Below are positions 1-38,697 of a stretch of DNA of 38,697 nucleotides, in pieces. Origin of the DNA: a virus. Made by a program: the position numbers and the translations under genes. Positions within the stretch are counted from its first letter, which is position 1, and every line of letters begins with the position of its first letter. Location of the stretch: IMG/VR virus record IMGVR_UViG_3300025120_000180, positions 1 to 38,697 of that record; one strand, given 5' to 3'. Below the pieces are notes generated by a model, which searched no databases, was not told the DNA's origin, and was given only the letters and a program-made list of their open reading frames with translations.

Positions 1-1
1 T

Positions 2-874
2 GAACCTCTTTCTCTGGGATCAAAAGCCCTTGAGTTGTTAAAGCCAGAGTTTAATGCACTTGCAGAAGGTACTGCTGTTCGAGATAACGCATTCTTTGAT
101 GGTGCTCCTGTAGCTGTAACCAGAAGACCCTCTGCAACTGACAAAGCAAGACCAGAAATTGGTGCTGGTAGAAAGTGTACGTTATATCTTCCAGCTGCAA
201 TACAAATTCAAGACAAAGTAAGTTATAGTAATATTGATCTAGGAGTTCTAGGATCTACTGTTAGAGAAGGCCTTACATCAGACGCATCTGTAAGAGAGAT
301 GGGCTCTGCAGTTGGCCAAGAAATTAAAGATACCTTTGGATCATTGATAAGTTCATTACAACAAGGCGCTGTTTCAGAAGAAGCGCAAGTTGCAGCTTTA
401 AAAGTATTCAGCCGTAGTAGTGCAATATCAGGAGCCATATCTACAACAACAGGCATTTCATTAAATCCTAATAGACGATCTATGCTTCAAGGACCCGAGC
501 TTAGAAACTTTACATTCTCGTTTAAATTGATTCCTACTTCTCCAGCAGAAGGAGAGTCTATTGAAAAGATTATTCAGTTCTTTAGAGAAGAAATGTATCC
601 AGATGCTGTAGAGACTGGTGATACGGGTGTATCAGCGGTGTTTAGATACCCAGCACTATTTGATATCGTAATGAGATACAGAACAGCTAATGGTGGATAC
701 AAAAAGGTCGCAACTCAGTTGTTACCCTGTCAGCTTCAAGCAGTTGATGTCAACTATAACCAAAGTGGTATGTCATTTCATAGAGATGGTAAACCACAAG
801 AAGCTGCGCTCACTCTTAACTTTACAGAAGAACGTACATTGAATAAGCATGATGTAGCAACACGAGGATACTAA
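2..874 (+). CDS. 48: Baseplate tail-tube cap protein, gp48-like (5' partial)
   Basis: The frame is open to the left edge, so the gene begins upstream; the visible part is 290 codons against 364 residues for T4 gp48. The family caps the baseplate hub and starts tail-tube polymerisation. Visible features are an Ala/Val-rich segment with many charged residues, then a tube-protein-like stretch near [20 protein letters not shown] followed by [11 protein letters not shown], which resembles the gp19/gp54/gp48 tube fold. The C-terminus has [20 protein letters not shown], typical of these tube-like proteins. A TTG at 35 could be read as a start, but upstream codons are in frame and protein-like, so truncation by the window is more likely. 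It lies one base before the gp53-like gene. The gp48/gp54 distinction rests on gene order and overall look, not on a search. Confidence 0.75.
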
Positions 875-875
875 C

Positions 876-1964
876 GTGGCATTTTTCAGAAACTTTCCAG
901 TAGTAAATTATAATTTTGGAGATGAGATTAGTCCTGCTATCTTTCAGAACCTTACAGCATACATTGATTTAATAGATCAAGTCAAAGACGACATAAGTTA
1001 TTATGAGAAATATTTTATAAAAGACAACATGAGGCCTGACACTTTGTCGCAAGAACTTTATGGTAATACTAGTTTCTATTGGATGTTTTACTTACTAAAT
1101 GACAATTTAAGACAACAAGGTTGGCCTCTCAGTGAACAAGATGTCTATGAACTTGGAAAGAAGTATTATCCCAATACGGTATTATCAACTACAAATAGTA
1201 TGGTGTCCTATGGCAAGGTTGGTGATATTGTAGCTACTACTCCATTTTCTAATCCTACTTTTAAAGGAAAGATTCTGGAAAGGAATTACGATTTAGGTCA
1301 GTTAACGGTCAAACCTATAATTGAAGTCCGTTCAATTACTGTCACTAATGGTGGTTCAGGATACACATCGGTTCCCACAGTAACCATTACTGGTGGTAAT
1401 GGAATAGGTGCAACCGCTGCAGCTGCTATTGCAAATGGAGCAGTAACAGCAATTACCGTTACAAATGGTGGTGATGATTATACAGCTGTACCTACTGTAA
1501 AGATATCAGCTCCTGACACACCAGCTGATACAGATTCTGTTTTAGCTCAAGCTACAGGAACAGCAGTGCTTTCAGCATATTCTATAAATGCTAGTGAAGC
1601 ATCACAAGTATTACTTCACTCTGTACCAGGTGAACAAGATGAGACTCAATGGTCATTACCAATAACAAAAAGAATATTTGTGTGGGATTCTGTAGTACAG
1701 TATAATGCAACTCATCATTTTGAAAATGCAGACGGTACTTGGGGTGATCTGACATATATTCCTGTCTCTGGATATGGAGTTAATAATCGAAAAGGAAATG
1801 AAAGCGAGTCATCAAACTCAACAGCTGGGTATGGATCATTAATACCTATCACATATACAGACAGATTGAAAAGAAGTAATGATGAGCTTCGTATAATTAG
1901 AGTTTTAAAACCTAATGTAGCTACTCAAATAAACTCAGAATATCAGAAGTTATTAAAGCAATAG
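876..1964 (+). CDS. 53: Baseplate wedge subunit gp53-like, with inserted Gly-rich beta repeats
   Basis: In T4, gp53 clamps neighbouring wedges together in the baseplate. The N-terminal 120 residues ([44 protein letters not shown]) carry the conserved gp53 pattern. At 362 residues it is much longer than T4 gp53 (196). The extra length includes residues about 152-230, which hold two copies of a VTNGG-x-x-Y-T-x-VPTV unit separated by an Ala/Gly stretch, a module common in marine phage structural proteins. The start is GTG at 876, one base after the gp48 stop, with GAGGA about ten bases upstream inside the gp48 end. The next gene begins two bases after its stop, so translation is probably coupled. 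The gp53 call is strong; the role of the insert is unknown. Confidence 0.82.
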
Positions 1965-1965
1965 A

Positions 1966-3312
1966 ATGTCACAAGCTGAACAAATAAAAATATTAGAAGT
2001 ATCAATTCGTTCCGAAAGATTCGTGGACGGAAAGAAACTATTGGTTGCTGGTGACGGAGCAGGTGTGGGTGTCGAGCTTGTAATTTATGAAAACATTTAC
2101 ATGCCATACCTTACCGGTGCTATTTTAATTCAAGATGATAATAACTTTTATGGTGAAATAGGTATTAACGGAACAGAAAGACTTGTGGTCAGGATGCAGA
2201 CTCCAGGTGCAATTGAAGAAATAGAAAAGACATTTGTCCTTAGCACTGTCCAAAAACAAATAAAAGTAAACGATCAATTATCACAGCTACTGTTTACATT
2301 AACAGAAGATCATGGATACTTTAATGAGCTGCAATTGATTAATAAATCTTATAACGGAACAGGTTCTGAGATTATACAAAAAATACTTGAAGATAATACT
2401 AATAAAAGTATTAAACCAGATTATCATCTTGCCCCTGCACAAGGCAAGTTTCGGTACATTGTTCCTTGGCAGAGTGCTTATCAAGCAATACATACAGTAT
2501 TAAATTATATGACGACAGACAACTTCTTACCGTATTTCTTATTCTCGTCAATAACTTCGGACAATTTAATATTAACAGATCTTGAAAGCATATTGAAAAG
2601 AGAGCCTTTCACAAGACCACTCAAGCAGGCTTTTTCATATGCTGTGAATAAAAAAGAAGAAAATTCTATTATAGAAAAAGCGTTTAACATAGTTGAAATA
2701 AACAGTTCAGAAATGAATGATACACTTTCACTAGCTAAAATGGGTGCAGTTGGAGCATCAGGACAAAGTATAGATACAACATCAGGTAGCGCTACTGACT
2801 TCCGTATTGATATGAAACAACAATATAACTTTCTAAACGATGCTAATGTGATTAGCTTGAAGGAAGATAATTATCCAATAGACGATCTCTTTAGAGTAGA
2901 CACTCAACCTAATACTCCAATCACTGACTTAGATAGTAAGCGATATTCAATAATGGCATCTCTACCATATGATAATATCAATGGACTTGTATCTGATAAT
3001 AATGCATCTCAACAAATTGTAATTAAAAATAATTATATAAAACTATTAGCTAATAATGCATTTGAAATTACAGTACCAGGATTTGCATTTGGGGTAAAGC
3101 ATACTAATCGTTCAGTTGGGCATACAGTTGACATAGCAGTTCTTAAAGAAGGTAATGATGTTATGGATAACGCAAATCAAGTTGATCCAAGACGATCAGG
3201 CACCTTTGTAATGTTAGCTAAAAAGCATGTGTTTAATTTAGTTGAAGAATCACATAATGTTGTTGTTAATGTTGGTAGAATAACCGAGCCTAAAAGGATT
3301 CAAAGAACATGA
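1966..3312 (+). CDS. 27: Baseplate central hub protein, gp27-like
   Basis: This is probably the trimeric hub that links the tail tube to the spike. It has a beta-rich N-terminal half (ERFVDGKKLLVAGDG, YENIYMPYLTGAILIQDDNN) and a mid-region with the order expected of gp27: a segment ending YIVPWQSAYQAIHTVLNYM, then NFLPYFLFSSITSDNLILTD. At 448 residues it is slightly longer than T4 gp27 (391). The C-terminal half continues with beta-strand-rich sequence such as FEITVPGFAFGVKHTNRSVG. The gene directly precedes, and overlaps by ATGA, the gp5-like spike gene, and in T4 gp27 and gp5 form one complex. The ATG follows the gp53 stop by one base with no strong ribosome site, suggesting coupling. The identification rests on order and pattern rather than strong identity. 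Confidence 0.68.
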   Translation: MSQAEQIKILEVSIRSERFVDGKKLLVAGDGAGVGVELVIYENIYMPYLTGAILIQDDNNFYGEIGINGTERLVVRMQTPGAIEEIEKTFVLSTVQKQIKVNDQLSQLLFTLTEDHGYFNELQLINKSYNGTGSEIIQKILEDNTNKSIKPDYHLAPAQGKFRYIVPWQSAYQAIHTVLNYMTTDNFLPYFLFSSITSDNLILTDLESILKREPFTRPLKQAFSYAVNKKEENSIIEKAFNIVEINSSEMNDTLSLAKMGAVGASGQSIDTTSGSATDFRIDMKQQYNFLNDANVISLKEDNYPIDDLFRVDTQPNTPITDLDSKRYSIMASLPYDNINGLVSDNNASQQIVIKNNYIKLLANNAFEITVPGFAFGVKHTNRSVGHTVDIAVLKEGNDVMDNANQVDPRRSGTFVMLAKKHVFNLVEESHNVVVNVGRITEPKRIQRT

Positions 3313-4256
3313 ATTTTTATGGAGATGATACCAGATGGTTTGTTGCCAAGGTAATTAACTGGGAAGATAATATTCAAGGTCGTGTAAAGATTAGAGTTCT
3401 GGGTTTACATTCAGAAGATATCCCTAACAAAGATCTTCCATGGGCTAAATGTGTTCTACCTACCACAGAAGGTGGGACCTCGGGTATTGGTAAAATACCT
3501 CAGATGCTAAACGGTGCTTTTGTATTTGGAATGTTTTTAGACGGAAAGTTGTCACAAATGCCAGTAGTGTTGGGTAGTATGAGCCAATTTGAATTACAAT
3601 CAACTCCTCAAAAAAAGATATCAGCGCAAAGTGGAACTGGCGATGTGTCAGCGCATGCATTTACTGTTGATGGAGTAATTCTTAACCCAAGTTTGGTTGA
3701 TATGTTTAACAATGGTGAAGCCAACTTAGAAACAAGAATAGTAATCGTTATGCAGTTTTTATTAGATGCTGGTATTGCTAATCCAGAAGCAGCTGCTGGT
3801 GTTGTTGGTAATCTAATAGGAGAATCAAATCTTGAACCAGATGCTGTAGGTAGTGTAGGTGAAGTTGGAATAGCTCAATGGAACCCTTCGGTTAATGTAC
3901 AAAGATTACAACAGCTACAAGCATATACCAAGGATAAGTTTCCAGGTAAAAACTATGAAGATTTCTTTGTCCAATTACAATTTTTAGTGTATGATATGAA
4001 AACAAATGGATCACATAAAGTGTGGAACAATCTTAGTAACAGAGCTATCAGTCACACATTCAATGTCGATGTTGATTTTACTCAGCAAAAAGATACTAAC
4101 GCAACATTTTTCTTTTTAAAAAAATATGAGGTACCAGCAGATATTTCAAACGCACTGGATACAAGGCAAAAGCATGCACAAGTTGCATATGATACTTACA
4201 ATGAGTCATTGCGATTAACAGCTGCATATGCTGCTAATTCAGGAGGTGTTGTGTGA
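3309..4256 (+). CDS. 5: Spike/tail lysozyme protein: gp5-like OB-fold plus Phage_lysozyme2-type domain
   Basis: Residues 1-100 form a gp5-type OB-fold domain (RWFVAKVINWEDNIQGRVKIRV, then LPWAKCVLPTTEGGTSGIG and GAFVFGMFLDG), which in T4 docks the spike into the gp27 hub. Residues about 145-300 look like the tail-lysozyme family rather than the T4 gp5 lysozyme. They carry AAGVVGNLIGESNLEPDAVG with likely catalytic Glu172, followed by GIAQW, a usual pairing in this family. It would cut peptidoglycan during tail contraction. At 315 residues it is shorter than T4 gp5 (575) because no beta-helical needle is attached; a needle is encoded two genes downstream. The ATG overlaps the hub stop and AAGGA sits about ten bases upstream. 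Confidence 0.8.
   Translation: MNFYGDDTRWFVAKVINWEDNIQGRVKIRVLGLHSEDIPNKDLPWAKCVLPTTEGGTSGIGKIPQMLNGAFVFGMFLDGKLSQMPVVLGSMSQFELQSTPQKKISAQSGTGDVSAHAFTVDGVILNPSLVDMFNNGEANLETRIVIVMQFLLDAGIANPEAAAGVVGNLIGESNLEPDAVGSVGEVGIAQWNPSVNVQRLQQLQAYTKDKFPGKNYEDFFVQLQFLVYDMKTNGSHKVWNNLSNRAISHTFNVDVDFTQQKDTNATFFFLKKYEVPADISNALDTRQKHAQVAYDTYNESLRLTAAYAANSGGVV
4241..4246 (+). promoter_or_regulatory. Ribosome binding site AGGAGG for the GTG start at 4253
   Basis: AGGAGG lies inside the end of the lysozyme gene, six bases before GTG at 4253. It is the strongest Shine-Dalgarno match I noticed in the window and supports the GTG start, which overlaps the preceding TGA. Confidence 0.8.
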
Positions 4257-5767
4257 GCATTAGAGTAAATATATCAAATGTGTTTAGTGATCTACAAAAG
4301 ACATTAAATCTTTCTCCTGTTAAAAAACAAGTTGCGTCTGTTCGTAAAAATTATGATACGTCAGTAACTACATTATATAAGCCGCAGGGTAGTACAAGTC
4401 ATGGATTCAAACAACTAGCCAGTACTGCTACTGATGTGCAAACAAATGTTAAGAGCTCTGTTCCTAACCAAGTTGTAGACCAGGTTGGCATTGCACAGTT
4501 AGATGTTAGCGCGTCAGAAAAAGATTTAAAAAAAATATTAAGTGGTTCTGATAGAACAGATTTAGAGACAATTACTGGCAAGTCAGAACTTGTTACAGAT
4601 GGTGTTCTTGACGTTGTTATAACTGCTCCATTCCCAGAAGCAATAGCAACTACTCTTAAAAATACTACCACATTGAATAGTGGGACAGTAACAGGTGTGG
4701 TGCAAAGTAATGTTGAGGTAGCAAATTCATCAGATGAAGATGTTGAAGATCCAAGCACCAACTCTATAAAAAGTATTGTGGGTAATGTATTTCCGGATGA
4801 TAATTCTAGTTCTGTCCAACGTAGTACCGCTGTTTCTACACTAACAGTAAACAGTATAGATCTATCAAATCGTTCAGATGAAGGATTTCCTTCTTTGGTA
4901 GAAAACACTGTTGAGCAATCTTCACACCCTACTAGAACCTTGTTGAGTGGAGTAACAACATCATCTATATCTAATGCTGATCTAAAGCGTATAATAGAAC
5001 TTCAAAATAATGGAAAAACAAAAGCAGCAGCAGATATTTTAAGTAGGTATTCCGATAAGACAATCCCAGAGTTAGAAGCTACTATTAGTCAGATTAATAA
5101 TAAAGCTAGTGTACAAATAAATGAAGCTGTTGCCCCACGCAATCTGAGTGTAAAAAGAACTGATAATTTTCCTAATGTTTGGAGAGAAGCTACTACCGAT
5201 GTCACAAATGCCAATGTGTTTTCTCCTGTCATAGGTACAGAAATAACAGCCGAAGTACTTAACTTACGAAGAGATGTTACAGAAATAGTTATTCAGTTTT
5301 TAGGACGACCAGGAGCTACAATACAAGACTATCATAATTTGTATAGTCAAAAGTATAGCATAGGTTTTAATCCTCATTTTTATATTGGTTATGATGCTAT
5401 CACTTATCGTGGTAGACCATTAGAGATAGAAGCAAGCTCACTACCAACAACAATAACTAATAACCATTACCAAAGAAGTATTATTATTAGTGTTAATATC
5501 AATGACGAATCTTACAGTCATAAGTTTGCTCCTAATCAAAGGGATCGTCTATTATCACTGATTGACCATATCTTAACAGCTAAACCTGGTATGCAAGTTT
5601 ATTCTAGTAAAGACGTTGGATGGAATTGTAGTGCTTATGAGGATGCGTTAGATGTTCAATTATTTGTAAAACAAAAGTTGGGTAAGGTTAATATACCTAA
5701 CTACGACCCTCGAAATCAAGATCCATTAACGTCAACTGCACTTGCTAATTTTTATGTGGGAACTTAG
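4253..5767 (+). CDS. Baseplate protein with degenerate amidase_2/PGRP-like C-terminal domain
   Basis: Residues 1-310 are low-complexity, rich in Ser/Thr/Val/Asp with no recognisable domain, and may be an extended linker. Residues about 343-475 read like an N-acetylmuramoyl-L-alanine amidase (amidase_2) fold: TEIVIQFLGRPGATIQDYHN, then GFNPHFYIGYDAITYRGRPLE, then HYQRSIIISVN and a late SSKDVGWN segment. In active members the first motif ends IVIH and the last contains a zinc His; here they read IVIQ (Gln348) and SSKD, so zinc binding is probably lost. His375 in PHFYI is kept. The gene sits between the lysozyme gene and the needle/peptidase gene and overlaps the former. I infer a structural or sugar-binding role at the spike; an active enzyme with relocated ligands is possible. 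Confidence 0.6.
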   Translation: MSIRVNISNVFSDLQKTLNLSPVKKQVASVRKNYDTSVTTLYKPQGSTSHGFKQLASTATDVQTNVKSSVPNQVVDQVGIAQLDVSASEKDLKKILSGSDRTDLETITGKSELVTDGVLDVVITAPFPEAIATTLKNTTTLNSGTVTGVVQSNVEVANSSDEDVEDPSTNSIKSIVGNVFPDDNSSSVQRSTAVSTLTVNSIDLSNRSDEGFPSLVENTVEQSSHPTRTLLSGVTTSSISNADLKRIIELQNNGKTKAAADILSRYSDKTIPELEATISQINNKASVQINEAVAPRNLSVKRTDNFPNVWREATTDVTNANVFSPVIGTEITAEVLNLRRDVTEIVIQFLGRPGATIQDYHNLYSQKYSIGFNPHFYIGYDAITYRGRPLEIEASSLPTTITNNHYQRSIIISVNINDESYSHKFAPNQRDRLLSLIDHILTAKPGMQVYSSKDVGWNCSAYEDALDVQLFVKQKLGKVNIPNYDPRNQDPLTSTALANFYVGT

Positions 5768-5770
5768 AAG

Positions 5771-8242
5771 ATGAGTGATTTTACTAATCTAGAAACTAAA
5801 ACTTTAGCAAATGGTATATCTGCAAGTGCTGCAGAGGATCCCTCAGGTCAATTTCCTCGACCTGAGTATTATAATAAAGAAAACACTAATACACAAGCAT
5901 TGGGTGAAATAAAGAATAGTTTAAAATGGGCTGCTTCTTCTGAAGGTATAGCTCAAGTTGACGCAGTAGAAACCGTTAGCTCAATATATCCTTACAATCA
6001 AGTCGCGCGTTCAATAACAGGTCATGTTTATGAAGTAGACGATACTCCTGGAAATGAACGTATATTAATTAAACATGCAGATGGAGCAGGAATAGAACTT
6101 GGAGTAGATGGAAGTGTATCAATTAGTGCACTTGGAAATAAGATTGAATGCACAGGTGGTGACCAACACATAACAATTGTGGGTGATGCTAAACTAGAGT
6201 ATCAAGGTAATGTTGATATGAAAGTGACAGGAGAATTCAACCTAGACTGTAATGAATTCAATGTCAACGTCAAAAATAATAAAACAGAAACAGTTGGTGG
6301 CGCTGAAACTAAACAAGTGTTCAAGGGAGTGACAAATTCAATAGTTGGCAATGTCGCTAATTTTGTTACCGAGCAAGTGACCGACACTGTTTTAGGTGGC
6401 CATCAATATAATATTAAAGGTAATACTGATTATAATATTAATGGTAATGTAAATCTTTTCTCGAGTGGTAAGATGAATGTTACAGCAGAAGATTATATTA
6501 ATATAGCCTCAGATAATGTAACTGCTTCTGGCAATCAAATGACTATCCAGGGAGGCAGTGGAGTTATTGGTGGCACTGCTATGGACTTTGTAGGTAATGG
6601 TGCTATCTTTGATCAAGGTATTACTGCCCCCACCTTTCATGGAGATTTGAATGGTAAAGCCGCAACTACAATTAAGCAAGAGTATGCTCAGTCAGCAACA
6701 GCAGGTGGAACCGCTATTACTAATACAGCGACTCCAACCATCAAAACACCAACTTCAACTTTAGTATTAACATATTTACAAAAAGCTGCAGGTGGTATTC
6801 GTAAAGTTAAGATTGACCTTGAAAATCATCTAAAGGACTTTATGGATAGAGGAACAAGATATGATGGTATAGCAACACAGACTATGACATCAAAAGCAGC
6901 TAGATCAAAACTAAGAGATGTAGCTAATAGAAATAATACTAAGTTTATTGGATCGTTGATAGAGGAAGGTACTCTCAGCTCAGACTACAATAATCCTACG
7001 CCAGTGGGTGTGGGTAGAATTGTAGATGGACAATCTACTACATTCCAAGCGTCAAGATTTGCAGATGCTATATCAGCAACCAATAATGTAATCCACATTC
7101 CTAGAAATGTAGTTAAGCAATTCTTACCTGATCCTTTATTCAATCCATTAAACTTTGGTACTGAATCATTAACTGCTATTACTGCAAAGACAAAGTTGGC
7201 TCCCAACGTCTCTGTATCTAAGTTCTTAGGAACAGAAGATCCAGTAAATATAAAATATATTAGAAGTGAGCAAACAAAGAAAGACATTCTTAAGCATCTA
7301 TATTTACAAACGCATATACTAAAACAGATTAGAGTTAATCAACAAGAGTTTGAAGGAGTGACCCTTGAGGTGACAGAAGGTCTGTATCGCCCAGGATCAG
7401 GCGAAACAATTACTCCAGGTAGTATAAACGATTTAAAATCCAAAGGTCGCGCTGTTGTCTACAAAGCAGTAGATTCTCAAGGTATTGTTAACAACGCTCG
7501 ATTGTTTGACATTGCAGTATTCTTCAAAGATAATGCATACTTTGATGAAATGATACTTTCTTATGATACAAATGAATCAATAAACGATACACCAATCTTG
7601 TCAGCAAGATTAATTATTACTATGCCTGAGTTGGACGATTCGTTTAGTGGAACATTTAGAAGAGAGGTATCTACTGAATTTAACAATAATAAACTAGCAC
7701 AAGGCGAGTTAGTTGAAGCTCTTGCTCAGAAAAAAGACATAGTTCCTAATATTGATAATATACAGCTTTTAGATAACAACAAAACAATGGGTATCAATAT
7801 AAACACAGGACTTGATTATACCCCTCAAGTTGTTAGATCTGGATTAACCCACCCTGAGGTTGATAGACAATCTGAGCTGAACTTAACTGTTCTGTTGATG
7901 GAAAATTATACACAGATGCAACGTTTGTTTGGAGAGAAGCTACTTATTAATGATGCTCTTCCAATAACAAAGACGTCCAGAAAGCCACCAAGTCAAGGTG
8001 GAGGGTCACAACACTGGTATGGCCGTGCTATTGATATCGATACTTCCCAAATGAACAATGCGCAAAAATCTAAGCTAGTAAAAGCAGCTAGTGAAGCTGG
8101 CTTTAAAGGATTTGGTTTTGCTAATACATTCTTACATGTTGATCTAGGGACAAGGAGATCTTTTGATTATAATAATACATCATATGCTGGCAAAACTACT
8201 GATTATTGGTTTAGGTGGGTTAGACAAAATGTTGTTGTATAA
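5771..8242 (+). CDS. Spike needle protein: gp5-like beta-helix with C-terminal M15-type peptidase
   Basis: Residues about 75-270 contain an OB-like entry (RILIKHADGAGIELGVDGSV) followed by regular strands such as ITIVGDAKLEYQGNVDMKVTG and YNIKGNTDYNINGNVNLFSSG. This is the pattern of the gp5/VgrG triple-stranded beta-helical needle. The middle (about 300-720) is uncharacterised. Residues about 740-800 carry a peptidase M15 (D-Ala-D-Ala carboxypeptidase/endolysin type) zinc site: SQHWYGRAIDID with His748 and Asp755, then FLHVDLG with His789 and Asp791. At 823 residues it is one of the larger baseplate genes. It would combine a membrane-puncturing needle with cell-wall hydrolysis. It starts three bases after the previous stop with TAGAAG upstream. 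The M15 motif is clear; the needle assignment rests on repeat pattern and position. Confidence 0.72.
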   Translation: MSDFTNLETKTLANGISASAAEDPSGQFPRPEYYNKENTNTQALGEIKNSLKWAASSEGIAQVDAVETVSSIYPYNQVARSITGHVYEVDDTPGNERILIKHADGAGIELGVDGSVSISALGNKIECTGGDQHITIVGDAKLEYQGNVDMKVTGEFNLDCNEFNVNVKNNKTETVGGAETKQVFKGVTNSIVGNVANFVTEQVTDTVLGGHQYNIKGNTDYNINGNVNLFSSGKMNVTAEDYINIASDNVTASGNQMTIQGGSGVIGGTAMDFVGNGAIFDQGITAPTFHGDLNGKAATTIKQEYAQSATAGGTAITNTATPTIKTPTSTLVLTYLQKAAGGIRKVKIDLENHLKDFMDRGTRYDGIATQTMTSKAARSKLRDVANRNNTKFIGSLIEEGTLSSDYNNPTPVGVGRIVDGQSTTFQASRFADAISATNNVIHIPRNVVKQFLPDPLFNPLNFGTESLTAITAKTKLAPNVSVSKFLGTEDPVNIKYIRSEQTKKDILKHLYLQTHILKQIRVNQQEFEGVTLEVTEGLYRPGSGETITPGSINDLKSKGRAVVYKAVDSQGIVNNARLFDIAVFFKDNAYFDEMILSYDTNESINDTPILSARLIITMPELDDSFSGTFRREVSTEFNNNKLAQGELVEALAQKKDIVPNIDNIQLLDNNKTMGININTGLDYTPQVVRSGLTHPEVDRQSELNLTVLLMENYTQMQRLFGEKLLINDALPITKTSRKPPSQGGGSQHWYGRAIDIDTSQMNNAQKSKLVKAASEAGFKGFGFANTFLHVDLGTRRSFDYNNTSYAGKTTDYWFRWVRQNVVV

Positions 8243-8246
8243 CCAT

Positions 8247-8254
8247 TATAAATA
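8247..8254 (+). promoter_or_regulatory. T4-type late promoter box TATAAATA before gp25
   Basis: An exact match to the T4 late consensus lies just after the needle-gene stop and 20 bases before the gp25 start, with GAGAG as ribosome site in between. T4 late promoters are read by host polymerase with gp55/gp33 and the clamp. An all-A/T octamer can occur by chance, so the junction position is the main support. Confidence 0.65.
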
Positions 8255-8273
8255 ATGCTAAAAGAGAGTTACA

Positions 8274-8720
8274 ATGGCTACGACTAGAGTATTATCAAAT
8301 CAGGATGCAGTACAGAATACTAGTGCAATCATTACTAGTCGTACGCAAGTATATCGTGATATTGATTTATCTTTTACCGCAAAACCTAATGGGGAATTGT
8401 TTATTAAAAGAGACGCAGCTGCAGTTACTCAGGCCTTAAAGAATTTAATTCAAACTAACTATTTTGAAAAACCATTCCAACCATTTTTTGGTGGTAACAT
8501 TAGAGCAATGTTATTTGAATTGGTTGATGAAGATAGTGAAGAAGAACTTGCTGAGCAAATAGTTAAAAGTATTAATGCATATGAACCCAGAGCAAGATTA
8601 TTACATCTCGATGTAGATGTAAGCCCAGATCAAAACTCGTTGGGAGTTAAGATAGAATATCAAGTTGTGAATACAGAAGAAGTTATAACATTCACCACAT
8701 CAGTTTCAAGGTTGAGATAA
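8274..8720 (+). CDS. 25: Baseplate wedge subunit gp25
   Basis: A GPW/gp25 family protein of 148 residues (T4 gp25 is 132). In T4 it helps bundle gp6 and gp53 at the core of the wedge and is widely conserved, including in type VI secretion as TssE. The family pattern is clear: YRDIDLSFTAKPNGELFIKRD, then VTQALKNLIQTNYFEKPFQP with FGGNIRAMLFE, and a C-terminal beta hairpin near LHLDVDVSPDQNSLGVKIEY. It is preceded by a TATAAATA late box and followed after one base by gp6, its partner in the wedge core. This is one of the firmest calls in the window. Confidence 0.93.
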   Translation: MATTRVLSNQDAVQNTSAIITSRTQVYRDIDLSFTAKPNGELFIKRDAAAVTQALKNLIQTNYFEKPFQPFFGGNIRAMLFELVDEDSEEELAEQIVKSINAYEPRARLLHLDVDVSPDQNSLGVKIEYQVVNTEEVITFTTSVSRLR

Positions 8721-8721
8721 C

Positions 8722-10722
8722 ATGGCAACTACAATAAGATCAACAGCTTTAGATTTCGATAATATTAAAAGTAATCTAAAAACCTTTTTAGGAAATCAAG
8801 AGCAGTTCAAAGATTATAACTTTGAGGCTGCAGGACTTTCAAATATCCTTGATGTCCTTGCATACAACACTCATATAAATGGATTAATTGCAAACTTTGC
8901 GCTTAATGAATCATACTTACCTACAGCTCAACTTAGATCATCCATGGTGTCTCTTGCTGAAGGTATTGGATATGTTCCAGACACTGACACAGCATCTCAA
9001 GCAAAAATAAGAGTATCGTTTAATTCTACTACAGCTGGTAGACCTTCAACTGTTACTTTACCTGCATATACTAAGTTTACTTCAAATGTGGATGATGTCC
9101 AATACAATTTCCAGACAGTCGAAACATTTACAGCTACAGACAATGGAACTGGGTTCTATGAATTTAAAACAGCTAACGACATAGCACAGATCCCTGTATT
9201 TGAGGGTACATTAAGAACTAAAACATTTTTAGTTGGTGAATATGAAGACAATCCAATATATGTGATTCCTGATGGGACTATGGATATTGATACAGTAATT
9301 GTAAATGTATTTGCTAGCGCAACGTCATCTACTTTTGTTGCATATCAAAATATCATTAAAGCAACGTCAATTAATGCTCAATCTACTGTATATGTTTTAA
9401 AAGAAGCCCCCAATGGATATTTTGAATTATCATTTGGTGATGGATCAACATTTGGTATTGCTCCTGCTGCTGGCAATAGAATAGATGTGCAATATCTTTC
9501 AACAAAAGGTGAACCAGCAAACGGTGCAGCCGTGTTTACTCCTGCTGCGACATTTACATCTGGAACTATATCTGAAGATTTGACAGTGACTACACTAACT
9601 AATTCAGTAGGTGGAGATCAAAAAGAATCTATAGAATCTATTAGACAAAATGCTCCTTTCCAATATGCTACTCAGAATAGAATGGTTACTGCAGCAGATT
9701 ACTCTTCTTTAATTCTTAGAAACTTCTCTACTCTTATTAAAGATATTAAATCTTTTGGAGGAGAAGATGCAAAAAATCCAGAATTTGGAGCAGTGTTTAC
9801 TTCCATCTTATTTGAAAGTACTGTATCGCAAGAAACTCAAACAGCAACGAAGAACGCTATTCTTGATCTAGCAGCTCAGTTGGCTATTGTATCATTTAAT
9901 TTAAGATTTATTGATCCTGTTACAACATTTGTTGAAACGGACACGTTCTTTCAGTTTAATGAAAATTTAACTGACCAAACCTTAAATGCTGTTACCAATA
10001 GTGTTTCTGCTGTTGTAGCTAAATACTTTACAGATAATACTGGTAAATTTGACCAAGCATTCAGACGATCAAACATGTTAACAGATATAGATGATACTAG
10101 TGCAGCTGTGTTGTCTTCAAGGTCTAATATAAGAATGCAACAAAGATTTACTCCATCTGCACCATCTCTTGTTACAGTGATAAAAGGGTTGGCTAATGTA
10201 ACTCTAAACAATATCCACCTTAATAAAATTTTAGAGTTAACTACCCAAGGAGCATATACTACAGCTGCAACATATATGATTTCTAACTCTCTTACAAACA
10301 ACAACTATCAAACATTGGTAGATAAGCTATCTTCCGCAAATAACAATACTAACCAACAGCTGTTGTTTCCTGTACCGATTGCAGCTGCAGATGATGACAC
10401 ATATATTATATCATCTAATGAATTTACTTTCAACAGTCAGAATAGTGTTATCAGAAACAAACTTAGTTCAACATCACTACAAATAGTTTCAGCTGCTGGT
10501 GGTGTTGTTCTTCAGGATAATGTTGGAAACTTCCAACCCACAACTGGTGTAGTATCAATTAATTATTTCAATCCAACAGCAATTGCTCGAGGATTATCAT
10601 TTATTAAACTAGCTGCCGTACCTGCAAATCAGAGTGTTATTGATCCTACAAGAAATGAAAGATTAGTACACGACCCAGATCGATCTACAACAAGTCCAGT
10701 ATTAACTAGCGCGAATAATTAA
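8722..10722 (+). CDS. 6: Baseplate wedge subunit gp6
   Basis: A 666-residue homologue of T4 gp6 (660), the dimeric wedge protein that forms the iris ring of the baseplate. Typical features are the N-terminal LDFDNIKSNLKTFLGNQEQF with DVLAYNTHINGLIANFALNE and LRSSMVSLAEGIGYVP, the FELSFGDGSTFGIAPAAGNRI segment seen in gp6/gpJ-type proteins, and NRMVTAADYSSLILR near residues 315-330. It starts one base after the gp25 stop, and its TAA overlaps the ATG of the next gene (TAATG), so the wedge genes are translationally linked. No anomaly was seen. Confidence 0.93.
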   Translation: MATTIRSTALDFDNIKSNLKTFLGNQEQFKDYNFEAAGLSNILDVLAYNTHINGLIANFALNESYLPTAQLRSSMVSLAEGIGYVPDTDTASQAKIRVSFNSTTAGRPSTVTLPAYTKFTSNVDDVQYNFQTVETFTATDNGTGFYEFKTANDIAQIPVFEGTLRTKTFLVGEYEDNPIYVIPDGTMDIDTVIVNVFASATSSTFVAYQNIIKATSINAQSTVYVLKEAPNGYFELSFGDGSTFGIAPAAGNRIDVQYLSTKGEPANGAAVFTPAATFTSGTISEDLTVTTLTNSVGGDQKESIESIRQNAPFQYATQNRMVTAADYSSLILRNFSTLIKDIKSFGGEDAKNPEFGAVFTSILFESTVSQETQTATKNAILDLAAQLAIVSFNLRFIDPVTTFVETDTFFQFNENLTDQTLNAVTNSVSAVVAKYFTDNTGKFDQAFRRSNMLTDIDDTSAAVLSSRSNIRMQQRFTPSAPSLVTVIKGLANVTLNNIHLNKILELTTQGAYTTAATYMISNSLTNNNYQTLVDKLSSANNNTNQQLLFPVPIAAADDDTYIISSNEFTFNSQNSVIRNKLSSTSLQIVSAAGGVVLQDNVGNFQPTTGVVSINYFNPTAIARGLSFIKLAAVPANQSVIDPTRNERLVHDPDRSTTSPVLTSANN

Positions 10723-11801
10723 TGCCCAATTATAAAGATAAAACCTTATTGGATAACAACAGACGTTTGTTAAATCTGCAAAGAGCAGAAGTGTCAAACG
10801 TCCTACCTGAATACTTTGGTGAAGACTTTCCCAATTTGGTTCAATTCTTAGATGCCTATTATGATTGGATGGAAGATTCTACTAATCCGACTGGTCAGAT
10901 ACAACAACTGTATCGTAATAGAGACGCCTCACAAGTACCTGATAAGTTATTACAATTCCTTGAAGATGAGCTGTTGCTAGGTCAAGCATACTTTGGAGGC
11001 TTTCTTAATAAAAGAGAAGCAATAAAGTTTAGTAATCTTTTGTATAGATCTAAAGGTACAAAGTATTCTATCGAACAATTCTTTAGAGGATTCTTTGGCT
11101 CTGATCCACAAGTGATCTATCCCAAAGAAAACATTTTTACTGTAGGACCTGCTATCGATTTTGAGTTAGATAGTATCAATAGTAGTTCTCAACAAGTAAA
11201 ACAACCAGCGTCTGTTATTGGTCCTGAGTCTCAGAGATTTCTTACCGATGACAAAAAATATCAAGTACTGTCTGTATTGATAAAATCAGATATTCCTATT
11301 AGCAATTGGCTAGAAACATATAAGTTGTTTGTTCATCCTGCTGGTGCACATATTGCTGGTGAGTTGGTTCTTGAGTTAGTTAATACCAATACAATTACTA
11401 GCGAGTATCTATTTGGTGTCCAAACCAATCTTGCAAGAACAACAAGTGTATCATTTACTGGACTTGTTGAGCCTACTGGTTCTATGGAGACCACGCTAAT
11501 AGAAAAAGGTGATGGTACAATAGGTATGATCAGAACAAAAGCTGGTGAGCACTTCGGTATTCTAGGAGAGACACTAGTAAGTATTGATAGTACTGGTCCA
11601 TACACATTCCGCGAGCTAGTAACACCAAGCTCTAGAACAATGGATGATTCACATGCTACTGCTGCAACTCTCTTCGATCAAGATTCGACTGGTTTGGCAC
11701 CGCTACTTCTAAATACAATGGATGAATCAAGATATGATACATTATTTGACTCGGCAACAAATAGTGCTGATTCAGCTCATTATCCTTTTAAACACGTATA
11801 A
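10722..11801 (+). CDS. Baseplate wedge-associated protein, possible gp7 counterpart
   Basis: This 359-residue protein has an N-terminal half rich in aromatic and charged residues (VLPEYFGEDFPNLVQFLDAYYDWME; FFRGFFGSDPQVIYPKENIF). That pattern recurs in uncharacterised structural proteins found after gp6 in marine T4-like phages. The C-terminal half is Ser/Thr-rich and ends with an Asp/Ser-rich low-complexity stretch. T4 gp7 (1032 residues) occupies the equivalent slot between gp6 and gp8, but this protein is far shorter and I cannot show homology, so the gp7 link is positional. The ATG overlaps the gp6 stop. The stop codon TAA lies within the TATAAATA box that precedes the next gene. Confidence 0.55.
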   Translation: MPNYKDKTLLDNNRRLLNLQRAEVSNVLPEYFGEDFPNLVQFLDAYYDWMEDSTNPTGQIQQLYRNRDASQVPDKLLQFLEDELLLGQAYFGGFLNKREAIKFSNLLYRSKGTKYSIEQFFRGFFGSDPQVIYPKENIFTVGPAIDFELDSINSSSQQVKQPASVIGPESQRFLTDDKKYQVLSVLIKSDIPISNWLETYKLFVHPAGAHIAGELVLELVNTNTITSEYLFGVQTNLARTTSVSFTGLVEPTGSMETTLIEKGDGTIGMIRTKAGEHFGILGETLVSIDSTGPYTFRELVTPSSRTMDDSHATAATLFDQDSTGLAPLLLNTMDESRYDTLFDSATNSADSAHYPFKHV

Positions 11802-11804
11802 ATA
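11797..11804 (+). promoter_or_regulatory. T4-type late promoter box TATAAATA before the 333-residue fibre gene
   Basis: An exact late-promoter octamer overlaps the stop codon of the upstream gene and lies 29 bases before the ATG at 11833. AAGAGA just upstream of that ATG is the likely ribosome site. It would allow transcription of the fibre/gp8 block separately from gp25-gp6. Confidence 0.65.
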
Positions 11805-11832
11805 GTTTTAACAAAACCTAAAGAGATAAAGT

Positions 11833-12834
11833 ATGGCTAAAGAAACAATTAATATCGGATCAAGTGCTAATGATGGTACAGGCGATACATTACGCACTAG
11901 TGGTCAAAAGATTAATTCAAACTTCACAGAGTTGTACACTCTGGTGGGTGGTGGTGCTGCCGGCACATCAGCTTTAACTGATAGTGGTTTAGATATCATA
12001 GGGGCAAGTTTTAGAACCAAGATTGGTCATGTCGCTCCTGCTTCAGAAGTAAGTATTGACTTTCCTGATTCTGCTGGGATTGTAACCGTTAACACAGCAT
12101 TACAAACTTTGACAAATAAGACTATGACTGGTCCTATTCTTAACTCACCTATAATAACTACTCCTCAAATTCAAGACACAAGTGCAAATCATCAGTATGT
12201 GTTAGGAGTTAGTGAATTAGCAGCTGACAGAACAATAACCTTACCATTGCTCACAGGTGCAGATGAGTTTACTTTCAACGCTCATACACAAACACTGACT
12301 AATAAAACTTTAACTACAGCTGTTGTGGATAGACCTAATATTCATGGCTTTTTAGGTGATTCAGCTGGTAATCCTATTATTAGTACTACAGCTACTTCAT
12401 ATGGTAAAACTACTAGCCGATTAAGAGTTCAGAACTCTGCTAGTGGTGATGTCACTCTCTCATCTGTTGGTGGCCAAACTCATATAGGTATGGTTGTTAA
12501 TGGAAAAGGTAACAAGCCAGTTAAGTTTAGTAAGTATGCAGCCAACTCACAAAGTATTGCAGCCGGTGCTACTATAGGAAGTGGCGGAACAGATATAACA
12601 GCTAGTATTATTCTAATCACAGGAAATGCTGGTGGAACAATTACATTAAATGATGCTGTGGTTGCTGGAACAATACTACACGTTATTAGACAAGCAGGTT
12701 CAGGCACACAAACAATTACTCCAGGCAGTTTCCAAGCTGGGACTACTGTAAACTTTACAGCACATAAAACAGCAACTTTAATTTTTGATGGCACCAACTG
12801 GTACATGGTTGGCGGCACCGCAGTGATAGCATAA
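11833..12834 (+). CDS. Fibre-like virion protein with NDGTGDTLRT motif and TLTNKT repeats
   Basis: The N-terminus (INIGSSANDGTGDTLRTSGQKINSNFTELY) is a recurrent attachment module of phage baseplate and fibre proteins. It is followed by two TLTNKT units (about residues 92 and 154) with PxI spacing typical of trimeric beta fibres. The C-terminal 80 residues (GTILHVIRQAGSG through HKTATLIFDGTNWYMVGG) look like a small fibre-tip domain, similar in layout to the end of the fibre at 32135. It sits between the gp7-position gene and gp8, where T4 has no equivalent. It is probably a short baseplate-attached fibre or spike. Receptor and attachment partner are unknown. The ATG is preceded by AAGAGATAAAG and by a late box. 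Confidence 0.68.
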   Translation: MAKETINIGSSANDGTGDTLRTSGQKINSNFTELYTLVGGGAAGTSALTDSGLDIIGASFRTKIGHVAPASEVSIDFPDSAGIVTVNTALQTLTNKTMTGPILNSPIITTPQIQDTSANHQYVLGVSELAADRTITLPLLTGADEFTFNAHTQTLTNKTLTTAVVDRPNIHGFLGDSAGNPIISTTATSYGKTTSRLRVQNSASGDVTLSSVGGQTHIGMVVNGKGNKPVKFSKYAANSQSIAAGATIGSGGTDITASIILITGNAGGTITLNDAVVAGTILHVIRQAGSGTQTITPGSFQAGTTVNFTAHKTATLIFDGTNWYMVGGTAVIA

Positions 12835-12846
12835 TAGGAAAAAACA

Positions 12847-14223
12847 ATGGGCGCTATAATTACAGATAAAATCAAAAGATCTTTTCTAACACAAGTGTTT
12901 GATGAGGCTACTGGTACCAAACTTGGTGATTCAAATAATTACTATTATATCGGTGTGGGTCGGTCTAATCAATGGGGAGCCAGCGACGATGTGTTAGTTC
13001 AACCAGACTTTGATGAAAGAGAAGAACGACTATACAGATACTCAGCCCAGTCTATTAAGTCTATTGAAGCATTCTCTTTTGTCGTTCCTATTGTAAACTG
13101 GACAGCCAATACTCAGTATCTTCAATACAATGATAATGTTGAAGGACAGCCTACTGGCTCTTCATACTATGTACGGACAGAAGATAACAATAACGTATAT
13201 GTTTGTATTAGACAAGGTAAAGATACAGCAGGTGCTGGACAGGTGTCTACTGTTAAGCCTGATCATGTTAACACAGCTGTTCTAAAAGAAACAGACGGCT
13301 ATGTTTGGAAATATCTGTATACCATATCAACTGCTGATACAAACTTCTTTGTTACAGCAAATTATATGCCAGTTAAGATAGTCGATTCAGCAGCAGCTAC
13401 TGATCCTTACTTTGGCCAATATACTATTCAAAACGCGGCTACTGCAGGTCAAATTATTGGATATCGAGTAACAGCTGTAGGTTCAGGATATGATAGCTCA
13501 TCAACAAGTTTAAGTATTCATGGAGATGGTGCAAACGCTAAGGCCTATCCAGTCATTAATACTGCGGGTCAGTTGATTGCAGTTGAAGTAGGAGAGAGCG
13601 CAGGAACTTCAAACTTAGCAACCTTTATGGGATCTGGATACAATGAAGCTAGTGTTAGAGTCACTTCGTCAAGCGGTTCAAGTGCAACAGTTGTACCAGT
13701 CTTTGCACATAAAAATGGCATTGGAAAGGACCCTCGAGAAGATCTACGGGCTACCGCAATGATGTTTCATATTAAACCAGAAGGTACAGTGAGCGACACA
13801 TGGGTAACACAAAGTCAGGATTACAGACAAGTTGCTCTGTGGAGAAATCCAACTGACAGCGCTGGTGTCAAATTTACTGGTACCAGTGGCATAGTTGCCA
13901 AGCGGTTAAAGGTAACAGCTACTCTTGCATTTGGTGGATTGACTAACAACACATTAATAACAGGCGATAGTAATGCTCAGGCTTATTTAGACTTTATGCA
14001 AGACTCAACTGTCTGGTATCATCAAGATGATACTACAGGATTTACACCATTTAGAGTTGGCGAGCCTATTTCAATTGGTGGCAACAACAGGACAGTTGGT
14101 GTACATAATGTTGTGTCAGATATAGATAGATTTAGTGGTGATTTGTATTTCATTAACAATGGAGCTGCACAACCACGAACTGCTGCGAGTACAGACGATA
14201 TAAAATTAGTTATTCAGCTTTAA
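12847..14223 (+). CDS. 8: Baseplate wedge subunit gp8-like, with inserted Gly-rich beta repeats
   Basis: In T4, gp8 is a dimeric wedge protein bridging gp7 and gp10. The N-terminal 180 residues match the family: NNYYYIGVGRSNQWG, FDEREERLYRYSAQSIK, VYVCIRQGKDTAGAGQVS and the hallmark ETDGYVWKYLYTIS. At 458 residues it exceeds T4 gp8 (334). Residues about 205-290 carry a VTAVGSGYDSSSTSLSIHGDG unit and a GSGYNEASVRVTSSSGSSA unit, the same kind of module inserted in the gp53-like protein. The C-terminal portion (LRATAMMFHIKPEGT, VALWRNPTDSAG) returns to family-like sequence. AGGAA lies upstream of the ATG, and the DUF4815 gene follows by ten bases. Confidence 0.85.
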   Translation: MGAIITDKIKRSFLTQVFDEATGTKLGDSNNYYYIGVGRSNQWGASDDVLVQPDFDEREERLYRYSAQSIKSIEAFSFVVPIVNWTANTQYLQYNDNVEGQPTGSSYYVRTEDNNNVYVCIRQGKDTAGAGQVSTVKPDHVNTAVLKETDGYVWKYLYTISTADTNFFVTANYMPVKIVDSAAATDPYFGQYTIQNAATAGQIIGYRVTAVGSGYDSSSTSLSIHGDGANAKAYPVINTAGQLIAVEVGESAGTSNLATFMGSGYNEASVRVTSSSGSSATVVPVFAHKNGIGKDPREDLRATAMMFHIKPEGTVSDTWVTQSQDYRQVALWRNPTDSAGVKFTGTSGIVAKRLKVTATLAFGGLTNNTLITGDSNAQAYLDFMQDSTVWYHQDDTTGFTPFRVGEPISIGGNNRTVGVHNVVSDIDRFSGDLYFINNGAAQPRTAASTDDIKLVIQL

Positions 14224-14233
14224 GGACTAGACA

Positions 14234-17194
14234 ATGGCGACTAATGTAACAAGTACAACATTCTTGAGCGAGTATGATGATGACTTTAGAGATAGTGATC
14301 ATTACCACCGCGTCCTATTTAATAACGGTAGAGCATTACAAGCCCGTGAACTTACACAAATGCAAACTATCATTCAGAAGGAAGTTGAAAGACTTGCTAA
14401 GTTTGTAGTTTCAGAAGGATCAATTTTTAACAATTCAGGAACTTTGGCGTCGGGTACTAATGCTGCTTCGTATACATATTTTCAGGTAGCAGCATTGCCC
14501 TCAGGATACGCAGGCTTCAAAGGTACTGAAGTTAATTTTAATAATACTGTATTTGCAACAGTCAAGGCTATTGTTCCTGATAATACAGCGTCAGCTACAC
14601 CTCCTGGTACTGTCATCGTACGTATGACTAAAGGTAATGGAGCGGCTGGATCAATATCTTCAGATACTAGTGCACCAAATACATTTGTTAAAAATACAAC
14701 ATTAACTATCAATGGCCAATCTGCAACTGTATTAAACACTAGCACAGCTGTGGGTAATTCTTCATTGATCGAGACTCCAGCGTTTGACACATATGCAGCT
14801 GGCCATCTAATAACAACAGAAGCACAAACACTTGTTTTAAATGCAACCAGTAAACTATTTACTGGTATTGTAGGATTTAAAGTATCGGAACAAATATTCA
14901 CTGCTAGTGATGATGTAGCGTTGTTTGACAACTCAGGATCAACTCCCAACTTAACTTCACCAGGTGCCGATCGTTTAAAAATTACATTAGTCTTGACAAA
15001 GAAAGCAGATACAACTATAGATGATACTTTTTATGAAGTATTTAAAATAGTAAATGGAGCCGCTACACTTTTAAAAACATCTGATCAAACCCTTGGTAAA
15101 ATTAATGAAGTTGTGTCAGCACGAACAGAAAGTATCACTGGTAACTTTGTTGAACAAAAATCAGGTGGTATGTATGATCTAACTGTTGTTGCAGATAGTG
15201 CATCTGCTAATTTTCTTTCTATGGAAATTTCAAGTGGTACAGCATTTATTAACGGTAATCGGATCGAGAGAGATTATAATGTACCGTTTAGAATACGTAA
15301 GCCCAACGATGTTAGCAATACATCTAACTTAACTTCAGTATCAGGTGAGATCATAGCTGCAAAGTATGGTAATTATTTCTTATCCACTGAGGCAGCTACA
15401 TTTGGAATGATTAGCAGATTTGCAGATTCATATGGTCACATATCTTTGTTTAGTGCTATCAACAGAGGTGGTTCTATTATTGGTGAAGCAAGAGTTAGAA
15501 ACCTAGATAAGTTTGGTTCTGATTATAGAACTCATGTATTTGATGTTAAAATGAACGCTAGCCAATCATTGGGTTCGGTTAGATCAATTGGTATTGACGC
15601 TGACAATTACGCAAACCTAAAAACAGTTGGTGGTGAATATGCTGTCTTTGATAAAGATGAGAACAATTTATTATTCCCATTAAAAAAATTGAGAGCCAAT
15701 GCTGCTGATAATGTATCGATGACTGTTCAGCATGTTATTACTGGTACTAAATCAGGAGCAACAACATCGGTTACAGCAACCACAGGAACTACTTTTAATG
15801 ATGTTGAACAGTGGATCTACAGTGTAGATAGTAGTGGAGCATTAACAGCTCCCGTAACTATTACATCAGGTGGTGCTGGAGCATCTAGTGCTGTTATAGG
15901 GAGTGTTCCTGATGGAGCGTTTACTCTGCTAGCGTATGAAACATATCCAGCAAGCTCAGTACAAAGAATAGAAAAGACTCTTACTCCTGCAGATGGTACT
16001 TACCAAGTTGATTCTAGCTTAACTCCAGTAGGTGGTGTGGTTACATTATCAAAGACAGATATTTTCCAAATCAATGCCATCTATGATGATGCGACTGGTG
16101 AGAATATAACATATAAGTATAATGTTGATAATGGCCAGAGAGACAACTATTATGATGCTGGTAGAGCGACACTTAAATCTGGTGTAACTGCTCCAGCTGG
16201 AAATGTCTACGCAGAGTACAATTTCTTTACACACGATGCAGTATCGTCTAATAAAATTGGATACTTTGATGCACAATCATATGTAGGAATCTCATATGAC
16301 CAGATTCCACACTTTTATTCTAACACAGGCGATGTCTATAGATTATCCGATGTAATCGATATACGACCTATGAAGAATCCATCAACTGGTAAATTCAGCG
16401 GTGGTGTCTCTCGAGTACAGCCTCTACCTAGAAATAATGACACATTAACAGTTGGCACTGCTCAATATTGGAATCCAAGAATAGATGCCATATCAATTGG
16501 ACCAAATGGATCACTACAATATCATCAGGGTGTTCCAGCCAATGTACCTAGCTACCCTTCTAGTGTCCCTCCTGAAAATATGGTGTTGCACAATGTGTTG
16601 ATGCATCCATATACATTAAACCAAAATGATGTTAGTATAAAAACTATTAACAATCGTGGGTATAAAATGTCTGATCTCAGAAGGATGGATGAAAGAATAT
16701 TAGGACTAGAAGAATTTGCAACCTTGACAGCAACCGAAGCTTCACTAGCAAGTTTACAAGTCATTGATCCAACTACTAACGCTATCAGAATGACCCAGGG
16801 ATTATCTGGAGATGGCTTTTTTGGACCCGAGCAAGCTGATTACGGAGATAACGATTATCGTGGTTGGGCTTATGGAGGTTTGTTAACACCACAGAAGATG
16901 ATGCGTGGAATTGGTCTTACTTACGATTCAGATGCATCACTAAATACTACAGTTATAAAAGGTAATACAATCTGGCCGGCATATACAGAAGAAGTTGCTG
17001 ATTTCAGCCAGCCTGTTGCTACTCAGTTTGAAAATGTAAATCAGTTTGAAAATACAACTCATGTTGCTTCTGGTCTAATAGTACCAGAAGGTGATTATTT
17101 CACAATTAGAAGAAAGAAAGATCAACATTATGTATCGTCTTCTAGCGCAACATTAGTACCAGTTGGTACTGTAGAAATAACTTCGCAGACGTAG
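14234..17194 (+). CDS. DUF4815-type virion structural protein
   Basis: The N-terminus (FLSEYDDDFRDSDHYHRVLFNNGRALQARELTQMQTIIQKEVERL) is the signature of DUF4815, a family of large baseplate or fibre-base proteins in myoviruses. The LQARELTQMQTIIQ core is the usual hallmark. The remainder of the 986 residues is Thr/Ser/Gly-rich beta sequence with conserved-looking stretches such as FINGNRIERDYNVPFRIRKP and YDQIPHFYSNTGDVYRLSDV. The exact virion location is not known to me; in related phages it accompanies gp8. In many phages this N-terminal unit is fused to modules that here appear in the next two genes. It starts ten bases after gp8 with AAGGA upstream. Confidence 0.78.
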   Translation: MATNVTSTTFLSEYDDDFRDSDHYHRVLFNNGRALQARELTQMQTIIQKEVERLAKFVVSEGSIFNNSGTLASGTNAASYTYFQVAALPSGYAGFKGTEVNFNNTVFATVKAIVPDNTASATPPGTVIVRMTKGNGAAGSISSDTSAPNTFVKNTTLTINGQSATVLNTSTAVGNSSLIETPAFDTYAAGHLITTEAQTLVLNATSKLFTGIVGFKVSEQIFTASDDVALFDNSGSTPNLTSPGADRLKITLVLTKKADTTIDDTFYEVFKIVNGAATLLKTSDQTLGKINEVVSARTESITGNFVEQKSGGMYDLTVVADSASANFLSMEISSGTAFINGNRIERDYNVPFRIRKPNDVSNTSNLTSVSGEIIAAKYGNYFLSTEAATFGMISRFADSYGHISLFSAINRGGSIIGEARVRNLDKFGSDYRTHVFDVKMNASQSLGSVRSIGIDADNYANLKTVGGEYAVFDKDENNLLFPLKKLRANAADNVSMTVQHVITGTKSGATTSVTATTGTTFNDVEQWIYSVDSSGALTAPVTITSGGAGASSAVIGSVPDGAFTLLAYETYPASSVQRIEKTLTPADGTYQVDSSLTPVGGVVTLSKTDIFQINAIYDDATGENITYKYNVDNGQRDNYYDAGRATLKSGVTAPAGNVYAEYNFFTHDAVSSNKIGYFDAQSYVGISYDQIPHFYSNTGDVYRLSDVIDIRPMKNPSTGKFSGGVSRVQPLPRNNDTLTVGTAQYWNPRIDAISIGPNGSLQYHQGVPANVPSYPSSVPPENMVLHNVLMHPYTLNQNDVSIKTINNRGYKMSDLRRMDERILGLEEFATLTATEASLASLQVIDPTTNAIRMTQGLSGDGFFGPEQADYGDNDYRGWAYGGLLTPQKMMRGIGLTYDSDASLNTTVIKGNTIWPAYTEEVADFSQPVATQFENVNQFENTTHVASGLIVPEGDYFTIRRKKDQHYVSSSSATLVPVGTVEITSQT

Positions 17195-17206
17195 GAAAAT
17201 AGAAAC

Positions 17207-18070
17207 ATGGCTTATCAAACAAGAACAAGAGATACAACAGAAGTCGCTACACTAGGGTATGACCCTATTCCGTTGCACCGACCTAAGTTTATTTACTTTG
17301 AGTTTACAGGCCTGAGACCTTCAGTCCCTCATTGGATGTTTTTTGGTGGAAAAGAAATAACTAACTTTGTAAACACAAGCTATACTCGAGCTAACTTTGA
17401 CGCAGCAGGAAGAAATTCTGCTCTGAAAGAGCCTGGTGAGCAGTTTGTAAATGCTACGCAATTTCCAACTGGTGGTGGTTTAGCATATGGTGGAGCAACG
17501 GCTGCAGGCGGTGCTTCTGCTCCTTTATTCTCATCAGCCAATGGCATAATAAAAGGTGTGTTCTATCTACAAAGTAATGCTACTTACAACTGGTCAATCA
17601 ACACAAGTGGTACTGAGCTTATGGTTAAAGATACCTTATCTATTGAAAAAGAAAACGCACTATCCCTCGGAACAGCTTTGTTTAAAGGTATAGGTCAGTA
17701 TGAAAATTATTGGCAGTGGACTGGCCAAGAAACTTATGAAGAGTGGGTAGAACCTGCGCGAGATATTTCAAGTGGTGGTAGTGGAAATAGTAATGGTAAT
17801 GATAATGATTTATTTACTACTGTAGGAGCATTTAACGGCGAGGCATGGATTTATACTACAACAAATAACCGTACCGGAGATCAAACCAAGACAGCGTCAC
17901 AAGCTAAAAATCAATCGGGGGGTCTTGCTGGATCATTTGCTGAGATTGGATCCAAACGCAAAAAGGTAGTAGAAACAAAAAATACTAGCAGCAAGCATTC
18001 GCATAAGGTTACCTCAATAGCCCAAAGTAGTAAGAGTTCTGATTACGATTGGGACGATCTCTTTGGATAA
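17207..18070 (+). CDS. Virion structural protein, DUF4815-associated module
   Basis: This 287-residue protein has no confident family assignment. Residues 20-60 (HRPKFIYFEFTGLRPSVPHW, MFFGGKEITNFVN) resemble the short domain that, in large DUF4815 proteins, has the form F-x-x-x-GLxPxT-x-x-x-FF and follows the DUF4815 unit. Two Gly/Ser/Asn-rich stretches (about 85-110 and 184-200) look like flexible linkers, and YENYWQWTGQETYEEWVE is aromatic-rich. The C-terminal 50 residues are Lys/Ser-rich and end SSDYDWDDLFG, possibly a docking tail. It starts 12 bases after the previous gene with TAGGA upstream. I infer a baseplate or fibre-base component acting with its two neighbours. Confidence 0.55.
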   Translation: MAYQTRTRDTTEVATLGYDPIPLHRPKFIYFEFTGLRPSVPHWMFFGGKEITNFVNTSYTRANFDAAGRNSALKEPGEQFVNATQFPTGGGLAYGGATAAGGASAPLFSSANGIIKGVFYLQSNATYNWSINTSGTELMVKDTLSIEKENALSLGTALFKGIGQYENYWQWTGQETYEEWVEPARDISSGGSGNSNGNDNDLFTTVGAFNGEAWIYTTTNNRTGDQTKTASQAKNQSGGLAGSFAEIGSKRKKVVETKNTSSKHSHKVTSIAQSSKSSDYDWDDLFG

Positions 18071-18101
18071 GAATGTATAGAAAACAAATGGAATTAGTCA
18101 T

Positions 18102-19790
18102 ATGACAGCAGCATTACAATTAGCGCAACAAGCTAACCCAACAGCACAGACTTTTGTTGTTGATGAGGCTTCGGTCTTAACTGGAATTGGAATATTTTTT
18201 GCGACAGTGAGCAGCACTTATCCAATTACTCTTGAACTAAGACCTACATCAGAAGGTGGGTTGCCGTCAAGTAAAAGATATATTCCAGGTACAAGAATTG
18301 TAGCAGGACCAGGAACAAGTAGCTCGATCACAGGAGCTACAACAAGTACAACTACATTTTATTCATCACCTCCTGAATTTAAATTTGAATTTGAAGAGCC
18401 AGTATATGTCCCAGCAAATACTCTAGTGTCTTTTGTTCTTTACACTTCTGCGCCAGCTGGTGAATACCAAGTCTATACAGCAAAGTCTCTTAAATACAAG
18501 TTTGGTAAACAGACTGCTATCTATACACAATCTACATCTACAGAACGAGGAGCTTTCTTTGGATCTTCTAATGGAACCTCATGGGAAGCAGATAATACAA
18601 AAGATGTGACGTTTAATGCATATAGAGCTCAGTTCTCTACTACAGCACATGGTAAGGCAGTATTAAATGCAGATAATCCTCCTTATAAAAAATTATCTGA
18701 AACTATTAGTCAAGATGGTCTTGGTAAGTATAGCTTTGATCCTTTATTATTTGCTGCGGCTAGTACTAGTGTTAGAGTCAGGCATCCAGGACATGGTTTC
18801 CAATCTGGAGATAAAGTATCGCTTATATCGGATGGTGTCAATAGCTTTGCAACAGGTGGGACTGTTAACGGTGTCAAAGGTAGTAGTATATTAGGTACCA
18901 GAACTCTTACTGCAGCCGATCCATTTGGATATACATTTACAATGGATTCAGCAGCCGATTCATCTATTAGAGCTGGTGGTACTGGTCTTATGGCTAACGA
19001 AAATTATGTAATGAATGAACTGTTATTGTCATTGCCATATTCAACTCCTTCACAGACTAACATATCCACTAAAGCAGAGCTGACAACTTCAAAGGGGTTT
19101 GCTGGTAGTGAGACTGCATATCAAACAACATCAAATATTGCTGTTAAGCATGATGTATTAACAAGATTAAAAGATCCTCATTTGATAGCAACGGCTGCAA
19201 ACGAAACCCATAGGTTAAGTGGTAATCCTTCTTCAAAATTTACTGTTAGTATGTGGACAGATAATGCCAACGTCGCTCCTTATATTAATGTAGGAGCTTC
19301 TCATTTAACTACATTACAATGGTTAGTTGATTATCAGGATTCTGATTCATACGCTGGACCTGGCACAAGAAATGTTATTAGTACTGTTGACTATGTTGCA
19401 GAGACAAGTGCTAATGGAGGTACGACAGCTGGTAAACACATCTCGGTTCCATATCAGTTAGAAAACTCATCCACGTCTATCGTAGTTATGATGGATGTTA
19501 ATAGACCAGTAAATGCAGACTTTTCAGTTTGGTTTAGAACTGCTAATAGTGCAGATGAAACAACTGCTTTGGAAGATCAAACCTGGACAGAATTTAGCAA
19601 GACAGCTAAATTAAGTGGAGGTAAAACATATTCAGAAATATCTGCAAGCGACACTGATATAAAAGAGTACCAGTTTGATGTATATGCCTTGGATGCTTTT
19701 GATGAATATCAAATTAAGATTACAATGAACACACTTAGAGAATCATTTCCTCCAGTATTCACTAATATGAGAATTGTTGCTACATCATGA
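18102..19790 (+). CDS. Virion structural protein, carbohydrate-binding-like beta modules
   Basis: The first 170 residues (AQTFVVDEASVLTGIGIFFATV, TLELRPTSEGGLPSSKRYIPG, VYVPANTLVSFVLYTS) match a beta-sandwich pattern that in other myoviruses follows DUF4815 in one long polypeptide with an AQ(S/T)F entry motif. The rest of the 562 residues is beta-rich, with GHGFQSGDKVSLISDGVNSF (an SH3-like hapax motif) and a C-terminal sandwich ending EYQIKITMNTLRESFPPVFT. The ribosome site is weak and the start was chosen because an upstream ATG at 18088 reaches a stop after five codons. The end overlaps the next gene by four bases (ATGA). It is likely baseplate- or fibre-associated; no enzymatic motif was seen. 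Confidence 0.55.
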   Translation: MTAALQLAQQANPTAQTFVVDEASVLTGIGIFFATVSSTYPITLELRPTSEGGLPSSKRYIPGTRIVAGPGTSSSITGATTSTTTFYSSPPEFKFEFEEPVYVPANTLVSFVLYTSAPAGEYQVYTAKSLKYKFGKQTAIYTQSTSTERGAFFGSSNGTSWEADNTKDVTFNAYRAQFSTTAHGKAVLNADNPPYKKLSETISQDGLGKYSFDPLLFAAASTSVRVRHPGHGFQSGDKVSLISDGVNSFATGGTVNGVKGSSILGTRTLTAADPFGYTFTMDSAADSSIRAGGTGLMANENYVMNELLLSLPYSTPSQTNISTKAELTTSKGFAGSETAYQTTSNIAVKHDVLTRLKDPHLIATAANETHRLSGNPSSKFTVSMWTDNANVAPYINVGASHLTTLQWLVDYQDSDSYAGPGTRNVISTVDYVAETSANGGTTAGKHISVPYQLENSSTSIVVMMDVNRPVNADFSVWFRTANSADETTALEDQTWTEFSKTAKLSGGKTYSEISASDTDIKEYQFDVYALDAFDEYQIKITMNTLRESFPPVFTNMRIVATS

Positions 19791-20005
19791 TAAGAAAATT
19801 AATGCCTGTTCAAGATCATCCAGATCTTGCGAGAGATACAACAACTGGCATGATAGTTAATATAAATAAGGACAAGCATAGACAGCATATTGATATGATT
19901 GAACGAATAGTAAAAGATAAACAAGAGATAACTGATTTAAAATCTCAAGTTCAGAATATGGAAAAGATGTTGCACAAATTATTAGAGAACGGTTCAAATG
20001 GCTAA
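19787..20005 (+). CDS. Small coiled-coil protein next to fibre gene
   Basis: A 72-residue protein with N-terminal PVQDHPDLARDTTTGMIVN and a heptad-like charged helix (IERIVKDKQEITDLKSQVQNMEKMLHKLL). Small proteins with this layout (HPDL-x-RD-x-x-TG-x-I-x-N followed by a coiled coil) recur beside structural genes in marine T4-like phages. No function is known to me. The ATG overlaps the previous stop (ATGA) and the end overlaps the fibre gene by eight bases, which points to a co-translated structural or assembly partner, for example a fibre connector or chaperone. An exact TATAAATA occurs inside it at 19861-19868. Confidence 0.7.
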   Translation: MIRKLMPVQDHPDLARDTTTGMIVNINKDKHRQHIDMIERIVKDKQEITDLKSQVQNMEKMLHKLLENGSNG

Positions 20006-22127
20006 TTCAAAGATACCCGATTTAAATTTATCAGATACTCTTAATGCTAGCAGATTAAAATTTAATCAGCTACTCGATTCAATAGGTAATCTGTCATCAT
20101 TAACCACTACTTCTAAAGAAGTAACTGGAGCGATCAAAGAACTAGATGCTGAATTAGGAACCATATCAGCTGGTGCAATGGGTACAACAGCAAGTACAGT
20201 TAGTACCGCTATTGCTGAAATTGATACTCGTTTAGATTCTATTAATGCTACTTACAATAATGATAACCTAATTTTAAATAATCTAACTGTCAATGGCATT
20301 GCCAATCTAGATTCTACTAACTTGGTAGGTCAACTCGATGTTACTGGAACCATTACAGCTCAAAACTTTACTGTAAGCGGTGCCTTCACAACCACAGGTG
20401 CCACTAGAAACGTTGCTTCTTTTCAAGTTGTAAATGATGGAGTTGCTATTACTAATACTAACAGAGCTGGTCTTGCAGTAGACAGACCATCTGGAGACAG
20501 TGCTGTAGTACAATGGAATGAACTAGGAGACTTTTGGGAGATAGGTACTAACCAGACTGATGGTGGGTCCTCATCTGACTTGAAGCGGATTGCTAGACAG
20601 AATGATAGTGCAGTATTCTCAAATCTAATGCAAAGTGGCACTGGTGCTACTAGAATACCAGCCGGTACAACAGCACAAAGACCTTCGGCCGAACAGGGTC
20701 AGATACGTTATAATACTACAAATTCTTCATTCGAAGGATATAGTGGAGCTGCTTGGTCAGGTCTAGGTGGACTTATTGATGTTGACGGTGACACTAAAAT
20801 TATAGCAGAAAGATCTGCAAGTAATGATAGTGATACATTAACCTTCTTCACCGCTGGTGTAGAACGTCTCAGAATGAATGATAGTGGATCAACCTTTGCT
20901 ACCAATATTAGTGGTACAACTGCTTCATTCTCTGGTAACCTTGGTGGTACAACTGCTTCATTCTCTGGTAACATTACAATGACAGGTAGTGCCACAGTAG
21001 ATGGCAGAGACTTAGCGACTGATGGTACAAAGTTAGATGGTATAGAATCAAGTGCAACTGCTGATCAAACAGGCGCGCAAATAAAATCTGCCTATGAAGG
21101 TGAAGCCGATACAAATGCTTTTACAGACACTCTTCTTACAAAACTTAATGGTATTGCGACTAGTGCTAATAACTTCACGTTGCCTACAGCGGCGGCTGGC
21201 ACTAAAGGTGGTGTAAAAGTTGGTAGTGGATTAAGTATTAGTAGTGAAGTTCTTAGTCACACAGATACTTCTTCACAAGCATCTTCCAATAATAGTGGTA
21301 GAACATACATCCAAGATATCACACTTGATACTTATGGTCACGTTACTGGCATTGCCACAGCAACTGAAACAGTTGTTGATACTAATACGAATACAGAGTA
21401 TACAGGGGGTACAAATATTAGTCTCAGCGGTACTACCTTTAACTTAGATGCTAGTCTTTCTGGTATTTCTACTATTTCTAGTACGGGCGATCTTACCTTG
21501 AAACCCACTGGTGATGATATTTTTATGCAAGGTACAACAGCTACTGAGCAAATTAAATTTAATTTGTCTGATGGAGACCAAACTATTGAGTCTTCAGACG
21601 AACTTTATGTTGTTGGTCAAGATCTTATAATGGCCTCTATAACTGGTCACCTAGCTCTTAGTCCAGCTAGTGGCAGAATTAGATTTTATGACAATGAAGG
21701 AAATGCCAACAGGCTTGGGACTCATAAGGCAAGTATTGATGTATCCTCTGATGTAACTGGTGACTTAGTTATCTTTACTGGGACTGATGGTGCTCATTCG
21801 GGAACAAAATGTGCCACATTCGCTGGCGATGACCTAACAGTTGAGGGTGATGTAAATTCAATATCTGATATCCGCACAAAAGAAAACATTGTAACAGTTG
21901 AGGGTGGCTTAGATCTAGTATCACAACTACGTGGTGTATGGTATAATAAGATTGACCATGACGATCGCAAAGTTGGTGTGATTGCTCAAGAAGTAGAAGA
22001 AGTTCTTCCAGAAGTTGTTAACACTGATGGAGATGGTATGAAGTCTGTTGACTACGGTAAAATGGTCGGTGTTCTCATTGAAGCCATTAAAGAATTGAAA
22101 CAAGAAATAGAAGAATTAAAGGGTTAA
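19998..22127 (+). CDS. Tail fibre protein with C-terminal S74 intramolecular chaperone
   Basis: This 709-residue protein is mostly Ser/Thr/Gly-rich fibre sequence, including SGTTASFSG-type repeats and a GTDG/FTG beta region. The N-terminal 90 residues contain LKFNQLLDSIGNL and a predicted helical region. Residues about 615-709 are a Peptidase_S74 (endosialidase-type) chaperone domain: SISDIRTKENI with Ser623 and Lys628 of the autocleavage dyad, then GVIAQEVEEVLPEVV and the long helix LIEAIKELKQEIEELKG. In this family the chaperone trimerises the fibre and is then released by cleavage before the Ser, here leaving 622 residues. It is a good candidate for a receptor-binding or distal fibre. It overlaps the previous gene. 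Confidence 0.85.
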   Translation: MANSKIPDLNLSDTLNASRLKFNQLLDSIGNLSSLTTTSKEVTGAIKELDAELGTISAGAMGTTASTVSTAIAEIDTRLDSINATYNNDNLILNNLTVNGIANLDSTNLVGQLDVTGTITAQNFTVSGAFTTTGATRNVASFQVVNDGVAITNTNRAGLAVDRPSGDSAVVQWNELGDFWEIGTNQTDGGSSSDLKRIARQNDSAVFSNLMQSGTGATRIPAGTTAQRPSAEQGQIRYNTTNSSFEGYSGAAWSGLGGLIDVDGDTKIIAERSASNDSDTLTFFTAGVERLRMNDSGSTFATNISGTTASFSGNLGGTTASFSGNITMTGSATVDGRDLATDGTKLDGIESSATADQTGAQIKSAYEGEADTNAFTDTLLTKLNGIATSANNFTLPTAAAGTKGGVKVGSGLSISSEVLSHTDTSSQASSNNSGRTYIQDITLDTYGHVTGIATATETVVDTNTNTEYTGGTNISLSGTTFNLDASLSGISTISSTGDLTLKPTGDDIFMQGTTATEQIKFNLSDGDQTIESSDELYVVGQDLIMASITGHLALSPASGRIRFYDNEGNANRLGTHKASIDVSSDVTGDLVIFTGTDGAHSGTKCATFAGDDLTVEGDVNSISDIRTKENIVTVEGGLDLVSQLRGVWYNKIDHDDRKVGVIAQEVEEVLPEVVNTDGDGMKSVDYGKMVGVLIEAIKELKQEIEELKG
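20911..20972 (+). repeat. Two-copy tandem repeat, 33-base period, in the S74 fibre
   Basis: The 29-base unit starting GTGGTACAACTGC occurs at 20911-20939 and 20944-20972 with no mismatch that I can see. It encodes GTTASFSGN twice (11-codon period). Confidence 0.9.
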
Positions 22128-22131
22128 ACCT

Positions 22132-22824
22132 ATGGCATTTTTAAGCAACGGAGTCAACATACAACAGGGTCTCAGCGGCAGTGGCTGGGCAGGTTATAGT
22201 TCAGCCCCAGCTGGCACGATTAATTATATTTCAGGTAATTACTATTATCATAATACCACACAACATGCTGGTGGATCTGCTGTTGGAGGATATGCTATCC
22301 CTCTAGGAGTTCGAAAGGTAACATTAACAGTTCATAATTGGAACCTAAATACAGGTTCAATGGATCCGTGGGAAGTTGGCTTGATGATAACAACTGGGTC
22401 GAGTACCCAAACTAGTGGTTATTATGGTCAGCATCAGTTGCATGATGGTAATGCCAACACTGCAAATAATGCCACCCCGCCAGCATCACACGTAAAATAT
22501 ACTTCTTCTACTGCCATTAGAGTACCTTGGGGTCAGGCTGGTTTTGCTACAAATTTGACCATGGAATGTAGAAGAATGACCGCGTGGACTGGAATTGCAC
22601 CAAATCTGGCAACAGAAACAGCAAACGCAAGGTGGAATATAAATTACTGGGGTACCACGGGAGCCGCAGGTAATGCTGCAGGTACCAATGTTTATATGTT
22701 CGAGGGTCATTTTGTTCAAACAGCATTGAGTGGTGGATCCATTCGTGGGTTTCAACTTAAAACACCCAATAGTGTCAACACTACATTTACTTTTGACAGT
22801 CTTTCTGTTCATTGGGATTTTTAA
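22132..22824 (+). CDS. Glycine-rich protein of unknown function, possible fibre tip or adhesin
   Basis: I do not recognise this 230-residue protein. It is Gly/Asn/Ser/Thr/Trp/Tyr-rich and low in Lys and Glu, with a beta-sandwich-like alternation (VRKVTLTVHNWNLNTG, WEVGLMITTGSSTQTSGYYG). It ends VNTTFTFDSLSVHWDF, a typical terminal beta strand. It has no signal peptide or membrane segment. It lies four bases after the S74 fibre gene and just upstream of the late box and the tetrad-repeat gene. That position is compatible with a receptor-binding tip or decoration protein, but this is inference from context. Confidence 0.6.
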   Translation: MAFLSNGVNIQQGLSGSGWAGYSSAPAGTINYISGNYYYHNTTQHAGGSAVGGYAIPLGVRKVTLTVHNWNLNTGSMDPWEVGLMITTGSSTQTSGYYGQHQLHDGNANTANNATPPASHVKYTSSTAIRVPWGQAGFATNLTMECRRMTAWTGIAPNLATETANARWNINYWGTTGAAGNAAGTNVYMFEGHFVQTALSGGSIRGFQLKTPNSVNTTFTFDSLSVHWDF

Positions 22825-22828
22825 ACCA

Positions 22829-22836
22829 TATAAATA
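22829..22836 (+). promoter_or_regulatory. T4-type late promoter box TATAAATA before the tetrad-repeat gene
   Basis: An exact late consensus lies in the 50-base intergenic gap, 39 bases upstream of the ATG at 22875. It would start a transcript covering the adhesin and the downstream glycosyltransferase/oxygenase cassette. Confidence 0.62.
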
Positions 22837-22874
22837 CAGTTGAATTATTATTAATATTGGGTACAATGTAACAT

Positions 22875-25800
22875 ATGGCAACTCCGTTAAAAATAAAAGA
22901 CAATGATGGAAACATCCAGGAACTAACTTCGGCTGATGAAAACTATGTTTCATTCCAAATTGGGTTACATTTATCTGTAGGAGATTCTGCAGAAGTTGGT
23001 TCTCTTAATAGAATTACTCAAGGTACAAATATTGGTGCGTTTAGTAATACGTTTTTTAATGAGGCTGTTGGAACACATCCATCCACTGCAATTTCTACTG
23101 GTACAACAACTACAACTCTCTATCAAACTACAGGAACCGCTGCAGAGACTGATTCTGATACGTTCTCACCACTCATGTGGACAGACTCTGCATCAACAAC
23201 CGGCTTTCAACAAATGCCAACAGCTAATTTAAACACAGCTGTTGATAGCTATCTCACAAAAATATTTACAAATGAATATCCAGGTTCCTATAGGTTAGCT
23301 GTAAGTGCACCAAGTAGTGATTGGACTGCCCAACAGAATGCGTTTACTGATACAAGAACAGATGGAACTTCTATAGTATCAAAGCTCTGGAAGAGAACTG
23401 GTGGGACAGAACCTACAGCAGCAGTACCAATATATGTGTCGGATAGTGCCGATGGTGGTGGCATTAAACTTACAGGAATGACTGAACGTAAGATCAAATT
23501 CTCATTTGGCCAAAGAGCCAAGACTAGAATAATGGCATCTGGTATTGGTACTCATCAGTTACGTTCGGCTACCGATGGAGCTCCTACAGCTACAGGAACA
23601 TGGGTTGCTAGAGGAACAGCAACTGATACTAAGCAACAGACAGCCCAACAAAATTTTACTCGAGACAGTACAAGTAACTTTCAACAAAACTATACTCGGT
23701 TATATACAAGTAATTACGCTACAAATTATACTAAGATTTATCAAATTACATATCAAAATCAGTATACTTCTAATTACACAAAATCATATACTCAAGCATA
23801 TCAAAATGAATTCTCGCTAACTAATTACACAGCGTCATATGCAACGACTTTTACAGCACCATATCAAAAAGAATTTGATGCTGGATATGAATCTGCCCAG
23901 TATCTATTAACTTTTGCTGGTACATATGATCCAAATTATATTAGAAACTTTGTGGGTAATTTTGCTTCTGGTTTTGCAGGAACTGCGTTCAATACTGGAT
24001 TTGCTGGATCTGCATACCAAGGTACATACACTGGTAATTACGTTCCTAATTATTTAAGGAACTTTGCAAACACATTTCAAGGGGCGTTTGTTGGCCCGAC
24101 ATACAACCGGAACTATACTCGGAACTACACCAGTAATTATGTCCGTAACTACACTGGTAATTTTGCTCGAGCCTTTAGCAGTAGTCCAGTAAACTATGTT
24201 GCAACTGATGTTAACACTGTATTTGTTGGAGTTGAGGCTGCGTTCGTGAATGCCGCAAGAGGATCGGGTCAGGGTGGTCCAGGTGCTAACTCACCAGTAG
24301 ATCTAAACCGCGGTATAGGTGGATATGTTAATGCGTCAGGTTCTACGGGTCAACCAGGTGGATCGGTCAATTATGTTGGTCTAATATATTACCGAGGCCG
24401 CGGAAGAAGTGCGTACTTTGCTGGCCATCATTTTTACTTAAATACATACACAGGACGGTTGGGACAGCCTGACTTTGGAAACTCAGATGCAGCTCATGGT
24501 ATAATGGCTTATTTACGTATGTATTTGGGTACAAAGCCATTCTCTGGCCAACAAGTCCAATACGGTGCAATTGCAATTGGTACACCATATTCCGGTGCGA
24601 CATATACGGGAGGATATCCTTTTCAATCGGTATGGTCATATGCTGCAACCATTGGTACTCTTATTCCTGGATGGTGGAGTGGACCCGCCGGCGGCACCAC
24701 CCCAGCAGCTGTGGGAATTGTAATAACTGCACCTTTTCAATCATCAACAACAGGTACTGTAGTTGGTGGTGCATATGTGGGCCCAACTTATCCTCCTTGG
24801 GGCACAAATGTCTTTACGTCTTTAATGTCCATGGGTGGAGGCCTTGCCAGTGAAGCAGGACCATTACACTCAGGTCCTCAAAATGGTATACCGCTTAGCG
24901 CGATGAGTAATACCGGTACTGGCCGAGTCGATCTATTGGGTATATATGAAAATGCAGCTATTACCACCTTGCAGACCGCTCAAAATTACGTTTCTACCCA
25001 AACTCGATTTTATGTGGGTCCAGCGGCGGCAAGATACAACCTAAACTACAGCCCAACAGGGTCGATAAATCCTTATCGCAGCGATTGGTGGTATTTCAGA
25101 AGTTATACACATGCAGTAAACCTTGCCGTGCCTACAACCAGTTCGGATCAATATTACCAAAGGTGGAGTGGTGCAACATATGAAGCGCAAAACACTACCA
25201 CGAATGAGCCAGGCCAGACAACGCCCTATATTGGTACCGGTGATTACTTTGTCGGCAGTTATCAGGGCCCAGGTAGTGTCCAAGCCGGCAACCCTGGGGG
25301 TTGGCCAGGAGCAGGCAATGGATGGGCTGGAAGTTTATACACTGGGGGAGTTCCTCCTGGTGAAACACAGGCACAGACAATAGGAGGATATCTAGGGTTT
25401 CAATCTTTCAATGCGTCTAACGTAGGTATAGGCAATCGAGGTACACATACCTCGTGGCATGTTTTACAAGTTTATGCTCATGTTGACGAAAATATACAAC
25501 CAGGCAACTCTTGGGCTTACTATGCCGATCAATTGAATATGTGGGCAATGGAACGTAGCGCGTGGTGGGTTGGTGCACCGGCATTGCAGGAACATTTGCG
25601 ACCAGAATATTACATGGAATTAGGATCAGGGTACCCTGGCGGTGGGTCCGCGCATACAACCAACGATGGCCTTGGACGAGTAAGTGGTAGCTCCCTCACA
25701 GGTAACGCCATGCATGGCGGTGCATTGGCAAATACTGCTCATGGGTTCACAACACAAATCCGACCAGCAGCTATTATGTTAGGATTTTATGACGGATCCG

Positions 25801-26432
25801 GAGTTGGTGTTGATGGAGCCACATTTCAAGGTCCTGGAGGTAGTTATGTGCGAAACTATACCAGAAACGATACAGTAGATTTTGTCCGTAATGATACAGC
25901 ATCTTTTGTTACGGGATATGTTCCCAACTATGTAAGAAACTTTGATAATACCTTTGTGGGTGGATTTCAAGGGACTGCAATAGCTGAAGTATATCAACAA
26001 TCCGATTACGTTCCTAACTATATAAGAGCATATACTCCAAATTACATACGGAATTACACAAGAAATGTTGATACCGGATATCAAGGCGCGGGCATAGTTG
26101 AATATTATGATAAACAGAACTATACTGCTAACTATGTAAACACATACACTAGCAACTATGTAACAGCGTACACTGGAGCATACGATATAGCATACTTAGC
26201 TACTTACACAAGTAATTATGAAATAGTATATGATACATCATATCAAAACGAGTTTGTTGGAGATTACACAGCTGATTATGGCGCTGGTTATGAGAGGGTA
26301 TATACTAAAGAGTTTCAAGCACAATATCTAACCGACTATCTTGGAAACTATGAAGGCAATTTTGAAGGGTTGACGATACAATCGTCAAGTGAAACAAATG
26401 AGACGTATACGTTATACGTTCGAATATCTTAA
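22875..26432 (+). CDS. Large adhesin-like virion protein with aromatic tetrapeptide repeats
   Basis: A 1185-residue protein in four parts. Residues 1-255 (MATPLKIKDNDGNIQELTSA and onward) resemble virion-attachment modules of marine myovirus structural proteins. Residues about 260-440 form a repeat with Tyr or Phe at nearly every fourth position (YTRL-YTSN-YATN-YTKI; YNRN-YTRN-YTSN-YVRN). Residues about 440-988 are a Gly/Pro/Trp-rich, non-repetitive domain encoded by DNA more G/C-rich than its surroundings. Residues about 990-1172 return to the tetrad repeat (YVPN-YIRA-YTPN-YIRN) before a short Ser/Glu/Thr tail. Ten Asn-Tyr-Thr tripeptides lie in the repeats. I infer an adhesive fibre with the central domain as head and the repeats as stalk or glycosylated arms. 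The function is not established. Confidence 0.65.
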   Translation: MATPLKIKDNDGNIQELTSADENYVSFQIGLHLSVGDSAEVGSLNRITQGTNIGAFSNTFFNEAVGTHPSTAISTGTTTTTLYQTTGTAAETDSDTFSPLMWTDSASTTGFQQMPTANLNTAVDSYLTKIFTNEYPGSYRLAVSAPSSDWTAQQNAFTDTRTDGTSIVSKLWKRTGGTEPTAAVPIYVSDSADGGGIKLTGMTERKIKFSFGQRAKTRIMASGIGTHQLRSATDGAPTATGTWVARGTATDTKQQTAQQNFTRDSTSNFQQNYTRLYTSNYATNYTKIYQITYQNQYTSNYTKSYTQAYQNEFSLTNYTASYATTFTAPYQKEFDAGYESAQYLLTFAGTYDPNYIRNFVGNFASGFAGTAFNTGFAGSAYQGTYTGNYVPNYLRNFANTFQGAFVGPTYNRNYTRNYTSNYVRNYTGNFARAFSSSPVNYVATDVNTVFVGVEAAFVNAARGSGQGGPGANSPVDLNRGIGGYVNASGSTGQPGGSVNYVGLIYYRGRGRSAYFAGHHFYLNTYTGRLGQPDFGNSDAAHGIMAYLRMYLGTKPFSGQQVQYGAIAIGTPYSGATYTGGYPFQSVWSYAATIGTLIPGWWSGPAGGTTPAAVGIVITAPFQSSTTGTVVGGAYVGPTYPPWGTNVFTSLMSMGGGLASEAGPLHSGPQNGIPLSAMSNTGTGRVDLLGIYENAAITTLQTAQNYVSTQTRFYVGPAAARYNLNYSPTGSINPYRSDWWYFRSYTHAVNLAVPTTSSDQYYQRWSGATYEAQNTTTNEPGQTTPYIGTGDYFVGSYQGPGSVQAGNPGGWPGAGNGWAGSLYTGGVPPGETQAQTIGGYLGFQSFNASNVGIGNRGTHTSWHVLQVYAHVDENIQPGNSWAYYADQLNMWAMERSAWWVGAPALQEHLRPEYYMELGSGYPGGGSAHTTNDGLGRVSGSSLTGNAMHGGALANTAHGFTTQIRPAAIMLGFYDGSGVGVDGATFQGPGGSYVRNYTRNDTVDFVRNDTASFVTGYVPNYVRNFDNTFVGGFQGTAIAEVYQQSDYVPNYIRAYTPNYIRNYTRNVDTGYQGAGIVEYYDKQNYTANYVNTYTSNYVTAYTGAYDIAYLATYTSNYEIVYDTSYQNEFVGDYTADYGAGYERVYTKEFQAQYLTDYLGNYEGNFEGLTIQSSSETNETYTLYVRIS
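23653..24190 (+). repeat. N-terminal aromatic tetrapeptide repeat array (coding)
   Basis: Twelve-base periodic coding repeats give [YF]-x-x-x units, many ending in Asn, with a few one- or two-residue slips (for example AFNTG and FVGPT). Seven Asn-Tyr-Thr tripeptides occur here. Confidence 0.85.
25843..26390 (+). repeat. C-terminal aromatic tetrapeptide repeat array (coding)
   Basis: The same [YF]-x-x-x period as the first array, separated from it by about 1.65 kb. It includes YVRN, YTRN, FVRN, YVPN, YIRA, YTPN, YTSN and YQNE units and three Asn-Tyr-Thr tripeptides. The last third becomes more acidic (YTAD, YEGN). Confidence 0.85.
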
Positions 26433-26433
26433 C

Positions 26434-26437
26434 GGAG
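26434..26437 (+). promoter_or_regulatory. Ribosome binding site GGAG deciding the start at 26444
   Basis: GGAG is directly adjacent to a first ATG at 26438 (no spacing) but six bases before a second in-frame ATG at 26444. Normal spacing favours the second ATG, removing two residues from the longest reading. Confidence 0.65.
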
Positions 26438-26443
26438 ATGAAC

Positions 26444-26917
26444 ATGAAAAAAGAATGGGCACATCCATTTTGGGAAAATGCAGCAAAGGACAGATTAACC
26501 GTACGGTTAAATATTACACATGATGATGGGTCGTATTCTACAACTGTTGCCAAAGTTTCCAAGTTTGATGATGAAGGAAAAATTACTTCAGATTATGAAG
26601 AAGTACTTGCACAAAATGGGCTAGATAAGATTGAGCAGTTTACTAATGAACGACTGGAAAGACATAAGCAGCAGCGAGAATCAGACATTAAGAAACAGCA
26701 AGAAAAAAATGAATCTAAGCGACTTGAAGATTTATTTAATAGTAAGTTACAAGTGTTTGAAATTGAAGAAATTAAAGAGTCTACTAATAGAAAATTAAAA
26801 TCAAAAATACGCAAAGCAAAGAACCAAGTTGAAATGACTGCGTATGCTACTATACTATTAATGGAGATTATGAATGAGTCTGAAGCAACCCCAGCAGAAC
26901 CAGAAGAATCCAAGTAA
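26444..26917 (+). CDS. Charged helical protein of unknown function, possible fibre assembly factor
   Basis: About 157 residues from the preferred ATG at 26444; a longer start at 26438 adds two residues. The N-terminus is a small beta region (DRLTVRLNITHDDGSYSTTV). The rest is strongly charged and helical, with a coiled-coil-like run from FTNERLERHKQQRES through EIKESTNRKLKSKIRKAKNQ, and it ends in an Ala/Pro/Glu tail. No domain was recognised. It follows the adhesin gene by 11 bases and its end overlaps the first glycosyltransferase by 44 bases. Position and composition would suit a fibre chaperone or a partner of the cassette, but that is inference. Confidence 0.7.
   Translation: MKKEWAHPFWENAAKDRLTVRLNITHDDGSYSTTVAKVSKFDDEGKITSDYEEVLAQNGLDKIEQFTNERLERHKQQRESDIKKQQEKNESKRLEDLFNSKLQVFEIEEIKESTNRKLKSKIRKAKNQVEMTAYATILLMEIMNESEATPAEPEESK
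26495..26510. repeat. 16-bp perfect palindrome
   Basis: TTAACCGTACGGTTAA is fully self-complementary and lies about 50 bases inside the helical-protein gene. It could be a protein-binding site or chance. Confidence 0.8.
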
Positions 26918-27728
26918 AGGGTTTGTTACAGTTGCTACGCAAACTATCCATTTTATTATAGGCGCGCAAAACTTAGCTGAATCAATTCTAGATTATGATG
27001 AAGAAGCTCGGGTAACATTATTTACAGAACAGCATTTCATTGACGACCCAGAGATGCAAAAATATTTTACTCCGTTTGAATATGTTCTTCCCACACCTGG
27101 CGATCATAAAAGAGAGAAAATGTATGGGATGGCTAACTCTCCATACGATTTAACTTTTTATATGGATGCTGATATTCAGATCGATCATGAAGATATAACC
27201 AAGGTGTTTGATCACCTTGATGATGGATCGGATATGGTATATGTAAACCTTACGCGCGAGGGTGCCAGACATTTTGCTGAATGGAATTGGGGACCTAATT
27301 TGTATGATAATGGGTTCAAAGGCGTCCCAGATCATTTAGCACACTGTGGAGGAGTTGCTTTATATGATATGCGTAACCCATTAGTAAAAGAATTTATGAG
27401 TGATTGGTACACGCTATATTTAAAGCAAGAATCCCGTAAGTGGAATCCTCCAGAGTTTGATTATATCAAAAAAGGAAATTTTAGACAGTGGGATCAACTA
27501 ACTCTTTGGTGGTTGATTTATCACTCTCCTAAATATAGATCAATAAAGTGGAAGTTCTTTGATGATAATTATCGTTGGAACTACTTCACTTCATTTGGAT
27601 TTAATAAGGATGGCACTCACAATTGTCATTTAATGGATCCTAAAAGAGACTATTGGAAAACAACTCCCCATCCTGTTGTAATTCATTATTCAAGTTGGAT
27701 GGATAAAGGTAACAAAGGATTTTTATGA
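26874..27728 (+). CDS. Glycosyltransferase-like protein, GT-A fold
   Basis: A 284-residue protein with a nucleotide-sugar transferase pattern. It has an early beta-alpha unit (FVTVATQTIHFIIGAQNLAESIL), then KREKMYGMANSPYDLTFYMDADIQI, in which Asp98-Ala-Asp100 forms a DxD metal/nucleotide-sugar motif. HLAHCGGVALYD (about 155-166) and QWDQLTLWWL (about 205-214) follow, positions where GT-A enzymes bind acceptor and place a catalytic acid. A C-terminal HYSSWMDKGNKG resembles the GT8-type end motif. It acts in the cytoplasm, as no signal or membrane segment is visible. Donor and acceptor are unknown. GGAG lies seven bases before the ATG. It overlaps both neighbours, indicating a co-translated cassette. 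An inactive GT relative cannot be excluded. Confidence 0.7.
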   Translation: MSLKQPQQNQKNPSKGFVTVATQTIHFIIGAQNLAESILDYDEEARVTLFTEQHFIDDPEMQKYFTPFEYVLPTPGDHKREKMYGMANSPYDLTFYMDADIQIDHEDITKVFDHLDDGSDMVYVNLTREGARHFAEWNWGPNLYDNGFKGVPDHLAHCGGVALYDMRNPLVKEFMSDWYTLYLKQESRKWNPPEFDYIKKGNFRQWDQLTLWWLIYHSPKYRSIKWKFFDDNYRWNYFTSFGFNKDGTHNCHLMDPKRDYWKTTPHPVVIHYSSWMDKGNKGFL

Positions 27729-28447
27729 TGGCACAGATACCAGTAAGAGATATAGATTTACAAAATTCAGAGTTTTTAGGATATTTAAACGATTACAAAG
27801 ATATTATTCTCGAAAGAGAACCAGGTGATGATACACCACTTATTGCAAAGTCAAATCATATGCTTCCCCGTTCAAATGTTGATGATAGTGAAAGATATGT
27901 TTCAGATGAATACCTAAAAAAGATTATGGATATGGGGAGAGCCCACGACGGCTTTCCTGAACAGCTAGTTGGGTTTGCTGGTATGAAACACGATCAGGAT
28001 GTTAATTTTAGCCGTGATCCTGTAAGGTCAAAAATAATAAAAGATGCTGCAAGTGAGTTAAACACAAAGCTAATGTCATTTCTTTCATGTAGAAATGTTG
28101 CTCTTACCGCTTGTTATCCTCCAGGTGGTTGTATATCATGGCACAACAATGCCAATGCGAAAGGGTATAATATTCTTATAACTTATTCTGAAACTGGTGA
28201 TGGTTGGTTTGATTATTGGGATTGGGAAAAGAAAGAGAGAGTACGTATACAAGATATTCCTGGTTGGCAGGCTAAGATGACTTATTTTGGACCATATGAT
28301 GATGAATATGGCCAACCAGCGGATCCTGAACAAATTTGTTACCATGCATGTTATACAGATTGTTATCGTATTACTTGTTCTTTTGTGTTTGCAGAAGCAG
28401 ATGAATTCTGGGAAGAAGTTATAGATGATCTTGAAACAAAATGTTAA
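27725..28447 (+). CDS. 2OG-Fe(II) oxygenase-like protein (double-stranded beta-helix)
   Basis: A 240-residue protein whose C-terminal half has the layout of 2-oxoglutarate/Fe(II) dioxygenases. CYPPGGCISWHNN supplies His140, followed by GYNILITYSETGDGWFDYWD; CYHACYTDCYRITCSFVF then supplies His207 and the Arg215-x-Thr217 pair expected to bind 2-oxoglutarate. The usual HxD reads HNN, so residue 142 is Asn instead of Asp. That could mean altered chemistry, a relocated ligand or a non-catalytic protein. I recall similar unnamed proteins in marine T4-like phages. It overlaps the glycosyltransferases on both sides (4 and 23 bases). Possible roles include hydroxylating a residue or sugar. Either of two adjacent ATGs (27725, 27728) could be the start. 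Confidence 0.62.
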   Translation: MMAQIPVRDIDLQNSEFLGYLNDYKDIILEREPGDDTPLIAKSNHMLPRSNVDDSERYVSDEYLKKIMDMGRAHDGFPEQLVGFAGMKHDQDVNFSRDPVRSKIIKDAASELNTKLMSFLSCRNVALTACYPPGGCISWHNNANAKGYNILITYSETGDGWFDYWDWEKKERVRIQDIPGWQAKMTYFGPYDDEYGQPADPEQICYHACYTDCYRITCSFVFAEADEFWEEVIDDLETKC

Positions 28448-29126
28448 CATAGTATGTGTTTGTGTAGGTGACAAATATAATAAAACACATGTAAACAGAC
28501 TTTATAAAATGGTAAAGAGACACTGCTCTTTACCATTTTCTTTTTATTGTATATCCGATCAACAGCAAGATGTCAACACTATTTTTATAGACCAGTCTCT
28601 TGATCTTGAATCATATTGGTGGAAAATGGTGTTGTTCAATCTTGATTGGGACAATATAACACTTTACCTTGATTTAGATGTTGTCATACAGAACAACTTT
28701 GACTATGTGTTTGTTGAAGCTAATGAAACTCCTAGCTATTGCTTTTTGTTAAATAGTGATGATCTTGGTGAATATAATCCATATGACGGGACTCCAGATA
28801 ATATACTTGTTATTCCTTCTACAGTACTAAATACATCGGTGATGTTGTTTAATCCTACTATGATGAAAGATGTATATACTAAATTTATAAATGATGTTGA
28901 CTATAACATAATTACATACTATGGAGTAGATAGGTTTTTATATCACAACTATAATAAATTTAGATATTTGCAATTCGGTAAAGATTGGTATCATAGAGCT
29001 AAAGGGGTACGTCTACCTCATCATGAAGATCAATATAATCTTATTCATGATCCTGATTGTACGTTTTGTATTCTATCACAATGTCCTGACAAATATTACC
29101 AAGGATTGGAGAAATATTTCTTATAA
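28425..29126 (+). CDS. Second glycosyltransferase-like protein, GT-A fold
   Basis: A 233-residue protein with the GT-A layout in a shorter form. It has NIVCVCVGDKYNKTHVNRLY and MVKRHCSLPFSFYCISD at the N-terminus, then SYWWKMVLFNLDWDNITLYLDLDVVIQ with Asp83-Leu-Asp85 as the DxD motif. NTSVMLFNP (about 136-144) and YYGVDRFLYHN (about 165-175) occupy the acceptor and catalytic regions. Sequence of the form KxVxRLYxMVKRHxxLPFxF is familiar from phage and bacterial glycosyltransferases of this type. It overlaps the oxygenase gene by 23 bases. A perfect 14-bp hairpin lies within codons 28-39. Its stop overlaps a TATAAATA box. Donor and acceptor are unknown. Confidence 0.72.
   Translation: MILKQNVNIVCVCVGDKYNKTHVNRLYKMVKRHCSLPFSFYCISDQQQDVNTIFIDQSLDLESYWWKMVLFNLDWDNITLYLDLDVVIQNNFDYVFVEANETPSYCFLLNSDDLGEYNPYDGTPDNILVIPSTVLNTSVMLFNPTMMKDVYTKFINDVDYNIITYYGVDRFLYHNYNKFRYLQFGKDWYHRAKGVRLPHHEDQYNLIHDPDCTFCILSQCPDKYYQGLEKYFL
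28506..28544 (+). terminator. 14-bp perfect hairpin plus T-rich tail inside the second glycosyltransferase gene
   Basis: Left arm AAAATGGTAAAGAG (28506-28519), loop ACACTG, right arm CTCTTTACCATTTT (28526-28539), then C and a T run. It has the form of an intrinsic terminator but lies within an apparently intact coding sequence, so it may instead be an mRNA stability element, an attenuator or a coincidence. Confidence 0.5.
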
Positions 29127-29129
29127 ATA
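29122..29129 (+). promoter_or_regulatory. T4-type late promoter box TATAAATA before the Ig-like protein and fibre block
   Basis: An exact late octamer overlaps the stop of the second glycosyltransferase, 33 bases before the ATG at 29163, with AAGAGA as ribosome site. It would separate expression of the 29163-38272 fibre block from the cassette. Confidence 0.65.
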
Positions 29130-29162
29130 AAGGTAAATTGAACCTACAAGAGATTTACCATC

Positions 29163-29519
29163 ATGTCGCAATACGAAGATATAACTATAGATCAAGGTGC
29201 TGACCAAACCATCCAATTGCAATTAACAGACAAAAACGGTGCAATTAAAGATTTGCAGGGATACACAGCCTCTGGTCAAATTCGTAAAACATACTCTTCA
29301 ATTGATTCTGATGCCGTTACTTTTTCTTCTCAAATTGCATCACCTGCAACTTTAGGAATTGTAAATTTAACTCTAACTAATACTGTAACTTCCGCTATGA
29401 AAGCTGGTAGATATGTGTATGATGTAGAGCTTGCGGTGACAGATAGTGCTTCAAATACACTTGTAGAAAGAATACTAGAAGGACAGATCACTGTGACTCC
29501 TTCGGTTACTAGGACCTAA
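29163..29519 (+). CDS. Small Ig-like/BppU-N-like virion protein
   Basis: A 118-residue all-beta protein: DITIDQGADQTIQLQLTDKNG, DLQGYTASGQIRKTYSS, IVNLTLTNTVTSAMKAGRYVYDVE and an end ILEGQITVTPSVTR. This is the familiar small Ig-like domain of many phage structural operons, related to the N-terminal domain of Lactococcus phage BppU-type proteins. It is likely a virion or fibre-attachment component. It opens the last fibre block and is followed nine bases later by the first large fibre gene, whose start has a good AAGGAG. The exact partner is unknown. Confidence 0.72.
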   Translation: MSQYEDITIDQGADQTIQLQLTDKNGAIKDLQGYTASGQIRKTYSSIDSDAVTFSSQIASPATLGIVNLTLTNTVTSAMKAGRYVYDVELAVTDSASNTLVERILEGQITVTPSVTRT

Positions 29520-29528
29520 GGAGACGTA

Positions 29529-32117
29529 ATGGCTATTCGTGTAGTATCGGCCGGCACCACTTTAGTAAAGAAAATAACAGTTGGCACACCGACAAAAGTT
29601 GGTGCTGCTTCAGTAGGTACTATTGCGGCCCAAGATGATGTTAACGGTGTAATTGGCCGTGCAGATGGGACTTATTTACGATTTGATTCTGCTACATCAA
29701 AGTTTCTGAATAGAGGCTTTGCTGCTGATGTTAATGTTGTTGTAGATGCTAACCAGGCAAGCACAAGTATTAACTCTTTTGGTCCTATTAGTACTACAGA
29801 AATGAAAGTTCAGATGGTCTCTGGCCAGGATCAAGCTGCAACATTCATTGGACCTGTCCAGTTTCATGATGCAGACTATATACCTTCTTCTGACGCTGAT
29901 CTAGCAGGAAGAAGGATGACAATCGAGCATCAAACGCTGGGTGTGGTTGATGGATATTCTGGGGGTATTGAGAACAGAAACGCTATAGTATTTACAACTC
30001 CCAATGACGATTCCAACAGTTTTATATTTCAAACAAAAACATTTGGTATTGAAACCGATGCAGGTGGAGCTTATCTTAGAACAGCTGACAGTGGTCAGGT
30101 TTCTTTGTTTCATTTGGGTACAAAAAAATTCTGTACGACAGCTGCTGGTGTAGATGTATATGGTCACGTCCTTCCTTATTCAGACTCGACATATGATTTA
30201 GGATCTTCTACTAAAAAATGGAAAGATCTATATCTTAGCGGATCTACAATTAATCTGGGAACTATTAAATTAAAACAAGACACTGGTGCAGGTGGCGGGT
30301 TAACCGTTGAGGATAGTGCTGGCAACAAACTAACAATGGATATATCTGCTAATAATACTTCGCAGTTATCCGAGTCTCCAACTGCGTTGTATTATACCAC
30401 TCAACGCGCTGATAGCGATGCAAAGCGTGCTATACAAGGTGGTAGTGGTATCATATATGATTCTGCCAACGGGCTTATTACTGTAGACGATTCTACAGCC
30501 AACGTCAACTTTAATATGTTAACTCTTACAGATCAGTTGAGAGGTCCAGCTAGTTTTGTTATTGATCCAGCTGGGATTGGGGACAATACTGGTAAAGTTA
30601 TTATCCGTGGTAATCTTCAAGTTGATGGTGTACAAACTACTATAAACTCAACAACAGTTTCGGTCAACGACAAAAATATTATATTAGCAGACTCCGCTGC
30701 TGATTCTGCAGCAGCCGCTGGAGCAGGTATTACTGTAACTGGTGCAAACGCTAGTATAATATATAACGCATCTACAGATACGTGGGATCTTAATAAACCA
30801 TTAGGATCTCTAAGAAATCATCTAATTAATTTTAATACAGCCAATCTTTCTGAAGGCACCAATCTTTATTATACAACTGCAAGAGCAGACTCTGATGCAA
30901 AGAAAGCCTTCTCAGCTGGAGATGGTATTGATATATCCATTGCTGGAGAAATTTCTGGTGAAGAAGCAACAACTAGTAATAGAGGTGTTGCATCATTTAA
31001 CCCAGCAGACTTTACAGTATCTTCTGGAGCAGTCACATTAGCAAATACTGGAGTTGATTCAGGAACGTATGGTAGCGCTTCTAAAGTTCCTATCTTAACA
31101 ATTAATGCAAAAGGTCAGATAGATTCAGCTGGACTTTTGAATGTCGCTGGTGTATCAACATTCTCATTTGATTCGGATGACGCTACTCTTAGTATAGGAA
31201 CAGCAGACGGCAACACTTTCAATACTCGTATTGGGTTAAGTGCTTTCAGTACAAACAATCTAGTCGAAAGTTCAGGCAATCTATACTTTACTGAAGCAAG
31301 AGCCAGAGCGTCAATATCTGCAGCTGGAGATTTATCATACAATGCAGGTACGGGTGTCCTAAGTTTTGATGTTGAAAATGTTTATACACAATCCAACTTT
31401 GATTCAGATTTTAACACATCGCTTGATGCTGCTGCTGTTGGTGGAATAGGGTTAGCATATAACTCAACGACTAATACATTAAGAATTGACTCTGCTGAAC
31501 TTGCTGCAAACTTTTCTACTGCTAATATAACAGAAGGGTCTAATTTATACCATACGACTGCTCGAGCAAGAAGCGCGGTTACTGTAACAGATGCAGGTGG
31601 AGATGGATCCCTTGCATATAACTCGGGCACAGGAGTCATAACATACACAGGACCTAGTGCTGCTGAAGTCAGAGCCCATTTCTCAGTAGCTGATGGAGTT
31701 GTTCTTACAAGCGGAGCAATAAGCCTAGGAAATATAACACCAGATACAGTTAGTACTGCAAGTATAACAAATACTTCTGGTACAATTAATACTGTACCTA
31801 CACAAGCATCAGCATCGTCGGATTCAGTAATAATAGTTGATAATACAGCACACGACTCAGACTTTATGTCGGTAGAATATACTGTCCATATGGATGATTC
31901 AATTCAACAACACTCTCAAATATCTAAGTTGCTGCTAACTTATAATAAAACCAATGTATTCTTTACAGAATATGGTGTTATTAGCTCATTTACTAACGAT
32001 AGTGATATAGGTACTTTAACAGCTGATGTTTTAGGAGCCAATGTAAGATTAAAGTTTCAAAGAGCAGCAGGAATGGGGACAGTAAACGTCAAACCTACTA
32101 AGACGATAATTAAATAG
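29529..32117 (+). CDS. Tail fibre-like protein with repeated LYYT/AR modules
   Basis: An 862-residue fibre protein with little charge and abundant Ser/Thr/Asn/Gly. Residues about 215-250 contain YDLGSSTKKWKDLYLSGSTI, a widespread fibre motif. Four copies of an NLYYTxxRA(D/R)S-like unit occur (for example LYYTTARADSDAKKAF), each marking the start of a beta segment. A module DAGGDGSLAYNSGTGVITYT with PSAAEVRAHFS (31581-31685) is shared with the next fibre. The last 110 residues (SDSVIIVDNTAHDSDFMSVE to TVNVKPTKTIIK) form a compact beta C-terminal domain. The start has AAGGAG about five bases upstream. It is probably part of the adsorption apparatus; receptor unknown. Confidence 0.75.
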   Translation: MAIRVVSAGTTLVKKITVGTPTKVGAASVGTIAAQDDVNGVIGRADGTYLRFDSATSKFLNRGFAADVNVVVDANQASTSINSFGPISTTEMKVQMVSGQDQAATFIGPVQFHDADYIPSSDADLAGRRMTIEHQTLGVVDGYSGGIENRNAIVFTTPNDDSNSFIFQTKTFGIETDAGGAYLRTADSGQVSLFHLGTKKFCTTAAGVDVYGHVLPYSDSTYDLGSSTKKWKDLYLSGSTINLGTIKLKQDTGAGGGLTVEDSAGNKLTMDISANNTSQLSESPTALYYTTQRADSDAKRAIQGGSGIIYDSANGLITVDDSTANVNFNMLTLTDQLRGPASFVIDPAGIGDNTGKVIIRGNLQVDGVQTTINSTTVSVNDKNIILADSAADSAAAAGAGITVTGANASIIYNASTDTWDLNKPLGSLRNHLINFNTANLSEGTNLYYTTARADSDAKKAFSAGDGIDISIAGEISGEEATTSNRGVASFNPADFTVSSGAVTLANTGVDSGTYGSASKVPILTINAKGQIDSAGLLNVAGVSTFSFDSDDATLSIGTADGNTFNTRIGLSAFSTNNLVESSGNLYFTEARARASISAAGDLSYNAGTGVLSFDVENVYTQSNFDSDFNTSLDAAAVGGIGLAYNSTTNTLRIDSAELAANFSTANITEGSNLYHTTARARSAVTVTDAGGDGSLAYNSGTGVITYTGPSAAEVRAHFSVADGVVLTSGAISLGNITPDTVSTASITNTSGTINTVPTQASASSDSVIIVDNTAHDSDFMSVEYTVHMDDSIQQHSQISKLLLTYNKTNVFFTEYGVISSFTNDSDIGTLTADVLGANVRLKFQRAAGMGTVNVKPTKTIIK
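31581..31685 (+). repeat. Shared fibre module, copy 1
   Basis: Codes for TVTDAGGDGSLAYNSGTG followed by VITYTGPSAAEVRAHFS. Related copies lie at 33137-33245 and 38057-38145 in other genes, preceded in each case by an LYxT-x-AR element. Confidence 0.8.
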
Positions 32118-32134
32118 CCGAGGAATAGTGAACT

Positions 32135-34105
32135 ATGGCAGATAAAGACTTTAAAGTCAAAAATGGATTAATAGTAAAAGATAGTGCCACTATAGGTATT
32201 GATCTTACTGTTGCTGGAAGTGCAAGTATTACTGGAAATGCAGCTGTAACAGGTACTGTCACAAGTACCTTTACTGGTAATCTAACAGGTAATGTTACTG
32301 GTACAACTAGTAGCATTGCTAATCATTCAACTACAGATTTGGCTGAAGGTAATAAGCTATATTATACAACTGTCAGAGGAGACAGTGACACTCGAGCATT
32401 GGTTGACTCTGCTTATGTTACTTTAAAAACTCCTGAATATGTTAGACTAACACCAGTTCAAACTCTTACAAATAAAACTCTAGTAGATCCTAAGATTGAT
32501 TCTACTAATGTTTATGGTATACAATATGGTGGTCTATCTATAAACGTCGATGGACAATTGGGGGATAGTAATCAATCAGTACTAAACTTCACATCAGACA
32601 GTGCTGGTAGAGAAGCTGTATTAAGTTTAGGGGTCAGCGGTCAACATTCAGCAGCGATAGGGGTAATAGGAACCTCTGCTTCTGGCACATTAGTATTAGG
32701 AATGGAAAACACTAATACTGGATTACATATTAGAAATAATGTGGGTAAGGCTCCATATGATCTAGATGGTGGTACCAGTCTTGTAGAGATGACTGCTGCT
32801 GGTGTATTAGATGTTAAAAATGAGACAGAAGCGGCTAGTAAAACTACAGCGGCTTTAGTTATTCGTGGTGGCCTTGGTGTTGATAAGAACATCAGAGGGC
32901 AAGATATTCTAGCGCAAGGTAATGTCCAAGCACTGACGGGTGAACTCAAAGGAACTCTTTCTGCAGCATCTCTAGGTACAAGGACTACTGCTAACCTACC
33001 AGAAGGTTCAAACTTATATTATACAAACGCAAGAGTTGATTCGTATATTAATGCTAGTATTCTAACAACAGATGTTTCTGAAGGAACCAACTTATATTAT
33101 ACAAAAGCTCGTGCTGATTCAGATGCACAAGCTGCTATTACCATAAACGATGGTGGTGGAGATGGGTCATTAGTAATTAATAATGCAACTGGAGTCATAA
33201 CATACACGGGACCAAGCGCTGCAGAAGTTAGAGCGCATTTCTCTGGAGGAACAGGTGTAACATTCAATGCTTCTTCAGGTGCCATTAGTATTGGCCAAGC
33301 TGTAGCAGCAACTGACTCGGTAAACTTTAATGCAATGAACATTGCAGGTAATATGGTTGTATCTGGCAACCTAACCGTTTTAGGTACCCAAGATGTCCAA
33401 TCACAATCAGAGTTGTCGGTTACCAATCCATTTATTAAAGTAGCAGATAGTAACTCTGCTGATACTGTTGATATTGGTGTTGTTGGTAGATATGGTGAAG
33501 ACTCTGGTGGAACCACAGTAATTAAGCGTACAGGATTTATTCGAGACGCTACAAATGGTGAATGGTATGTCTTCGACGGTTTAAAACAACAAGGAATTGA
33601 TAGTGGAACTCCAACAGATACTACTATCAATATTAATGGACCAGGCTTTAACCTTCCCACTTGGAACTTTGGTAAGTTACGAGGATCGTACCTAGGATTT
33701 GATTCTGACTTTGCTGCATTCTCTTCTAACTATACTGTTCAAGATTCTAGCTTTACAGCTGTAAATGCTGGTAGATATGCGGTAAATACAACAGACGGAG
33801 TTGTCACAGTAACACTTCCAGCTACACCAATCACAGGACATTATGTAAGACTAATTGACGTAGCTAATTTCACGACCAACTCAGTTGTTTTAAATAGAAA
33901 TGGTAACACAATTGAAGGGTTCTCTGATAACTTTGAATTAGACTTAGGTCAGAGTATTATCGAATTAATATACATAAATAACAATTGGCAACTGTATAGT
34001 TCAATTGGACAACGAGGCCCAGCTGGTCCAAAAGGCGATTCTGCAGATGTTGCAACCTTTAGTACTCAAGCGCAAGCTATATCATTCGCAGTGGCATTAG
34101 GATAG
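32135..34105 (+). CDS. Tail fibre-like protein with short collagen-like segment near the C-terminus
   Basis: A 656-residue fibre protein. The N-terminus (KDFKVKNGLIVKDSATIGID) is followed by SITGNAAVTGTVTSTFTGNL-type strands, one TLTNKT unit (near residue 110), three LYYT-x-AR units and the shared GDGSL...GVITYTGPSAAEVRAHFS module. Residues about 410-560 include a substructure with WYVFDGLKQQGIDSG. The C-terminal 100 residues hold VTVTLPATPITGHYVRLIDV and NNWQLYSSIG, a fibre-tip fold resembling the end of the protein at 11833. They are followed by four Gly-x-y triplets (GQRGPAGPKGDS) and a short Ala-rich tail. CGAGGA precedes the ATG. The receptor is unknown. Confidence 0.75.
   Translation: MADKDFKVKNGLIVKDSATIGIDLTVAGSASITGNAAVTGTVTSTFTGNLTGNVTGTTSSIANHSTTDLAEGNKLYYTTVRGDSDTRALVDSAYVTLKTPEYVRLTPVQTLTNKTLVDPKIDSTNVYGIQYGGLSINVDGQLGDSNQSVLNFTSDSAGREAVLSLGVSGQHSAAIGVIGTSASGTLVLGMENTNTGLHIRNNVGKAPYDLDGGTSLVEMTAAGVLDVKNETEAASKTTAALVIRGGLGVDKNIRGQDILAQGNVQALTGELKGTLSAASLGTRTTANLPEGSNLYYTNARVDSYINASILTTDVSEGTNLYYTKARADSDAQAAITINDGGGDGSLVINNATGVITYTGPSAAEVRAHFSGGTGVTFNASSGAISIGQAVAATDSVNFNAMNIAGNMVVSGNLTVLGTQDVQSQSELSVTNPFIKVADSNSADTVDIGVVGRYGEDSGGTTVIKRTGFIRDATNGEWYVFDGLKQQGIDSGTPTDTTININGPGFNLPTWNFGKLRGSYLGFDSDFAAFSSNYTVQDSSFTAVNAGRYAVNTTDGVVTVTLPATPITGHYVRLIDVANFTTNSVVLNRNGNTIEGFSDNFELDLGQSIIELIYINNNWQLYSSIGQRGPAGPKGDSADVATFSTQAQAISFAVALG
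33137..33245 (+). repeat. Shared fibre module, copy 2
   Basis: Codes for ITINDGGGDGSLVINNATG and VITYTGPSAAEVRAHFS; closely similar to copy 1 at 31581-31685, including a nearly identical GGAGTCATAACATACAC core. Confidence 0.8.
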
Positions 34106-34114
34106 GAAAATAAA

Positions 34115-37042
34115 ATGGCGAAAATGCTTATAAGAGATTACGTTTTTACACCTGGCAGTGCAGGGGCAGGTACTATTAAGGTACCGCAACGATATGGACT
34201 TGACAGACTTCTCTTGATTACAAATGTAACAGATAATGTTATCATATACAACTTTGGAGATGCTGCATACGCAGGCACTACTGCGACATTCACAAAAGCA
34301 AATTCAACAGACTTTCCTACAGTTACTTCTCTAGGTGCTGGATTTACAACATTCACATTAGCTTTTAATACTGCTTCTATGAGTGCATCTGATATTCTAC
34401 AGATCTTTGTAGAACCACAGACATTGTCTGTAGATGAGACTTTTTCGCGGGACGCTATTGAAAGATTTAGAGTTTCGGAGCCACAATCGCTGATTGACGC
34501 TGACTTTGAATATGGATTGCAGCCAACAAAGTGGGCAGGATATGGAACGATAAAAGGATATCCTTCTACATACGATGAGCCTGGTATTGATCTTACAGTG
34601 AATACTATCACCACTGATTATCAAACAGCAAGTTCATCAAATAGTCTTATAACTGTAAACTTTACAGATTCTGACCACAACCTACTTGTAGGAGATGTTA
34701 TTAACGTATCTGGTTTGAATTCAGGTACCGAAGGATTCTCGCGAGCAGATGGCAGCTTTATTATTGACCAAATTCCAGACAGCTCAACAGTTAAATATTT
34801 TGCACGAGGTACGGTAGGAACCACTGGAGGCCAGACACTTGCTACTGATGAGACAATTGGTAGAAAGGGAGGTCTTTATGCCAACGCTTCTATACCAGTT
34901 GCTTCTGCCGCTTCAAATGGTGCAGATCCTAGTGTAATTACTCTTACTTTTACAAATCCTCATGGTTTAATTCCTGGCTGCCCGATACATGTCATTTGTG
35001 GTAGCGGAGGCAATAGTGCTAACGCAACCGGACCATTTGTTGTTATATCGACACCCACATTACGGACATTAACATTCAAAGCGCGTGCTGGTGCAGCTGT
35101 GAGCAGCCCAGCCAGTATTACTTTATATGCTATATCGAACGCAACAATTTTACACAGACCGTCAGATGGTGGTGTAATTATATCTACTAAAACTCCTACG
35201 TATGCTGCAACAGTTGTTAGACAATCAAAGAGGTTCTTCCGATATCAATCAGGTAAAGGATTTTTATGGTCGTCTGGAACACTATTTGCTCCTAACTACG
35301 ATATTCAAAGTATCACTGCTGCAGGCACTGCCATTGGCCAAGTAATTACTATCAAAACAGATGACATTGATCATGGTCTACAAGCAGGAGCCTCTGTTGA
35401 AATTTCTGGAGTAACAACTTCAGGATATGCAGATACGTACGTTGTCGCTTCAATTGCAGATGACTATACATTTAGAGTTGCTGCAAAATCGGTATTGGGT
35501 GATACAACAGCTGTACTAGCTGAAATTTGTAAAGTACATGTTACGGGTTGGAACGGTGCAGCAGTCCGTGCTGGAATGTTTGATGAACAAAATGGCCTGT
35601 TTTTTGAATTTGACGGCATTCAAATGTTTTGTGTTAAAAAATCTGCAACAGATAATATTACAGGAACAATATCAGTAACACAAAACAGTAGTGCAATTAC
35701 TGGGGCTAACACAAGATTTAGTGAACAAGTAAGAGCCGGTGATAGAATAGTTGTCAGGGGTATGACCCACTTTGTTACACAGGTTGTTAGTAATACTTCT
35801 ATGTTTGTTACTCCTGACTATAGAGGTATAACAGCAGGTGGAATTAGATCCCAAAAAGTTTCAAATGTTAGGATACCACAATCTAAGTGGAATATGGATA
35901 AGGCTGATGGAACAGGCCCGTCAGGTTATGACTGGAATTTCAATAAGATGCAAATGGTTGGTATTGAGTATTCTTGGTATGGTGCTGGATTTATTCACTA
36001 CATGGTTAGAGGTGAAGATGGAAGATGGGTGTATATTCATAAGATAAAAAACAATAATGTTAACGATGAAGCATTTATGAGATCGGGTAACCTTCCTGTT
36101 AGATATTCTATTGAAAACGATTCTCCTGTTACATTCTTAACAAGTACAGTTGATAGTAACGCTACATCTCTTCCTGGAGCTAATCTTCAAGAGTTTGGTA
36201 ATACTGGTACCTTGTTAGTCGATAATGAAGTCATTACATACACTGGGCGAAGTGCTACAGATGGGGCTGGAAACTTTACAGGATGTACAAGACAGGCAAC
36301 CTTTTCTCAATATTTGCAAGGGACTGTTTCAACTCTTTCTGCTGGAAATAAAGTTCCACATAGTAGTAACAGTGGTATTATTGAGATTTCTAATACATGC
36401 TCACCAACACTATCGCACTGGGGATCAGCTTTAGTTATGGACGGTGGGTTTGATACAGACCGAGGTTATATTTTTAACTATGCAAACCGACATAACACAT
36501 CTGGTGATAAGATTGGTGAGGATCCTATCACATCATTTATGATTAGATTGGCTCCTTCAGTATCAAACTCTTCAGTTGGAAGATTGGGTGCAAAAGAACT
36601 ACTAAACAGATCTCAGCTTCTACTACAGCAATGTGCGGTTGGAATGTCACGTGGTTCTTCTACTTCAGGTGAGGTGGTTGTCCAAGGTATCATTAATCCT
36701 AGAAACTTTGTAGATGCTACATGGCAATCTCTGAATAGTGTTGCTAATGGTGGCCAACCATCATTTGCTCAAGTATGTGTTAAAGACGATATTACATGGA
36801 CTACTGGAACTACTTATGCACTTCCAGGAGAGCGTATCTTTGCTTTTGTTGTTAATGCGTCTCGAGCGGATGCTCTTACAACCGAGATTGATCTAAGTGA
36901 CTTGAAAGAATTATCAGGTGCTTCTTTAGGAGGAGACTTTAAATATCCAGATGGTCCAGACGTTCTTGCTGTTAATGCGTTTACTCAAAAAGGTGATGTG
37001 AAAGGAACAATTCAGTTGAGGTGGGGCGAAGCCCAGGCATAA
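34115..37042 (+). CDS. Large virion structural protein (RFRVSEPQ-type)
   Basis: A 975-residue protein of the type found near the fibre genes in marine T4-like phages. It has an N-terminal MLIRDYVFTPGSAGAGTIKV beta domain, then the diagnostic-looking IERFRVSEPQSLIDADFEYGLQPTKW (about residues 115-140). A series of hapax/SH3-like beta units follows (DHNLLVGDVINVSGL; NPHGLIPGCPIHVICGSG; HGLQAGASVEISGVTT). The latter half is better ordered, with YSWYGAGFIHYMVRGEDGRWVYIH and an end EIDLSDLKELSGASLGGDFKYPDGPDVL. No enzyme motif was seen. The family is probably baseplate- or fibre-base-associated, but I cannot name a T4 counterpart; gp10 or a long fibre anchor are possibilities. It starts nine bases after the preceding fibre gene with TAGGA upstream. 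Confidence 0.68.
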   Translation: MAKMLIRDYVFTPGSAGAGTIKVPQRYGLDRLLLITNVTDNVIIYNFGDAAYAGTTATFTKANSTDFPTVTSLGAGFTTFTLAFNTASMSASDILQIFVEPQTLSVDETFSRDAIERFRVSEPQSLIDADFEYGLQPTKWAGYGTIKGYPSTYDEPGIDLTVNTITTDYQTASSSNSLITVNFTDSDHNLLVGDVINVSGLNSGTEGFSRADGSFIIDQIPDSSTVKYFARGTVGTTGGQTLATDETIGRKGGLYANASIPVASAASNGADPSVITLTFTNPHGLIPGCPIHVICGSGGNSANATGPFVVISTPTLRTLTFKARAGAAVSSPASITLYAISNATILHRPSDGGVIISTKTPTYAATVVRQSKRFFRYQSGKGFLWSSGTLFAPNYDIQSITAAGTAIGQVITIKTDDIDHGLQAGASVEISGVTTSGYADTYVVASIADDYTFRVAAKSVLGDTTAVLAEICKVHVTGWNGAAVRAGMFDEQNGLFFEFDGIQMFCVKKSATDNITGTISVTQNSSAITGANTRFSEQVRAGDRIVVRGMTHFVTQVVSNTSMFVTPDYRGITAGGIRSQKVSNVRIPQSKWNMDKADGTGPSGYDWNFNKMQMVGIEYSWYGAGFIHYMVRGEDGRWVYIHKIKNNNVNDEAFMRSGNLPVRYSIENDSPVTFLTSTVDSNATSLPGANLQEFGNTGTLLVDNEVITYTGRSATDGAGNFTGCTRQATFSQYLQGTVSTLSAGNKVPHSSNSGIIEISNTCSPTLSHWGSALVMDGGFDTDRGYIFNYANRHNTSGDKIGEDPITSFMIRLAPSVSNSSVGRLGAKELLNRSQLLLQQCAVGMSRGSSTSGEVVVQGIINPRNFVDATWQSLNSVANGGQPSFAQVCVKDDITWTTGTTYALPGERIFAFVVNASRADALTTEIDLSDLKELSGASLGGDFKYPDGPDVLAVNAFTQKGDVKGTIQLRWGEAQA

Positions 37043-37054
37043 GAAAGAAAAAAA

Positions 37055-38272
37055 ATGGTACAAAAACTAAGTACATTCTTATCAACATCACTTGTAGAGG
37101 CAGCAATTGACTCTGCTAGCGTAAGGACGCTTATCCAATCAGAAACTATAAAACTTGATTCTGGGACAAGTGGAAACTATATCAGATCTATGGTTACTGG
37201 AGATGGACTTTCTGTTACCAGTGCAGCGCATTCATTAGATGCGACTATTACTATAGACAGTTCCCACGTAGTTCATCCAACAGGAACTCAGACTCTTAAA
37301 GAAAAGACAATAAACCTTGCCAATAATACACTGGTGGGTACTTTAGCACAATTTAACGCTGCTGTAAGTGGAGAGTCCTTGGTAGGTCTTGCTGCTAGTC
37401 AGACGTTAACAAATAAGACTCTAACAAGTCCACAAATAAACCAACCTACAATAGCTGGTCCAGCTAGTCTAACAAAAATTAGTACATTTGGATTAAGGGA
37501 TGCTACAACTACAGATTATGATACAAGAATTGTATCTAATAGTGCAAGTCCAGCTCTCTCTGCTCACAGAACTTTAACTCTTGATGTTAATAATGCAAAT
37601 AGAACAATTAGTCTAACCGGTGATCTAACTCTAGCTGGAGATTTTATAACATCAGGAGCACATGCTACTACACTTACTACTACTGGGACAACTGCTTTAA
37701 CACTACCTACATCTGGTACTGTTGTTAGTAAAGATGGATCTAACAATTTCTCAGCAGGAACAATTACAGCTGATATTAATAGATCTGGAAGCACCTCAGT
37801 TGTCGCAGGTACTTATGGATCTGCAACTGCGATCCCCATAGTTAAAGTTGACGCTAATGGATTTGTAGATAGTGTTGGAACAGCAGCAGTATCAGGAGTA
37901 TCAGGAGTAACTTTTGATAGCTCCACTGGTATACTTACAGTCGCGACAGCTATTACAAACTTTACTGATTCAATAAACTTGAGTCCCTTCACTACCGATA
38001 CACTAACTGAAGGCAGCACAAATTTATATGCGACTAATGCGCGCTCGCGAGCATCTATTAGTGTTACAGATGCAGGTGGTCCTGGTAGTCTAGCTTATAA
38101 CAACAGCACAGGGGTTATAACATATACTGGTGCAACAGGTCAACAGGTAATGGATGTTTTAAAAACTGTTGACTCAAATGGATCTGGATTAAACGCAGAT
38201 ACTCTTGATGGCCAGCAAGGTACACACTACCGTATAGATGTGTATAATGCTGCTGGCTCTTTATTAAACTGA
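37055..38272 (+). CDS. Tail fibre-like protein with TLTNKT and LYxT/AR modules
   Basis: A 405-residue fibre protein. The N-terminus (FLSTSLVEAAIDSASVRTLI) has a helical look, followed by TLKEKTINLANNTLVG, one TLTNKTLTSPQINQPTI unit, DLTLAGDFITSGAHATTLTT and an LYATNARSRASI element. The shared DAGGPGSLAYNNSTGVITYT module follows. It ends with SNGSGLNADTLDGQQGTHYR, a motif common at or near the C-terminus of phage fibres. It starts 12 bases after the RFRVSEPQ-type gene with AAGAAAG upstream. The next gene is gp13. It is probably the smallest member of the fibre group. Confidence 0.73.
   Translation: MVQKLSTFLSTSLVEAAIDSASVRTLIQSETIKLDSGTSGNYIRSMVTGDGLSVTSAAHSLDATITIDSSHVVHPTGTQTLKEKTINLANNTLVGTLAQFNAAVSGESLVGLAASQTLTNKTLTSPQINQPTIAGPASLTKISTFGLRDATTTDYDTRIVSNSASPALSAHRTLTLDVNNANRTISLTGDLTLAGDFITSGAHATTLTTTGTTALTLPTSGTVVSKDGSNNFSAGTITADINRSGSTSVVAGTYGSATAIPIVKVDANGFVDSVGTAAVSGVSGVTFDSSTGILTVATAITNFTDSINLSPFTTDTLTEGSTNLYATNARSRASISVTDAGGPGSLAYNNSTGVITYTGATGQQVMDVLKTVDSNGSGLNADTLDGQQGTHYRIDVYNAAGSLLN
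38057..38145 (+). repeat. Shared fibre module, copy 3
   Basis: Codes for ISVTDAGGPGSLAYNNSTG and VITYTGATGQQ; related to copies 1 and 2, but it diverges after VITYTG. Confidence 0.7.
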
Positions 38273-38278
38273 TAAATA
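38271..38278 (+). promoter_or_regulatory. Candidate late promoter box GATAAATA before gp13
   Basis: A one-mismatch match to TATAAATA overlaps the stop of the preceding fibre gene, 20 bases before the gp13 ATG. It has the same junction position as the exact boxes elsewhere, but weaker support because of the mismatch. Confidence 0.45.
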
Positions 38279-38298
38279 CAGTAACATAGGATATAAAA

Positions 38299-38697
38299 AT
38301 GGCTGTACCAAGCACAAGACAAGCACACATAGACTACTGCCTCAGAAGGCTTGGCTCTCCTGTTATTGAAATTAATGTGGACGACGAACAGCTGTCTGAT
38401 CGTATGGATGAATCCTTACAGTATTTTAGAGAATATCATTCTGAAGCAACATATAGAGGATACATTCAACATCAGGTAACCCAAGCTGATATTGACAATA
38501 AGTATATTCCTATTTCAGCCGATGTCCAGCATGTCACAAAAATGTTTAAGTTGCAACAAGGTTTATTTTCAAGGAATATGTTTAGTGTAAAATATCAAAT
38601 GCATTTAAACGATATTGGAAATATGAGTTCATATCTTGGAGACCTTGCTTACTATGAACAAGTTATGCAATATATGTCTCTTCTTGATCAACGATTG
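38299..38697 (+). CDS. 13: Neck protein gp13-like (3' partial)
   Basis: The frame is open to the right edge with 133 visible codons (T4 gp13 is 309 residues). In T4, gp13 and gp14 form the neck that joins the filled head to the tail. The N-terminus (MAVPSTRQAHIDYCLRRLGS, PVIEINVDDEQLSDRMDESLQYF, REYHSEATYRGYI) carries the conserved pattern of the gp13 family in T4-like phages. It continues YIPISADVQHVTKMFKL and SVKYQMHLNDIGNM. The start is ATG at 38299, with AGGATA upstream, and a candidate late box precedes it. It marks the boundary between the fibre block and the neck/head genes. Confidence 0.82.
   Translation, partial: MAVPSTRQAHIDYCLRRLGSPVIEINVDDEQLSDRMDESLQYFREYHSEATYRGYIQHQVTQADIDNKYIPISADVQHVTKMFKLQQGLFSRNMFSVKYQMHLNDIGNMSSYLGDLAYYEQVMQYMSLLDQRL

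Follow-up and report, generated by a model that had tools for sequence, protein, structure and literature searches.

What kind of protein is encoded by an open reading frame in which tyrosine or phenylalanine recurs at nearly every fourth residue over two separate arrays, and what could such a protein do for the virus that carries it? We address this question in a 38,697-base virus record (the window, meaning the whole stretch of DNA that was analyzed), which contains T4-like tail genes, among them a baseplate tube cap and several baseplate wedge and hub proteins, as well as an S74-chaperone fiber (19998-22127) and, farther along, virion structural genes. The gene under study lies amid these baseplate and fiber genes:

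22875..26432, + strand: array adhesin open reading frame, 1185 aa, ATG start (open-reading-frame listing; family obtained through tblastn and locus scans)

Neither Pfam nor PHROGs provided a family match for this open reading frame, and PDB sequences yielded no convincing match to it and no useful match to the profile of its N-terminal domain. An earlier description made from the letters alone (hereafter the sequence-only reading) would have been contradicted by arrays that belong to a well-described family with known fold; no described family matched them. A tblastn search of 50,697 phage records identified a single homologue, CDS0201 of Phage C48C1 (OQ984149; Kyanoviridae), a 'hypothetical protein' of 3,347 aa; when the C48C1 base domain and two distant members (L109 and L047) served as queries against the phage records, no further base-domain homologue was recovered and repeat matches were to S-RIM2 only. 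A literature search found no papers on the phage or on such repeats. The C48C1 protein, itself unannotated, has in common with the window the base domain together with the first array, at 33% identity (aa 3-432), the C-terminal strand and the downstream genes, but differs in its ~3,060-residue insertion, which holds several inserted domains and Arg-containing 8-mers (YTRTRVSA).

In IMG/VR, 26 loci were found with the C48C1 base domain and others through a YxxN DNA pattern. With the linked oxygenase-like gene as query, the best 80 of at least 583 loci were kept, a set picked by similarity to the window gene and not a random sample. A scan of genome contigs also found the module once, in a phage-like contig listed under a Bifidobacterium MAG, and plasmids searched with the distant member L067 gave no match. 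Many genomes encode two tandem array paralogues, and the window protein displays the family features of a homologous base domain, arrays and a C-terminal ETYTLYVR strand. The family is large, belongs to marine myophages and has no entry in Pfam or PHROGs; our verdict is that the array adhesins are a real and widespread group of adhesin-like proteins that lack annotation and have an unusual closed-loop design. The position of the gene amid baseplate and fiber genes points to a virion location for its product, the likeliest reading being that a marine, Kyanoviridae-like myophage uses it as an adhesin on its tail or baseplate.

Tetrapeptide arrays and the central region

The arrays and the region between them were delimited as follows:

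23658..24209, + strand: array 1, or outgoing arm (aa 262-445, 184 residues), overlapping the end of base domain repeat 3 (lag-4 test)
24210..25829, + strand: Gly-rich head, the proposed tip (aa 446-985), with irregular [YF]xG motifs (composition and motif test)
25830..26354, + strand: array 2, or returning arm (aa 986-1160, 175 residues) (lag-4 test)

The four-residue periodicity on which the sequence-only reading was built is borne out in both arrays. The 42 aromatic residues of array 1 (aa 263-445) succeed one another at a spacing of exactly four in 35 of 41 cases and of five in another five, and the 35 aromatic pairs at lag 4 compare with 9.3 ± 2.3 expected from 20,000 shuffles (maximum 20); array 2 (aa 1011-1175) contains 29 such pairs, against 7.5 ± 2.2 in shuffles (maximum 16). 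Many units do end in Asn, as had been noticed, with this residue at 36% of fourth positions in the window. Across the family (4,630 units), the unit consists of Tyr or Phe, then Thr, Ala, Val or Ser, then Gly (67%) or Arg (20%), and finally Asn (44%) or Asp (22%), yielding the consensus [YF][TAVS][GR][ND], and the longest unbroken runs exceed 100 units. The open reading frame contains no DNA-level tandem repeats, and the period is therefore maintained at the protein level. No fixed number of tetrads per coil is evident in the family sequences: lag 8 is not stronger than lag 12 family-wide, 12-residue modules appear in some members (L093, C48C1 and L200), and other members prefer 8, 20 or 28 residues, with no preference for 12 in the window. 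A fixed three-tetrad coil was consequently set aside as not universal across members. The Asn at position 4, followed by Tyr and then Ser or Thr, was also considered as part of an N-x-S/T sequon and this was rejected, Ser or Thr coming after Asn in 37% of cases and after other residues just as often (38%).

Glycine accounts for 17% of residues 446-985, in agreement with the Gly-rich head proposed originally. The description of this middle part as non-repetitive holds for the lag-4 aromatic signal, which is absent (ratio 1.07), but not for [YF]xG motifs, which are enriched (18 vs 9.5 ± 2.7, p 0.0016). In the nearest relatives the middles are filled with the same irregular YxGP motifs, their centers differing in sequence, and neither tblastn nor pattern scans revealed relatives of the head. 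Given the enrichment of [YF]xG and the YxGP motifs in relatives, the head gives the impression of array units with loops set between them. In a pair of relatives close to the window (L164 and L165), the base is 94% identical and the insertion 39% identical over aligned residues, while insertion identity in close pairs of the C48C1 clade stays at 80-89%; fast insertion change is therefore limited to some lineages, the window's among them. Such variability would suit a receptor-binding part that is diversifying, though it may have other explanations.

Base domain and the insertion

The segments flanking the arrays and head were assigned from AF2 models and profile comparison:

22875..23192, + strand: predicted base domain repeat 1 (aa 1-106), beta-alpha-beta-hairpin (AF2 pLDDT mostly 85-97; hhalign R1-R3)
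23193..23456, + strand: predicted base domain repeat 2 (aa 107-194), same element order, closed 5-residue hairpin turn (AF2; hhalign R2-R3)
23457..23666, + strand: predicted first part of base domain repeat 3 (aa 195-264), ending in strand 243-263 (AF2; hhalign)
26355..26429, + strand: C-terminal strand (aa 1161-1185), ending in ETYTLYVRIS, predicted to complete repeat 3 (AF2; profile score)

In the AF2 model of the full window protein, pLDDT is mostly >85 at residues 1-264, 95-97 for the final ~15 residues and ~30 for nearly everything between the base domain and the C-terminal end, and the model of L200, at 401 aa the shortest member, presents the same picture. Both models place a confident base domain in residues 1-264 (window numbering) plus the last ~25, with long strands at 243-263 and 1161-1183 in the window and at 245-275 and 367-399 in L200. 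Structure prediction of the monomer, which had been proposed as a check on the repeats, thus delivered a closed base domain with confidence and left the arrays, at pLDDT ~30 in both proteins, with no fold.

The three base repeats share their element order according to DSSP. When repeat 2 was compared by hhalign with repeat 3 joined to the C-terminal 15 residues, the match reached 96.8% with an E of 2.5e-10, the profile score being 51.4 with these residues and 42.6 without them, and the final strand of repeat 2 aligned with the joined strand (TYTLYVR). Repeat 1 is less similar to the others (E 6e-5 and 65% for R1-R3; only E 2e-3 and 14% for R1-R2). Models and profile comparison together support a base that would be one closed domain of three tandem repeats, bringing the N- and C-terminus together. 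They also support a single insertion that takes the place of the hairpin turn in repeat 3, starting at strand 243-263, the end of the first part of that repeat: if both termini close one domain, the arrays and head would therefore amount to a single loop in a beta-hairpin. This insertion comprises ~900 residues in the window and from 117 to ~3,060 in relatives. The array-head-array layout first put forward accordingly survives in its two arrays and center, but a 264-residue N-terminal domain and a C-terminal strand, both conserved, enclose them.

Structural comparison of the two AF2 models with VIA-align returned beta-prism-type domains as top matches (2qp2, Z 6.9; 3tow, Z 6.2; MPEG1, Z 4.7), which are domains of MACPF proteins and MVB12B; with every Z below 8, the likeness may reflect just a common arrangement. 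Foldseek gave nothing significant with the same models (best E 0.43), and a Pfam search with 25 members at E 1 gave no relevant match for the base domain. No phage tail protein was prominent in VIA-align or Foldseek, the T4 baseplate entry 5iv5_AF appearing at a Z of 2.5, which is too weak. The modeled base is likely to be of beta-prism type, membership in the MABP family being unproved. What it has in common with MVB12B (3tow), Plu-MACPF (2qp2) and MPEG1/perforin-2 is a three-fold repeat architecture and weak structural similarity; it differs from them in the missing Pfam match, in the far longer and repetitive insertion and in its setting within a phage tail gene cluster. Domains of the beta-prism/MABP type have little sequence in common, and the MABP domain of MPEG1 extends an unusually long beta-hairpin (PMC6753088), so that base and insertion may, by analogy, work like an enlarged version of that hairpin.

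The symmetry of the insertion was assessed from the position of the longest non-array stretch, using clusters whose gap spans 60 residues or more. The arms of 35 such clusters, whose symmetric members come mostly from the C48C1 clade, where close pairs also retain similar insertions, had a mean asymmetry of 0.27; shuffling the segments of each protein gave 0.51 ± 0.05 (0 of 300 shuffles reached so low a value), and the most stringently thinned set (26 clusters) gave 0.33 vs 0.51. The large non-array tip of relatives tends to sit at the midpoint of the insertion and to have arms of matching length on either side, over a range of 210 to 880 residues (210/269, 319/303, 400/398, 422/423, 594/602, 812/883 and, in addition, 1539/1275). 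Some members are clearly asymmetric (L109, L205, L223, L235 and L185), and the C48C1 insertion has several large gaps. The window arms measure 184 and 175 residues with the head set by hand as 446-985; the automatic gap finder assigned 470 and 171 because a spurious ladder splits the head, and the window was scored as an asymmetric case in the symmetry test. In 42 of 60 clusters (p 2e-5), basic character is stronger in the outgoing half than in the returning one, and a mirrored arm composition was looked for and not found (mean r -0.13 for Arg). Midpoint symmetry is a property established through sequence statistics; taken with the closed-base topology, it makes an antiparallel, side-by-side course of the two arms the best reading, and it is this course that we infer.

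The conserved downstream genes

Downstream of the array gene, the window encodes:

26438..26917, + strand: conserved 159-aa module protein, possible assembly factor (homologue here in nearly all loci with enough sequence)
26874..27728, + strand: putative GT-A-type glycosyltransferase, invariant DxD (alignment; sub-cut-off Pfam Glycos_transf_2; linkage)
27725..28447, + strand: oxygenase-like protein, invariant WHxN..., conserved K, H and R, function unproved (alignment; linkage)
28425..29126, + strand: second glycosyltransferase-like protein (DLDVV), in part of the family (linkage; no Pfam match)
29163..29519, + strand: L-shaped-tail-fiber-assembly-like protein, phrog_1084 / phrog_3304 (PHROGs E 1.5e-25 and 7e-20; conserved downstream)

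Almost every relative with enough sequence has the same gene order after the array gene, namely the 150-aa protein, the DxD glycosyltransferase-like protein and the oxygenase-like protein, and the genes from the 159-aa protein to the second glycosyltransferase-like protein have overlapping reading frames. The linkage is again statistical: an array open reading frame occupies the upstream flank, nearly always adjacent, in 72 of the 80 best loci with the oxygenase-like gene; of the remaining eight, six are cut off by the contig end, L186 has just the end of an array protein, separated by other genes, and L228 is without the module. Within the phage records, both enzyme-like genes occur in C48C1 only, as does the array gene. 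Neither these enzyme-like genes nor the single-loop insertion had been noticed in the sequence-only reading.

In the putative glycosyltransferase, D98 and D100 are invariant in 15 members, and the Glycos_transf_2 match (E 5e-4, 20.4 bits) falls below the cut-off of 23.3. The oxygenase-like protein has an invariant HxN in place of HxD and resembles a 2OG-Fe(II) oxygenase in motif order, which is the basis for its candidate identity; no Pfam, PHROG or PDB profile matched it, and membership in the 2OG family was rejected for want of profile support (hhalign to cyanophage 2OG proteins, 0.2%). C48C1 has two extra oxygenase-like copies adjoining tail-tube and helicase genes, so the oxygenase-like family is not confined to array loci. 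The fiber or its arrays may be modified by the glycosyltransferase-like and oxygenase-like proteins, and the linked 150-aa protein probably helps the fiber to fold or assemble.

Candidate designs for the fiber

We assign roughly even odds (about 0.5) to an adhesin with a closed base domain, out-and-back tetrapeptide arms as a stalk and a variable tip that binds a receptor. The base would be a compact, beta-prism-like domain of three tandem repeats, the first two ending in short beta-hairpins; in the third, ~900 residues would replace the hairpin turn: first an outgoing arm built of aromatic tetrapeptides, next a Gly-rich tip, and then a returning arm close to the first in length, with the C-terminal strand finally closing the domain. 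Side by side and antiparallel, the arms would make a beta-rich stalk in which aromatic ladders supply the repeated contacts, and would hold the variable tip off the virion for receptor binding; the 150-aa protein would aid folding or assembly, and modification of the arrays would fall to the glycosyltransferase-like and oxygenase-like proteins. The original idea of an adhesin with arrays around a head is favored by the tail-region position, the near-equal arms and the variable center, and needs amending in that the arrays are not independent but parts of one inserted loop. A bolder claim strikes us as tentative and somewhat unlikely: that of a new viral fiber class, a single-chain closed antiparallel hairpin made up of aromatic tetrapeptides (to ~3,000 residues) and extending from a beta-prism loop, with a fast-changing tip and hydroxylated and glycosylated by its own gene block, the phage counterpart of enzyme-modified collagen-like stalks.

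Most phage fibers are trimeric, and intertwined trimers are often modeled poorly when AF2 is given a monomer; both points count in favor of arrays that form a homotrimeric, intertwined beta-helix of the kind seen in the C-terminal needle of T4 gp5, each strand made of two tetrads, with the three base domains at the attachment end. The turn register of gp5C has Val at g, a polar residue at h, Gly at a and Asn/Asp at b (PMC3004832), and the consensus [YF]-x-G-[ND] fits this hydrophobic-x-Gly-Asn/Asp register. However, gp5C is an open-ended octapeptide needle with no return strand, whereas the arrays repeat every 4 residues and not every 8, as the lag comparison above also indicates, and a chain returning to close its own base domain poorly suits a simple three-start helix, which leaves the homotrimer unlikely. 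Could each array instead be a monomeric beta-solenoid of ~12 residues (three tetrads) per coil, with aromatic ladders outside and the head as a loop domain? The 12-residue modules of some members would agree with this, and small position-2 residues could fill a narrow core, but the preferences for 8, 20 or 28 elsewhere and the lack of one for 12 in the window do not, and AF2, usually good at regular solenoids, produced none. The solenoid entertained in the sequence-only reading consequently appears quite improbable. The low pLDDT, together with a Gly-rich repetitive sequence of variable copy number, would also suit flexible, largely unstructured Tyr/Gly-rich sticky tethers whose spacing stems from repeat expansion only; that the register is kept over hundreds of divergent units, with no DNA-level tandem repeats in the window, and that arm lengths are matched make such tethers just as improbable.

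In most known phage fibers, which are open-ended trimers, the C-terminus carries the receptor-binding part. If the closed-loop adhesin is correct, a fiber that leaves and re-enters one base, its arms staying similar in length as it grows, would represent a different building principle, in which tips could be swapped without touching base or terminus; we see a minority chance that the array adhesin is a phage tail fiber or adhesin type with such a new principle. The same reading would give a name to a widespread unannotated ocean-virus protein family, point to a host-recognition protein and suggest that phages modify fibers with dedicated enzymes. As many ocean viruses carry relatives accompanied by one and the same set of probable glycosylating and modifying enzymes, these proteins may be an unrecognized kind of host-binding fiber. 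Mimivirus collagens are repetitive fibers modified by the virus's hydroxylase and glycosyltransferase (PMC9546862) and would follow the same logic of a repetitive structural protein with virus-own enzymes, modification of the array fiber being a prediction by analogy; they differ in their collagen triplets, with sequences unrelated to the arrays. The base domain of the array family was not found in the S-RIM2 genome, and the S-RIM2 'structural protein' was dismissed as a homologue, having just the [VL]TGN repeat in common. These [VL]TGN repeats of cyanophage fibers (S-RIM2 SWTG_00067; window 32135-34105) display the same tetrad register as the arrays, with an aliphatic residue replacing the aromatic one.

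Upstream gene and short array proteins

Immediately ahead of the large array gene lies another gene:

22132-22824, encoding a 230-aa protein, just 5' of the array ORF (22875-26432)

Nothing in PHROG, Pfam or the phage records matched this protein, which may be a member of the array gene's fibre locus. Two other loci of the array family encode short proteins of 157-285 aa (L150:5195-5731, L150:5728-6582 and L144:5274-5744) that consist mostly of array, are devoid of the base domain and are located 5' of the large array gene.

Repeats and an apparent mobile domain in array, fibre and baseplate proteins

The array protein of Phage C48C1 (CDS0201) contains a direct, near-exact duplication of ~75 residues at about aa 2010-2155, a sign of recent repeat recombination within the array gene. 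Runs of [VL]TGN tetrapeptides, an aliphatic equivalent to the arrays of YTGN, occur in the window fibre protein encoded at 32135-34105 and in SWTG_00067 of cyanophage S-RIM2. The baseplate wedge protein (876-1964) carries an insertion at about aa 148-218, apparently a mobile domain, for which PHROGs gave matches to numerous virion proteins of larger size (phrog_460, 701 and 5342).

Contiguity and occurrence of the enzyme-like block

The enzyme-like block is not absolutely contiguous with the array gene, since other structural genes sit between the two in the related loci L186 and L204. The entire module is also present on a phage contig (L259) assigned to a Bifidobacterium breve MAG, into which it was probably mis-binned. 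On a Bdellovibrionales MAG contig (L258:2282-3633), an oxygenase-like gene is followed by one whose product weakly resembles the window's 159-aa neighbour (BLASTP E 6e-4, calculated for that one comparison), and this arrangement suggests that the pair may also occur without an array gene.
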